A stretch of 42,478 bases of DNA from a virus, in IMG/VR virus record IMGVR_UViG_3300031918_000058, positions 1 through 42,478 of that record; one strand, written 5' to 3'. The notes beneath the pieces were generated by a model. The model worked only from the letters and a program-made list of their open reading frames with translations. It had not been told where the DNA came from and made no database searches. Shown one piece after another: positions 1 through 42,478 of the stretch; the first letter of the stretch is position 1; each line of letters begins with the position of its first letter. Made by a program: the position numbers and the translations under genes.

Positions 1-131
1 AGCACTTATTTCTACTCTTAAAGGCAAAGAACCACTACGAGTAAGGCGTGAAGCTGAGAACGAGTATGATAAGAATGCAGTAGCGGTTGATGTACAGGTT
101 GGCGAAGAGTGGCTACCTATTGGCTACATTG
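1..131. repeat. Left copy of terminal direct repeat (genome join)
   Basis: Bases 1-131 repeat at 42348-42478 with a single mismatch at base 5 (C here, G at 42352). Bases 6-131 are identical over 126 nt. The repeat lies inside one reading frame that continues across both ends, so it marks where a circular or circularly permuted assembly was cut rather than a functional attachment site. Confidence 0.93.
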
Positions 132-1207
132 CAAAAGACAAGAACCTAGAGATTGCAAAATCTATGGATGCAGAAGTTCCAGTACAAATTGTATTGTCAA
201 TTATCACAGGTGGAAGTGGCAAGAGCTTTGGTGTTAACATTGAATTGCAATATGCTGAAGCACCTAAAGAAGTTAAGAAAGCAGAAGTTGCAGAAGACGC
301 AAAGCCTGTAGAAAAGCCAACGAAGGCTCAGATGCAGTCAGTTCTAGCTTACTTGACCCAGGTAGTGGATGCAAGCGGTGTTAAGAAAACAGTCGAACCT
401 ATAACATACAATAGTGTGCTCATTGGTAAGAACATCGAAATCAATGAAGTAAATGGTCACAAACGACTTGAAGGCTTCTTAAGTGGTAGCAAGTTCCCAG
501 AACAATTCTACGCTGAGTTTGATAAGACTGAAATCCTTAAGGCTATCCAGAATAAGCATAAGTTAACAGATGCACAAGTAGAGCAAATCAAAGCGATGTG
601 GGAAATTAACTCACAAATATCGACAAACTTTGGTAACTCAATTCACTTTGCAATGGAAAACTATGACCGTAACTTTGAACTTGGTGATAAAATCAAGAGT
701 GTCAAAGAGTTCAAGACAAAGCCACCAGTTATTGGTGTAAACAAGGCACTCAACCGAAACCCTCTAATGAAGAAAGTTGTTGAATCATTCCACGAATTAT
801 TTGGTGGTGATTACATCCGATTCAATGAAGAGTTTGTATGGGAAAAAGGTCTTAAGCTATGTGGTTCGATTGACCGAATCAAAGTAGTAGACATGAAGAA
901 ACGAATCATCAGGATTCAGGACTTCAAAACAGATGCAGACATCCATGAAACTAAATATCAGTTAGTTGATTCACCATTCTACGCATTGACTCAGGGCACA
1001 GCTCCTAAGTTAGGTAAAGAACTGTTGGACTGCCACTGGTTACAGCTTTCATTCTACGCATTCATCTTGCAACGTGCAGGCTGGACTGTAGAAGGACTAG
1101 ACATCTATTGGGTAAACGGTGAGAAACTCGCTAACGGTGAAAACCCTTGGGAAGAGTTTAGTCACGATGTAATTGATATAACTAATGTAATTGTAGGAGA
1201 AGAATAA
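2..1207 (+). CDS. HIRAN domain-PD-(D/E)XK (RecB/Cas4-like) nuclease, 5' part at other end of window
   Basis: This is the 3' part of a gene whose start is at 42289. Joined across the terminal repeat it encodes about 421 residues. The N-terminal part (RVRREAENEYDKNAVAV, then GYIAKD) is a HIRAN-type module, known from fork-remodelling enzymes to bind DNA ends. A charged linker follows. The C-terminal half has the RecB-family signature: LCGSIDRI (acidic residue), RIQDFKT (D-x-K) and the helix QLSFYAFIL (Q-x-x-x-Y). The likely role is a recombination exonuclease, supported by the SSB-like gene one base downstream. An internal ATG at 164 would lose the HIRAN part, and the open frame extends upstream through the join, so the long form is preferred. 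Base 5 changes V to L between the two repeat copies. Exact substrate polarity is unknown. Confidence 0.85.
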   Translation, partial: ALISTLKGKEPLRVRREAENEYDKNAVAVDVQVGEEWLPIGYIAKDKNLEIAKSMDAEVPVQIVLSIITGGSGKSFGVNIELQYAEAPKEVKKAEVAEDAKPVEKPTKAQMQSVLAYLTQVVDASGVKKTVEPITYNSVLIGKNIEINEVNGHKRLEGFLSGSKFPEQFYAEFDKTEILKAIQNKHKLTDAQVEQIKAMWEINSQISTNFGNSIHFAMENYDRNFELGDKIKSVKEFKTKPPVIGVNKALNRNPLMKKVVESFHELFGGDYIRFNEEFVWEKGLKLCGSIDRIKVVDMKKRIIRIQDFKTDADIHETKYQLVDSPFYALTQGTAPKLGKELLDCHWLQLSFYAFILQRAGWTVEGLDIYWVNGEKLANGENPWEEFSHDVIDITNVIVGEE

Positions 1208-1208
1208 A

Positions 1209-1664
1209 ATGTCACAAGCATTTAAAGTAGCACAGGCATTCCAAGCGACAGTAAGCAAGGAAGACAAAACACCAAAGACCGTCACATTTGATGGCAACAC
1301 ATTCAACGCTTGGAAAGTCAAGCTAGATGGTCATTCTGATAAGGGATGGATTAATGTAAACAAGAAACCAGGTAACGAAATTGCTGCAGGCGATGAACTA
1401 TTTGGTGATATTGTACAAATTGATGGAACGTTTGGAACATTCTATAACTTCAAATCAGCATCACGTCCACTAGGACAAGCACCTGCACAGGAAGCACAAG
1501 CTCCTGCAGATGACTTTACCGCTAACGTGAGTACAGAAATTGTTCACGATAAGCTCGACTATGTTATTGGTTTACTAGAGGGAATTGCTGAGAAACTCGG
1601 TGCAGAACCTATCGCTAACCAAACCTCGTCAGCTGCTCCTGACCTAGACGACCTGGATATTTAA
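1209..1664 (+). CDS. Single-stranded DNA-binding-like protein
   Basis: A 151-residue protein starting one base after the nuclease stop, with GGAG upstream. Residues 1-90 are a beta-rich segment with alternating hydrophobic residues (for example AWKVKLDG and GWINVN), compatible with an OB fold. A Pro/Ala/Gln-rich linker follows, and the end is strongly acidic and hydrophobic (DLDDLDI), like the partner-binding tail of SSB proteins. Position next to a RecB-like nuclease fits a recombination or ssDNA-protection role. No strict SSB motif is visible, so the call rests on architecture and context. Confidence 0.55.
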   Translation: MSQAFKVAQAFQATVSKEDKTPKTVTFDGNTFNAWKVKLDGHSDKGWINVNKKPGNEIAAGDELFGDIVQIDGTFGTFYNFKSASRPLGQAPAQEAQAPADDFTANVSTEIVHDKLDYVIGLLEGIAEKLGAEPIANQTSSAAPDLDDLDI

Positions 1665-1665
1665 T

Positions 1666-2100
1666 ATGTCACCTGAAGATACAGCACAGTTAATCGAAAA
1701 AATAATGAAGATTAACCGTCAGTTGTCTGATGAGAAGTTCCTTAAAAGTCTAACTGGTGATGTTCTTTCATACATTGGGGTAAAACTCAGTGCTATGAAG
1801 GCATCACTACTAGATGTCAAGGTGGACGCACACCGAGATGCAATGCGGAAAGAAACCCTTATGCAAGCAGAAAAGGGAAGAGCATTCTTACGTGCTAAAG
1901 AAGCACACAATTCTACATCAGCAGGTGACGCTAAATACACTGACGAAAAGTTCATTGAGGCACAAAATACTTACACAGATGCTAAAGTTCTCTATGAGCA
2001 ACTTAAGTCAATCGTTGCAGATAGCCATGATTTAATTGATGCTATCAAGTCTCGAGTTATTGACCTACAGGGTGCTCGGAAGGACGAAAGGCTAAGTTAA
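1666..2100 (+). CDS. Helical hypothetical protein of the recombination operon
   Basis: A 144-residue, charged, mostly alpha-helical protein (heptad-like stretches around residues 75-140). It starts two bases after the SSB-like stop and ends at TAATG, overlapping the HNH start. I do not recognise the family; by position it could be a recombination mediator. Its last six residues, KDERLS, are also the last six residues of the downstream HNH protein but with different codons, which suggests the 3' end was rebuilt when the HNH gene inserted. Confidence 0.7.
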   Translation: MSPEDTAQLIEKIMKINRQLSDEKFLKSLTGDVLSYIGVKLSAMKASLLDVKVDAHRDAMRKETLMQAEKGRAFLRAKEAHNSTSAGDAKYTDEKFIEAQNTYTDAKVLYEQLKSIVADSHDLIDAIKSRVIDLQGARKDERLS

Positions 2101-2618
2101 TGAGTAAGTGGGTAGACATACCAGGTTACAACGGCATGTATCAAGTAAACGGAGTCGGAGAGATTAAGAGCTTTATGAAAGACCCAAAAGGTCGTGTTAA
2201 GGTTCTGAGGCTTCGTAAAGACGGATATTTGCAGACACAACTTGCCAGCAATGGTGTAGCCTTCGATATTCGGGTACACAGAATAGTAGCACAGGTCTTT
2301 ATTGATAATCCAGATGGCAAAACACAGGTTAACCATAAGAACGGAATCAAAACAGATAATCGTGTAGAAAACCTAGAATGGTGTATCCACACCGAGAATC
2401 AGGTACACTCCTATAAAGAACTCGGAAGAGTCAGACCTGATGGTGCTGGATTAAAACCAACGCCAGTAATATGTGTTGAGACTGGTATAAAATACCCTTC
2501 GATACACAAGGCAGGTAGACAAACTGGTATAGAGCAATCTAGTATTAGCAAAGCTATTGCTAGATACATAACTCATGCTGGTGGATATAGGTGGCGTAAA
2601 GATGAACGACTCAGCTAA
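2100..2618 (+). CDS. NUMOD4-HNH-NUMOD1 homing endonuclease
   Basis: A 172-residue free-standing homing endonuclease. The N-terminal NUMOD4-like start (WVDIPGYNGMYQVNGVGEIKS) is followed by an HNH core (VHRIVAQVFIDNP, QVNHKNGIKTDNRVENLEW, HTENQVHS). The C-terminal NUMOD1 segment (TPVICVETGIKYPSIHKAGR to SSISKAI) is a DNA-binding helix-turn-helix found in such enzymes. The gene sits precisely between two otherwise overlapping genes. Its C-terminus KDERLS is encoded by the same bases that contain the ATG of the next gene (2602), evidence of insertion at that junction. Confidence 0.9.
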   Translation: MSKWVDIPGYNGMYQVNGVGEIKSFMKDPKGRVKVLRLRKDGYLQTQLASNGVAFDIRVHRIVAQVFIDNPDGKTQVNHKNGIKTDNRVENLEWCIHTENQVHSYKELGRVRPDGAGLKPTPVICVETGIKYPSIHKAGRQTGIEQSSISKAIARYITHAGGYRWRKDERLS

Positions 2619-2820
2619 GATAATCAAAGAGTTCGCTGGACGCAAAGGTGGAAGGCGAAGGGTGAAAAAAGGTTTCGCCAAAACATTAACTAGCGAGAAA
2701 GCGAGAGAGTATGCCAACAAAAGATGGGCTTACAAAAGAAGCCAGGAAGCTGCAGTGGAAGCCGTACAAGAACAAGTTCGAGTACATGACAGCGAACCAC
2801 ATCCGCAGCAGGAAACTTGA
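2602..2820 (+). CDS. Small basic hypothetical protein
   Basis: A 72-residue, Lys/Arg-rich protein (GRKGGRRRVKKGFAKT near the N-terminus) with a helical middle. The chosen ATG at 2602 lies inside the HNH stop region, and a 17-base overlap with an upstream stop would also have existed before the HNH insertion. It overlaps the resolvase gene by 110 bases in another frame, which is large for this genome. Its C-terminal third is therefore either overprinted or the resolvase starts later. Function unknown, possibly nucleic-acid binding. Confidence 0.5.
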   Translation: MNDSAKIIKEFAGRKGGRRRVKKGFAKTLTSEKAREYANKRWAYKRSQEAAVEAVQEQVRVHDSEPHPQQET

Positions 2821-3139
2821 CTTCAGTTACGAAACCGAGAAGTTGGAATACACTCTTACTAAGAAATATATTCCTGATTTCATACTGGAAACTAACTCTA
2901 AGCACAAAATATATATTGAGACCAAAGGCAATGGACGAAGCTGGGATTCAGCCGTCAGAGCCAAGATGGTAGCAGTTAAAGCAGAGCATCCTAACGTAGA
3001 TATAAGAATCTTATTCTGGGCTAATGGAGAGTTTGGTGCTAAACGTAAAGATGGAACTCGTAATACTCAACTCGCATGGGCTGAGAAGAACGGTTTCATA
3101 GCTGCAGTGAGAGAGATACCTAATGAATGGTTACTATAA
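2711..3139 (+). CDS. Endonuclease I-type Holliday junction resolvase
   Basis: A 142-residue protein matching the T7 endonuclease I family. The N-terminal KNKFEYMTANHI corresponds to the family's conserved SKFE-type helix. The nuclease core then reads YETEKLEYTLTKKYIPDFIL, followed by IYIETKG, giving the Glu, Asp and Glu-x-Lys of the PD-(D/E)XK site. The C-terminal AWAEKNGFIAAVREIPNEW is also typical. It would resolve recombination and replication branches before packaging. The 2711 start is kept because the KFE helix belongs to the family fold, despite the overlap with the previous gene. Confidence 0.87.
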   Translation: MPTKDGLTKEARKLQWKPYKNKFEYMTANHIRSRKLDFSYETEKLEYTLTKKYIPDFILETNSKHKIYIETKGNGRSWDSAVRAKMVAVKAEHPNVDIRILFWANGEFGAKRKDGTRNTQLAWAEKNGFIAAVREIPNEWLL

Positions 3140-3446
3140 TAGCAGTTTAAACTCAATGGGGGACAAAACACATGAATGGCTCAAGTTCATCCAGAAATGG
3201 AAGAAACAAAATCCACCACTCGATAACGGTTGTTACGTCTGTGGACATTGCGGAAGGTTCATCATTGCCGAGGAAGTCACGCTCGGTCATATCTACTCCA
3301 GGTCAAGAGAACCGTCTCGTGTATTCGACCCGACTAACCTACATCCAGAACATGCTAAATGCAACAACTGGAAGGGTAGCAGATATTTTGAACCAAAGTT
3401 CACGGTAGCACAGTACGATTTTATGTACTGGATGAGCAATATGTAA
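3123..3446 (+). CDS. HNH endonuclease-like protein
   Basis: A 107-residue zinc-binding HNH protein. It has CYVCGHCGRF followed by TLGHIYSRSREPSRVFDPTN, then LHPEHAKCNNWKG, giving the Cys pairs plus the His-Asn-His/Asn pattern of HNH nucleases. The ATG at 3123 overlaps the resolvase stop by 17 bases and has GAGAG upstream; an internal ATG at 3156 lacks a ribosome site. Its place at the end of the recombination operon suggests a DNA-processing role rather than homing, but neither is proven. Confidence 0.78.
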   Translation: MNGYYNSSLNSMGDKTHEWLKFIQKWKKQNPPLDNGCYVCGHCGRFIIAEEVTLGHIYSRSREPSRVFDPTNLHPEHAKCNNWKGSRYFEPKFTVAQYDFMYWMSNM

Positions 3447-3451
3447 AGACT

Positions 3452-3504
3452 ACAACACTTTATTGTAAAAAGCCCTTGACTTTTTGGCTCGAGTTTGATA
3501 TAAT
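3452..3504 (+). promoter_or_regulatory. Early-type promoter P1
   Basis: TTGACT (3476-3481), 17-bp spacer and TATAAT (3499-3504) within AGTTTGATATAAT. An ACAACA box begins 24 bases before the -35. The same composite element recurs at 38807 and 42122. It would drive the lysin, the RNA cluster and the RNA-repair genes. Confidence 0.88.
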
Positions 3505-3510
3505 ACCCAG

Positions 3511-3613
3511 TAGAGTAGAACAGTTAGAGAGAACCGTTCAGAACCATTTAGGTTAAGAATTACCAAAACGGACTATCAGTCACTACCCTATATCAAATAA
3601 CGAAAGGACGTTT
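3511..3613 (+). promoter_or_regulatory. Structured 5' leader of the lysin transcript
   Basis: About 100 nt of untranslated leader after P1. CCGTT (3534-3538) can pair with AACGG (3567-3571), enclosing AACC/GGTT (3542-3545 with 3551-3554). GAC/GTC (3571-3573 with 3579-3581) forms an adjacent hairpin. The ribosome site AAAGGA is at 3603-3608. The stems are short, so this is a candidate regulatory leader only. Confidence 0.4.
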
Positions 3614-3883
3614 ATTCGTACAATCGTAAAATGGTCTAAGACAGCAGCTATCCTGGCAGTTGTTACAGTCCTTCTAGTTGCTTATGTGTTTGTGCAGACT
3701 GCTCATGCAGCCTCAATCCAAAAAGCGGAGCAATCCCTTCAGGAGTCACAGCAAGAGACTAGTAAAATCGAATCGAATCTGAAGACCGTGCAAACGGAAA
3801 AACAACAGTTGACAACAGCTGTTAGTGAAAAAGATGCGAAGATTACACAACTAGAACAGGAAAACTCCGCTTTAAAAGACTAA
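3614..3883 (+). CDS. Secreted lysin, N-terminal zero-frame product (signal peptide plus coiled coil), AUU start
   Basis: The frame is open from a stop at 3554 and has no ATG. The first GTG (3686) falls after the hydrophobic segment. The best start is ATT at 3614, five bases after AAAGGA. This yields RTIVKWSK, then the hydrophobic core TAAILAVVTVLLVAYVFV, then QTAHA-AS, a textbook signal peptide with an A-x-A site. A Gln/Glu-rich coiled coil follows up to a TAA at 3881. This 89-residue product lacks the enzymatic domain, which continues in the -1 frame. P1 drives it. The AUU start is inference, as no other start keeps the signal peptide. Confidence 0.7.
   Translation: MRTIVKWSKTAAILAVVTVLLVAYVFVQTAHAASIQKAEQSLQESQQETSKIESNLKTVQTEKQQLTTAVSEKDAKITQLEQENSALKD
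3871..3877 (+). other. Putative -1 ribosomal frameshift site U_UUA_AAA
   Basis: The heptamer T TTA AAA is in the exact zero-frame phase (GCT TTA AAA GAC TAA) needed for simultaneous -1 slippage. The zero-frame stop lies one sense codon (GAC) downstream. The -1 frame continues the same coiled coil (RLKQEKLEAARQQ) into the transglycosylase domain. An AGG 10 bases upstream could act as a Shine-Dalgarno stimulator; no strong downstream pseudoknot was seen. Confidence 0.6.
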
Positions 3884-4236
3884 AGCAAGAAAAGTTAGAG
3901 GCAGCACGGCAGCAGACCATTAGAGTATCTACTCAGGTTGCAGTCAGTGGTAACTGTCAGGCTTGGCTTGCTTCTGTCGTTAGCAGTTCGGAACTCAATA
4001 GTGCTATTGAATTACAAAGACGTGAGAACGGCTCTTGTAACCCTCAGTTGTACAATACTGGAGGCTCGAATGCTTGTGGAGTAGCCCAGGAATTACCCTG
4101 TGGCAAATCTGGTTGCGGAATGCCACCAAACGCAGACGGTGCTTGTCAAATACGCTGGATGAACTCCTATGTTATAGGACGTTACGGCTCTTGGGCAAAT
4201 GCCCTACAGCACCACAATGCGGTTAACTGGTATTAA
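3877..4236 (+). CDS. Secreted lysin, Apf/transglycosylase-like C-terminal domain (-1 frame continuation)
   Basis: Read after a -1 shift, this adds 119 residues, giving a fusion of about 207: signal peptide, coiled coil, catalytic domain. The domain shows AWLASVVSSSELNSAIELQR then REN-GSCNPQLYNTGGSNACGV, and ends WMNSYVIGRYGSWANALQHH. That is the pattern of aggregation-promoting-factor and SLT-like domains, with the catalytic Glu probably the one in RREN. Four or more Cys (NACG, LPCG, SGCG, GACQ) suggest disulphides outside the cell. It would cleave peptidoglycan from the outside or in the periplasm-like space. No convincing independent start precedes the domain; the first in-frame ATG falls within it. 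The alternative is a true frameshift mutation or sequencing error. Confidence 0.72.
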   Translation, partial: RLKQEKLEAARQQTIRVSTQVAVSGNCQAWLASVVSSSELNSAIELQRRENGSCNPQLYNTGGSNACGVAQELPCGKSGCGMPPNADGACQIRWMNSYVIGRYGSWANALQHHNAVNWY

Positions 4237-4262
4237 ATGAATAATTATTGAAGGAAGTAAAT

Positions 4263-4343
4263 ATGCCAAATATTTTACCACATCTGCCCAACCGAATGTT
4301 CGGAAACCAGGGTACAGACCAGTCAAGAATTATAAACTTGTAG
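4263..4343 (+). CDS. Very small ORF (26 aa) before the tRNA cluster
   Basis: ATG at 4263 with GAAGGAAG upstream gives 26 codons ending in TAG. The product has no recognisable feature (it contains PHLPNRMFGNQG). The good ribosome site argues for translation, but it could be a leader peptide or chance ORF. Confidence 0.35.
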   Translation: MPNILPHLPNRMFGNQGTDQSRIINL

Positions 4344-4419
4344 ATAGGAAGATGGGTTCGGCTACATGGAGTAGTTGACGCAAGTGAGGCACGCACTCCT
4401 CAGCCCTGTCCTCCTTTCT

Positions 4420-4501
4420 GGGGTATCAATGGTTAGACCAGGCGTAAATCCACGAGTTGGAAACCCTTGGGACGAGAGTTCGATTCTCTCATACTCCACC
4501 A
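4420..4501 (+). tRNA. tRNA-like element, degenerate (acceptor and T arm intact)
   Basis: GGGGTAT (4420-4426) pairs 7/7, with one wobble, to ATACTCC (4491-4497), followed by A and an encoded CCA. The T arm GAGAG-TTCGATT-CTCTC (4475-4491 region) is perfect. Between them is a D-like segment (TGG-TTAGA-CCA) and a small TCCA/TGGA hairpin, but no normal anticodon arm. An alternative 5' acceptor, GGAGTAG at 4368, pairs 6/7 with the same 3' strand, which would make the element about 130 nt. It may be a tRNA mimic, a tRNA with an insertion, or part of a larger RNA. Confidence 0.35.
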
Positions 4502-4508
4502 AATATAT

Positions 4509-4594
4509 GACGTAAAGGCGTGTGCAAGGTAACGCAGCTCCATGTATGAGCACAAATATAGGAGCATGTTTCAGGTTCAATCCCTGATTACGTT
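4509..4594 (+). tRNA. tRNA with expanded (19-nt) anticodon loop
   Basis: Acceptor GACGTAA (4509-4515) pairs with TTACGTT (4588-4594). The D arm is GCG/CGC with a loop containing AAGGTAA. The variable loop is 5 nt, and the T arm is TCAGG-TTCAATC-CCTGA. The anticodon stem GCTCC (4537-4541)/GGAGC (4561-4565) closes a 19-nt loop instead of 7. The loop begins A-T-G-T-A, so a U33 and GUA anticodon would appear if 12 nt were removed at the usual 37/38 junction. A competing 4-bp stem (GCTC/GAGC) gives a 7-nt loop without U33. No CCA is encoded. Identity is unresolved. Confidence 0.55.
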
Positions 4595-4638
4595 TTGGAT
4601 GAACTGGGGCGACACCGTAAAAGTCTCTCCACCAATAA

Positions 4639-4732
4639 TGCGATGTAGCTCAGCGGCAGAGCGGAGGTCTAATAAACCTTGACTATCAAAGTACACGATA
4701 ATGCCCAGGTTCGATACCTGGCATCGCAGCCA
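4639..4732 (+). tRNA. tRNA with long variable arm, anticodon loop CTAATAA
   Basis: All arms fold: acceptor TGCGATG/CATCGCA, D arm GCTC/GAGC with loop AGCGGCA, anticodon stem GAGGT/ACCTT, T arm CCAGG-TTCGATA-CCTGG, then G and an encoded CCA (4730-4732). The anticodon by position is AAU (Ile), unusual because A34 is rare in bacterial tRNA-Ile. The 24-nt variable region with a TATC/GATA stem is typical of Leu, Ser or Tyr tRNAs instead. The mismatch between anticodon and class makes the true identity uncertain. Confidence 0.75.
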
Positions 4733-4937
4733 TAAATACAATACACATGCTAATCAGGCGTAAGTCAGCCAAACGAGATTTCCGTAGAGCTGTTGATGAC
4801 AGTTCCGTAGTATATTATCCTTTAACCATACGAGTACTCTCGTGTCCTGTCTTAATGGTACTGGATTTAATCACCAGGTGTTTCGGTACGAACCGTACTG
4901 CATTCAGGCGAATTGGTTAGCAGTTGTATTGTATTTA
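4733..4937 (+). ncRNA. Candidate large structured RNA (multi-branch)
   Basis: A 12-bp perfect stem (4733-4744 with 4926-4937), then a small internal loop, then a 7-bp stem (GCTAATC 4749-4755 with GGTTAGC 4915-4921) encloses about 160 nt. Inside are GGC/GCC, CTGT/ACAG, ACCAT/ATGGT containing ACGAG-TACT-CTCGT, CTGG/CCAG, and CGGT-ACGA-ACCG. There is no plausible ORF. It lies directly after the tRNA with no gap and on the same strand. It resembles in style the large ornamental phage RNAs found beside tRNAs (GOLLD, ROOL), but I cannot show homology. Confidence 0.65.
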
Positions 4938-4940
4938 AAA

Positions 4941-5016
4941 CCCTTCCTATAATGAGTAATTAAACCGTAAGTGTCTTCGGACTGTAATACGGAGCTTAGT
5001 TATTTTACGGAAGGGG
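4941..5016 (+). ncRNA. Long hairpin with UUCG tetraloop
   Basis: CCCTTCC (4941-4947) pairs with GGAAGGG (5009-5015). Further in, TAATTAA pairs with TTAGTTA, CCGTA with TACGG, and GTC-TTCG-GAC caps the hairpin. There is no U-tract, so it is not an intrinsic terminator. It may be a domain of the adjacent structured RNA or a processing or stability element before the AGGAG-led gene at 5040. Confidence 0.6.
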
Positions 5017-5039
5017 TTGTGAATATAATAGGAGAATAA

Positions 5040-5129
5040 ATGTCAAATAGTAATAAACCAGACGATGTGGAGACTTGGCTACTCAACGAGGCAACACTGG
5101 AAGAAATTGAGAAGATAGCAAATGAGTAG
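5040..5129 (+). CDS. Very small acidic protein (29 aa)
   Basis: ATG at 5040 is preceded by AGGAGAATAA, a strong ribosome site. The acidic product (ETWLLNEATLEEIEKI) ends in TAG overlapping the ATG of the exonuclease gene by 8 bases, suggesting translational coupling. Function unknown. Confidence 0.55.
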   Translation: MSNSNKPDDVETWLLNEATLEEIEKIANE

Positions 5130-5868
5130 AATTATCTTATACGACCTGGAAACTAGTCGTACACAAGTAGAGGGTTACGGCAATCGCTGGGACTTCAAGG
5201 TGGTTAAGTTCACCAAACAATCAGAATTAATGTGTTATTCATGGAAAGAGTTAGGGGAAAAGAATGTCCATTTTGTATCACGGTACGATTTCAAAACGTA
5301 TCACGATTTTGTCCAGAGCTTACAAGCGTTACTGGATGGTGCGGATATTACTATCGCACACAATGGTGGCAGCTTTGATGATAAGATGTCTAACAGGTTC
5401 TTTGTCACTGAAGGTATCTTACCTCCAAAACCACGAAAAACCGTTGATACTAAACATGAGGCAAAACGCTGGTTCAGATTCGACAGCAACTCCTTGGATG
5501 ACCTTGGGTACTTTCTTGGACTTGGTAGGAAGGAAAGCATAGGATATGCAAACCTCGAAGACGATTACATGTCTGGGAATCCTTCCAAGAAAACGGTCAA
5601 ACTTCTTAAGAAATATAACGACCAAGATGTTAACCTTCTTGAAGCTATTTATCTTAGGATGCTTCCTTTTATGGCTAGTCACCCTAATCTTGGGGATATT
5701 CATCAGTCTGATGGTATTTGTCCTAAGTGTGGTAGCGATAACTTGCATAAGCGTGGCTTTAACAAGAAACGTTCGGGTCAAACACAACGTTATCAATGTC
5801 AGAATTGTGGAGGATGGTGTTCAGAAGCATCACTTAAAAAGATAGGAAGGGTTGTAAATGGAGTTTAG
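5122..5868 (+). CDS. DEDD-type 3'-5' exonuclease fused to zinc ribbon
   Basis: A 248-residue protein. Residues 1-180 form an RNase H-like DEDD exonuclease: LYDLET (first Asp and Glu), AHNGGSFDDKM (Asn-x-x-x-Phe-Asp) and YNDQDVNLLEAIY (Tyr-x-x-x-Asp). Residues about 198-230 are a C4 zinc ribbon, CPKCGS then CQNCGG, of the kind seen in transposase and phage DNA-binding proteins. It could trim DNA or RNA. Proximity to odd tRNAs and RNA-repair genes makes an RNA substrate possible but unproven. The gene opens the block that runs with short overlaps to 12.5 kb. Confidence 0.8.
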   Translation: MSRIILYDLETSRTQVEGYGNRWDFKVVKFTKQSELMCYSWKELGEKNVHFVSRYDFKTYHDFVQSLQALLDGADITIAHNGGSFDDKMSNRFFVTEGILPPKPRKTVDTKHEAKRWFRFDSNSLDDLGYFLGLGRKESIGYANLEDDYMSGNPSKKTVKLLKKYNDQDVNLLEAIYLRMLPFMASHPNLGDIHQSDGICPKCGSDNLHKRGFNKKRSGQTQRYQCQNCGGWCSEASLKKIGRVVNGV

Positions 5869-6046
5869 TCCACAAGAAGTTTTGCCAGGAATGACAGAAC
5901 AAGAGACTTTAGAAGGATTCAATCCTGAACAATTAACAGAATATAAAGGCTTTCTGCTAGAACGTTACTCAGACCTAGAACGACAAGTTCACCTAGTTAA
6001 TGATATACTAGGCGGTTACGGAGCGCTTCCAGGCGAAGCAGCGTAA
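5858..6046 (+). CDS. Hypothetical acidic protein (62 aa)
   Basis: Starts inside the exonuclease stop region with AGGAAGG upstream. The product is acidic and probably helical (EQLTEYKGFLLERYSDLERQ) with a Gly-rich end. No family recognised. Confidence 0.7.
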   Translation: MEFSPQEVLPGMTEQETLEGFNPEQLTEYKGFLLERYSDLERQVHLVNDILGGYGALPGEAA

Positions 6047-6056
6047 AGGGGGATAG

Positions 6057-6407
6057 ATGGCTAAAGAGTTTAGTATCGAGTGGTTGAGAGAACAGTTGCA
6101 AGAGCAAATCAAAGCAGCTAAAGAAGAGGATAAGAAATATGTCCTAGCTAAACTTGTACCATCTATTTTTGTCACTCAAGGTGATAGAGTAGACACATTT
6201 GCATTAGAAGCTAATGGTAAATGGAGTCAAGATAAGTATCCTAGAGAGCTTTTACCAGCAGTTAGGGCATACAAAACGGCACTACTCAAAGAACTCCTAC
6301 AGGCTGAGTATTACATACGGTACTTACAGGACGATGGATTATATCCTCTAGGGAGAATAGAAACTAAAGTAACCTACGAGGAAAAAGAAGATGATAACAA
6401 TTTATAA
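6057..6407 (+). CDS. Hypothetical helical protein (116 aa)
   Basis: Preceded by AAAGGGGG. It starts with a charged helix (WLREQLQEQIKAAKEEDKKY) and has no recognised domain. Its last 17 bases overlap the glutaredoxin gene, suggesting coupled translation. Confidence 0.72.
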   Translation: MAKEFSIEWLREQLQEQIKAAKEEDKKYVLAKLVPSIFVTQGDRVDTFALEANGKWSQDKYPRELLPAVRAYKTALLKELLQAEYYIRYLQDDGLYPLGRIETKVTYEEKEDDNNL

Positions 6408-6627
6408 GACACCAACATGTTCATATTGCAAGGCAGTAGCCAAGCTATTTGATATGAAAGGTGTTAAGTACGAACTTGTTGACATTAGCGAAAACCCGAA
6501 GCTACGTCAAGAAGTAATAGAAAAATCGGGTGCTATGATAGTACCTATCACGGTGTTGAACGACTGGGAAGATTTCACAATCAGTTTCAATCCTGGTAGA
6601 TTACTTGCTATAGCAGCAAAGGGGTAA
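6391..6627 (+). CDS. Glutaredoxin / NrdH-like redoxin
   Basis: A 78-residue thioredoxin-fold redoxin. It has the N-terminal strand TIYKTPTCSYCKA with the CxxC active site, the second strand VKYELVDIS, and a VPITVL segment with the family's cis-Pro. Phage redoxins of this size usually reduce ribonucleotide reductase, but no reductase gene is present here, so a host enzyme is the likely partner. Confidence 0.85.
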   Translation: MITIYKTPTCSYCKAVAKLFDMKGVKYELVDISENPKLRQEVIEKSGAMIVPITVLNDWEDFTISFNPGRLLAIAAKG

Positions 6628-6631
6628 TTCA

Positions 6632-6799
6632 ATGGGAGTTGAGTCAATAGTAATTGTAAAGAACGCAGACCTTGGTTTTGTAGCCAGTCTACGATTTATG
6701 GATAGCATAAGAGATTGTGATATTGCACATACGGACAAACAGAAACTTTACAGTATGATTAATTATACAGTTAGGAAGGGTGGTCATGTCAGCGAATAA
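6632..6799 (+). CDS. Hypothetical small protein (55 aa)
   Basis: ATG at 6632 follows AAGGGG with a suitable spacing. The 55-residue product (for example SIVIVKNADLGFVASLRFMD) ends in TAA 14 bases inside the next gene. No family recognised. Confidence 0.6.
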   Translation: MGVESIVIVKNADLGFVASLRFMDSIRDCDIAHTDKQKLYSMINYTVRKGGHVSE

Positions 6800-7046
6800 C
6801 GTTTGGATTGTAAAAGAACACAAAGGCAAGTTTTACGGCTGGGATGAGATGGCTGAAGAGAACATGGATGATGCACAGGATGGCTATAGGCTATTGAACT
6901 ACGCATCTGCTATGGTCGAAGAAGACAGCATGGACGCAGCAGTAAAGAAACTTGAGGAACGTGGCTATCTTGGATACGCAGAATATGGCGTTGATACAAG
7001 TGGACGTTTACCAAAAGACGGAACACTAATTAAGTTTGTAGAATAG
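6786..7046 (+). CDS. Hypothetical acidic protein (86 aa)
   Basis: Start set at ATG 6786, placed 7 bases after AGGAAGG; an in-frame GTG at 6780 is less well spaced. The product begins SANNVWIVKEHKGKFYGW and contains a helical acidic middle (EEDSMDAAVKKLEERGYL). It resembles generic small phage proteins of unknown function. Confidence 0.7.
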   Translation: MSANNVWIVKEHKGKFYGWDEMAEENMDDAQDGYRLLNYASAMVEEDSMDAAVKKLEERGYLGYAEYGVDTSGRLPKDGTLIKFVE

Positions 7047-7056
7047 GGGTATTCAA

Positions 7057-7359
7057 ATGGCAAAAATATACGGCAATAAAGTTCCTTCTGTTTCTGTTCG
7101 TTTTAGCGATGGGACGTACAAAGTATGGAAGAAGTGGACAGAACGCAAATTAATCAACGAACTTACTAAACTTTTGTCTCAAAAATCGACATTATTGGGT
7201 AGGGCTGATGGCACAATTACAGTTGTGTATCAGAAAGACCCAGACGGTGATTACAAAACGGTTTTTAGTTTCCAAAGTTTAGCTGATTGTTTGGTTAAGA
7301 TTCAACCTTCAATCGAACCTGCTATGCTAAGGTGGTTCTATGACAACACAAATAGCTAA
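7057..7359 (+). CDS. Hypothetical protein (100 aa)
   Basis: Preceded by a GGGG-type ribosome site. Beta-rich N-terminal half (VSVRFSDGTYKVWKKW) and helical end. Its 3' end overlaps the nucleotidyltransferase gene by 20 bases, tying it to the RNA-repair block. No recognised family. Confidence 0.7.
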   Translation: MAKIYGNKVPSVSVRFSDGTYKVWKKWTERKLINELTKLLSQKSTLLGRADGTITVVYQKDPDGDYKTVFSFQSLADCLVKIQPSIEPAMLRWFYDNTNS

Positions 7360-8074
7360 AGTACTAGTAGGGAGTAGATTACATGGGCTTAATACGGGCA
7401 CTAGTGATTACGATTTTCGTGGCATACATATACACAGCTTACAGGATAAACTTAGTCCTTTCAAAACTCTTAAGAACACTACGTGGATAGAGGGTGATGA
7501 AGACAATACGAGTTACGAACTCGCAGATTTCTGTAAGCAAGCGGTACATGGGAACGCAACAATCCTCGAAGTCTTCTTTTCAGACGAAATCATTGAAACG
7601 ACTCCGATACACGCTGAACTTAGAGCCAACTGGAAAAAGTTTATTGATACGAAACGATTCGTTGCAGCCAGTAGAGGTTATGCTCACAATCAATGGAACA
7701 AGTTCTACAACTTTGAAGACGTAGGAGTTCTTGGTCAACAACGCACAGCTAAGTTCGCAGTAGCATTCTTACGTGTCATGTGGCAATGTGAACAATTCTT
7801 ACTTACTGGTCAATTCAAATGCAACATTGCAGAAGCTGACATCTATCCTCTATTGAAGAAGATTAAGCCTATGACGCTTGAAGAGATTCGACCATTCACA
7901 CCAGAAATTGTAGCAGCTATGGATGAAATGTCCAGGCGTGTTGCAACCGCAGAGTCTATCAGCCCAGTTATGGACTGGAAACCAGACATTGAATGGATAG
8001 AAGATTTCATTTACAGAGCATACACTGAAGAGTTACAGGAATATAAATGGAAGTATGAGGATTTAAGTGAGTAA
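7340..8074 (+). CDS. Pol-beta-superfamily nucleotidyltransferase (COG3541/YcgL-like)
   Basis: A 244-residue protein whose N-terminus carries the nucleotidyltransferase signature VLVGSRLHGLNTGTSDYDFR: GS helix, then S-D-x-D metal ligands. The body matches the predicted nucleotidyltransferase family often found in phages beside RNA ligases. The stop overlaps the RNA ligase start by 8 bases, so the two are probably co-translated. Likely it adds nucleotides to an RNA or protein target; a role in tRNA 3' or anticodon-end repair is an inference from neighbours. Confidence 0.82.
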   Translation: MTTQIAKVLVGSRLHGLNTGTSDYDFRGIHIHSLQDKLSPFKTLKNTTWIEGDEDNTSYELADFCKQAVHGNATILEVFFSDEIIETTPIHAELRANWKKFIDTKRFVAASRGYAHNQWNKFYNFEDVGVLGQQRTAKFAVAFLRVMWQCEQFLLTGQFKCNIAEADIYPLLKKIKPMTLEEIRPFTPEIVAAMDEMSRRVATAESISPVMDWKPDIEWIEDFIYRAYTEELQEYKWKYEDLSE

Positions 8075-8990
8075 AACAGCAGCTTTCCCTAAGATTCTAC
8101 ATATCGGGGACAAACAAATCCTTGACCTTTTTGAAGGTGAGGTGGAGATTACTGAGAAACTTGACGGTTCACAGTTTTCATTTGGTAAAATAGATGGAGT
8201 AGTTGTTACTCGCTCAAAAGGACGTGAGTTTGAAGAGCCAGATAAACTATTCCGACCAGTATGGGAATATGTGCATTCGATAGAAGACAGGCTTCCAGAG
8301 GGTATTTGGTTCTACGGTGAAACACTGGGAACTCCACGCCACTCGACACTAGCATACGATAGAACGCCTAAAAACTTCTTCGCAATGTTTGGTGTATATG
8401 TTAGCGAGACACATGAGTATCTTAACTACGATTCAATCAAGGAATGGTCAGATAAACTAGATGTTGACCCAGTTCCGTTATTGTTCAGGGGTGAGATTAG
8501 CCAGAGTGCGATACTAGATATGGTAGAAGACACAGTTAGCTATCTCGGTGGACAAAAGATTGAAGGTGTTGTAGTAAAGGCATACAAGAATTGGTTATTC
8601 CTTGGACAGATTCCGTTATCGGTTATGTCTGGTAAATATGTCACAGAGGCATTTAAGGAAGTACACCAGAAAGATTGGTCTAAGCTAAACACTGGTAAGG
8701 GTAAGTTCGATGTCTTGAAAGAGAATTATCGTACAGAGGCTCGATGGAATAAGGCAGTACAGCACCTCCGAGACAATGGAGAGTTGACTGGTACACCTAA
8801 AGATATTGGTTTGTTACTTAAGGAGGTCTATGTTGACTTAGATACTGAAGAGCAAGAGAATATCAAAGAACAACTTTATAGTATCTATAAATCAGATATT
8901 ATGAAGTACGCCACATTTGGGTTAGCCCAGTGGTATAAAGAACAACTATTGGAAGGAAAAATCAATGGAATCAGTACAGAAAATCAGTAA
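8067..8990 (+). CDS. T4 Rnl2-like RNA ligase
   Basis: A 307-residue ATP-dependent RNA ligase of the RNA_ligase (PF09414-type) family. Motif I is TEKLDGS with the AMP-accepting Lys near residue 34, motif III is FFAMFGVYV, motif IV is EGVVVKAY, and motif V includes the Lys in SGKYVTEAF. A helical C-terminal domain of about 100 residues follows. It would seal 3'-OH/5'-phosphate RNA ends, the product of the phage kinase-phosphatase 1.2 kb downstream. In T4-like phages such enzymes repair tRNAs cut by host anticodon nucleases. Confidence 0.88.
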   Translation: MSKTAAFPKILHIGDKQILDLFEGEVEITEKLDGSQFSFGKIDGVVVTRSKGREFEEPDKLFRPVWEYVHSIEDRLPEGIWFYGETLGTPRHSTLAYDRTPKNFFAMFGVYVSETHEYLNYDSIKEWSDKLDVDPVPLLFRGEISQSAILDMVEDTVSYLGGQKIEGVVVKAYKNWLFLGQIPLSVMSGKYVTEAFKEVHQKDWSKLNTGKGKFDVLKENYRTEARWNKAVQHLRDNGELTGTPKDIGLLLKEVYVDLDTEEQENIKEQLYSIYKSDIMKYATFGLAQWYKEQLLEGKINGISTENQ

Positions 8991-9138
8991 CGCATACATC
9001 ACAGAAACCATTTTACATGGAGATGTAGACGGACAGCCACATGAGAGTATCATTACTCGTGGTGCAGCACTAATCCAGGTTGGCGATGTTTGTCACACTA
9101 ACACTGGTGTTTACGAAGTAGAATCAGTAAAGGAGTAA
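8965..9138 (+). CDS. Hypothetical small protein (57 aa)
   Basis: ATG at 8965, 7 bases after GGAAGGAAAA, overlapping the ligase 3' end by 26 bases. The product is beta-rich (ITETILHGDVDG, GAALIQVGDVC). It is too short to assign and lies between the ligase and the next gene with one-base spacing. Confidence 0.6.
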   Translation: MESVQKISNAYITETILHGDVDGQPHESIITRGAALIQVGDVCHTNTGVYEVESVKE

Positions 9139-9139
9139 T

Positions 9140-9454
9140 ATGAGCGTATTTGATAGAATCACAACAGACCGTCTTTACAAAGACATTGACGCAGCTGCTA
9201 ATCAGGCAGCACCGTTGTTTAACCTTTATGGTTGGACTTACGGAGAAGACCACGTTCCGACACATGGTGAATTAGTTGATTGTATTTCACGATTGACAAG
9301 TTCAGCACTAGAATACTTTTATGGCTCAGAAGAGGAATACCGAGAAGCACAAGTTTCTTTAGGTCGTTTCACTGTATGGGTAAAAGAGTTTGAAGATGAA
9401 GTTGCAGTTCGCATTTCACTAGAATTAGGAGGTCACGAATGGTTCAAAGCATAG
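9140..9454 (+). CDS. Hypothetical acidic protein (104 aa)
   Basis: Preceded by AAGGAG. Acidic with aromatic residues (FNLYGWTYGEDHVPTHGELV), probably alpha/beta. No recognised family. Its 3' end overlaps the next gene by 16 bases. Confidence 0.72.
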   Translation: MSVFDRITTDRLYKDIDAAANQAAPLFNLYGWTYGEDHVPTHGELVDCISRLTSSALEYFYGSEEEYREAQVSLGRFTVWVKEFEDEVAVRISLELGGHEWFKA

Positions 9455-9957
9455 ACGAAATATTGAAAGAACGTGGCACACGCTACGGTGCATTCATAAA
9501 CCAAGCAGGAATAGCTCAGGGGTTACATCAAGTAATTGAGTTTGGAATGCAAGTCACAGGTAAAACTCGATTCGATTTTTATGTTGACGAACTTGAAGCA
9601 ATCAATATGATTGTTAATAAGTTGGCACGTATCATCAATGGAGACCCACATTACTCTGACTCATGGAGGGACATAGCGGGTTACGCTACATTAGTTGCTG
9701 ACAGACTCGATAACGACTACAACAATCAAAAGCTAATCGAGGCAAAAGAATATGACCCAGGAACAGACCGACCAGATGTTGAAGCAGATAGAACAAGTGA
9801 TGAGCCAAATCGACCCGAAGGACATCGGGGACTCCAAGAAGATACAACAACTGACGAGTATCATCGACCCACAGGACTTGCTGAATTGCGAGGGTTGCCA
9901 GTAGATGGAACGTCCGAAGAAACCAGAATTGCAGTACGAACAACGCCAAGAAACTAA
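9439..9957 (+). CDS. DUF6378-like protein with unusual alternate-frame tail
   Basis: Residues 1-95 match the small phage DUF6378-type pattern: ILKERGTRYGAF at the start, then ELEAINMIVNKLARIINGDP and DSWRDIAGYATLVADRLDN. These proteins usually end about there. The remaining 70 residues are low-complexity Asp/Thr/Arg/Pro/Glu and look like an out-of-frame reading: another frame of the same bases encodes a sensible 50-residue protein (9752-9904). The tail may be translated, but its composition differs from the rest of the genome. Confidence 0.7.
   Translation: MVQSIDEILKERGTRYGAFINQAGIAQGLHQVIEFGMQVTGKTRFDFYVDELEAINMIVNKLARIINGDPHYSDSWRDIAGYATLVADRLDNDYNNQKLIEAKEYDPGTDRPDVEADRTSDEPNRPEGHRGLQEDTTTDEYHRPTGLAELRGLPVDGTSEETRIAVRTTPRN
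9752..9904 (+). CDS. Nested small protein (50 aa) in alternate frame
   Basis: ATG at 9752 follows GAGGCAAAAGA. The frame encodes a Gln/Asp-rich helical peptide (QMLKQIEQVMSQIDPKDIGD) ending with two Cys (NCEGC). Its composition is far more protein-like than the long frame that covers it. It stops at 9904, immediately before another ATG (9905). Confidence 0.5.
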   Translation: MTQEQTDQMLKQIEQVMSQIDPKDIGDSKKIQQLTSIIDPQDLLNCEGCQ

Positions 9958-9997
9958 CGGTGTTACGGTAATACAATTAACGGTAGAATCTGAGTAG
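9905..9997 (+). CDS. Small ORF (30 aa) following the nested gene
   Basis: ATG at 9905 directly follows the TAG of the nested ORF. The 30-residue product (ERPKKPELQYEQRQETNGV) ends at 9997. No obvious ribosome site, so translation would rely on coupling. Weak support. Confidence 0.35.
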   Translation: MERPKKPELQYEQRQETNGVTVIQLTVESE

Positions 9998-10058
9998 AGA
10001 TGGTCAACTTATTTAAGAGAAGACCACTTTGCTCGGCAAGCTATATATAGGAGTTTAC

Positions 10059-10214
10059 ATGCAGGGGAAGAAGAAGTTTCCAATACCTAATGTTGTGTAC
10101 AGCATTGCGAGTAAAGGTGCAGCATGGTTTCACTATCCATTTAATAGTGGAGAGAATAAAAGAAAACTTGAAGAATTAAGAGGGAAATTAGATGGACACA
10201 GCGACCAAACCTGA
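10059..10214 (+). CDS. Hypothetical small basic protein (51 aa)
   Basis: ATG 10059 is chosen over an in-frame ATG at 10029 because AGGAG sits 5 bases before it. The product is basic (QGKKKFPIPNVVYS, then NKRKLEELRGKL) and overlaps the kinase-phosphatase start by 23 bases. Function unknown. Confidence 0.6.
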   Translation: MQGKKKFPIPNVVYSIASKGAAWFHYPFNSGENKRKLEELRGKLDGHSDQT

Positions 10215-11106
10215 AAAGGTTAAACGACAAGTCGCACAAATGCATCCTACACTACTAGTGTTAAAAGGTCTGCCAGGTTCTGGTAAGACCACATACGCTA
10301 GGGAGCTGGTGAATAAAGGGTGGGTTCGTGTGAACAAAGATGACTTACGTGCCATGTTACACAATAGTAAGTTTAGTAAGGATAACGAGAAGTTTGTCCT
10401 GAAGCTCCGTGATGATGTTATCGTCCGAGCATTGACTCAGGGTCAGAACGTGGTAGTAGATGATACTAACCTCGACCCTAAACACAGTGAGACATTCAAG
10501 AATCTAGCAATAGTTTTTGAAACGTTTTACGAAGAGAAGTTCTTTGATGTATCTGTTAAAGAATGCATTAGGCGTAACCAATTACGTGACAAGCCAGTAC
10601 CTGATAAGGTAATCTACGCTATGCACGATAGGTATTTAGTACCGCCGCCTGCAGTTATCGCATATGATGACAATAAAGAAGAAGCTATCATTGTTGATAT
10701 TGATGGCACACTAGCACACATCGCAGATGGTCGCAGTCCTTATGACGCAAGCCGAGCTATGAACGATTCACTAGATGATGCAGTATCAGTAGTCACCGCT
10801 ATGATGTATGACCACGGCTACAAAGTTATTATCCTTACTGGACGTAACGAAGACCACCGAGAAGTTACAGAAGAATGGTTGAAAGCAAACAACGTAGAAT
10901 ATGATGAGCTTTACACTCGACTCAACAGTGATGTTGATGACAAAGGTAAACAACTCGAAGATTCAATAGTTAAAGAACGACTATTCCGCACACATGTAGA
11001 ACCACGATTCAATGTTAAGTTTGTACTTGATGACCGAAACCGTGTAGTAGATATGTGGAGGAGAATTGGTCTCAAGTGTTTCCAAGTAGCTGAAGGAAAC
11101 TTCTAA
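10192..11106 (+). CDS. pseT: T4-like polynucleotide kinase-phosphatase
   Basis: A 304-residue bifunctional RNA end-healing enzyme. The N-terminal P-loop kinase has LKGLPGSGKTTYAREL (Walker A), KDDLRAML, and VVVDDTNLDP. The C-terminal HAD phosphatase has VDIDGTLAHI (nucleophile Asp and acid/base Asp), VIILTGRNE, and FVLDDRNRVV. The architecture and length match phage T4 Pnkp. It converts 5'-OH/2',3'-cyclic-phosphate ends into 5'-phosphate/3'-OH ends that the RNA ligase can join. Together with the ligase and nucleotidyltransferase it forms a complete break-repair set. The symbol pseT is by analogy with T4. Confidence 0.92.
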   Translation: MDTATKPEKVKRQVAQMHPTLLVLKGLPGSGKTTYARELVNKGWVRVNKDDLRAMLHNSKFSKDNEKFVLKLRDDVIVRALTQGQNVVVDDTNLDPKHSETFKNLAIVFETFYEEKFFDVSVKECIRRNQLRDKPVPDKVIYAMHDRYLVPPPAVIAYDDNKEEAIIVDIDGTLAHIADGRSPYDASRAMNDSLDDAVSVVTAMMYDHGYKVIILTGRNEDHREVTEEWLKANNVEYDELYTRLNSDVDDKGKQLEDSIVKERLFRTHVEPRFNVKFVLDDRNRVVDMWRRIGLKCFQVAEGNF

Positions 11107-11108
11107 TA

Positions 11109-11399
11109 ATGGAAAAGAACCGACTATTGTATTCACTCAATAAAAGAGATAAGTATGGAGCAGTAATTCACCCAGGAGATGTGTGTGTCTGGGGAAGCAA
11201 AGCAGGTGCAATCATCTGTGTATACGCTGGGGGTACTCCAGGGAGTAGTGCAACTGGTCGATATGGTAGGTTTCATACTCCAATCGGAATCAAGAGCATA
11301 GCATACAAGAACATAGTAATAGCCTACGACCCAATGGGAACAGGTAAACGTGTTAGTCACGATATAAGTAAACGATTATTAAGGGAATATTACGGATAG
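11109..11399 (+). CDS. Hypothetical beta-rich protein (96 aa)
   Basis: Starts three bases after the kinase stop. Gly- and beta-rich (VIHPGDVCVWGSKAGAIICV), perhaps an SH3-like barrel. No recognised family; it is in the same operon as the RNA-repair genes. Confidence 0.7.
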   Translation: MEKNRLLYSLNKRDKYGAVIHPGDVCVWGSKAGAIICVYAGGTPGSSATGRYGRFHTPIGIKSIAYKNIVIAYDPMGTGKRVSHDISKRLLREYYG

Positions 11400-11403
11400 A
11401 TAT

Positions 11404-11994
11404 ATGAAGTACAAATTAGTAAAAGCAAGTGAACTAAAGAAACTTCTAGCTACGGCTGAGGAAGTTAAACAAGACGCTATTGACGAAGCCTACAACAAGG
11501 GTTACGAAGAAGCAGAACGTGAACAAGAATATGCAGTAGAAGAATTGCAAATCAAAACTAATGAGCAATCTACTAAGATTAAAAAGCAAGCTCGTGAAAT
11601 CGCTGCTAAAGATGTAGAGATTGAAGTTCTTACTAAGCAAAAGAGTGATGCTCGTGATGTTGTTACTAAGCGATTGGCTAACGAAAACATTGCTGCAGAC
11701 CTTAAGGCTCGTGAAGAGTTAGTTGCAAAGCGTGAAACCAAAGTACAGACTCGAGAAGATGCAGTTAGCAATTCAGAAGTAAGTGAAGAAGACAAGCAGT
11801 ACAAATCAGGTTACGCAGATGGTATCGCTGATGGTGTACGAAAGATTGGTGAAATCACTCAAGTTGACCGTCAGAACGCTATGGATGTCGCAATGGTATC
11901 TGCAGCTTCACACACTCAACCTGAAACTGTAAAGGCGGTATTAGATGGCTCAAAAGCAATTAAGTCCAGTCTTGCAAACAAGGAAGATAAATAG
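11404..11994 (+). CDS. Coiled-coil hypothetical protein (196 aa)
   Basis: Residues about 15-120 are a long, highly charged coiled coil (EEAEREQEYAVEELQIKTNE), followed by an acidic hinge and a Gly-containing helical end (YKSGYADGIADGVRKIGE). Possible scaffold or regulator. It overlaps the next gene by 50 bases. Confidence 0.7.
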   Translation: MKYKLVKASELKKLLATAEEVKQDAIDEAYNKGYEEAEREQEYAVEELQIKTNEQSTKIKKQAREIAAKDVEIEVLTKQKSDARDVVTKRLANENIAADLKAREELVAKRETKVQTREDAVSNSEVSEEDKQYKSGYADGIADGVRKIGEITQVDRQNAMDVAMVSAASHTQPETVKAVLDGSKAIKSSLANKEDK

Positions 11995-12535
11995 TCTTCC
12001 TAAAGACCTAAGAAAAATTGCTGATGAATTACTAATTAAGAAGTTCGGTTCTGATAATACAGTCGAGAAGGTAGTAGAGCGTCAAAACTCTGCCTACTTT
12101 CGAGAATATGTACCAGAACTTGAACAACTTAATGCTGGATTCTCTTCGCTATCAGACATCACCTATGTGGTAAATATCGGGGGATTTCAATCTGGAAGAC
12201 CTCGTATCAACACCAGGGTCGATAGTTACAATCGCAGATGCATCGTTAGTACGCCCTTTGAGCGTATCAGCACTCGAGGAATCCGTGATGCAATTCATGT
12301 CTTCGACATGGAGAACCTTCCAAGAACCAATCGAGTCATACGGCTTAGTCCAGGATTTTGGAATGAGCTTAAAAGAGGTGCCGACCTTGGATACTACATG
12401 GGATATAGAGAGAATGCGAGAGATGCTATTCGGGGAAGCTATACTGAAGACCCCAGAGCATACGTTGGCGAAATGTTTGGCTGTTGCATAATGGTGCAAC
12501 CAGACTACGGTAATGAACTAGAAGTAAGTTTTTAG
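11945..12535 (+). CDS. Hypothetical protein (196 aa), last gene of rightward arm
   Basis: Starts inside the coiled-coil gene with GGCGG upstream. Basic N-terminus with a helical repeat (LPKDLRKIADELLIKKFG), then a mixed alpha/beta body (RLSPGFWNELKRGADLGYYM). No recognised family. It ends six bases before the bidirectional terminator. Confidence 0.72.
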   Translation: MAQKQLSPVLQTRKINSLPKDLRKIADELLIKKFGSDNTVEKVVERQNSAYFREYVPELEQLNAGFSSLSDITYVVNIGGFQSGRPRINTRVDSYNRRCIVSTPFERISTRGIRDAIHVFDMENLPRTNRVIRLSPGFWNELKRGADLGYYMGYRENARDAIRGSYTEDPRAYVGEMFGCCIMVQPDYGNELEVSF

Positions 12536-12540
12536 GCAAT

Positions 12541-12573
12541 AAAAAAAGACCCCTTAATTGGAGGTCTTTTTTA
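12541..12573. terminator. Bidirectional intrinsic terminator
   Basis: An A-tract, AAAGACC, a short AT-containing loop region, GGTCTTT and a T-tract form a symmetrical stem with U-runs on both strands. It lies between the last rightward gene (stop 12535) and the last leftward gene (12585), exactly where the two transcription arms meet. Confidence 0.9.
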
Positions 12574-12584
12574 TTTGGTTTAAA

Positions 12585-12854
12585 TTAAACCGAGCTACCC
12601 TTCAGCTTACTTGTAAACTGATTGTAGCTAATTGCTGCGATAACAGCGATGAGGAGAGCTGTACCTGCTGTCTGTGCAACACTCACAAATGTGAATGTTG
12701 GAGCGACAACTAGTACGGCTGCGATAACTGATAGTATGCCGTTAACCCATGCAGGATACTTGCTAGTAAACGTTATAGGGATTAACTTCAAGAGTTCAGT
12801 TAGGAGCAATACAGCACCTGCGGAGAGGGCTGTTGCTTGTGTAAATAGTTCCAT
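12585..12854 (-). CDS. Holin-like membrane protein
   Basis: An 89-residue protein with two to three hydrophobic segments: ALSAGAVLLLTELLKLIPI, then WVNGILSVIAAVLVVAPTFT, then AGTALLIAVIAAIS. It has a short charged C-terminus (SKLKGSSV). It lies one base after the endolysin stop. Size, topology and partner fit a class II/III holin that opens the membrane for the endolysin. Confidence 0.75.
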   Translation of the reverse strand: MELFTQATALSAGAVLLLTELLKLIPITFTSKYPAWVNGILSVIAAVLVVAPTFTFVSVAQTAGTALLIAVIAAISYNQFTSKLKGSSV

Positions 12855-12855
12855 A

Positions 12856-13929
12856 TTATTTCTTTCTGGTTATTTTACTAATTAGTGACTTCACCCATGC
12901 GATTATTTTATCTTTATTAGCCCAAAGTTTAGTAACTTGAGTTAAAATAAACGCTTTAAAAGCAATAAGTGTGTCATTGGTAGGTTGTGAAAGTTTTGGA
13001 TTATTTTCAGTAGGAACTTCAGGTTCAGTTACAGGCGGTTCAACAGTCGTTGGGACTTCCTGTGTTCCGAAGTAAATCACTTCATCTACTGGTTGTACAG
13101 TTATATCACTGATAACTTCACGTCCTGTTTCATTGCCATCCGTATATGTAATACGAGTAATAACAGTGTGAGAGCCTTCAGTACCAGATTGTACTTGCTG
13201 TTCCCATCCTACAGGCTTGTCTGATTCAGGGTTACGAACCACCGTGAATGGCAAGACATCAACTGTCTGTTCATCCTTAGTAGTTATAACAGGAGCAGGA
13301 GGTTGTACTGGGGGAGTTCCACCACCAGCATAGCGTCCCCATGCTTCACGACTCATGTAAGCTACGTTACGGTCAAGTGTACCAGCAGAACTAGTATATT
13401 GCCATAGTGCAGCGAATCCCCAAGGACTCGTATCGTAAGGCATTTCGCCTTCAGCTGGAGTAGGTGGGTTAGTTACATTGTATCGGTTAGGGTATCCAGC
13501 AATCCAAAGACCGAAATCTTCGTTTACTACTGGTTGCCAGTTTGCACGGCTAAGTGTAGATGCACTCATATAGATAAGTGGCTTCACACCAGTGCGGTCA
13601 CGAACCCTTCGTAGCCAAGTGATAGCCCAGCTTACGTCAGCTAAGTTACCAGCTTCCCAGTCAAGTACTAGAATAGCTTCTTTTGCTTGCCAATATCCTG
13701 CAGTATTATCTACAAAGAAGTCAGCTTCAGCGATAGCACCACCCAGGTCAGGACGAGCGAAGTCGTATATGCCCAGGAGTTTGCCTTTTGATTTTGCGTA
13801 TTGGTATTTAGTATCACAAGTAGGGTCTACATATCCGACACCCTCAGTAGCTTTGACTATTACGAAGTCTTGCCCGAGGTCTACGGCAGATGTATTTTGC
13901 CACTTGCTTATATCTATGCCTTTAAGCAT
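12856..13929 (-). CDS. GH25 muramidase endolysin
   Basis: A 357-residue lysozyme. The GH25 domain spans about residues 1-200: GIDISKWQN, FVIVKATEGVGYVDP and ILVLDWEAGN (catalytic Asp/Glu pair), then PLIYMSAS and ALWQYTS. A Pro-rich linker and a beta-rich segment of about 90 residues (possible wall binding) follow. The end is a basic amphipathic helix (KIIAWVKSLISKITRKK) that could contact membrane. There is no signal peptide, so export needs the holins. The start codon overlaps the stop of the upstream 44-aa membrane peptide by one base. Confidence 0.92.
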   Translation of the reverse strand: MLKGIDISKWQNTSAVDLGQDFVIVKATEGVGYVDPTCDTKYQYAKSKGKLLGIYDFARPDLGGAIAEADFFVDNTAGYWQAKEAILVLDWEAGNLADVSWAITWLRRVRDRTGVKPLIYMSASTLSRANWQPVVNEDFGLWIAGYPNRYNVTNPPTPAEGEMPYDTSPWGFAALWQYTSSAGTLDRNVAYMSREAWGRYAGGGTPPVQPPAPVITTKDEQTVDVLPFTVVRNPESDKPVGWEQQVQSGTEGSHTVITRITYTDGNETGREVISDITVQPVDEVIYFGTQEVPTTVEPPVTEPEVPTENNPKLSQPTNDTLIAFKAFILTQVTKLWANKDKIIAWVKSLISKITRKK

Positions 13930-14063
13930 TATAAGCTCCTATACCATTTGATTAGTTTCTTAGTCAATGCAGCAAACCCAAATGCGAGTAGTGTTCCGAG
14001 GAATGTACCAATCATCGCACCTGTGCTTACATACAAAAACCAGTAGAGTAGTAAATCGTTCAT
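13929..14063 (-). CDS. Small membrane protein (44 aa), lysis cassette
   Basis: ATG at 14063, preceded on the minus strand by AAAGGAG. The product has one to two hydrophobic segments (LLLYWFLYVSTGAMIGTF, then LLAFGFAALT) and a basic C-terminus. It is located between two other membrane proteins and the endolysin, so an antiholin or spanin-like accessory role is plausible. Confidence 0.6.
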   Translation of the reverse strand: MNDLLLYWFLYVSTGAMIGTFLGTLLAFGFAALTKKLIKWYRSL

Positions 14064-14082
14064 CTTTCTTATTCTCCTTTTA

Positions 14083-14454
14083 TTAGTGAATCAATATGTT
14101 GTTGAAAGCATACGCAGTAAGTAGGGCTAGTATAGCACCAAATATTGCAGATAATGTATTCTGTACCCAGGTTTTCTTTTGGAGCTTCTGGACATCTTCC
14201 TTCACATCTTCGATTTCTTCATATATAGCCTTGTGTTCAGCTTGAGCCTGGTCTTTAGCAACTTCAATATCCTTGTGGGTAGCGAAGTGTGTAGATAGGT
14301 TTTCTAACTTATCACTGAGAGACTTGAATCCCTCACGGCTTGCTTTTTCTAATTCACCCACCCTGTAGGCGAGAACAGGTTGACTGTCCTCTGTACTACC
14401 GTTTAGTGGGTTAATATTAACTGTTTGTGGTTGTTGACTATTTGTTTTAGACAT
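14083..14454 (-). CDS. Coiled-coil, C-terminally anchored membrane protein (XhlA-like)
   Basis: A 123-residue protein. A polar N-terminus is followed by a coiled coil (residues about 40-95, VEDVQ-type heptads) and one C-terminal membrane helix (TLSAIFGAILALLTAYAFN). This layout matches haemolysin XhlA-type lysis accessory proteins of Gram-positive phages. The stop of the upstream virion gene and this start share one base. Confidence 0.7.
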   Translation of the reverse strand: MSKTNSQQPQTVNINPLNGSTEDSQPVLAYRVGELEKASREGFKSLSDKLENLSTHFATHKDIEVAKDQAQAEHKAIYEEIEDVKEDVQKLQKKTWVQNTLSAIFGAILALLTAYAFNNILIH

Positions 14455-17400
14455 TACTTATTCTCATATTTACTTACGTTTATCAGTTTGTCGGTTAGAT
14501 AAGAGCTTCCACTTAATTCGTTTCCACTTTGGTCATAACCTACTACAGCAGGAATATCTTGATAATCTGCGTAGTATTTCTTCAGGCTATCTTTCACTTT
14601 TGAGTTGTACTCATTAGCTAATCGAATTGCCTTATTTGTATCACCTGCATCTATAGCAGCCTTTACATTAGTAAGAGTATCCTGTCGTCCACCAGTTTGG
14701 TTTAGAGCAATAAAGAACTCTGCAGTTTTCTTCTTAGCATCTTGCGAGCCAAGTCCGTCAACTGTTTTTGTCTGTGTATCAGACAGAGTTGGGAAACCGT
14801 TTGTTACCCACTCGTGTCCAGCTTGCGTACTGTACTTACCGAATACTGCAGCCTGTAATTGACTAGTAGCATCAGTGTTCTGTAGGAACTGGATTTGACC
14901 ATTCTTATTCTTAGACACACCACTAGTGGTAGAATCTATTCCCTTAATGGTTCGTTGTGCCTGAGCACTACCAGGAATCAAGTTAGTCAAGAACTTACTT
15001 CCAACCTTAGATGCGATAGCACCACGTTGGTCGTTAGAGGCTGTTGCTACCTGATATAAACCAGGATTTTGTGCATCACCACCTACACCAAGTAAGTTGA
15101 AAATAGGAGACTGTGGCATTTGACCTTGAGTAATATCAGTTCCAAATGGAATCAATTCTTCAGGTTTCATACCAACGGCAGAACCAACAGAGTAGTAGAA
15201 TCCTGCAGTACCAGCAGCAAATCCTAGAAGGCTGTATACACCCTTAGCATTTATCTTACCGTTACTAATCAGTGAATCTTCATGTCCATGAAATAGGTTC
15301 TTAACGAAGTTAGCTTGTTGCAAGTTCCATGACTGCATCTGGAGAGCTAGTTTACCCATGTCTCCATCAAGTGCAACTGGAACGTCTAATGGTGTAAACT
15401 CGAAAGAAGTATCTCGAGCACCAGTGCGACCAGCCTTCATTGCACCACGTAATTCTTCAGGTGAAGCATTGTCTAATGTCTTACCTACACCTCTAAGGAA
15501 TGAATCCCTCTTGGCGAAGTAAGCAGTAGCACGTCCAAGTTGGTCAACATTTCGCATCATAGTCCACAATGGAACTTCAGCTTTGTCGATAGCTTGGGTT
15601 ACTTTACCGCCACCTTGGTGAGAAATATCACGGATGAAGTTCGAGAACGAAGCATCCATAACACCAGCCTGGTATAGCTCACGCCATTCAGAACTGTCTG
15701 CACGAAGCGATTTACCTGCAGCCATAATAGCGTGTGGTAAGTCTTGTGGTGGAATCTTTGCAGCAATGTTTACGAATGCCTGAGTGTTCTTCAACGCAGT
15801 TGATACAGAACCACCCATCAAACCTGCGTTTGTGAGTCGTCTGAATCCACGAATCAATCTACCACTTGCATCAGGTATAGGAATAACCTTTTGGATTACC
15901 CCATCTAGTGCAGTTTGTAGTTCTGATTTGTTTGTACCACGAAGGTTGTTGAACAGGTCAGTAACATATCGTTGCTGTGAAGCAGAGAATCCGTTAGCCT
16001 TGTCTGAAACAGTTTTTGCAATATCTTGCATAGCTGGCTCAAGGTAGACTTTACGAGCACCAAGTGTATCATATAGGTTGACAACGGACAGAAGATTCTT
16101 CTGGAAGCCAGTGTCACCAGTACGGTGTTCAAGGAATCCGTTCTTAAACTGATAAGAGGTATTAAGGTCTAAGTAACGCATTGTTGCTGGGTCTAGCCCA
16201 CTCAACTGAGCACTTAAGTTCCTTCGTACCGTAGAAGTCAAAGGATTACCCTTTGCATCTTTACCATACTTAAGCATTTGGATTGTCTGGTCTAGGGCAG
16301 TTGCCTCTTTACCAGTCTGACTTTTAATAAGGTGAGGAACATAATCAGTGATTCGACCTTCTGGGTCAATTCCTAATTTATCAGCCATCTCAGTAAAGTA
16401 TTCACGAGCATCTTTGTAAACAGTAAGTTCATTGGCACTTAGTTTATCAATGTTACCATTGTCTAGTGCGTTGAATACAGCTTCTCGAGACTTGTCAGAT
16501 TTACCAAGTAGTTCATCCCATTGGCGAACACGTAGAATCTGAGTACCACGATGTGAAGTATAGTCAAACATTGCGTTGTCAAGTTTGTCTGCAAACTGTT
16601 GTCCAGCCTCACCCCAGCTTTTAATAACATCACGAGGTATACCAAGTACACGTCCGACAATGCTAGTAGACATAGGGTTTTGCTTCATTGCAACAGTAGC
16701 TGTATCAGCGTTAGCAGCAACAGTATCAGAAGCCTTTTGAGCAACTGGGTCTGTATTTAGCTTATCAACAAACTCTTGTGGATTCTGCGATGTATCTGCA
16801 GCATGAACAAGTTCATCTGTAGCAGTAACTGAATCTGGGACTTTCGTAGGTTGCATAAACTCTGCAGTTTTAGCTTCATACATTTTAGTATGTAACTCAG
16901 CTTGGTATGCAGTATCAGCACCTGGGTCAAGTGTACGATAGATATTAGGGTTTGAATCCATCATTCTATTCGCATCCATGACAATCTGGCTTTCTTTCTG
17001 GTTAACGAAGTCGTTTATCTGTTGGTCATGTTGACGAGCAGCAGCAGTATCGTTATACATACCATCAAGATTTTGCATATTTTGGTCTAAGGTTGCAGTA
17101 AGTTCGTCAATTTTTTGCTGTTTGTAAGGAGAATCTGGCATACTGTTCAGGTTCTTAATATCAGCATTATAACTATCAACAAAGCCTAGCTTAGATTTCT
17201 CATAAGTAGCAGTGTCCATAAAGTTAGGAGCATTCAATCGAGCATCATTAGCTTGCTGTAATACTTGGTTAGCAGAATCACGGACTTGTTGAGGCAACTT
17301 AGGGTTATTAACAACGTCTAAGATGTCTGCAGGTCGTTGGTCTGGAGTATAAAGCGTATCTGGTTTCTTACCAGCAGCATAATCAGCAGCAGCCTGTTGT

Positions 17401-18938
17401 ACGTCAGCTACCTTTGGGGCAGCAGAGAGTCGTTCGTTAGCAGCAGATTGAGCAACATTTGCTTCTCTTGCGAGTGCATCTTTATATTGTGTCTGGAGTT
17501 CAGTAAACTTAGCCTTAACAGCATCAGCATTTACAGTCGTGCTTGAACCAGTACCAGTATTAACACCAGCTGCATCAGATGCAGGAGTATATTTCTGTTC
17601 TAGTTGTGCGTTTAACTGTTCATACTTATTATTTATCTTATTAGCAGCATCGGCTTTAGCAGTAGTATCAAGTGCAGTATTCTTGTCAAGTGCCTTTAAT
17701 TCAGCATCATAACTAGTAGATAGAGCAGTTTGGTCTTTAGCAAAATTAGGGTCTTTTATAGCAGCAGGTTTACTGTCTACAGTGTTCATCAAGTCAGGAG
17801 AATAGTTGCCGTTCTGTAAGTCTTGAATCTGTGCAGCAATATCCTTGCTAGAAGGTTGTCCATCACCGAGTAATTTCTGTCCAGCTGGAGGAGCATTAGG
17901 GTCTATTGGAGCACTAGGTGTTGTATTATCTACAGCATTTACTGCAGCATCAACAGGTTTACCATCTTTGCCTAGAGCTTTACGGATTAGTTTTCCACCT
18001 AAGTTTCCAACTATTCCTAGTCCAGCACCAACGGCAGCACCTTGAGTAATACCAGTACCGACATCTTGTCCATTAGCAGCAGCTTGTATACCACCGTAAG
18101 TACCATTGATAATAGCACCTTCAGCAGCAGAGCCAACTACAGTCCTACTTAAATCAGCAGCACTCTTTTTAGCGACAGCACCAGCTACAGCTTCAGTAGT
18201 TGCTTTAGCAGCAATACGTTCTGCAGCGGTTTTACTACCAGCTTTGGCAGCAGCACTAACACCTGCTTCAATGGCAGCTTTACCACCAGTTTTAACAAGT
18301 CCACCTACACCTAATGTAGCAACATCTAGGAAGTTACTAGCAGTATTAAGTGCAGCTTTCTTGGCATCAACTGCTTGAGATTCAGCAATAGTCTTATTAT
18401 TTGCGTCAGTCTTTGCAGTAGCAGCATTAGCTTTATTTTGGTCAGCACCAGCAGCTTGTCGCTGTGCATCGGTAAGACCACCACCTTGACCATTTTCGAT
18501 TGCCAACTTATTAAGTTGATTCTGTAGGTCTTTTACCTGTGGATTATCCCATGTAGCCTGGTCAGTTTTATCACCTGTGAGGGCATATAACTTATCGCTA
18601 ATTTCTTTTTGTTTTTTGCGGTAATCTTCGGTTGCTTTTAAGTTGTCGTTAGCAGCGAATGAACCTTGTATGACACGTCCTACATCACCAACACCATGAT
18701 TCCATAAGTCAGCGACAGAACTTGCTACACTACCTACAATATCAGCACTCTTTTGGAAGATGTTTTTGTTGTCTTGTTTTGTTTGTTCAGCCTGTTGTGT
18801 TTGCTGTGCATTAAAATCTGCTTCAGCTTGTGCCTTGGCTTGGTCTTGTGCGTACTTAGCCCAACGGCTAGTGTATCCACCAGATTGTGGGGCAGCACTA
18901 CCAGTTAACCAACCGTATCCTGTATCTTTACTAGCCAT
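14454..18938 (-). CDS. Very large internal virion / ejection protein (1494 aa)
   Basis: The longest gene. Residues 1-650 are Ala/Gln/Asp/Lys-rich with predicted long helices and an Ala/Gly-rich patch near residues 195-320 (AAIEAGVSAAAKAGSKTAAE). Residues about 750-1150 are globular (IPRDVIKSWGEAGQQFADKL; RITDYVPHLIKSQTGKEATA), and the C-terminus is basic. It sits downstream of the tail nozzle and fibre genes with other Gln/Ala-rich proteins. This matches internal core or ejection proteins of podoviruses that enter the host with DNA. I see no lysozyme motif. It could also carry a polyvalent-protein effector domain in the central part. Confidence 0.7.
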   Translation of the reverse strand: MASKDTGYGWLTGSAAPQSGGYTSRWAKYAQDQAKAQAEADFNAQQTQQAEQTKQDNKNIFQKSADIVGSVASSVADLWNHGVGDVGRVIQGSFAANDNLKATEDYRKKQKEISDKLYALTGDKTDQATWDNPQVKDLQNQLNKLAIENGQGGGLTDAQRQAAGADQNKANAATAKTDANNKTIAESQAVDAKKAALNTASNFLDVATLGVGGLVKTGGKAAIEAGVSAAAKAGSKTAAERIAAKATTEAVAGAVAKKSAADLSRTVVGSAAEGAIINGTYGGIQAAANGQDVGTGITQGAAVGAGLGIVGNLGGKLIRKALGKDGKPVDAAVNAVDNTTPSAPIDPNAPPAGQKLLGDGQPSSKDIAAQIQDLQNGNYSPDLMNTVDSKPAAIKDPNFAKDQTALSTSYDAELKALDKNTALDTTAKADAANKINNKYEQLNAQLEQKYTPASDAAGVNTGTGSSTTVNADAVKAKFTELQTQYKDALAREANVAQSAANERLSAAPKVADVQQAAADYAAGKKPDTLYTPDQRPADILDVVNNPKLPQQVRDSANQVLQQANDARLNAPNFMDTATYEKSKLGFVDSYNADIKNLNSMPDSPYKQQKIDELTATLDQNMQNLDGMYNDTAAARQHDQQINDFVNQKESQIVMDANRMMDSNPNIYRTLDPGADTAYQAELHTKMYEAKTAEFMQPTKVPDSVTATDELVHAADTSQNPQEFVDKLNTDPVAQKASDTVAANADTATVAMKQNPMSTSIVGRVLGIPRDVIKSWGEAGQQFADKLDNAMFDYTSHRGTQILRVRQWDELLGKSDKSREAVFNALDNGNIDKLSANELTVYKDAREYFTEMADKLGIDPEGRITDYVPHLIKSQTGKEATALDQTIQMLKYGKDAKGNPLTSTVRRNLSAQLSGLDPATMRYLDLNTSYQFKNGFLEHRTGDTGFQKNLLSVVNLYDTLGARKVYLEPAMQDIAKTVSDKANGFSASQQRYVTDLFNNLRGTNKSELQTALDGVIQKVIPIPDASGRLIRGFRRLTNAGLMGGSVSTALKNTQAFVNIAAKIPPQDLPHAIMAAGKSLRADSSEWRELYQAGVMDASFSNFIRDISHQGGGKVTQAIDKAEVPLWTMMRNVDQLGRATAYFAKRDSFLRGVGKTLDNASPEELRGAMKAGRTGARDTSFEFTPLDVPVALDGDMGKLALQMQSWNLQQANFVKNLFHGHEDSLISNGKINAKGVYSLLGFAAGTAGFYYSVGSAVGMKPEELIPFGTDITQGQMPQSPIFNLLGVGGDAQNPGLYQVATASNDQRGAIASKVGSKFLTNLIPGSAQAQRTIKGIDSTTSGVSKNKNGQIQFLQNTDATSQLQAAVFGKYSTQAGHEWVTNGFPTLSDTQTKTVDGLGSQDAKKKTAEFFIALNQTGGRQDTLTNVKAAIDAGDTNKAIRLANEYNSKVKDSLKKYYADYQDIPAVVGYDQSGNELSGSSYLTDKLINVSKYENK

Positions 18939-18947
18939 TAGTTACTC

Positions 18948-19655
18948 CTAAAACAGACCGTAATCTGATGCGTAAGTTTTATATCCTGAGTTGACGTATC
19001 CAGAGAAGGTCGAGTTGAAAGTATCAACACTACCACCACTAGCAACCCATGCTTGTCGTGCTTTCTGCCATGTAGCAGGAGCAACGTGATTATCTGAACC
19101 CTTTTTACTCTCAAGGAATGTACCAGTATTATTAGTAAGACTCTTGAGTAGTTCTGCATTCTTTGCTTGTTCAGCAGCAGCAGAGCTAGTCGCAGCAGCT
19201 TGAGAGGCACGATTTGCAGCACCTTCACGAGCCTGAGCATCAATTTGTGCTTGGCTTAAGTTCCACTGATTAACAGCCTGTGTTTGGTTGTTCTGAGTAT
19301 CAAGGGCTTTGGTACGCATATCAGTATTAAGTGCAGCAGCCTGACCAGCTAGTGTTAGCTTATCAGAGTTTTGCTTTGCTTGAGCTTGTTGTACCCCAGG
19401 CAAGTAAGTAGTAGAAAGGTAATTAGCCTGTTCGTTAGTTGGTAGCCCAGAGAAAGTATTACCCTTACCTGTAGCTTGGTCGTTTATTTGATTAAAACCC
19501 TGGGTCTTAGCAGCGTCCAGTGCAAGGCTCTGGGCTTTGTATGTGGCATCAGTGTTAGCAGATTGCTGACCGATGATAGCCTGTTGTGCTTGATAACCAG
19601 GTTGCAGACTCGCCATAATCTGGTCGAGCGTTTGCACTGTTGGAGCATTAGCCAT
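18948..19655 (-). CDS. Gln/Ala-rich internal virion protein
   Basis: A 235-residue protein, rich in Gln, Ala and Asn with a long helical region (QAREGAANRASQAAATSSAA) and a compact C-terminus (WVASGGSVDTFNSTFSGYVN). Composition and place beside the 1494-residue protein suggest a second ejection protein. It has its own consensus late promoter immediately upstream (19685-19713), so the ejection and lysis genes can be transcribed independently of the long structural transcript. Confidence 0.65.
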   Translation of the reverse strand: MANAPTVQTLDQIMASLQPGYQAQQAIIGQQSANTDATYKAQSLALDAAKTQGFNQINDQATGKGNTFSGLPTNEQANYLSTTYLPGVQQAQAKQNSDKLTLAGQAAALNTDMRTKALDTQNNQTQAVNQWNLSQAQIDAQAREGAANRASQAAATSSAAAEQAKNAELLKSLTNNTGTFLESKKGSDNHVAPATWQKARQAWVASGGSVDTFNSTFSGYVNSGYKTYASDYGLF

Positions 19656-19684
19656 TAGGTTTCCTCTTTTGTTATTCTTTGTGT

Positions 19685-19713
19685 ATTATATCACACTTTG
19701 ATTATTTTGTCAA
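19685..19713 (-). promoter_or_regulatory. Late-type promoter upstream of ejection proteins
   Basis: On the minus strand: TTGACA (19713-19708), 17-bp spacer, TATAAT (19690-19685), inside the shared 13-bp core TGTGATATAATAC. A perfect sigma-70-type consensus, about 30 bases before the next start codon, with AGAGGAAA as ribosome site. Confidence 0.92.
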
Positions 19714-19717
19714 TACC

Positions 19718-20620
19718 TTAATTGTCTATATCTACGGCTGGTATAACAGGTAATGTATAGTTGCTATGTGGGAATCTAGCCGATGAAGCACCATCAATGA
19801 ACTGATAGGTGTAACTATAGACAGAACTGTAAGTTCCAGCAGATACGGTAGTACGAGTGAAGCTGGGATTTACACCAGACAAATCATTAGTATATGGGTT
19901 TACTGTAACAGAGTCGTAGTAAACAAAACTGCCAGTAGGAGAACCACCACCACCCGAGCCACTAGGAGTAGCACGAGTTGAGTTAGCGATTTCCCAGTAG
20001 TAATAACCATCTTCAAATGCTTCGGTAGAAGGCATAATAGTAATACTACCCTTTACCCATCGAAGTATAGTTCTGATAACAAGATACTTGCCATTAATAA
20101 AATAGTTATAGTGTACATCAACTTGGTTAGTACCGTCATTATAGAAGTTCGTAGTGAAAGCAAGATTCTTTTTATTAACAGCTACACGCACGAATACTTG
20201 TGGCTTACTAGCAAATGAGAATAAACTTGCATTAGGAACTGTTAAGTTTCTCAGTGGGATACATTGGTCTGCTACATATCCAATATTTGAACTATTAATT
20301 GTGATTGAAGAACCACGCTTTATAGTGCCAGACATTAATGGAGAGTATGTGCTTCCAGAAGAAATAATCTTCCACATGTTCCAGTCAGAGTTCATAACTA
20401 GTTGGTCATCAGTAGCAGTACCGACATTAACGCCGATACCAGATACCTTAATAGAGTAAGTTTCATCTTCCTGACGACCAATGATTATGCGGTCATAACC
20501 ATTCTCATCAGTAACCACTTTCCGCCTAGACTCTCCCTCAATCTGACGGAAGTTCTGATTGATTGCGTCTATCATCACGTTTTGTGGCATTGATGTGGTT
20601 AGTTTAAGCGGAGCTGTCAT
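19718..20620 (-). CDS. Putative tail fibre / virion surface protein
   Basis: A 300-residue protein. The N-terminus (MPQNVMIDAINQNFRQIEGE) resembles virion-anchoring helices of phage fibres. Beta-rich repeats follow, and a Gly-rich hinge (GSGGGGSPTG) sits near residue 230. The Tyr/Ser-rich C-terminal domain (about 60 residues) is a candidate receptor-binding tip. No enzyme motif visible. Confidence 0.6.
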   Translation of the reverse strand: MTAPLKLTTSMPQNVMIDAINQNFRQIEGESRRKVVTDENGYDRIIIGRQEDETYSIKVSGIGVNVGTATDDQLVMNSDWNMWKIISSGSTYSPLMSGTIKRGSSITINSSNIGYVADQCIPLRNLTVPNASLFSFASKPQVFVRVAVNKKNLAFTTNFYNDGTNQVDVHYNYFINGKYLVIRTILRWVKGSITIMPSTEAFEDGYYYWEIANSTRATPSGSGGGGSPTGSFVYYDSVTVNPYTNDLSGVNPSFTRTTVSAGTYSSVYSYTYQFIDGASSARFPHSNYTLPVIPAVDIDN

Positions 20621-20621
20621 A

Positions 20622-21140
20622 TTAGAATATTACCCAGGTCTCTAATGTACCAGTTGCCTCAAATGTACCACCACCAACGTTCTTGTAAACAGGTAGTGTA
20701 GTAGGAGCAAACTTAGAGCCTTGCTCGAATACTAGACTCCATCGGTATGCGTTACCATTTGTAATATTACATGCAATCATTGCATTGTAAGAACCAGCAG
20801 GGTTAAATCCAACTGGAGCAGTATTGTCAGCTATACTAACGAATCCAATCCCACCATTACCAACTGATGGTATAGTGAAACTTCGTGCTTTCGTAGCTAG
20901 TTTAACGAGTCCAAGGTCTGTGATTAGCCAACCATTGGCATCTGTGTACTTGGTAAAACCAAGTTTGGCACTTGTTACAGCACCATCAGCAATTTTAGGA
21001 GTTGTTACAGCTCCATTTGCTAAGTTGGCAGCATCAAGGTTGCCGTTCAATAGGTCGTGGATAACGCTGAGTCGTACATTCCAAAGGTTTGCACTAGCAG
21101 AGTTTCCATCAGCCATAGGGTCATAACTTAAAAGTGGCAT
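20622..21140 (-). CDS. Tail fibre protein with LANGAVT-type repeats
   Basis: A 172-residue protein. After a short N-terminus it shows LANGAVTTPKIADGAVTSAK, the degenerate heptad-like repeat widespread in phage fibres. A beta-rich C-terminal domain follows. It starts seven bases after the nozzle stop. Probable short fibre or fibre tip. Confidence 0.72.
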   Translation of the reverse strand: MPLLSYDPMADGNSASANLWNVRLSVIHDLLNGNLDAANLANGAVTTPKIADGAVTSAKLGFTKYTDANGWLITDLGLVKLATKARSFTIPSVGNGGIGFVSIADNTAPVGFNPAGSYNAMIACNITNGNAYRWSLVFEQGSKFAPTTLPVYKNVGGGTFEATGTLETWVIF

Positions 21141-21149
21141 TATTTTCTC

Positions 21150-23642
21150 CTAAAGTCTTTTAGTTTTATAAGTATACTGAGCACCAACAAATGCTATGCG
21201 GTTATTCGCTGCATAACGCTTAAGTCGGAACTGCCAGTAGTAAGCGTATCCAGAGTAACTCTGTCGCTGAGGTTTGAATGACTTAGAACCACCAAGGATT
21301 GTACCGTCACCAAGTGCAAAACTACCAAGTACAGAACCGTTTGTGGTAAGTACAATAGTTTTCTCTTTAGGACTGTCCTCGAAATCCTTATCCATTCCGA
21401 GTGTAACAGGGAATGTAGTATCAACTCCCTGCAGAAGAGGAACAAATCGTTTGATTCGTTTCTTCTGACCAGGTGTTTTCATGCTGTCATAAGTGAACCT
21501 GTACTCAAAATCAATCGGAGCACCAAGGTTGTTATATTGTTTATCAGCATAGAATAGTTGTGGAACTATAGAGCTTGATTCTAGTAAGTCTTGAGAATCA
21601 TTGAGGTCGCTTAACCAGAGTGCTCCTCTGACAAACACCTCTGTATCCATCATCCATTCGCCAAGGTCTTTGTCATATATCATACAAATATCATTATATG
21701 GTGAACCACTACTTGCCATGTAGAAGCGTACTTGATTCTGCCAGGCGACAGGTCGAATATCAGCTTTACGAGGACAGGCATCAAAGATTTGTGCGATTGG
21801 CAGACTAATCTTCTCGTCATTAGAACCGTCATATTTGTAGAAGCCATCGCTACCTACGAACCATACGAAGTTCTCATCAACTGCTACACTTCTTACACCT
21901 ATAGCTCCCTTAGAACCTGTAGATTCACGCATCGTGTAACTACCAGTATCATAACCATCGACAATATATTTCTTGTCCTGGGTAAATACTGTAATAGCGT
22001 TTTGGAATCCAATGAACCTAACAACAGGTGAACCGTTGTGTGGTCGTGGAACATACCTATAGTCAACAGAACGCCATGAGTTGTACCATTGCTCGGAAGC
22101 AGCAGTAGCAATTTGCGTTCCATCAACTGGGTTTGTCTTTGCTGTTGGATTTCCTGGGGCTTCACACCACTGGAGGAAATTAGGGTCATTAGCAGCTTTA
22201 GTCCATAGTCGGTCTTTGTTGTATATAATATCACTAGCAATACGGAGTTCCGTATCCTGTATGAATGATATACCAGTATCAACAATCGAGACATCATCTA
22301 CATAGATAGTACCAACACCAGCTGCAGAACGAATCTGCAGACCAATGAATGGAGCAGTTCCTGTGTAATAGAAGTCGATATTTTGCCATGATGTTGTTGC
22401 TGAGATGTTAGAACCTATTTGAGTAATAGCACCGTTAGTAAATGTACCAGATGTTGCAGTGATTCCATACAATCCTACAGTACCTGCGGTAGTAACCTTA
22501 ACGGAAACTTTGATACGGTATCTATGGTTTTGTTGAATCGGTACAACATAGTTAGCAGCTCGAGAACCAGATGAGTTAGTGATACTTAATGCAGCTACAC
22601 CAGTATTGTGTTCAGCAGTAGTCCTGGCGATTGTACCATTGATGCTTGCATCAGTAGCCCATCCGACAGTATCTGTCTCAAATGTTCCATTAGTAATTAT
22701 GTTAGAGTTGGTTGCTTCAAAAGTACCATCCCATGCAGTCATCAAATCGTAACCATTTACCCAGAATACTTTATTGTCTGCATTAGCAAACCTATATTCA
22801 GTAGCACTAGCACTTAATCCAGTAGTAATATTCTGTAGTACGTTGCTACCATCTAGGTAGTACATACCAGTTCCATAAGCAATCATAGTAGTATTAGTAC
22901 CGTTGTCTCGCAAGAACCTGTGAGTTCCCTTGAATGTTGCCTCTGGTGTGCTATATATCTTAATATTAATACCAGACGTTTGAACGGTCATGGAATTAAG
23001 TGTTGAGTTAGTTAGATAACTTGTATAAGCAGTCGTGGTAGAAAGTGTATAAGCACCAACACCATCATCCTGCATTCTTACAATAATCCAGTAATAACTA
23101 GATGTTGTAAGTTTTACAGCGTTCATAAACCTTGCAGGTATATAAGCTGCAGAAACACCGATAGAGCCAGAATCAATAGATGATGCTGCTAATCGTTTGC
23201 CTGGGATACCAGAATTATCTGACCATACTTCAACTAGCAATGTACCAGATACGTTACTAGCAGGGTCTGATACGTTTAAGTCTACACGAGTAAGGTGATT
23301 ACCAGAAATAGCCTGGAATCGTACACCTTGAGCACTGATGATTTTTCCTGCAGTTCGTGTAGATGCACCAGTAGTTGCTACCTGTTGATATTCATTTACT
23401 TGTCCAACTGCTTCCATAAGGAAACCAGCACCCTTGCGAGAACTAACTGCAACTTTACGGCTATCAGCCTGTTGTGCATACAGTCGGAAGTTTTTTGCAA
23501 AAGGAGATTTGCCTGCTTTGAGCATATCCACTGGAGTTGTCAGGTCAAGACCACCTAACCCAAGTGTAGCCCCACCTAGTATTTTAGTTCCACTAGGTGG
23601 TTTTGTGCTTTTAGCAGAACCGTTTAAACTAGATGTTGGCAT
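21150..23642 (-). CDS. Tail nozzle / tubular protein with inserted carbohydrate-binding-like domain
   Basis: An 830-residue beta-rich structural protein, directly after the adaptor gene, as tail nozzle (gp10/tail tubular B-type) genes are. The flanks contain propeller-like segments (TVFTQDKKYIVDGYDTGSYT; ENFVWFVGSDGFYKYDGSND). Around residues 315-460 lies a jelly-roll resembling CBM4/9-type modules (NGTFETDTVGWATD to IYVDDVSIVDT). This suggests wall-glycan contact by the tail tip. Assignment is by architecture and gene order. Confidence 0.72.
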   Translation of the reverse strand: MPTSSLNGSAKSTKPPSGTKILGGATLGLGGLDLTTPVDMLKAGKSPFAKNFRLYAQQADSRKVAVSSRKGAGFLMEAVGQVNEYQQVATTGASTRTAGKIISAQGVRFQAISGNHLTRVDLNVSDPASNVSGTLLVEVWSDNSGIPGKRLAASSIDSGSIGVSAAYIPARFMNAVKLTTSSYYWIIVRMQDDGVGAYTLSTTTAYTSYLTNSTLNSMTVQTSGINIKIYSTPEATFKGTHRFLRDNGTNTTMIAYGTGMYYLDGSNVLQNITTGLSASATEYRFANADNKVFWVNGYDLMTAWDGTFEATNSNIITNGTFETDTVGWATDASINGTIARTTAEHNTGVAALSITNSSGSRAANYVVPIQQNHRYRIKVSVKVTTAGTVGLYGITATSGTFTNGAITQIGSNISATTSWQNIDFYYTGTAPFIGLQIRSAAGVGTIYVDDVSIVDTGISFIQDTELRIASDIIYNKDRLWTKAANDPNFLQWCEAPGNPTAKTNPVDGTQIATAASEQWYNSWRSVDYRYVPRPHNGSPVVRFIGFQNAITVFTQDKKYIVDGYDTGSYTMRESTGSKGAIGVRSVAVDENFVWFVGSDGFYKYDGSNDEKISLPIAQIFDACPRKADIRPVAWQNQVRFYMASSGSPYNDICMIYDKDLGEWMMDTEVFVRGALWLSDLNDSQDLLESSSIVPQLFYADKQYNNLGAPIDFEYRFTYDSMKTPGQKKRIKRFVPLLQGVDTTFPVTLGMDKDFEDSPKEKTIVLTTNGSVLGSFALGDGTILGGSKSFKPQRQSYSGYAYYWQFRLKRYAANNRIAFVGAQYTYKTKRL

Positions 23643-23644
23643 TA

Positions 23645-24280
23645 TTATCTCCTAATCTGTTGATTCTTCATTTTAATTGCACCATCTGCTTCACGGAATC
23701 CATATCGAGCAACAAGAAGGTCAAGTAACCTATCATAGTCAGTCTGTACAAATGCAGCCTGGTCAAAGTCTTCGTTACGCTTAAGCACACGGATGTATGC
23801 ACCAAGGACTAGCAATTCAGCAAAGTCTTCTGGCACTTCAGGTACATCAGTATCACCTTCAAGTAATTTAGCTTTTCTAATATAGAACATTGTAAACACA
23901 TAATCTTTATCGGTTGGTTTATCAAAGATAAAGTTATTCGCATAAAGTGTCCAAGAACTTGGTGCTCCAGGAGTTGAGTTTACATTGTCTGGATAAGTCT
24001 GGAAGAAATCACGCCACTTCATTTTGTAGTTTGAAAATCCAGGTACATCAACCATAGTCTGTGACTGTAGCTGTGCCAAATCAGTTGGGGATTGGAACAT
24101 AGTAGAACCGCCAGGAATTGTACCCTGGAATATCTTCTCTTGGAAGGGAAGTTCATACTCGTTGAAAATGTCTCTTTGTGTATCGTTAATGAAATTGTCG
24201 ATAACACCAGAGTCGAACTCTTCATCATCCAGCTTGTCAATCCTAACACGCTGTCGGAGTCCTGCAAGATTATAATCCAT
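23645..24280 (-). CDS. Head-tail adaptor (gp4/tail tubular A-like)
   Basis: A 211-residue protein, mostly helical at both ends (LRQRVRIDKLDDEEFDSGVI; EDFAELLVLGAYIRVLKRNE) with a beta-rich centre. This is the fold pattern of podovirus adaptors that sit under the portal. It is placed just before the nozzle gene. Confidence 0.75.
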   Translation of the reverse strand: MDYNLAGLRQRVRIDKLDDEEFDSGVIDNFINDTQRDIFNEYELPFQEKIFQGTIPGGSTMFQSPTDLAQLQSQTMVDVPGFSNYKMKWRDFFQTYPDNVNSTPGAPSSWTLYANNFIFDKPTDKDYVFTMFYIRKAKLLEGDTDVPEVPEDFAELLVLGAYIRVLKRNEDFDQAAFVQTDYDRLLDLLVARYGFREADGAIKMKNQQIRR

Positions 24281-24295
24281 ATTTTTCCTTTATTA

Positions 24296-25015
24296 TTATG
24301 CTGTTCTCTGCCACATGTATACGACTACATAAGGCTGTAAATTGTTGTGAGCACCATCGCTACCAGTTAGTCCGATAACGTCTGGGTTAGCACTTCTATC
24401 TTGTGTACCAGCGTTTCTACCACCTACGGAAAGTACACTACCAGTAACAGGGCTAAACGATGGATTTCCAGGACCAACTCCGTATTCCGCTGCAATAGAG
24501 TGTCTGTGTGACGGTATCTCTGTAGTAGTAAGCACATGGGTTTCTTCACCACCAGTAGCACCTGCAATAGCAAATGTACCACTAGTATTTTTACCAACTG
24601 GGACACGTCCAACACCAAATGCTGTCCAAGTACCAAAACCTAGTAATGTACCAGGGTTAGTGCTGTTAGTAGCATTAATGTAGATTGAACCTACTGGATA
24701 CAAGCCTTGTATCGCATCCGTGACTGCAGTGCTAACAGGTTTGTTAACATCTGAAGTGTTATCTGCGTTTCCAAGTCCTACATCTGCTTTAACTAAGCTA
24801 TGCCAACTTGTAGCATAATCAGAGTTATTGGTCTTTTGCAACACCTGTGCGGTAGTTCCGCCAGAAGGTACTGCAGAATAAGCTCGGATAGCAGATAGCG
24901 GAGTAAGTTTGTTTGTAAACGTGCCATCTCCATTATCTACTAGACTCGGGAATAAGTCTGTCATAGAAAGTACTGTTCGTATATCGTACTCAGATAACTT
25001 TTTAGAACTGTCCAT
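24296..25015 (-). CDS. Tail fibre with phage tail-collar domain
   Basis: A 239-residue protein. The C-terminal half reads LYPVGSIYINATNSTNPGTL, GFGTWTAFG-GRVPVG, then ETHVLTTTEIPSHRH and NLQPYVVVYMW. This is the well-known tail-collar motif set, including the metal-binding His pair SHRH. It is found at the tips of fibres and baseplate short-tail fibres. The N-terminus attaches to the virion. It overlaps the preceding (25002) gene by 14 bases. Confidence 0.88.
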   Translation of the reverse strand: MDSSKKLSEYDIRTVLSMTDLFPSLVDNGDGTFTNKLTPLSAIRAYSAVPSGGTTAQVLQKTNNSDYATSWHSLVKADVGLGNADNTSDVNKPVSTAVTDAIQGLYPVGSIYINATNSTNPGTLLGFGTWTAFGVGRVPVGKNTSGTFAIAGATGGEETHVLTTTEIPSHRHSIAAEYGVGPGNPSFSPVTGSVLSVGGRNAGTQDRSANPDVIGLTGSDGAHNNLQPYVVVYMWQRTA

Positions 25016-26105
25016 ATTCTATAAATCCTTGCTTAAAGATACCTTTATTCGATACCGTATTTATTTTATCTTTATTACCATCTTCTTCGATGATAAAGTT
25101 TAATCCGTTTTCAGATAGCCATAAGAAGCCATCCTCGAACATCAGTATTCTATTAGGTCGGTTAGATAGTAATAATCCACCGTCTGTGATAGAACCTGTT
25201 ATATTGCCAGTAAATATATCTCCAGGAACAAGTAATCCATCGTTATGAATATCGGGTATTAGGATTCCAGTTAGCAGACTTGCCGCTAATAGTTCCCCTG
25301 TTTCTCCGTACTTAGCACGATGTATGCCTAGTTCTACCTCAACAGCATCTAAAGAGCCGTTTTGGATGAGCAAGTTACTGTAAAGTACCCTCAATTCTGC
25401 AAGTTGAGCAGCAGTTAGACTGCCATAGTTTCCGTAACCAGGAATATATCCACCAAAGTAGAAATCAAGGTCACTCCAGTTAATGATTCCAGGAGAATAA
25501 ATAAGGAATCTGTGACTTGCATTGTCAACGAGAATAATCTGGTTTGCAGATATCGCTACGTTGTCTGATTTTGTACCATGATATGCGTCATCTGGTTTGT
25601 TCATCAATAAGAACTGATTTAAAACTAGGCTACCATCAAATGTTAATCCATGTGTTGTATCGTTTACAACAAGTGAATGTTGCTGAACGACTGTCACATT
25701 ATCTATAGTATGATAGTGAAGTGCATTATCAACTGCGATAGTATGCTGTTGTGTAATTGTAACGCTGTCTGTAGTATGTCCGTGCAGTGAATCCGCAACA
25801 ATCAGTGGGATGTTGTAGATAACATTGACATTATCGAATGTTAAACTATGTAATGCATCAGCTACAGCTAGTGTATGCTGTTGTACTATAGTAACATTAT
25901 TGACTGTATGAGCATGTAACGCATCAGATACTACCAGAGTATGTTGTTGAGTTACTGAAACTGAGTCAGCCGTATGACCATGAAGTGCGTTATCGACAAC
26001 TAGTAGATAGTTTTTAAGTACTTGTTGTTCGATAACACCGTAGTAAGTACCACCGAAGGAGTTGGCAGAACCGAAACTACCGCCGATAGCTATAATATCT
26101 GCCAT
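25002..26105 (-). CDS. Virion fibre protein with 22-residue tandem repeats
   Basis: A 367-residue protein. Residues 35-166 comprise six 22-residue repeats with consensus L-V-V-x-D-A-L-H-x-H-T-x-D-x-V-T-V-x-Q-Q-H-T. A degenerate seventh follows. Such DALH-HT repeats occur in fibrous virion proteins of many phages. The C-terminal half is globular, with a helical stretch (GSLTAAQLAELRVLYSNLLI). It probably forms a thin trimeric shaft. Confidence 0.72.
   Translation of the reverse strand: MADIIAIGGSFGSANSFGGTYYGVIEQQVLKNYLLVVDNALHGHTADSVSVTQQHTLVVSDALHAHTVNNVTIVQQHTLAVADALHSLTFDNVNVIYNIPLIVADSLHGHTTDSVTITQQHTIAVDNALHYHTIDNVTVVQQHSLVVNDTTHGLTFDGSLVLNQFLLMNKPDDAYHGTKSDNVAISANQIILVDNASHRFLIYSPGIINWSDLDFYFGGYIPGYGNYGSLTAAQLAELRVLYSNLLIQNGSLDAVEVELGIHRAKYGETGELLAASLLTGILIPDIHNDGLLVPGDIFTGNITGSITDGGLLLSNRPNRILMFEDGFLWLSENGLNFIIEEDGNKDKINTVSNKGIFKQGFIEYGQF
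25608..26003 (-). repeat. Six tandem 66-bp coding repeats in fibre gene
   Basis: Six in-frame units of 66 bases encode the 22-residue DALH-HT repeat of the fibre protein. The DNA copies have diverged at synonymous sites while the peptide is kept, so they are old, selected repeats rather than a recent expansion. Confidence 0.8.
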
Positions 26106-26119
26106 TTATCTCTCCAGTA

Positions 26120-27040
26120 TTATCTTGTTATTAAGTGACCCTCAAACCATGTGTTAGGAACTGCTGTAATATCTACAGTTCCAGTACCGTTCCATATAAA
26201 TAATGATACATAGTCAGTAGTACCATTGAGGTAGAATCCACAATTAACTAGTACTTGTATTTCTCCAGCACCAGATTGTTTTGCCCTTCCCCAGAATGAG
26301 TTACCTAGATTTGTCTGGTCTCCATTCTTACATATACGAAGGTGAGCCGTTATTTGGTCTCCAACTCCTGTTAGACCAACAGCTCCACTAAAAGTATACC
26401 ATCCAGCTACATTTGGTGTAAATCTACCAGTAGAAGTACTGTAGCAAGTACCATTATCATAAGATTTAGTATTAAACTTTATCTCTGTAAACGTTGGTCC
26501 TGGAGAAGCACCAGTGAGAGTTGTGTTAGGGTATGCCTGAAATGATACTATACCAGTTGCTTTATTATCTACATAGGTTTTTACAGCTTTTTGTGTCGCT
26601 ACTGATGTATCTGAGTTAGCAGCTAATGTTGTATCGGTATCTCTATCGAGCATGGCTGCAGTCCCTGAACCAGTAAAGTAAGGAACTTTGTTATTCGCAC
26701 TAGTAAGTCCAGCGATAGCAGTAAGTTCTGCGTCTAGTAACTGGTAGCTATCAAAGTCTTCTTTGTATATACCGTTACCAAGAATTGAGTTAGTTACGAA
26801 TGCGTATGCCGTAGTACCCTTTTGAGCACGAGCGATAGTTAATGTATCTGTAGACCTTGCAGTAACACTGATTATTTCAGAGTTATCTGGTGTCGATAAT
26901 ACACCAAGTGGTGTTAAGGTTGCGAAGAATGGCGTTGCAGGCAGCCTAGCACCCTGACCAGATTTCACTGTTGCAGTAGTTGCAGAGTTTGTGATGTCTG
27001 CAGCCAATTCTGCGACTGCTAAGTTTTTCTTATTAGCCAT
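26120..27040 (-). CDS. Tail fibre protein with C1q/TNF-like C-terminal domain
   Basis: A 306-residue protein. The N-terminal region (about residues 1-80) is a virion-associated beta domain common in phages (ATVKSGQGARLPATPFFATL; DTLTIARAQKGTTA). A shaft-like segment follows. Residues 165-306 resemble a C1q/TNF jelly roll: FTPNVAGWYTFSGAV, then TDYVSLFIWNGTGTVDI and NTWFEGHLI. It likely forms the trimeric receptor-binding tip. Confidence 0.75.
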   Translation of the reverse strand: MANKKNLAVAELAADITNSATTATVKSGQGARLPATPFFATLTPLGVLSTPDNSEIISVTARSTDTLTIARAQKGTTAYAFVTNSILGNGIYKEDFDSYQLLDAELTAIAGLTSANNKVPYFTGSGTAAMLDRDTDTTLAANSDTSVATQKAVKTYVDNKATGIVSFQAYPNTTLTGASPGPTFTEIKFNTKSYDNGTCYSTSTGRFTPNVAGWYTFSGAVGLTGVGDQITAHLRICKNGDQTNLGNSFWGRAKQSGAGEIQVLVNCGFYLNGTTDYVSLFIWNGTGTVDITAVPNTWFEGHLITR

Positions 27041-27050
27041 TTATTTCTCC

Positions 27051-27416
27051 TTAAGTTGGGTCAGATACAGTGACTTTCCAAGAAGGAATAGTCAAAGTGT
27101 TGCCAGCTGTTAGAACCTGGCTTGTTACTGTTGTTACATACAGTAAGTTTGTGCCATCAGTGACGGCTAGGTGTGTTACAGTACCGCTTGTTGCGACACT
27201 TACACCAGTTTTCGATGCGATAGTTACTTGGCGACCAGTTGGAGAACCTGCAGCTTTAGTGAAATCACCACCAGTTAAGGTAGCATTTGCTAGTGTGTAG
27301 GTAGATGTGGCTTGTGCGTATGTTGTAGGTTGTGCATTACAAACATCTACACGAGTTCCAGTGGCGACTTTATCTAATAGAGCATCTAATACGGATTGAG
27401 CTGCGAACTTAGCCAT
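27051..27416 (-). CDS. Small virion protein (121 aa), decoration or head-fibre candidate
   Basis: Start set at ATG 27416, with GGAGAT 5 bases before it (an in-frame ATG at 27428 lacks this). It has an Ala/Thr-rich beta structure (AAQSVLDALLDKVATGTRVD; NTLTIPSWKVTVSDPT). I recall similar small proteins next to fibre and coat genes in other phages. It follows the coat gene and terminator. Possibly a capsid-surface protein. Confidence 0.6.
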   Translation of the reverse strand: MAKFAAQSVLDALLDKVATGTRVDVCNAQPTTYAQATSTYTLANATLTGGDFTKAAGSPTGRQVTIASKTGVSVATSGTVTHLAVTDGTNLLYVTTVTSQVLTAGNTLTIPSWKVTVSDPT

Positions 27417-27501
27417 TTGTATCTCCATTTATTACAATATCTTGAACTTCAAGAATTATATCTTTATTCATATTTTTCCTTATGTATTTATATATTATAC
27501 A

Positions 27502-27535
27502 TAAAAAACACCCCCCTCCCATGTAGAGAGGAGGG
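27502..27535 (-). terminator. Intrinsic terminator after coat gene
   Basis: On the minus strand CCCTCC pairs with GGAGGG across a 10-nt loop, followed by a short G-run, GT and a T-tract. It lies directly after the coat-protein stop, so it can make the coat transcript more abundant than downstream fibre messages. Confidence 0.75.
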
Positions 27536-27546
27536 CATTAGTTTGA

Positions 27547-28455
27547 TTAGTTACCGCTTGGGCGTGTAATCTTAACAATGTGGTCAGCACGGACAACTTT
27601 AACTCCAAAGAGTTCAGCACCAGCGATGAAATCGACACCGTTAACTTTATCTCGGTCAGCCTCGAATGATGGAACGCTTTGCGTTGCACCGACAAGAGCA
27701 GACTTGTGGAACATAAGGAAGTTCCAGACCTTGCTACCAGCTGTACCAGATTCAGTAACAGCGTTAGAGATGTAAACAGGCATACCGTAGATTGAACCTA
27801 CGAGACCAGTCTTAGTCGAAACTAGACCAGCTTCACCGACAGAGTTGTAGAGTGTAAACTCAGCAACTTGGCGAAGGTCTCCCAAGCCAGCACCGTTAAT
27901 AACGATAAATCGTTGGTCAACAGGAACGTTAGCGAGGTCAAGAGCTGCAGCAGCTTTTACGACATCTTTAAAGGCAATAGTAGTGTTAGTATTACCAGTT
28001 GCAGTGACAGTTGAACCTGCACCAGCAATGGCTTTACGCATTACTTCCTCATCAAGAGCACGGTCAAGGTATCGACCAAGACGAGTCGTATGAGGTGAGC
28101 GGTAGTCGTATGTACTTTGTGCTTTAAGCACGTCCTGTACACCAAGGACTTTGCGAATGTATCGGTCAATCAGCAAGTCAACCTGAGTAGTCGTAAGACC
28201 ATCAACAGTTAGACCAGAGACAGCTGTGTTAGCTGCAGTTGAGTCGGTAATTTCAGCCATGAAGTTAAGGTGAAGAACATCACCCTTCTGAGAGATTTCA
28301 CTTGAGTAAGTGCTATCAATCAGTGCCCACATGACTAGGTTGTTAACACGGTTGTCCTGAAGTTCTTTAGCCCAGATTTTAGGGACGTTAAGAGATTCAG
28401 CACCAGCACCGCTCACACCACCAGTACCGATGGTAGGGGTTAGATAGTTAGGCAT
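27547..28455 (-). CDS. Major capsid (coat) protein
   Basis: A 302-residue protein between scaffold and fibre genes. It has the pattern of podovirus HK97-fold coats: N-terminal PKIWAKELQDNRVNNLVMWA, a spine segment with RYLDRALDEEVMRKAIAGAG, and PVDQRFIVINGAG followed by GSIYGMPVYISNAV. The C-terminal AELFGVKVVRADHIVKI is also family-like. There is no delta domain or protease, and a separate scaffold gene is present. Terminators and a late promoter flank the scaffold-coat pair, consistent with high expression. Confidence 0.88.
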   Translation of the reverse strand: MPNYLTPTIGTGGVSGAGAESLNVPKIWAKELQDNRVNNLVMWALIDSTYSSEISQKGDVLHLNFMAEITDSTAANTAVSGLTVDGLTTTQVDLLIDRYIRKVLGVQDVLKAQSTYDYRSPHTTRLGRYLDRALDEEVMRKAIAGAGSTVTATGNTNTTIAFKDVVKAAAALDLANVPVDQRFIVINGAGLGDLRQVAEFTLYNSVGEAGLVSTKTGLVGSIYGMPVYISNAVTESGTAGSKVWNFLMFHKSALVGATQSVPSFEADRDKVNGVDFIAGAELFGVKVVRADHIVKITRPSGN

Positions 28456-28475
28456 TTAAAATATTTCTTTCTTTT

Positions 28476-29246
28476 TTAGCGTTTGAGAGCAGCATCAAGT
28501 AACGCACGGTGTTCTGGGTTTGTTGAGTCATACTCATTTTCAATCCAGGCATTAGTGACTTTTACAGGAGTTGCAGGTCGAGAATTAGTTGCATGTGCGT
28601 CAGCACCTGAAGCAGCTAAACTCTGATTCATAGAATTACGCTCTTCTTCTCTAGCAGCTTGTGCAGCAGCACTGGTATCAGCAGGCTTTTGTAGTTGTGC
28701 TAGACCATATAATGTAGGCAAATCTTGCAATAAGGAACGAGCATAGTCGTCACCAAATTGAGAACGCTTATCAGCAACAATTTGAGCCATTACTGGTTCT
28801 AGTGCTGCATCTTTGCCAGTGAAGAAATTAGTCTTCGTGGTAGCGAACTCCATGTTTGCTACTTTAGCGGTGAGCTTTTGGACATCAGTTGCATCGTCAC
28901 CAAGGGTTGCCAAGTTTTTAGACGTTTCGTCAAGTTTTGGTTGGTTATTCCTTGTTTTATCAAATGCAGACTTATTGTCTCGAGCCATTTTAAGAAGGCT
29001 TATTTCACGAGCTGATAATTCAGCAAGGTCGGTGATACCCTGACCTTTTGCGAAACTTGCGAGAGCAGCATTGTCATCGGCTTCTGTTGATTGATTTTGT
29101 TCAGCAGATGCGGTAGACGTTGCCTGAGAACTTGCGTCCTCGTTTCCATTTACTTGCGAATCCGCTGGAAGATTTGTAGGGTTAGCTGTACTCGAGTTGT
29201 CGGCAGCTGACGTATCTACTACTTGACCAGTAGTGGTTTCATTCAT
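28476..29246 (-). CDS. Scaffolding protein
   Basis: A 256-residue, acidic, Gln/Ser/Asp-rich and helical protein just upstream of the coat gene. The N-terminus is disordered (NSSTANPTNLPADSQVNGNE) and the middle helical. The C-terminus (VTNAWIENEYDSTNPEHRAL) is a plausible coat-binding helix-turn-helix. AAAGGAG precedes the start. Typical scaffold composition and position. Confidence 0.82.
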   Translation of the reverse strand: MNETTTGQVVDTSAADNSSTANPTNLPADSQVNGNEDASSQATSTASAEQNQSTEADDNAALASFAKGQGITDLAELSAREISLLKMARDNKSAFDKTRNNQPKLDETSKNLATLGDDATDVQKLTAKVANMEFATTKTNFFTGKDAALEPVMAQIVADKRSQFGDDYARSLLQDLPTLYGLAQLQKPADTSAAAQAAREEERNSMNQSLAASGADAHATNSRPATPVKVTNAWIENEYDSTNPEHRALLDAALKR

Positions 29247-29266
29247 TTAGGATACTCCTTTGTATT

Positions 29267-29587
29267 CTATTTATTTGTAGCTGAAGAAACATATTCCTCA
29301 ACGTACGATAGTATTATATCACATCCTCTAGCATTTTGCAAGAGAGAAAGCGACTTCTCACCATCAATTATTATTTGTTCACCGTCTCCTACTGGAGAAG
29401 GCATTACCATTTCCTTTGCGTAGGTACTGAGCATCTCGCTTGTAGAGTGCCCATATTGCATTAAATCTGCATACGCATCTGTTTTGGAGAAGGTAGCCCA
29501 TTGACGTGCAATGGACTTCTCCCTCTCCGCATTAGCTTTGGAGAGACCTTCTATTTTCGTTACATCTTTTGCTTCAACTTGTTTCAT
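29267..29587 (-). CDS. Hypothetical protein between portal and scaffold (106 aa)
   Basis: A helical, charged 106-residue protein (GLSKANAEREKSIARQWATF). It starts one base after the portal stop. A late-type promoter for scaffold and coat lies inside its 3' end. Possible head-assembly accessory; not recognised. Confidence 0.7.
   Translation of the reverse strand: MKQVEAKDVTKIEGLSKANAEREKSIARQWATFSKTDAYADLMQYGHSTSEMLSTYAKEMVMPSPVGDGEQIIIDGEKSLSLLQNARGCDIILSYVEEYVSSATNK
29313..29341 (-). promoter_or_regulatory. Late-type promoter for scaffold and coat
   Basis: On the minus strand: TTGCAA (29341-29336), 17-bp spacer, TATAAT (29318-29313), within TGTGATATAATAC, the same core as at 19685 and 34645. 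The expected start gives about 60 nt of leader before the scaffold ATG. Confidence 0.82.
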
Positions 29588-29588
29588 A

Positions 29589-31526
29589 TTACTTTCCTGG
29601 TGTTACCCTAGTTTGTAGTGTTGTGCTTGGTTGCGATGCACGAGGACGTGGGTTGTTTCCAACTGACGTACCTGCACCTCCACCACCTTGCGAACCACTT
29701 TGTGTGGCTTTGCCCCGAGCGGTTGCACCCATTGGAGCACCTGTTCCGTTAATAATAGCATCTGCACCTCCAGGCATAACCTGAGTGTTAGGATTCTGTG
29801 TTAACGATGGGTCTACTGCCTGACCATCACCACCCATTACTGGAGGAGCTGGAGGAGTAAGCAATTCATCTATGTCATCCTTTGGAGAATCTGGGAAGAT
29901 ACTGGTAAAGATTTTACGCAATAGAACTTCTTGGTTAACCAATGGGTTATTCATACCGAATTGTGCTGCTACCTGTACCGCCTGTGCCATCTGTGACGCT
30001 TCAGCGTGTGCTGTTGCTTCTAGGATAACTCGAGGTTGGTATTCACCAGTGTAGCGGTCTGGGTTGTAGTCTTTCCAACTTGTACCAGTCTTACCAGTGA
30101 TGCGTACTGCAATCTCCTTGGTAACAAATATCTGGATACACTTGTATAGAATACGAGCAAGCTGTGCAAATCCTTCATCTTCTAAGTTTTGAATCTTAGT
30201 TGTGAATCGTGTGCTTGCTTGGTTGAGCTGTGCTGAAATCTCTGTAGCAGTTGTTCGTGAGAACTTCTGTGATACACCTTGTACGGCAGCATCTGCAGCA
30301 CTTGCGGTTCGCATAGCCTGAGTGAGTCGTGAGATTTCTGTGTCTGCAGCTGGGCTGACATCTTGTTTATCAATCGGAGTAAGAGCACCCTTTGGAATTG
30401 GGAACACTGCACCTGGCATTGATTCAATTTGCTCTGCAAGGTGTTTGAACCGAGGGTCGATTTGCCACATGTTGTTAAGAGCATAAGCAAGGTTGTCTCG
30501 CTTCTGGGAACTAGTATCGTTGAGTGCTTCCTGCATAGGGATAAGAACTTCAACATCTCCACGAGCATAGAACAGGTTAGAGTCGGTATAGTTTCGTAGG
30601 ATGGCGAACGGTAGGAATCCTTGGATACCAGGAATGGTATGAGTAGATTTCTGTGGTTGACCGTTAACGACTATAATATCAGTAACTTTCTTTTCTGCAC
30701 GTTGGAACGGATTCTCACCATCATAGATTACAACACTACGGTTAGCAATGATAATCTTTTTCTTAGCTGAGTAGTATTCAATGATTTCGACTTGCTTATT
30801 AGCGGCATCTTTACCTAGCGTAGAACCAAGTAATTGTTCCTTACGAGTCTTATCAGTATCATCAGATTCATCTGCTACTTTACTTCCATCAACTTGGTCG
30901 AGGTTTTTGTACATAGATACAAGCTCGCCAGTTTTAACATCAAACATCTTCTTAGCTTTAAGCTGAGATAGACTAGTAAGGTAACGATAGCCAGCAAACT
31001 TTGCGTAACCACGTTCCTCTGGACGGTTAAGGTGAGTACCAGTAGGGTCTACGAAGAAGTCAGACAGTGGTATGTGGCAGATATACGGCATAGTCGTATC
31101 CCAGTTTACCATGAAGATACCATTGCCATAGATAATCATATCACCTACCCAGTTGAGCGTCTTTTCTGTCATGTTATTGCAAGACCAGTAGTATTCTACT
31201 AGTGCATTCAACGCCTCAGTATCTTGTTCTTGTTCCTCGTCAAGTGGCATGTACTTGAACTTAGGTTTGCTACCAGCAATGGCAGCCTTGAGTGATTCAA
31301 CGATAGAGAATACTTCTGGAATGAAGTCATCTGCGACACCTGAATAGCCTCGTCTTGTGCGGATAGCATTGTAAGCCTTAAAACAATCTTCCCAAATTGA
31401 TTGGTAGTTGTCTTTTACATAGCCTCTGGCACTATTGAAGTCGCCCATGACAGATACTAATACTGGGTCTTTACCCATATCAGCTTCTGTAAGTTTTGGC
31501 GTTTCTTGATAGCTTTTCTTAGCCAT
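29589..31526 (-). CDS. Portal protein (P22-type podovirus)
   Basis: A 645-residue portal. Features include the N-terminal helices, GYSGVADDFIPEVFSIVES, the wing region (DMIIYGNGIFMVNWDTTMPY; DPTGTHLNRPEERGYAKFAG) and a helical crown. The C-terminus is low complexity Gly/Pro/Gln (GGDGQAVDPSLTQNPNTQVM). Size and order after the large terminase fit P22-like portals, which lack the fused protease. Its start overlaps the terminase stop by one base. Confidence 0.88.
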   Translation of the reverse strand: MAKKSYQETPKLTEADMGKDPVLVSVMGDFNSARGYVKDNYQSIWEDCFKAYNAIRTRRGYSGVADDFIPEVFSIVESLKAAIAGSKPKFKYMPLDEEQEQDTEALNALVEYYWSCNNMTEKTLNWVGDMIIYGNGIFMVNWDTTMPYICHIPLSDFFVDPTGTHLNRPEERGYAKFAGYRYLTSLSQLKAKKMFDVKTGELVSMYKNLDQVDGSKVADESDDTDKTRKEQLLGSTLGKDAANKQVEIIEYYSAKKKIIIANRSVVIYDGENPFQRAEKKVTDIIVVNGQPQKSTHTIPGIQGFLPFAILRNYTDSNLFYARGDVEVLIPMQEALNDTSSQKRDNLAYALNNMWQIDPRFKHLAEQIESMPGAVFPIPKGALTPIDKQDVSPAADTEISRLTQAMRTASAADAAVQGVSQKFSRTTATEISAQLNQASTRFTTKIQNLEDEGFAQLARILYKCIQIFVTKEIAVRITGKTGTSWKDYNPDRYTGEYQPRVILEATAHAEASQMAQAVQVAAQFGMNNPLVNQEVLLRKIFTSIFPDSPKDDIDELLTPPAPPVMGGDGQAVDPSLTQNPNTQVMPGGADAIINGTGAPMGATARGKATQSGSQGGGGAGTSVGNNPRPRASQPSTTLQTRVTPGK

Positions 31527-33259
31527 TATTTTACCTTACTTTTCTTTAGTTTCTTTATTACTTTCAATTTTGTAATGTCGTTGTCTCCCCAAGGAAATAG
31601 TTGGAATGTAATAGCCTTAGCCATTACCGTGTCATCGTGTTCGCCTTCTTCAGCATTCATACGCCCACGTTCATCACGAACGAAAGCAAATGCTTCTTCG
31701 ACAAATACAATGTCTAAATCCTCATTGAGTTCTTCACGGATAAGTCTAATTAAATCATCTATTGCTAGACGCTTAGTACGGACATCCGTTTTCCAACCGA
31801 GATTAGATGTAGGCTCTTCAAAGTCTTCATCATATCCTCTGTCTCGCTTGTATAGGTTAGTATAGAAAGTATCTCGCAACTTCTGGACTGTTGTAAGCCC
31901 ATGGTTGTTTACCTCTACACCAATAAGTGCATAGTTATACAGAGCACCGAGAGCACCGAGTATTTCCCCAAACCTGTCAGGGTCACACTTGCCTCTCCAC
32001 CGAGCGACTGTCTTCATTGTAGATTGGTCTACAACTTCGGCTACTGAATAGTCACCATGCTTCAAACCTTCTGCAACGTCACCACCAATAGCATATTCGT
32101 GCCCAGGAAGTGGCATCTCAAATATCTTTAGCGGAGCAACATAGCTGAAGTCTTCAACATTAGGGTCATAATCAAATCTCTCGAGAACAAAATCTTCATG
32201 GCTTTCACCAGTAAGTAGATTGTAATATTCATAAGCATCTAGTTCAAGACACTTTATTTCCATCTCAGATAGTTTCAATACTGGGAATACGTTAGCACCT
32301 GAAGCAACAAAGGCTTCATTGGCGATGCTAGGATACTCCTGGAACATACGAGCTGGGTCAGATGCAAAGTCTTTTGACTTATTCCTATAGAACTTAATCT
32401 TAGGAATGAATTGTTCTTCTGTTACTTCGTAGTGTTCACCAGACCATGTATCAAATCCTTTTTTGAACAAGTCAATAAGGAAGTTCTCATACTCTGATAG
32501 TTCGCCTATTTCTTCATCGTCATAGTGTTCATACTCATCAATCAACCACCAAGGGAAAAAGAATGGAATGAAGTTGTTCAAACCCTTCTCAGCATTACGC
32601 CACTCTTTGTGGAAGTAGTTTCCCTTACCTTTAGCTGTAGATTCTAGGAATATAAATGTCCTTGGCAAGTAAGGGATAGTTTGCATGAGCGAGGCGATAA
32701 GTTCTTCACCGTTCTCCCATTCACCAACCTCCGAGGCGTGTAGAAACTGAGCTGTGTCAGACCTACCAGCACTGGTGTTCTTGGCTGTTGCAGTCTTAAT
32801 GACCGAGCCTAGCCCCACCTGATTACCTTGGTCATCGTATCGTTCAAATGTCAAGTCAGATTTAGTGTTGTATTTAATACTTGGCTTAAAAATAGGATTA
32901 CTATTGTCGTAATACCTACGGAACATACGGTAAAGGTTGCGAGCAGAAGCGTCTTCGTGCCCGATAATGATGGCAGTTTGGTTCTTATTAGTGGAGTTCC
33001 ACCAGTATCCAAGTGCCTCAATAGCTGTCGATAGCCCCATCTGACGAGCTTTTAGAACGATAACACGGATAGGAATGTTGTGCAAAAGACAATATATGAC
33101 GTAATCAATCAATGCTTTCTGTGGTTTATTAGCCACAAACTTGATGATTTCGCCTGTCTTTGTCCTAATCCATAGGTTATTATCAGAGAACCTATAGAAG
33201 TCCTTACTGATGTCCAATATCTTTTGTCGTTGTTCCTCCGTCAGTTGGAACTCATCCAT
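31526..33259 (-). CDS. terL: Terminase large subunit
   Basis: A 577-residue DNA-packaging motor. The ATPase half has VIVLKARQMGLSTAIEA (Walker A-like with the Arg finger region) and RTFIFLESTAKGKGNY (Walker B and coupling). The RNase H-like nuclease half has YAIGGDVAEGLKHGDYSVAE (first Asp), LIGVEVNNHG (acid) and EEGEHDDTVMAKAI (Asp-Asp). Full length for the family. Gene order small terminase, several small genes, large terminase, portal. Confidence 0.93.
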   Translation of the reverse strand: MDEFQLTEEQRQKILDISKDFYRFSDNNLWIRTKTGEIIKFVANKPQKALIDYVIYCLLHNIPIRVIVLKARQMGLSTAIEALGYWWNSTNKNQTAIIIGHEDASARNLYRMFRRYYDNSNPIFKPSIKYNTKSDLTFERYDDQGNQVGLGSVIKTATAKNTSAGRSDTAQFLHASEVGEWENGEELIASLMQTIPYLPRTFIFLESTAKGKGNYFHKEWRNAEKGLNNFIPFFFPWWLIDEYEHYDDEEIGELSEYENFLIDLFKKGFDTWSGEHYEVTEEQFIPKIKFYRNKSKDFASDPARMFQEYPSIANEAFVASGANVFPVLKLSEMEIKCLELDAYEYYNLLTGESHEDFVLERFDYDPNVEDFSYVAPLKIFEMPLPGHEYAIGGDVAEGLKHGDYSVAEVVDQSTMKTVARWRGKCDPDRFGEILGALGALYNYALIGVEVNNHGLTTVQKLRDTFYTNLYKRDRGYDEDFEEPTSNLGWKTDVRTKRLAIDDLIRLIREELNEDLDIVFVEEAFAFVRDERGRMNAEEGEHDDTVMAKAITFQLFPWGDNDITKLKVIKKLKKSKVK

Positions 33260-33384
33260 TACTTAATCTCGCTACGGTACTTTTGAAGCAGTAAGTTAAC
33301 TAACTTGCTCTTGTTTTTTATGTCTTTAAGTAACAATAGGTTATCGTCCCAGATATACAGTTGTACTTTATTTATCTGTGGCAT
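33259..33384 (-). CDS. Small hypothetical protein (41 aa)
   Basis: ATG at 33384 preceded on the minus strand by AAAGGAG. A Leu-rich, helical, basic product (DDNLLLLKDIKNKSKLVNLL). Its stop overlaps the terminase start by one base, so translation is probably coupled. Confidence 0.6.
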   Translation of the reverse strand: MPQINKVQLYIWDDNLLLLKDIKNKSKLVNLLLQKYRSEIK

Positions 33385-33607
33385 CTTCAGTTACTCCTTT
33401 CATAATTGTTTGTTTTTCATCATATTCGGCTTGCATCTTAGCTTTCACTTCAGCAACCTTTGTATATACTTTCTTCTTGTAGATAGCAACCGTTTGATTC
33501 AGTTGTTTCTTCGGCATACCTGCAGCTTTTAGCTCTCGCTTGAGGGCTTTGATTTTAAAGTCGAACGGCTGCTTGCCTGTGACGTTGTTTTCTTTACTCG
33601 ATTCCAT
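33368..33607 (-). CDS. Hypothetical basic protein (79 aa)
   Basis: A Lys-rich helical protein (FKIKALKRELKAAGMPKKQL; VYTKVAEVKAKMQAEY). It overlaps the upstream gene by 79 bases in another frame; an internal ATG would reduce the overlap but lacks a ribosome site. Possible DNA-packaging accessory by location only. Confidence 0.55.
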   Translation of the reverse strand: MESSKENNVTGKQPFDFKIKALKRELKAAGMPKKQLNQTVAIYKKKVYTKVAEVKAKMQAEYDEKQTIMKGVTEDATDK

Positions 33608-33795
33608 AACTCTTCTATTTCCTTTTCCTCATCGGCATCATTCGGAATAAACTTAGTCTGACTATTAATAGTCAAGAAGACTCCCCGTTCAGTCCCATAC
33701 CATGAGAAGTTATTATTTTCCAGGTCATCTATAATACTCAAGCATAGCTGTTGTATATAGTCCTGGGCGTGTATTAATCCTATTGTATCGGTCAT
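33529..33795 (-). CDS. Hypothetical protein (88 aa)
   Basis: Residues 1-60 look folded (GLIHAQDYIQQLCLSIIDDL; WYGTERGVFLTINSQTKFIP). The Ser/Lys-rich tail (TSQASSRSTLKSKPSSES) coincides with the overlap with the next gene, so the tail may be a by-product of overprinting. It starts one base from the small-terminase stop. Confidence 0.6.
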   Translation of the reverse strand: MTDTIGLIHAQDYIQQLCLSIIDDLENNNFSWYGTERGVFLTINSQTKFIPNDADEEKEIEELWNRVKKTTSQASSRSTLKSKPSSES

Positions 33796-33796
33796 A

Positions 33797-34285
33797 TTAT
33801 CTCAAATCGTTTAAGGCTTGTTCTATATTGACGTGTCCAACAAGCTGTTTCTGCACAAACATACCCTGGTCGATACCAAGTAGTTTGATTGCTTGTATTC
33901 TATCTGAGGCTTTCTCATACTTACTACTAGCTATATTCGCTAGGGCTTGTTTGAGATGCTCTGGTTGCAGCTTAACAATGTTCTGTGCTTGCTGTACCCA
34001 CATTGGTGCTACACTCATAATCTGAGATGCGTAGCTTTCTGAGTATCCAGCCTTTGTTGCTGCTAGATAAGCATTACCCCAGGTCTCAGGTTGCTCTGGG
34101 TCTAGGTAAAATCGTAAGAACTCATTCTGCTGAGGTGAGTTAGTCCACTGGTTAGCGGTTACTCCTCGTTCCCCTAGCTTCCTGACTCCGAACTTTTTAC
34201 CACGCTTAGTTAGCTTTGTTGTTTTAGTTACAACAGGCTCTTCAGCTGGTTCAATATTAAGTTCTATTTCATCCATTGTAGTCAT
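33797..34285 (-). CDS. terS: Terminase small subunit
   Basis: A 162-residue protein. A disordered basic N-terminus is followed by an HTH-type segment (FLRFYLDPEQPETWGNAYLA; ATKAGYSESYASQI), then a helical oligomerisation region. NAYLAATKAGYSESYA is typical of small terminases. It should recognise the packaging start site and dock the large terminase. Confidence 0.82.
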   Translation of the reverse strand: MTTMDEIELNIEPAEEPVVTKTTKLTKRGKKFGVRKLGERGVTANQWTNSPQQNEFLRFYLDPEQPETWGNAYLAATKAGYSESYASQIMSVAPMWVQQAQNIVKLQPEHLKQALANIASSKYEKASDRIQAIKLLGIDQGMFVQKQLVGHVNIEQALNDLR

Positions 34286-34637
34286 CGTATTTCTTTTTGA
34301 AGTCCTTCCAATTTGTATAGACTATAGCATCTATACCTTTTTGTTTTAATAGCTGGCATGTATCAGCTCGGTTATCAATCATAAGGTCGATACCCATCAC
34401 GCTACACGTCCTTAGTTTTGCCATTGGCTGTTCCGCATATGTATTAGTATATACTGGTACTAGCTTCGCAACTCCTAAGAACCTTCTGGCATCGCCTCTC
34501 AGCCTGTCAGTGTTATTATAACCTATGGCACTAATGATAGAGACAGTATCCCCATTATCATTAGCGTCCTGTATAAGACGTTTAAACTGGTTCTCCGCTG
34601 TATCTATAGTCCCATAGAAATCTATTCCTATGTTCAT
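34269..34637 (-). CDS. HAD-like protein, leaderless first gene of late transcript
   Basis: Start set at ATG 34637 (MNIGIDFYGTID), giving 122 residues. The longer reading from 34988 adds non-coding-like sequence and crosses the promoter. HAD motif I is GIDFYGT, with Tyr in place of the usual second Asp. Motif II-like VSIISAIG and motif IV MGIDLMIDNRADTC are present. It resembles small phage 5'-nucleotidase-like HAD proteins, but loss of the acid/base Asp could alter activity. The -10 lies 7 bases before the ATG, so the mRNA has almost no leader. Confidence 0.75.
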   Translation of the reverse strand: MNIGIDFYGTIDTAENQFKRLIQDANDNGDTVSIISAIGYNNTDRLRGDARRFLGVAKLVPVYTNTYAEQPMAKLRTCSVMGIDLMIDNRADTCQLLKQKGIDAIVYTNWKDFKKKYDDYNG

Positions 34638-34644
34638 GTAGAGT

Positions 34645-34685
34645 ATTATATCACAGTTGTGTGGATTTGTCAATAGTAATGTTGT
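34645..34685 (-). promoter_or_regulatory. Main late promoter (leftward)
   Basis: On the minus strand: TTGACA (34673-34668), 17-bp spacer and TATAAT (34650-34645) within TGTGATATAATAC. ACAACA sits at 34685-34680, 12 bases before the -35. It is the only promoter seen before the terminase-portal operon. Confidence 0.9.
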
Positions 34686-35272
34686 AATTAATACATACCT
34701 TTCATTGAGGGGGGACGTTTTGTATCTGTTACAGAAGTACATACCTTTTAAATAATCAGTGTTTGTGTATTTAGGCTGAACATATTCTCTGAGATTATGG
34801 GTAAAGCCCCACACCAAATTGTAGCCTCCCCCACCCCACCTATACCTCATCATACTAAAACATAAATAATAAATAAAACAATAAGCATTATAAACAGCAT
34901 AATAATACATGGTATTGACATAAGCACAATGGTGTGTTGTGATAAGCATTAGGGCAATAAGCCGTAGCATAAGGGGTTTGACAAACATAAGAAGTATGTT
35001 ATAACTAACTTATTGATATGGTCGCTTATTAAGTATAAACCCGTGAATATGACATCCATACCCGAACACATAACAGAGGTAAGTCAAGTAATGTAAATGA
35101 TACAACACATAATTGCGTCTAGCTATTGCATTAAATGATTGGGAGGTGTAATATAAAAGTATAACAGATGATAAATTAATCACTGTAACGGCTATCCGAT
35201 AATTAAATAGGGTAAAAGGTAATGATAATATAAACAAATGAATATAAAAATAGTAAGAGAAAAGATAATAAC
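34686..35272. other. AT-rich divergent regulatory region, candidate origin
   Basis: No convincing gene. It contains a G-run/C-run patch (around 34710 and 34830), and ATAAGC occurs four times (34881, 34920, 34942, 34957) with one inverted copy near 35025. A rightward promoter (34978-35005) lies within. Minus-strand ORFs here are Tyr/Leu-rich and look spurious. The place between the two transcription arms suits an origin or control region, but the repeats are irregular. Confidence 0.4.
34978..35005 (+). promoter_or_regulatory. Rightward promoter at start of early arm
   Basis: TTGACA (34978-34983), 16-bp spacer, TATAAC (35000-35005). It would transcribe toward the small membrane-protein gene at 35273. 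No ACAACA box at the usual distance. Confidence 0.6.
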
Positions 35273-35449
35273 ATGTACAATAAGAGAATGATACTAGACC
35301 ATATTATAGCAATGATATTAAGTGTTTACACACTTGTTAACATCTTTAGTGTTGAACAATTCAATATAATACAGAGTGCTATAATGCTATTAGCTATAGT
35401 TTACTGTGTATACGTCTATATGGTATATTGGGACATAACCAAAAACTAA
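35273..35449 (+). CDS. Small two-helix membrane protein (58 aa)
   Basis: ATG at 35273 gives 58 residues with two hydrophobic segments (IIAMILSVYTLVNIF; AIMLLAIVYCVYVYMVYW). No strong ribosome site is visible (AAAAGATAATAAC upstream). It is the first gene of the early arm. Small early membrane proteins in phages often act in superinfection exclusion; that role is speculative here. Confidence 0.5.
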   Translation: MYNKRMILDHIIAMILSVYTLVNIFSVEQFNIIQSAIMLLAIVYCVYVYMVYWDITKN

Positions 35450-35464
35450 CAGGGATAGCGGAGT

Positions 35465-35493
35465 TTGACATCTGTGGGATTATGTGATATTGT
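35465..35493 (+). promoter_or_regulatory. Possible rightward promoter (weak -10)
   Basis: TTGACA (35465-35470), 17-bp spacer, TATTGT (35488-35493), in an AT-rich stretch without genes. It is 91 bp upstream of a better promoter, so it may be redundant. Confidence 0.4.
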
Positions 35494-35541
35494 TGTAAAT
35501 ATTACACATTTTGCTTATGGCATAGAACAAACGTAAATAAT

Positions 35542-35584
35542 ACAACAAAAAAGCATTGACAAATTGAACACCATCCTATATACT
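35542..35584 (+). promoter_or_regulatory. Rightward promoter with ACAACA box at -14
   Basis: TTGACA (35556-35561), 17-bp spacer, TATACT (35579-35584). ACAACA begins exactly 14 bases before the -35, one helical turn closer than in the three P1-type promoters. Confidence 0.82.
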
Positions 35585-35643
35585 AAAGACAGTTAAGTAA
35601 TCAAGTATAACAATAACAAGAAAGGCATAAGGCTATATATACT

Positions 35644-35763
35644 ATGAAACTATATACAATAAATGCAACATGTGAACAGGCTAAATATACTAAACAAGAT
35701 GATACATATCAACAAGATGCTGTAATGCTAACAAGTCCAGATAATAGCGTGAGGTTTATATAA
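35644..35763 (+). CDS. Small hypothetical protein (39 aa)
   Basis: First ATG after the 35542 promoter; 39 residues (KLYTINATCEQAKYTKQDDT). A GGCATAAGGC stretch upstream is a weak ribosome site. Ends at TAATG. A 20-codon ORF (35763-35825) follows directly and contains a TTGACA-N16-TATAAT sequence whose -10 abuts the ATG of the next gene. Confidence 0.45.
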   Translation: MKLYTINATCEQAKYTKQDDTYQQDAVMLTSPDNSVRFI

Positions 35764-35826
35764 TGAATTGGTTACGCTTTGAATTGATACGATTAAAATT
35801 GACAATTAATATGGATAGGGTATAAT

Positions 35827-36138
35827 ATGAAAGTTGACAATTTAACTAGTCCACGTTCTGGTAATGTAGTAGATAATCAGTTTACTATCAGAGACGGAGA
35901 CACGGAAGTTTTTCAGAGTTACAACACAACTATTGCTAAAAAACAAGGGGTAAAATATACTATCAGTGGTGATTATAACTATAGCACTACAACAAATAGG
36001 TATTTTGGTAAATGGCTACGTGGCTTCGGATGGTATGATAGTGATATAAAAGAATTGAAAAAGTTCTTGACAAAAGCATCTGAGGGTGATACACTAGAGT
36101 TGAACGGTTGCACGTTTGAATATATCAATGAACTATAG
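35827..36138 (+). CDS. Hypothetical phage protein (103 aa), DUF8033-like
   Basis: It begins VDNLTSPRSGNVVDNQFTIR and continues VFQSYNTTIAKKQG, a pattern I recall from small replication-region proteins of Gram-positive phages (DUF8033-type). The middle (YNYSTTTNRYFGKWLRGFGW) also fits. No known function. GATAGGG precedes the start. Confidence 0.65.
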   Translation: MKVDNLTSPRSGNVVDNQFTIRDGDTEVFQSYNTTIAKKQGVKYTISGDYNYSTTTNRYFGKWLRGFGWYDSDIKELKKFLTKASEGDTLELNGCTFEYINEL

Positions 36139-36149
36139 GGGATAATAAA

Positions 36150-36629
36150 ATGAATAAATTGCAAGCACATAAGTTACTACGTGAAATGATGGATGAACAC
36201 AAATTAACAGAAGTGCAAGCTGTGATGAACCCTCATTTAACAAGTGCATTCGGACGATATGGGCATAGTATGCTATACGGTAGAAAGATAGAATTGTCAA
36301 CTAAACTCGTTGAAATTAACGATGAGGATAGAGTACGATTGACTATACTACATGAGATAGCACACGCCTTGACAGAAGGACATCACCATGATACAGTATG
36401 GCAGGCTAAACTGCTAGAGATTGGCGGTGATGGCAAGAGATGCTATAGTAGCAATGACACAAATACAGTTGAACGTAAACCACGTACACTATATCAGGCA
36501 TTTTGTCAAGAGCATGGTAACAGGGGTAGAACTTATCGAAGGGCTACAAAAGCATGTGGTACTTGTTGCAATGATTATAATGGTGGCAAGTATTCAGAAC
36601 AATATCAGATACAGTATAGAGAATTGTAA
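36150..36629 (+). CDS. SprT-like zinc metallopeptidase
   Basis: A 159-residue protein. LTILHEIAHALTEGHHHDTV carries the HExxH...H zinc site of SprT/Spartan-type proteases. A C-terminal segment (HGNRGRTYRRATKACGTCCN) ends with Cys-x-x-Cys-Cys, a partial zinc ribbon as in SprT proteins. Family members cut protein-DNA crosslinks; in phages the target is unknown. GGGG upstream. Confidence 0.85.
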   Translation: MNKLQAHKLLREMMDEHKLTEVQAVMNPHLTSAFGRYGHSMLYGRKIELSTKLVEINDEDRVRLTILHEIAHALTEGHHHDTVWQAKLLEIGGDGKRCYSSNDTNTVERKPRTLYQAFCQEHGNRGRTYRRATKACGTCCNDYNGGKYSEQYQIQYREL

Positions 36630-36634
36630 AAAGC

Positions 36635-36677
36635 ACAACATAAAAGCCTTGACAATAGGGTTGAGGCGTGATAGACT
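36635..36677 (+). promoter_or_regulatory. Rightward promoter with ACAACA box at -14
   Basis: TTGACA (36649-36654), 17-bp spacer, TAGACT (36672-36677). ACAACA starts 14 bases before the -35, as at 35542. It drives the cluster of tiny genes that follows. Confidence 0.75.
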
Positions 36678-36712
36678 AAGAGAGTAAACAACTAATAAGA
36701 AAGGTAATAGCA

Positions 36713-36853
36713 ATGGCAAAAGGTAATTTTTATCAAGATGGCAATCACGGTTTGAATGTGATAGTACCATTTAAAGAAGACGAGATTGATACAACAGTAG
36801 AAGATACACTAGTTAACTTACGAAAGGGAAGTATAATATGTACGATACAGTAA
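36713..36853 (+). CDS. Small hypothetical protein (46 aa)
   Basis: ATG 36713 with GAAAGG upstream. Product AKGNFYQDGNHGLNVIVPF then acidic. Its end overlaps the next start by 16 bases. Unknown. Confidence 0.55.
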   Translation: MAKGNFYQDGNHGLNVIVPFKEDEIDTTVEDTLVNLRKGSIICTIQ

Positions 36854-37008
36854 AGAACTTTGCTATTGATTGGCAAGATTGGGCAAGCACACAGAGTCTG
36901 AGTTATGGTGAACTATCACAGTGGCAAGATGCTATTGGACTACTAGCTAGTGCAGTGGATGATGATGGTGAACTACTTGACGAACTAAAGGAAAATGGTA
37001 TAATCTAA
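36838..37008 (+). CDS. Small acidic hypothetical protein (56 aa)
   Basis: ATG 36838, with AAAGGGAAG upstream. Acidic, Trp-containing helical product (FAIDWQDWASTQSLSYGELS). Ends at TAATG shared with the next gene. Acidic early proteins of this size can be DNA mimics or host inhibitors, but nothing specific is visible. Confidence 0.6.
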   Translation: MYDTVKNFAIDWQDWASTQSLSYGELSQWQDAIGLLASAVDDDGELLDELKENGII

Positions 37009-37175
37009 TGGGTGGCTTTGTAAGAACTAAACCGTACGTGGCAATGGACGATGAAGATTTGATACAGAGGTCGGAGGAGTTGAAAGACTTGTTCACACCT
37101 AATGGCAACAACTGGGATGAATTAACGGAGTTGCTAGAGATTGAAAGAGAATTAACTTTACGAGAGGATATATAA
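37008..37175 (+). CDS. Small acidic hypothetical protein (55 aa)
   Basis: Starts in TAATG with GGAAAATGG upstream; 55 residues (DLIQRSEELKDLFTPNGNNW), ends in TAATG with the clamp-like gene. Translational coupling is likely. Unknown function. Confidence 0.6.
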   Translation: MGGFVRTKPYVAMDDEDLIQRSEELKDLFTPNGNNWDELTELLEIERELTLREDI

Positions 37176-37669
37176 TGCTACAACTAAAACGTCAACAAGT
37201 CAAGGCTATGCTAGACATTATCAGTAAAGATAATACTAGACCAGCAATCGAGAATGCAAAAGTTTTGAAGTATAATGATAAACTATACTTAACAGGAACA
37301 GATGGTTATGTTATGTTTATGCTAGAAGTTGAGGATGACAACTTGCAGGGACGTACAATACACCGTAGTTACATCGAGACATGGTACAAGTTGGCAAGTG
37401 GCAAGGACTACTTAACAGAAGAGTTGCTAGAGGGTATGACATACAGTTATAATACCTTTCCAGATATAACAACGACTGTTGATAGAGCACTAGTCGGGGC
37501 TAATTCTGATAGAATTGGATTCAACGCTGATTATGCCAAAAAGATTCAAGCACTATTTGCGAGTGACGGGTTAACGTTCAAGCTGAATGGTATACTCGGA
37601 GCAATGGTACACAAGCAGACAGGGTACAACTCGGGTTACGGTATACTAATGCCACTAAAGACTAAATAA
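37175..37669 (+). CDS. Sliding-clamp-like protein (truncated DnaN-type)
   Basis: A 164-residue protein. KAMLDIISKDNTRPAIENAK followed by LYLTGTDGYVMFMLEVED resembles the repeat strand-helix pattern of bacterial beta clamps (x-V-L-P-I, then L-x-x-x-x-T-D-x-x). The end (GYGILMPLKTK) resembles the clamp C-terminus. The length covers about one and a half domains of a clamp rather than three. It may recruit or block the host clamp loader or polymerase. The assignment is tentative. Confidence 0.5.
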   Translation: MLQLKRQQVKAMLDIISKDNTRPAIENAKVLKYNDKLYLTGTDGYVMFMLEVEDDNLQGRTIHRSYIETWYKLASGKDYLTEELLEGMTYSYNTFPDITTTVDRALVGANSDRIGFNADYAKKIQALFASDGLTFKLNGILGAMVHKQTGYNSGYGILMPLKTK

Positions 37670-37680
37670 GGGAGATTGAT

Positions 37681-37860
37681 ATGAGCTATGTAAAAAAGAC
37701 AACACTAGAAGATTTTGATAAAGCATGGAGGTACGGTGCAACGTTAACACTAGATGAATTGGCAACATGGGACAAGCTAATCAATAAACTCGTTAAAGAC
37801 CAAGGGGAAGACAGCGAAGTTGTCAAGCACGTAATTAAAGTAAGGGAGAACTACTTATGA
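37681..37860 (+). CDS. Small hypothetical protein (59 aa)
   Basis: ATG 37681 after AGGGAG. Helical, mixed charge (LTLDELATWDKLINKLVKDQ). Ends in ATGA overlap with the zinc protein. Unknown. Confidence 0.6.
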   Translation: MSYVKKTTLEDFDKAWRYGATLTLDELATWDKLINKLVKDQGEDSEVVKHVIKVRENYL

Positions 37861-38063
37861 GCCACAGAATATATTTGACAGGCAGTAACGAAGATGTCCT
37901 ACAGAAAATGCAAGCAAACGGGTTCAACGTAACCACTTGCGGTGATTGTGGTGCTTTAGTACTACATGAATGCCCAGTGAAGAATGATTTGCTAGAGTGT
38001 GATAATTGTGGACTGGTATCAGACCCATGTGATTTTCCAGACCTGATAGTTGTGGATAGTTAG
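37857..38063 (+). CDS. Small zinc-ribbon protein (68 aa)
   Basis: Two Cys pairs, TTCGDCGALVLHECP and LLECDNCGLVSDPC, form a likely zinc ribbon. The ATGA overlap links it to the preceding gene, with AGGGAG upstream. Possibly a transcription or nuclease accessory. Confidence 0.68.
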   Translation: MSHRIYLTGSNEDVLQKMQANGFNVTTCGDCGALVLHECPVKNDLLECDNCGLVSDPCDFPDLIVVDS

Positions 38064-38213
38064 ATGGACGAGCATAGCAGGTTTAACGAGGAGCACTATA
38101 GAAATTGCCAAGATTGTTATGAAGCACACCTTGACTTTATGCAAGAGTGTGAGATGGATGCAAGAATGGACGCTGAGTCCGAAAGGGGTGAATATGAAGA
38201 AGAAGATAATTAA
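38064..38213 (+). CDS. Small acidic protein (49 aa)
   Basis: ATG directly after the previous TAG. Very acidic with two close Cys (NCQDCYEAHLDFMQECEMD). It overlaps the next gene by 20 bases. Unknown. Confidence 0.5.
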   Translation: MDEHSRFNEEHYRNCQDCYEAHLDFMQECEMDARMDAESERGEYEEEDN

Positions 38214-38349
38214 GATTAAACAAGTAAGTGAGACAGATGCTGAGAAGCGACTAGAAGATGGGGTTAGTATGAAGACAATAATATATAGTAGTAACAACAG
38301 TGGTGGTAGTTTCTGGTTAAAAGATGAGGACTGGAAGGATGAAAGATAG
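38194..38349 (+). CDS. Small hypothetical protein (51 aa)
   Basis: ATG 38194, with AAAGGGG upstream. Lys-rich start (KKKIIKIKQVSETDAEKRLE). It ends in TAG, and the same frame stays open for a further 48 codons (to 38493), so amber readthrough or a broken longer gene is possible. Confidence 0.55.
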   Translation: MKKKIIKIKQVSETDAEKRLEDGVSMKTIIYSSNNSGGSFWLKDEDWKDER

Positions 38350-38391
38350 TTAGGTACGCTTGCGACTGAAGCTAAAAAAGAGTTTAGGTCA

Positions 38392-38493
38392 ATGCGATTA
38401 GCTATAAAAGAGTTTGAAGCAATAACTGGTGAAGACGCAGACGATGAAGGTTGTGAATGTTGCGGTCAACCACATAACTTTTACGAGGAGTAA
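38392..38493 (+). CDS. Small ORF (33 aa) in frame with previous gene
   Basis: ATG 38392 without a clear ribosome site. The acidic product has a Cys cluster (GCECCGQPHNFY). The frame is continuous with the gene ending at the amber codon 38347-38349, so it may be the C-terminal part of that protein. Confidence 0.35.
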   Translation: MRLAIKEFEAITGEDADDEGCECCGQPHNFYEE

Positions 38494-38494
38494 T

Positions 38495-38749
38495 ATGAGC
38501 AGAGAATCAATTTACAAGGGTGTACTAGCATTTAAGCTGGAGAACACAAAATATATCATCAAGTACGTTAAAACTAACGATGAATTACGACAAAAACTTG
38601 ATATGGCAGGCAAGGCAGGAATTGAAGCTGAAGCATTTAGATGGGCTGAAGCACATAACAATGAGTTCGGTAATAGATTTGAAACAGAATTGTATGATGT
38701 ATTCTGGGAGAAGGTCTGGTATGGTATTAGAGCCAAACAATCCGTTTAA
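38495..38749 (+). CDS. Hypothetical protein (84 aa)
   Basis: ATG 38495 preceded by CGAGGAG; an in-frame ATG at 38429 lacks such a site. Helical, charged (LRQKLDMAGKAGIEAEAFRW). Overlaps the next gene by 29 bases. Unknown. Confidence 0.68.
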   Translation: MSRESIYKGVLAFKLENTKYIIKYVKTNDELRQKLDMAGKAGIEAEAFRWAEAHNNEFGNRFETELYDVFWEKVWYGIRAKQSV

Positions 38750-38834
38750 AGACCCAAAGTTTGTAGTCATCTTACTAGTGTTGATAGTGTGGCTATTGTA
38801 TATTCTACAACACATTATTGCCAAAAGTGCTTGA
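38721..38834 (+). CDS. Single-span membrane peptide (37 aa)
   Basis: ATG 38721 with GGAGAAGG upstream. A polar N-terminus (EPNNPFKDPK) is followed by one membrane helix (FVVILLVLIVWLLYILQ). It ends inside promoter P2. Confidence 0.55.
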   Translation: MVLEPNNPFKDPKFVVILLVLIVWLLYILQHIIAKSA

Positions 38835-38859
38835 CTTTTAGACAAAAGTTTGATATAAT
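38807..38859 (+). promoter_or_regulatory. Early-type promoter P2
   Basis: ACAACA at 38807, 24 bases before TTGACT (38831-38836); 17-bp spacer; TATAAT (38854-38859) in AGTTTGATATAAT. Same composite as P1 and P3. It drives the structured leader and the helicase block. Confidence 0.88.
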
Positions 38860-38865
38860 CCCTAC

Positions 38866-38889
38866 ATGACTCAAGACAAAACGTTTTGA
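38866..38889 (+). promoter_or_regulatory. Leaderless 7-codon ORF over a 12-bp palindrome at the P2 start site
   Basis: The first transcribed bases of P2 are expected to be ATG (38866), starting MTQDKTF then TGA. CAAAACGTTTTG (38877-38888) is a perfect 12-bp palindrome overlapping this ORF and could be a repressor operator just downstream of the start site. Either role is inference. Confidence 0.4.
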
Positions 38890-39151
38890 TAATGGAGCAT
38901 ATATCACAGGAAACTAGAGAGGGTGCAATCCCCTCAATGACCGTTAAGCAGTTAGCTAACTTATTACAGGCAAGCACGAAAGTGTTCAAGCAGTAGGGTA
39001 TAGGTCGGGATACATGTTTAGAGGACTCAAGGGGAACTCTAGGTGTTGATGATACGAAGTCGTAACGATGGGAAATACATTAACTCTCTCCTACTTCTCT
39101 CAGAAGTACATAATCGTAACTCGATTGTGCTGGGGGATAGTAGGGGGGAGT
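38890..39151 (+). ncRNA. Structured leader RNA before helicase block
   Basis: About 260 nt without a gene. Hairpins include GAGGG/CCCTC-type pairing near 38918-38935 and CAC-GAAA-GTG (GNRA loop) near 38977. The clearest domain is 39083-39151: a 12-bp stem (ACTCTCTCCTAC with GTAGGGGGGAGT, two G-U pairs). It encloses hairpins CTTCT-CTC-AGAAG (39094-39106) and AATCG-TAACT-CGATT (39112-39126). TACTTCT/AGAAGTA can extend by breaking the outer stem, so two exclusive folds exist, as in riboswitches. Confidence 0.55.
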
Positions 39152-39215
39152 GTATCCAAAACTCAGAGCGTTCAATAAGAAATACCATCGGGTCTCGGTG
39201 GACTTAAGGGGAAAC

Positions 39216-39419
39216 ATGGAACAATGGAAATCACCACGTAAACGTGAAGAAGAAGTTAAACAATATAGGTCTAAACGTTTTGAAGATTATATGGTTATGG
39301 CTGATGAAGGTAAATTGCCTCGGGCATTAGCTATTACGGCTTTTAGAGAGGAATTACAACATTGTGAAGAAGCATCAATGGTTTTACGAGGAAACTCTGC
39401 TGAACGGCAAGATGTTTAA
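39216..39419 (+). CDS. Small basic hypothetical protein (67 aa)
   Basis: ATG 39216, 5 bases after AAGGGG; the longer frame from 39150 begins inside the structured leader. Lys/Arg/Glu-rich helix (SPRKREEEVKQYRSKRFEDY). First gene after the P2 leader, so a candidate target of its control. Confidence 0.65.
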   Translation: MEQWKSPRKREEEVKQYRSKRFEDYMVMADEGKLPRALAITAFREELQHCEEASMVLRGNSAERQDV

Positions 39420-39444
39420 TATATATAAAAAGAAGGAGAAAGAT

Positions 39445-39621
39445 ATGGAAGCGAAAGTACTGACAAAGACACCTCATATTAAAGTTGACAAAAAGAAGAA
39501 TACATTGTCTATTTATACATACTTAAACTTTAAAAGGTTTGGTTTGTCAATAGCTATTGATAATGGAATTAAAGTTAACGTTTTATGGTTTGAGACAAAT
39601 ATCAAGTTTGAAAAACACTAA
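39445..39621 (+). CDS. Hypothetical small protein (58 aa)
   Basis: ATG 39445 after AAGGAGAA. Beta-rich, basic (LTKTPHIKVDKKKNTLSIYT). Upstream in-frame ATGs overlap the previous gene and lack such a site. Unknown. Confidence 0.6.
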   Translation: MEAKVLTKTPHIKVDKKKNTLSIYTYLNFKRFGLSIAIDNGIKVNVLWFETNIKFEKH

Positions 39622-39629
39622 GGGGTAAT

Positions 39630-39926
39630 ATGGCAGGGAAAAGTCGAGCGAAACGAGTAGAACACGTTGGGCAGGGGAATCTTCTATCTGGCGAAATCGA
39701 AGGTCTTGATAAACTTGTCAGTAAACCAGGTGTGTTGGAACATGATGGGCTGAAAGTTGTCAAGCTAGTGATAGCACAGAAAGAGATTGACACGCCTAAA
39801 TATGTTGAAACTGCATTGGCAGTAGCACGTAAATTAGTACCAGATATTAAGTCTAAAGAGAAACCACCTTGGCTACAACAGGGGTGGCAAGTCCGAAGAC
39901 GTAAAGCACAGATGGGTATAGCATAA
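39630..39926 (+). CDS. Hypothetical basic protein (98 aa)
   Basis: Preceded by AAGGGG. Basic ends (AGKSRAKRVEHVGQGN; QQGWQVRRRKAQMGIA) around a mixed core (LKVVKLVIAQKEIDTPKYVE). Ends in ATGG-type overlap with the HNH-like gene. Unknown, perhaps nucleic-acid binding. Confidence 0.68.
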   Translation: MAGKSRAKRVEHVGQGNLLSGEIEGLDKLVSKPGVLEHDGLKVVKLVIAQKEIDTPKYVETALAVARKLVPDIKSKEKPPWLQQGWQVRRRKAQMGIA

Positions 39927-40402
39927 TGGAGATGTACAAGTATAAAACGAAAGTTATTATTACTCGTGTGAACCATTGCAAAATCGAAAACTGTTCTGGA
40001 CAAGGTGATTTAGCGAGTAATAGTAATAGATACTTAAAACTTGGATATTGCGTTAGACACTATAAACGATTTAAGAAATATGGAGACCCATTAAAGACTG
40101 TTATAGCACCTAATCAGGGTAGAAAATCACATCCACTCTATATAACATATAAGTCAATGAGACAAAGGTGTTATAATCCAGCCTCAGAAGACTATAAGTA
40201 TTGGGGTGCTAGGGGAATAATCATCTGCGAAAGATGGATGGATATAGAACAAGGTTTTTGGAACTTTGTATTGGACATGGGCAATAAGCCAAATGGTAAA
40301 TATACTATTGACAGAATAGATGTTGATGGTAACTATGAACCAAGAAATTGTAGATGGGCTACAGATGAAGAACAGTCTAGGAACAGGAGAAATGTAAGAT
40401 GA
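39926..40402 (+). CDS. HNH-family homing endonuclease-like protein (GGRG/DRID type)
   Basis: A 158-residue protein. An N-terminal zinc finger-like part (NHCKIENCSGQG, GYCVRHYKRFKKYGDP) is followed by the typical phage set HPLYITYKSMRQRCYNP, YWGARGIIICERW, TIDRIDVDGNYEPRNCRWAT and EEQSRNRR. These families act as free-standing homing nucleases or as DNA-binding endonucleases. It sits between two genes with 1- and 4-base overlaps, compatible with a resident mobile gene. Confidence 0.82.
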   Translation: MEMYKYKTKVIITRVNHCKIENCSGQGDLASNSNRYLKLGYCVRHYKRFKKYGDPLKTVIAPNQGRKSHPLYITYKSMRQRCYNPASEDYKYWGARGIIICERWMDIEQGFWNFVLDMGNKPNGKYTIDRIDVDGNYEPRNCRWATDEEQSRNRRNVR

Positions 40403-41631
40403 TACAAAGTAGGGCGATAGAGATTATGCTGTCGGGGGCAAACGTTCTACTCACTGGTCAAGCAGGTTCTGGTAAAACATGGACAATCAATGAGTTTGTG
40501 AAGCAAGCGAAACGTAAGCATAAGAAGGTTGTTATAACAGCTACAACAGGTCTTGCATCTTCACACATTGGTGGACAAACTATCCACAGCTGGTCTGGCA
40601 TGGGTCTTGATGACCATCTACACGATGACTACATTTACACAATGAGCGAGACTAGGAAGAAAGATATTCGGAAGACTGATGTTCTAATTATAGATGAAAT
40701 CAGTATGATGCACGATTACAATCTGGATATGGTCGATATGGCTATGAGACTGATTCGTGAGAATAATGAGCCGTTTGGGGGGATTCAGATTATCCTAGTT
40801 GGAGACTTCTTTCAGTTACAACCTGTTAAACAGGGCGGTTCGGGGAAGTTCGTTGTATTCAGTGAAGTATGGAAACGCATGAATGTCAAGGTATGTTACC
40901 TAGAAGAACAATTCAGGCAGGATGATGTAGAATTACAGGGAATCTTAAATGCAATGCGTGATGGAACGTTGAATCAACACCATCTTAACTTACTTAAAAG
41001 TCGCATTGGATATAAGGCATCCGATAATGTTACACGTCTTTACACGTTAAACATAGATGTTGAGAATATCAACAACAAGAAATTGGATGAATTGACAGGA
41101 GATACGCATTATTATTTGCGTACAAGCCGAGGTAATTCATGGAACGATTTGCAGATATTGCAAAAGAATGTTCTAGCACCAGAGATACTCAGGCTTAAGT
41201 TGGGTGCGACAGTAATGGCAGTAAAGAATGACTCAGAAGGTCGATTCTTTAATGGCAGTATTGGAGTAATCACAGCGTGGTCTACAGAAGGATTCCCAGT
41301 AGTTGACTTTGGAGATAAATATGCTTTTACAGTATATCCAGAGGAGTGGGAATACAAACGAAGTGAGAGAACAACAGCAGCTTTGACACAGATTCCTATA
41401 CGATTAGCGTATGCAATAACAGTACACAGGTCTCAGGGGATGACACTAGACACAGCGGAAGTTGATTTGTCTAAGGCATTTGTTGAAGGCATGGGATACG
41501 TTGGATTGAGTCGAGTTAGAAGCCTCAAAACATTGTACTTGAAAGGCTTTAATCAAAGGTCTTTGATGGTCAGTGGAGTAGCACGAGCAATAGATATTAA
41601 GTTCAAGCAGAGGAGCACTGAAAATGAATAA
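40399..41631 (+). CDS. SF1B helicase (Pif1/Dda/RecD-like)
   Basis: A 410-residue helicase. Walker A is TGQAGSGKTWTINEF, motif Ia VVITATTGLASSHIGG, Walker B DVLIIDEISMM, motif III LVGDFFQLQPV. Motif V/VI region is YAITVHRSQGMTLDTAEVDL with GYVGLSRVR at the C-terminus. The length and SH3-like insertion match phage Dda and bacterial Pif1 proteins, 5'-3' helicases that clear proteins and restart forks. It is the only recognisable replication enzyme of the genome, so the host replisome must do the rest. Confidence 0.92.
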   Translation: MIQSRAIEIMLSGANVLLTGQAGSGKTWTINEFVKQAKRKHKKVVITATTGLASSHIGGQTIHSWSGMGLDDHLHDDYIYTMSETRKKDIRKTDVLIIDEISMMHDYNLDMVDMAMRLIRENNEPFGGIQIILVGDFFQLQPVKQGGSGKFVVFSEVWKRMNVKVCYLEEQFRQDDVELQGILNAMRDGTLNQHHLNLLKSRIGYKASDNVTRLYTLNIDVENINNKKLDELTGDTHYYLRTSRGNSWNDLQILQKNVLAPEILRLKLGATVMAVKNDSEGRFFNGSIGVITAWSTEGFPVVDFGDKYAFTVYPEEWEYKRSERTTAALTQIPIRLAYAITVHRSQGMTLDTAEVDLSKAFVEGMGYVGLSRVRSLKTLYLKGFNQRSLMVSGVARAIDIKFKQRSTENE

Positions 41632-41770
41632 AAAAGTAGATTTGTTTAGTAAGTTGATGCGAAAAAAAGAGCGTAACGATGAGCAGGTGGTCATTCGTAC
41701 TAAGAAGCGAAGAGCAGCTAAAAAAGTGACCAAGTTAGGTCAACAAGCAGCAAGACGAAGGGCAAAATAA
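41624..41770 (+). CDS. Very basic small protein (48 aa)
   Basis: ATG 41624 overlaps the helicase stop, with GAGCACTG upstream and AGGAG further 5'. About one third Lys/Arg (TKKRRAAKKVTKLGQQAARR). Probably binds DNA or RNA. Ends in TAATG with the next gene. Confidence 0.62.
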   Translation: MNKKVDLFSKLMRKKERNDEQVVIRTKKRRAAKKVTKLGQQAARRRAK

Positions 41771-41988
41771 TGCAGGATATAATGTTTGGTGGTGATAGGG
41801 ACGAGCAAGCAAAATATGATTTTGTAAACTACCTACTGGAACACCCACATGAACGATTCTGGCAGGCAGTACGTAATTTCCAGCATTTTAACTTCATCTA
41901 TGCAAGCAATAAGCTGATTGATGACCCAGAAGTGAAAGATACTTTCTATTGGGAAGATTTAAAGACAAAAAAAGAACCCAAGGCATAG
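41770..41988 (+). CDS. Hypothetical protein (72 aa)
   Basis: Coupled to the basic protein by TAATG. Acidic/aromatic (YDFVNYLLEHPHERFWQAVR). Last gene of the helicase operon. Unknown. Confidence 0.65.
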   Translation: MQDIMFGGDRDEQAKYDFVNYLLEHPHERFWQAVRNFQHFNFIYASNKLIDDPEVKDTFYWEDLKTKKEPKA

Positions 41989-42009
41989 GGGAATACCAAG
42001 GGTTCAAGA

Positions 42010-42073
42010 AAGGAGTTAAGCGTAGAGTAACGACAAAGAAATCTCTACATGTGGTATTATACCATAACTCCTT
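42010..42073 (+). ncRNA. Three-way-junction RNA element
   Basis: AAGGAGTTA (42010-42018) pairs 9/9 with TAACTCCTT (42065-42073). Inside are GTAGAG/CTCTAC (42022-42027 with 42043-42048) and TGGTA-TTA-TACCA (42052-42064). No U-tract follows, so it is not an ordinary terminator. It lies between the helicase operon and promoter P3, and the AGGAG in its outer stem would be hidden when folded. Confidence 0.5.
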
Positions 42074-42121
42074 AGTAAAGTCAATAGATAACAGGTTAGG
42101 AAACATAAGAATGTTAATTCT

Positions 42122-42174
42122 ACAACACATTTCCTGGAAAAACTATTGACTTTTAGCCTCCAGTTTGATATAAT
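42122..42174 (+). promoter_or_regulatory. Early-type promoter P3
   Basis: ACAACA at 42122, 24 bases before TTGACT (42146-42151); 17-bp spacer; TATAAT (42169-42174) in AGTTTGATATAAT. It drives the recombination genes across the join. An ATG (42182) falls 7 bases after the -10. Confidence 0.9.
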
Positions 42175-42197
42175 ACCTAGTATGATGAAAGGTAAAG

Positions 42198-42272
42198 ATG
42201 ATACTAATAATAGTATGTATAGCGTTTCCGATAATCTGCGGTATGGTAGGCTATGACAACGACCCAAGATAA
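42198..42272 (+). CDS. Small hydrophobic peptide (24 aa)
   Basis: ATG 42198, five bases after AAAGG. Hydrophobic core ILIIVCIAFPIICGMVG with a charged end. It is the first translated unit after P3 if the overlapping leaderless ATG at 42182 is not used. Possible membrane or leader peptide. Confidence 0.4.
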   Translation: MILIIVCIAFPIICGMVGYDNDPR

Positions 42273-42288
42273 CAATAAAGGAGTTAGA

Positions 42289-42478
42289 ATGAGTAAAGTA
42301 TTCAAATACAACAGTAAGTTGGTTGGAGTCACTTTCGAGGGTAGGCAAGCAGTTATTTCTACTCTTAAAGGCAAAGAACCACTACGAGTAAGGCGTGAAG
42401 CTGAGAACGAGTATGATAAGAATGCAGTAGCGGTTGATGTACAGGTTGGCGAAGAGTGGCTACCTATTGGCTACATTG
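42289..42478 (+). CDS. HIRAN-PD-(D/E)XK nuclease, 5' part (continues at base 132 via repeat)
   Basis: ATG 42289 after AAGGAG begins SKVFKYNSKLVGVTFEGRQ and runs in frame into the terminal repeat. The phase is identical to the frame entered at base 2, so the two pieces are one gene. The N-terminal residues complete the HIRAN fold. Confidence 0.85.
   Translation, partial: MSKVFKYNSKLVGVTFEGRQAVISTLKGKEPLRVRREAENEYDKNAVAVDVQVGEEWLPIGYI
42348..42478. repeat. Right copy of terminal direct repeat (genome join)
   Basis: Copy of bases 1-131, differing only at 42352. Removing one copy gives a circular unit of about 42,347 bp. Confidence 0.93.

Follow-up and report, generated by a model that had tools for sequence, protein, structure and literature searches.

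Gene layout and promoters of the leftward block

The window analysed here, the whole stretch of 42,478 bases, is a single virus record (G000) in which rightward genes occupy the right end (from 35.3 kb on) and the left end (up to ~12.5 kb), and leftward genes lie between 34,637 and 12.6 kb. The leftward genes include those for the small and large terminase subunits (TerS and TerL), the portal, the major head protein and an endolysin, and the block is presumably late because structural genes sit there. Its first gene, encoding 122 aa, occupies 34269–34637 on the minus strand and is followed by terS (33797–34285, minus strand), which is second in the window and itself the predicted leaderless gene in 12 relatives. 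The major head protein gene (27547–28455) is almost devoid of a Shine-Dalgarno (SD) site (−0.9 kcal/mol). A nucleotide search of phage records returned no match to the window, and the best TerL match among such records was 44.7%, to an uncultured phage. Searching genome contigs with TerL yielded no convincing host; the contig carrying a 61% match (L150), 39.8 kb long, belongs to a Cardiobacteriaceae MAG and may be misbinned. Close relatives were reached through TerL.

Upstream of the leftward block lies late promoter 1 (34645–34673, minus strand), in which TTGACA (34673–34668), 17 bp, TATAAT (34650–34645), ACTCTAC and the ATG (34637–34635) follow one another in minus-strand order. Written as TTGACA-17-(TGTGA)TATAAT, it is a perfect consensus with an extended −10 (TTGACA, a spacer within 16–18 bp and TGN-TATAAT, as for the primary sigma factor), has counterparts in the relatives and would serve the host’s primary (sigma-70/sigma-A type) RNA polymerase. 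The first-pass annotation had proposed that three leftward sites share a 13-bp core with TTGNCA/TTGCAA at 17 bp. Indeed, the 13-mer TGTGATATAATAC occurs exactly at 34643–34655, 29311–29323 and 19683–19695 and nowhere else in the whole window, always on the minus strand, with −35 elements of TTGACA, TTGCAA and TTGACA, respectively, each at 17 bp. In 200 first-order Markov simulations of the window, the 13-mer occurred 0 times (3 observed) and TTGACA-17-TATAAT had a mean count of 0.005 (2 observed), while allowing up to 2 mismatches in the 13-mer gave 8 matches against 2.0 expected. The core is real, and we redefine it as an extended −10, TRTGN, plus TATAAT. Across the phage family, the promoters of the structural-gene strand would form the class TTGAC(A/T)-17-TRTGN-TATA(A/G)T, with the extension bases counted within the 17.

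The two further copies differ in their placement. Late promoter 2 (29313–29341, minus strand; TTGCAA-17-TGTGATATAAT) lies inside a coding gene (29587–29267), 66 nt before the next start codon, that of the gene at 29246, which precedes the major head protein gene; late promoter 3 (19685–19713, minus strand; TTGACA-17-TGTGATATAAT) is separated from the gene at 19655 by 29 nt bearing an SD. Owing to these intervening stretches, only one of the three copies is a candidate for leaderless expression. We propose that one of the other two, from within the preceding gene, adds transcription of the genes leading up to and including the capsid, and that the other does so for a later gene pair. The earlier list omits a further leftward promoter of this class, the fourth, which sits within the rightward gene block (42056–42084, minus strand; TTGACT-17-TATGGTATAAT, with TATGG TATAAT at 42061–42056) and would drive a small RNA.

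The first late gene begins at the expected RNA start

Primary-sigma polymerase usually initiates 7–8 nt after the −10, preferably at a purine, and the expected +1 is therefore the A of the ATGs found at this distance. At late promoter 1, the most likely first base of the RNA is the A of the 34637 ATG, which lies 7 or 8 nt beyond the −10; the RNA would then have AUG at its 5′ end, and the first gene would be translated from a leaderless message. Such a nearly leaderless gene, with the −10 placed 7 bases from the ATG, had been suggested earlier, and the spacing, the relatives (below) and the weakness of the ribosome-binding site all support this prediction: there is no SD before the start, and the SD energy at 34637 (+0.6 kcal/mol) is the weakest of 52 scored window genes (median −5.95). 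Most downstream genes of the operon appear to use SD sites; terS, displaced to second place, has a weak one (−3.0 kcal/mol).

The reading frame of the first gene is open for 124 codons upstream of its ATG, which raised the prospect that translation starts farther upstream (ATG 34988, 239 aa) or that the gene is read from a farther promoter, such as a weaker promoter-like site at 35308 on the minus strand, giving it a long leader. We regard this as very unlikely, as the corresponding upstream frame stays open for no more than 37 codons in 11 of 12 relatives, the extended protein would have to be read through late promoter 1, and the absence of an SD at 34637 speaks against a long leader there.

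The protein itself had been called HAD-like. A DFYGT motif near its N-terminus can be seen by eye, but the superfamily assignment is not borne out by profiles, the protein having no PHROG or Pfam match. It likewise has no match among phage records, and its fold model from the single sequence has a pLDDT of 43. The sole contig returned as a relative of this protein matched over 15 residues, and we rejected it as an unconvincing homologue.

The spacing is kept when the first gene changes

We compared 24 sources, 18 of which hold a recognisable TerS start and the DNA before it and four of which do not cover that start; L151 and MW202692 entered the strict promoter scan only and stand outside the 18-contig count. 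Among the 18 contigs with the start of the TerS operon, 15 place an ATG 6–7 nt downstream of the −10: at 6 nt in eight (IMG25896a, G002, G004, G005, IMG01097, G006, IMG31722 and IMG22750) and at 7 nt in seven (the window, IMG25536, IMG03313, G003, G007, G008 and IMG33552). Two of these, G007 and G005, are absent from the strict promoter set because their −10 elements read GATAAT and TACTAT, respectively. In 12 of the 15 this ATG opens terS; in the window it opens the 122-aa gene, and in G004 and G005 short genes that form a related pair. The displaced terS of G004 has a clear SD (−10.8 kcal/mol). In 9 of 12 relatives whose TerS start is listed at 6–9 nt, no other in-frame start precedes the conserved NQW core. 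These observations suggest that selection holds an AUG at +1 whichever gene comes first.

The three exceptions are of different kinds. IMG48672 has an ATG at 8 nt that opens a 16-codon ORF, with terS at 51 nt behind an SD of −5.6 kcal/mol; in IMG09979 the ATG lies at 9 nt; and L150 (TerL identity 61%) lacks a promoter of this kind and carries a strong SD (−11.6).

The same preference is seen when promoters are taken irrespective of the gene behind them. Of 70 strict promoters from the 24 sources, 11 have an ATG at offset 6 and 10 have one at offset 7; the remaining 58 offsets together hold 72 ATG starts, about 1.2 each. The arrangement is not confined to this family, however: a scan of viral contigs at large gave 118 stretches with the exact late pattern, and at 20 of 117 such places in other viral contigs (several being near copies of each other) an ATG-started ORF of at least 40 codons begins 5–8 nt downstream, so that AUG-first promoters are not rare among viruses and the spacing is not unique to the window’s phages.

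In G004 and G005 we also noticed an extra late-type promoter (L260:3194 and L262:7232, minus strand). It shares the strand of TerL and precedes an ORF of 44–49 aa with a ribbon-helix-helix look, as judged by eye.

A promoter copy inside a gene constrains its codons

Since late promoter 2 is embedded in coding sequence and has TTGCAA as its −35, it could be a chance occurrence or a by-product of protein conservation. In 14 relatives, 33–83% identical in protein, the promoter’s codons are largely kept (TTG in 13, CAA in 14, GAT in 13 and ATA in 13). When comparisons were limited to positions encoding the same residue, the promoter codons were identical in 53 of 54 cases as against 305 of 549 elsewhere (p 7e-12), and the promoter mask scored best at its true place out of 97 shifts. 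L150 also lacks this promoter copy. Retention at synonymous sites across proteins so divergent makes a coincidental origin highly improbable, and the comparison indicates that late promoter 2 constrains the codons of the gene in which it lies.

Two promoter classes divide by strand

A second class, with TTTGATATAAT and TTGACT at 17, is found at 3499, 38854 and 42169 on the plus strand. It differs from the late class mainly in having a pyrimidine in place of the R (TTTG), in its TTGACT, and in the position of an upstream TACAACA box. The classes were counted in 21 sources among promoters with a TTG −35 at 17 bp and a −10 that has TG ahead of it. Of the 33 such promoters on the late (TerL) strand, 29 carry TRTG, compared with 4 of 24 on the early strand, where TTTG predominates (15/24); the Fisher value for this split (6e-8) overstates its significance because the relatives are not independent. 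The earlier proposal of a late class distinct from the early one thus holds, and the split follows strand.

Of 70 family promoters, 20 have the TACAACA box in the 50 bp ahead of the −35, where 0.78 would be expected. In late promoters it is found at offsets of −13 or −23 (5/33), and in early promoters mostly at −25 or −16 (12/24). At late promoter 1 the box (34680–34686, minus strand) lies 13 bp upstream of the −35, an offset shared by three relatives. The box may bind a regulator of both classes. The offsets within each class (13/23 and 15–16/25) differ by about a helical turn.

The late promoters of one contig also tend to change together. At the penultimate position of the −10, which is A or G (TATAAT or TATAGT), promoters of one contig agree in 32 of 34 pairs in a hand-corrected table, both exceptions being in G008; this figure derives from 33 of 35 hand-corrected pairs after removal of the G005 pair, which used the promoter before TerL rather than that before TerS. 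An automated comparison, in which the window’s TerS promoter was taken inside the 34637 gene, gave agreement in 29 of 34 pairs, a level reached by 2 of 5000 shuffles. In the TerL phylogeny, A at this position characterises the window’s clade (100/100 support) and, separately, IMG09979. The change involves up to four late promoters at a time (late promoters 1, 2 and 3 and the small-RNA promoter), which fits a shared reader of the late class.

What sets the timing of the late class

Structural genes lie downstream of the leftward promoters, and on that ground their class is presumed to be late. The first-pass annotation had argued that, with promoters this good, late timing must come from repression. 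The analysis does not support this in that form: no repressor, sigma factor, polymerase or late activator of a known kind was identified in a scan of ~50 proteins, and the timing could as well be set by promoter strength, by an activator or by expression coupled to replication.

One alternative is that the two classes are simply strength variants of ordinary host promoters, with timing set by gene dosage after replication or by the order of transcription and no class-specific control. Both classes do match the host-type consensus with a TG-extended −10, TRTG is not exclusive to the late strand, and the exact late pattern recurs among viral contigs at large, all of which make this a serious possibility, albeit one we do not favour, given that the class difference tracks strand across 21 sources, that the TACAACA box sits at different offsets in each class, and that the −10 has changed in step at several late promoters.

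The expectation that strong promoters should fire at once is what recommends a repressor that keeps the late class shut early in infection, and a CACA..TGTG inverted repeat in the spacer of late promoter 1 could be read as its site. That repeat is present in the window, G003 and G005 only and does not recur in the window’s other late promoters, which, together with the outcome of the protein scan, leaves repression a somewhat unlikely account. The concerted −10 change and the TRTG versus TYTG split could point to a phage-coded co-activator or sigma-like protein that reads the late class. We find this yet harder to credit, since the scan identified no such protein and promoters so near the perfect host consensus should need no help. 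For the timing of the class, one reader or regulator common to its promoters is a likelier source than unrelated controls at each.

Altogether, we consider it probable that the family possesses a host-type late promoter class, an AUG at +1 of late promoter 1, a leaderless first gene, further promoters of the class and a small RNA driven by one of them. The predicted promoters, the difference between their classes, the 6–7-nt spacing, the absence of an SD and the synonymous constraint are all evident from sequence comparison, while use by the host polymerase, the exact RNA start, leaderless translation and late timing are what we infer from them.

Early promoters also place an AUG at the expected start

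The early-class promoter at 38831–38859 (plus strand; TTGACT-17-TTTGATATAAT) is followed after 6 nt by an ATG that opens a 7-codon mini-ORF (38866–38889), immediately before the ATG at 38892. At the one spanning 42146–42174 (plus strand), an ATG 7 nt downstream opens a 24-codon mini-ORF (42182–42256) that precedes a HIRAN-like gene at 42290, and the third (3476–3504, plus strand) has no ATG at +1. Two early promoters with an ATG at 6–7 nt are present in each of the window, IMG25536, IMG25896a and G002; the mini-ORFs they open span 5 to 32 codons, and some adjoin the start of an ordinary gene. In the window, both mini-ORFs end at or beside the following start codon, with the AUG at the expected start of the early transcript.

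Relation to known systems

Phages of the T4 and T7 type have late promoters read by phage factors, a distinct class for structural genes. The window, too, has a distinct structural class, but of host-consensus sequence and with no phage polymerase or sigma factor found among the scanned proteins. Extended −10 promoters of the primary sigma factor are built of TTGACA, 17 bp, TRTGN and TATAAT, the same elements as in the window, yet in many relatives the late class reads TATAGT throughout.

A search of the open-licence literature on leaderless late operons and anti-SD RNAs of phages returned precedents only, and nothing for the window’s family. Leaderless mRNAs transcribed from SigA-like promoters have been predicted in Cluster O mycobacteriophages (Corndog and its kin; PMC4351075), and leaderless phage mRNA is thus of an already known kind. 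These phages have mycobacterial hosts, and the portion of that paper covered here describes neither a strand-linked TRTG/TYTG split nor replacement of the first gene (PMC4351075). The leaderless cI mRNA of lambda and the E. coli mRNAs with a 5′-terminal uAUG, in which AUGs lie ahead of SD-led genes, offer a second likeness: AUG-first messages and, at the early promoters, mini-ORFs before an SD-led gene (PMC4965119). Those were shown experimentally in E. coli (PMC4965119), whereas the window’s are predicted, on both strands.

Our case is therefore a neat new example of AUG-first messages and not a new mechanism; what it adds is the conservation of the AUG through changes of first gene, a codon-constraining promoter and a concerted −10 change. 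That a phage family keeps a start codon at the expected transcription start although the gene behind it changes emerges from sequence comparison alone, and it means that leaderless translation of a virion-assembly operon can be tested directly. Likewise, a class whose −10 has changed in step at several sites is a natural test of what reads it.

A conserved small RNA and other features

The putative RNA behind the fourth late-class promoter (41967–42050, minus strand) comprises a hairpin, an unpaired linker (CUUAACUCCUUUCUU) and a terminator-like hairpin with a U run; its fold in the window has an energy of −22.9 kcal/mol (z −5.6). The pattern of the first hairpin matched nine viral contigs, each of which has a promoter correctly positioned for the RNA; apart from G006, they share the linker CUUAACUCCUUUCU without change. 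No base pair of the first hairpin covaries, because the stem hardly varies, and Rfam holds no member for this RNA. The linker resembles the 16S rRNA tail (anti-SD), and in the window the divergent HIRAN-like gene has an SD with which it pairs. In a first ranking within the window, before gene calls were made uniform, it paired best with rightward genes. We considered and rejected a role as a silencer of early genes, as, with uniform gene calls, three of four genomes showed no significant difference in pairing between early and late genes (p 0.12, 0.23 and 0.20); the fourth, G004, did (p 0.011), and the 16S tail gave the same difference there. A broader scheme, in which this late-class RNA, its exposed linker mimicking the 16S anti-SD, masks the SD sites of host or early mRNAs while AUG-first early and late mRNAs escape, as a switch in translation initiation, is one to which we give very little credence.

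Several other features of the window are worth recording. A G-rich element, TAGGTGGGGTGGGGGAGG, lies at ~34822–34840 on the minus strand, ~190 nt upstream of late promoter 1; its pattern was matched in 6 of 11 contigs tested, and it is quadruplex-like, perhaps a packaging or origin site. A set of RNA repair genes at 7340–8990 and 10192–11106 encodes an RlaP-like nucleotidyltransferase, an RNA ligase and a PNKP-like kinase-phosphatase. Finally, one tRNA was called within 4320–4930 (4639–4732, 94 nt, anticodon AAT), and several further tRNA-like 3′ halves can be seen near it by eye, possibly odd tRNAs missed by the caller.
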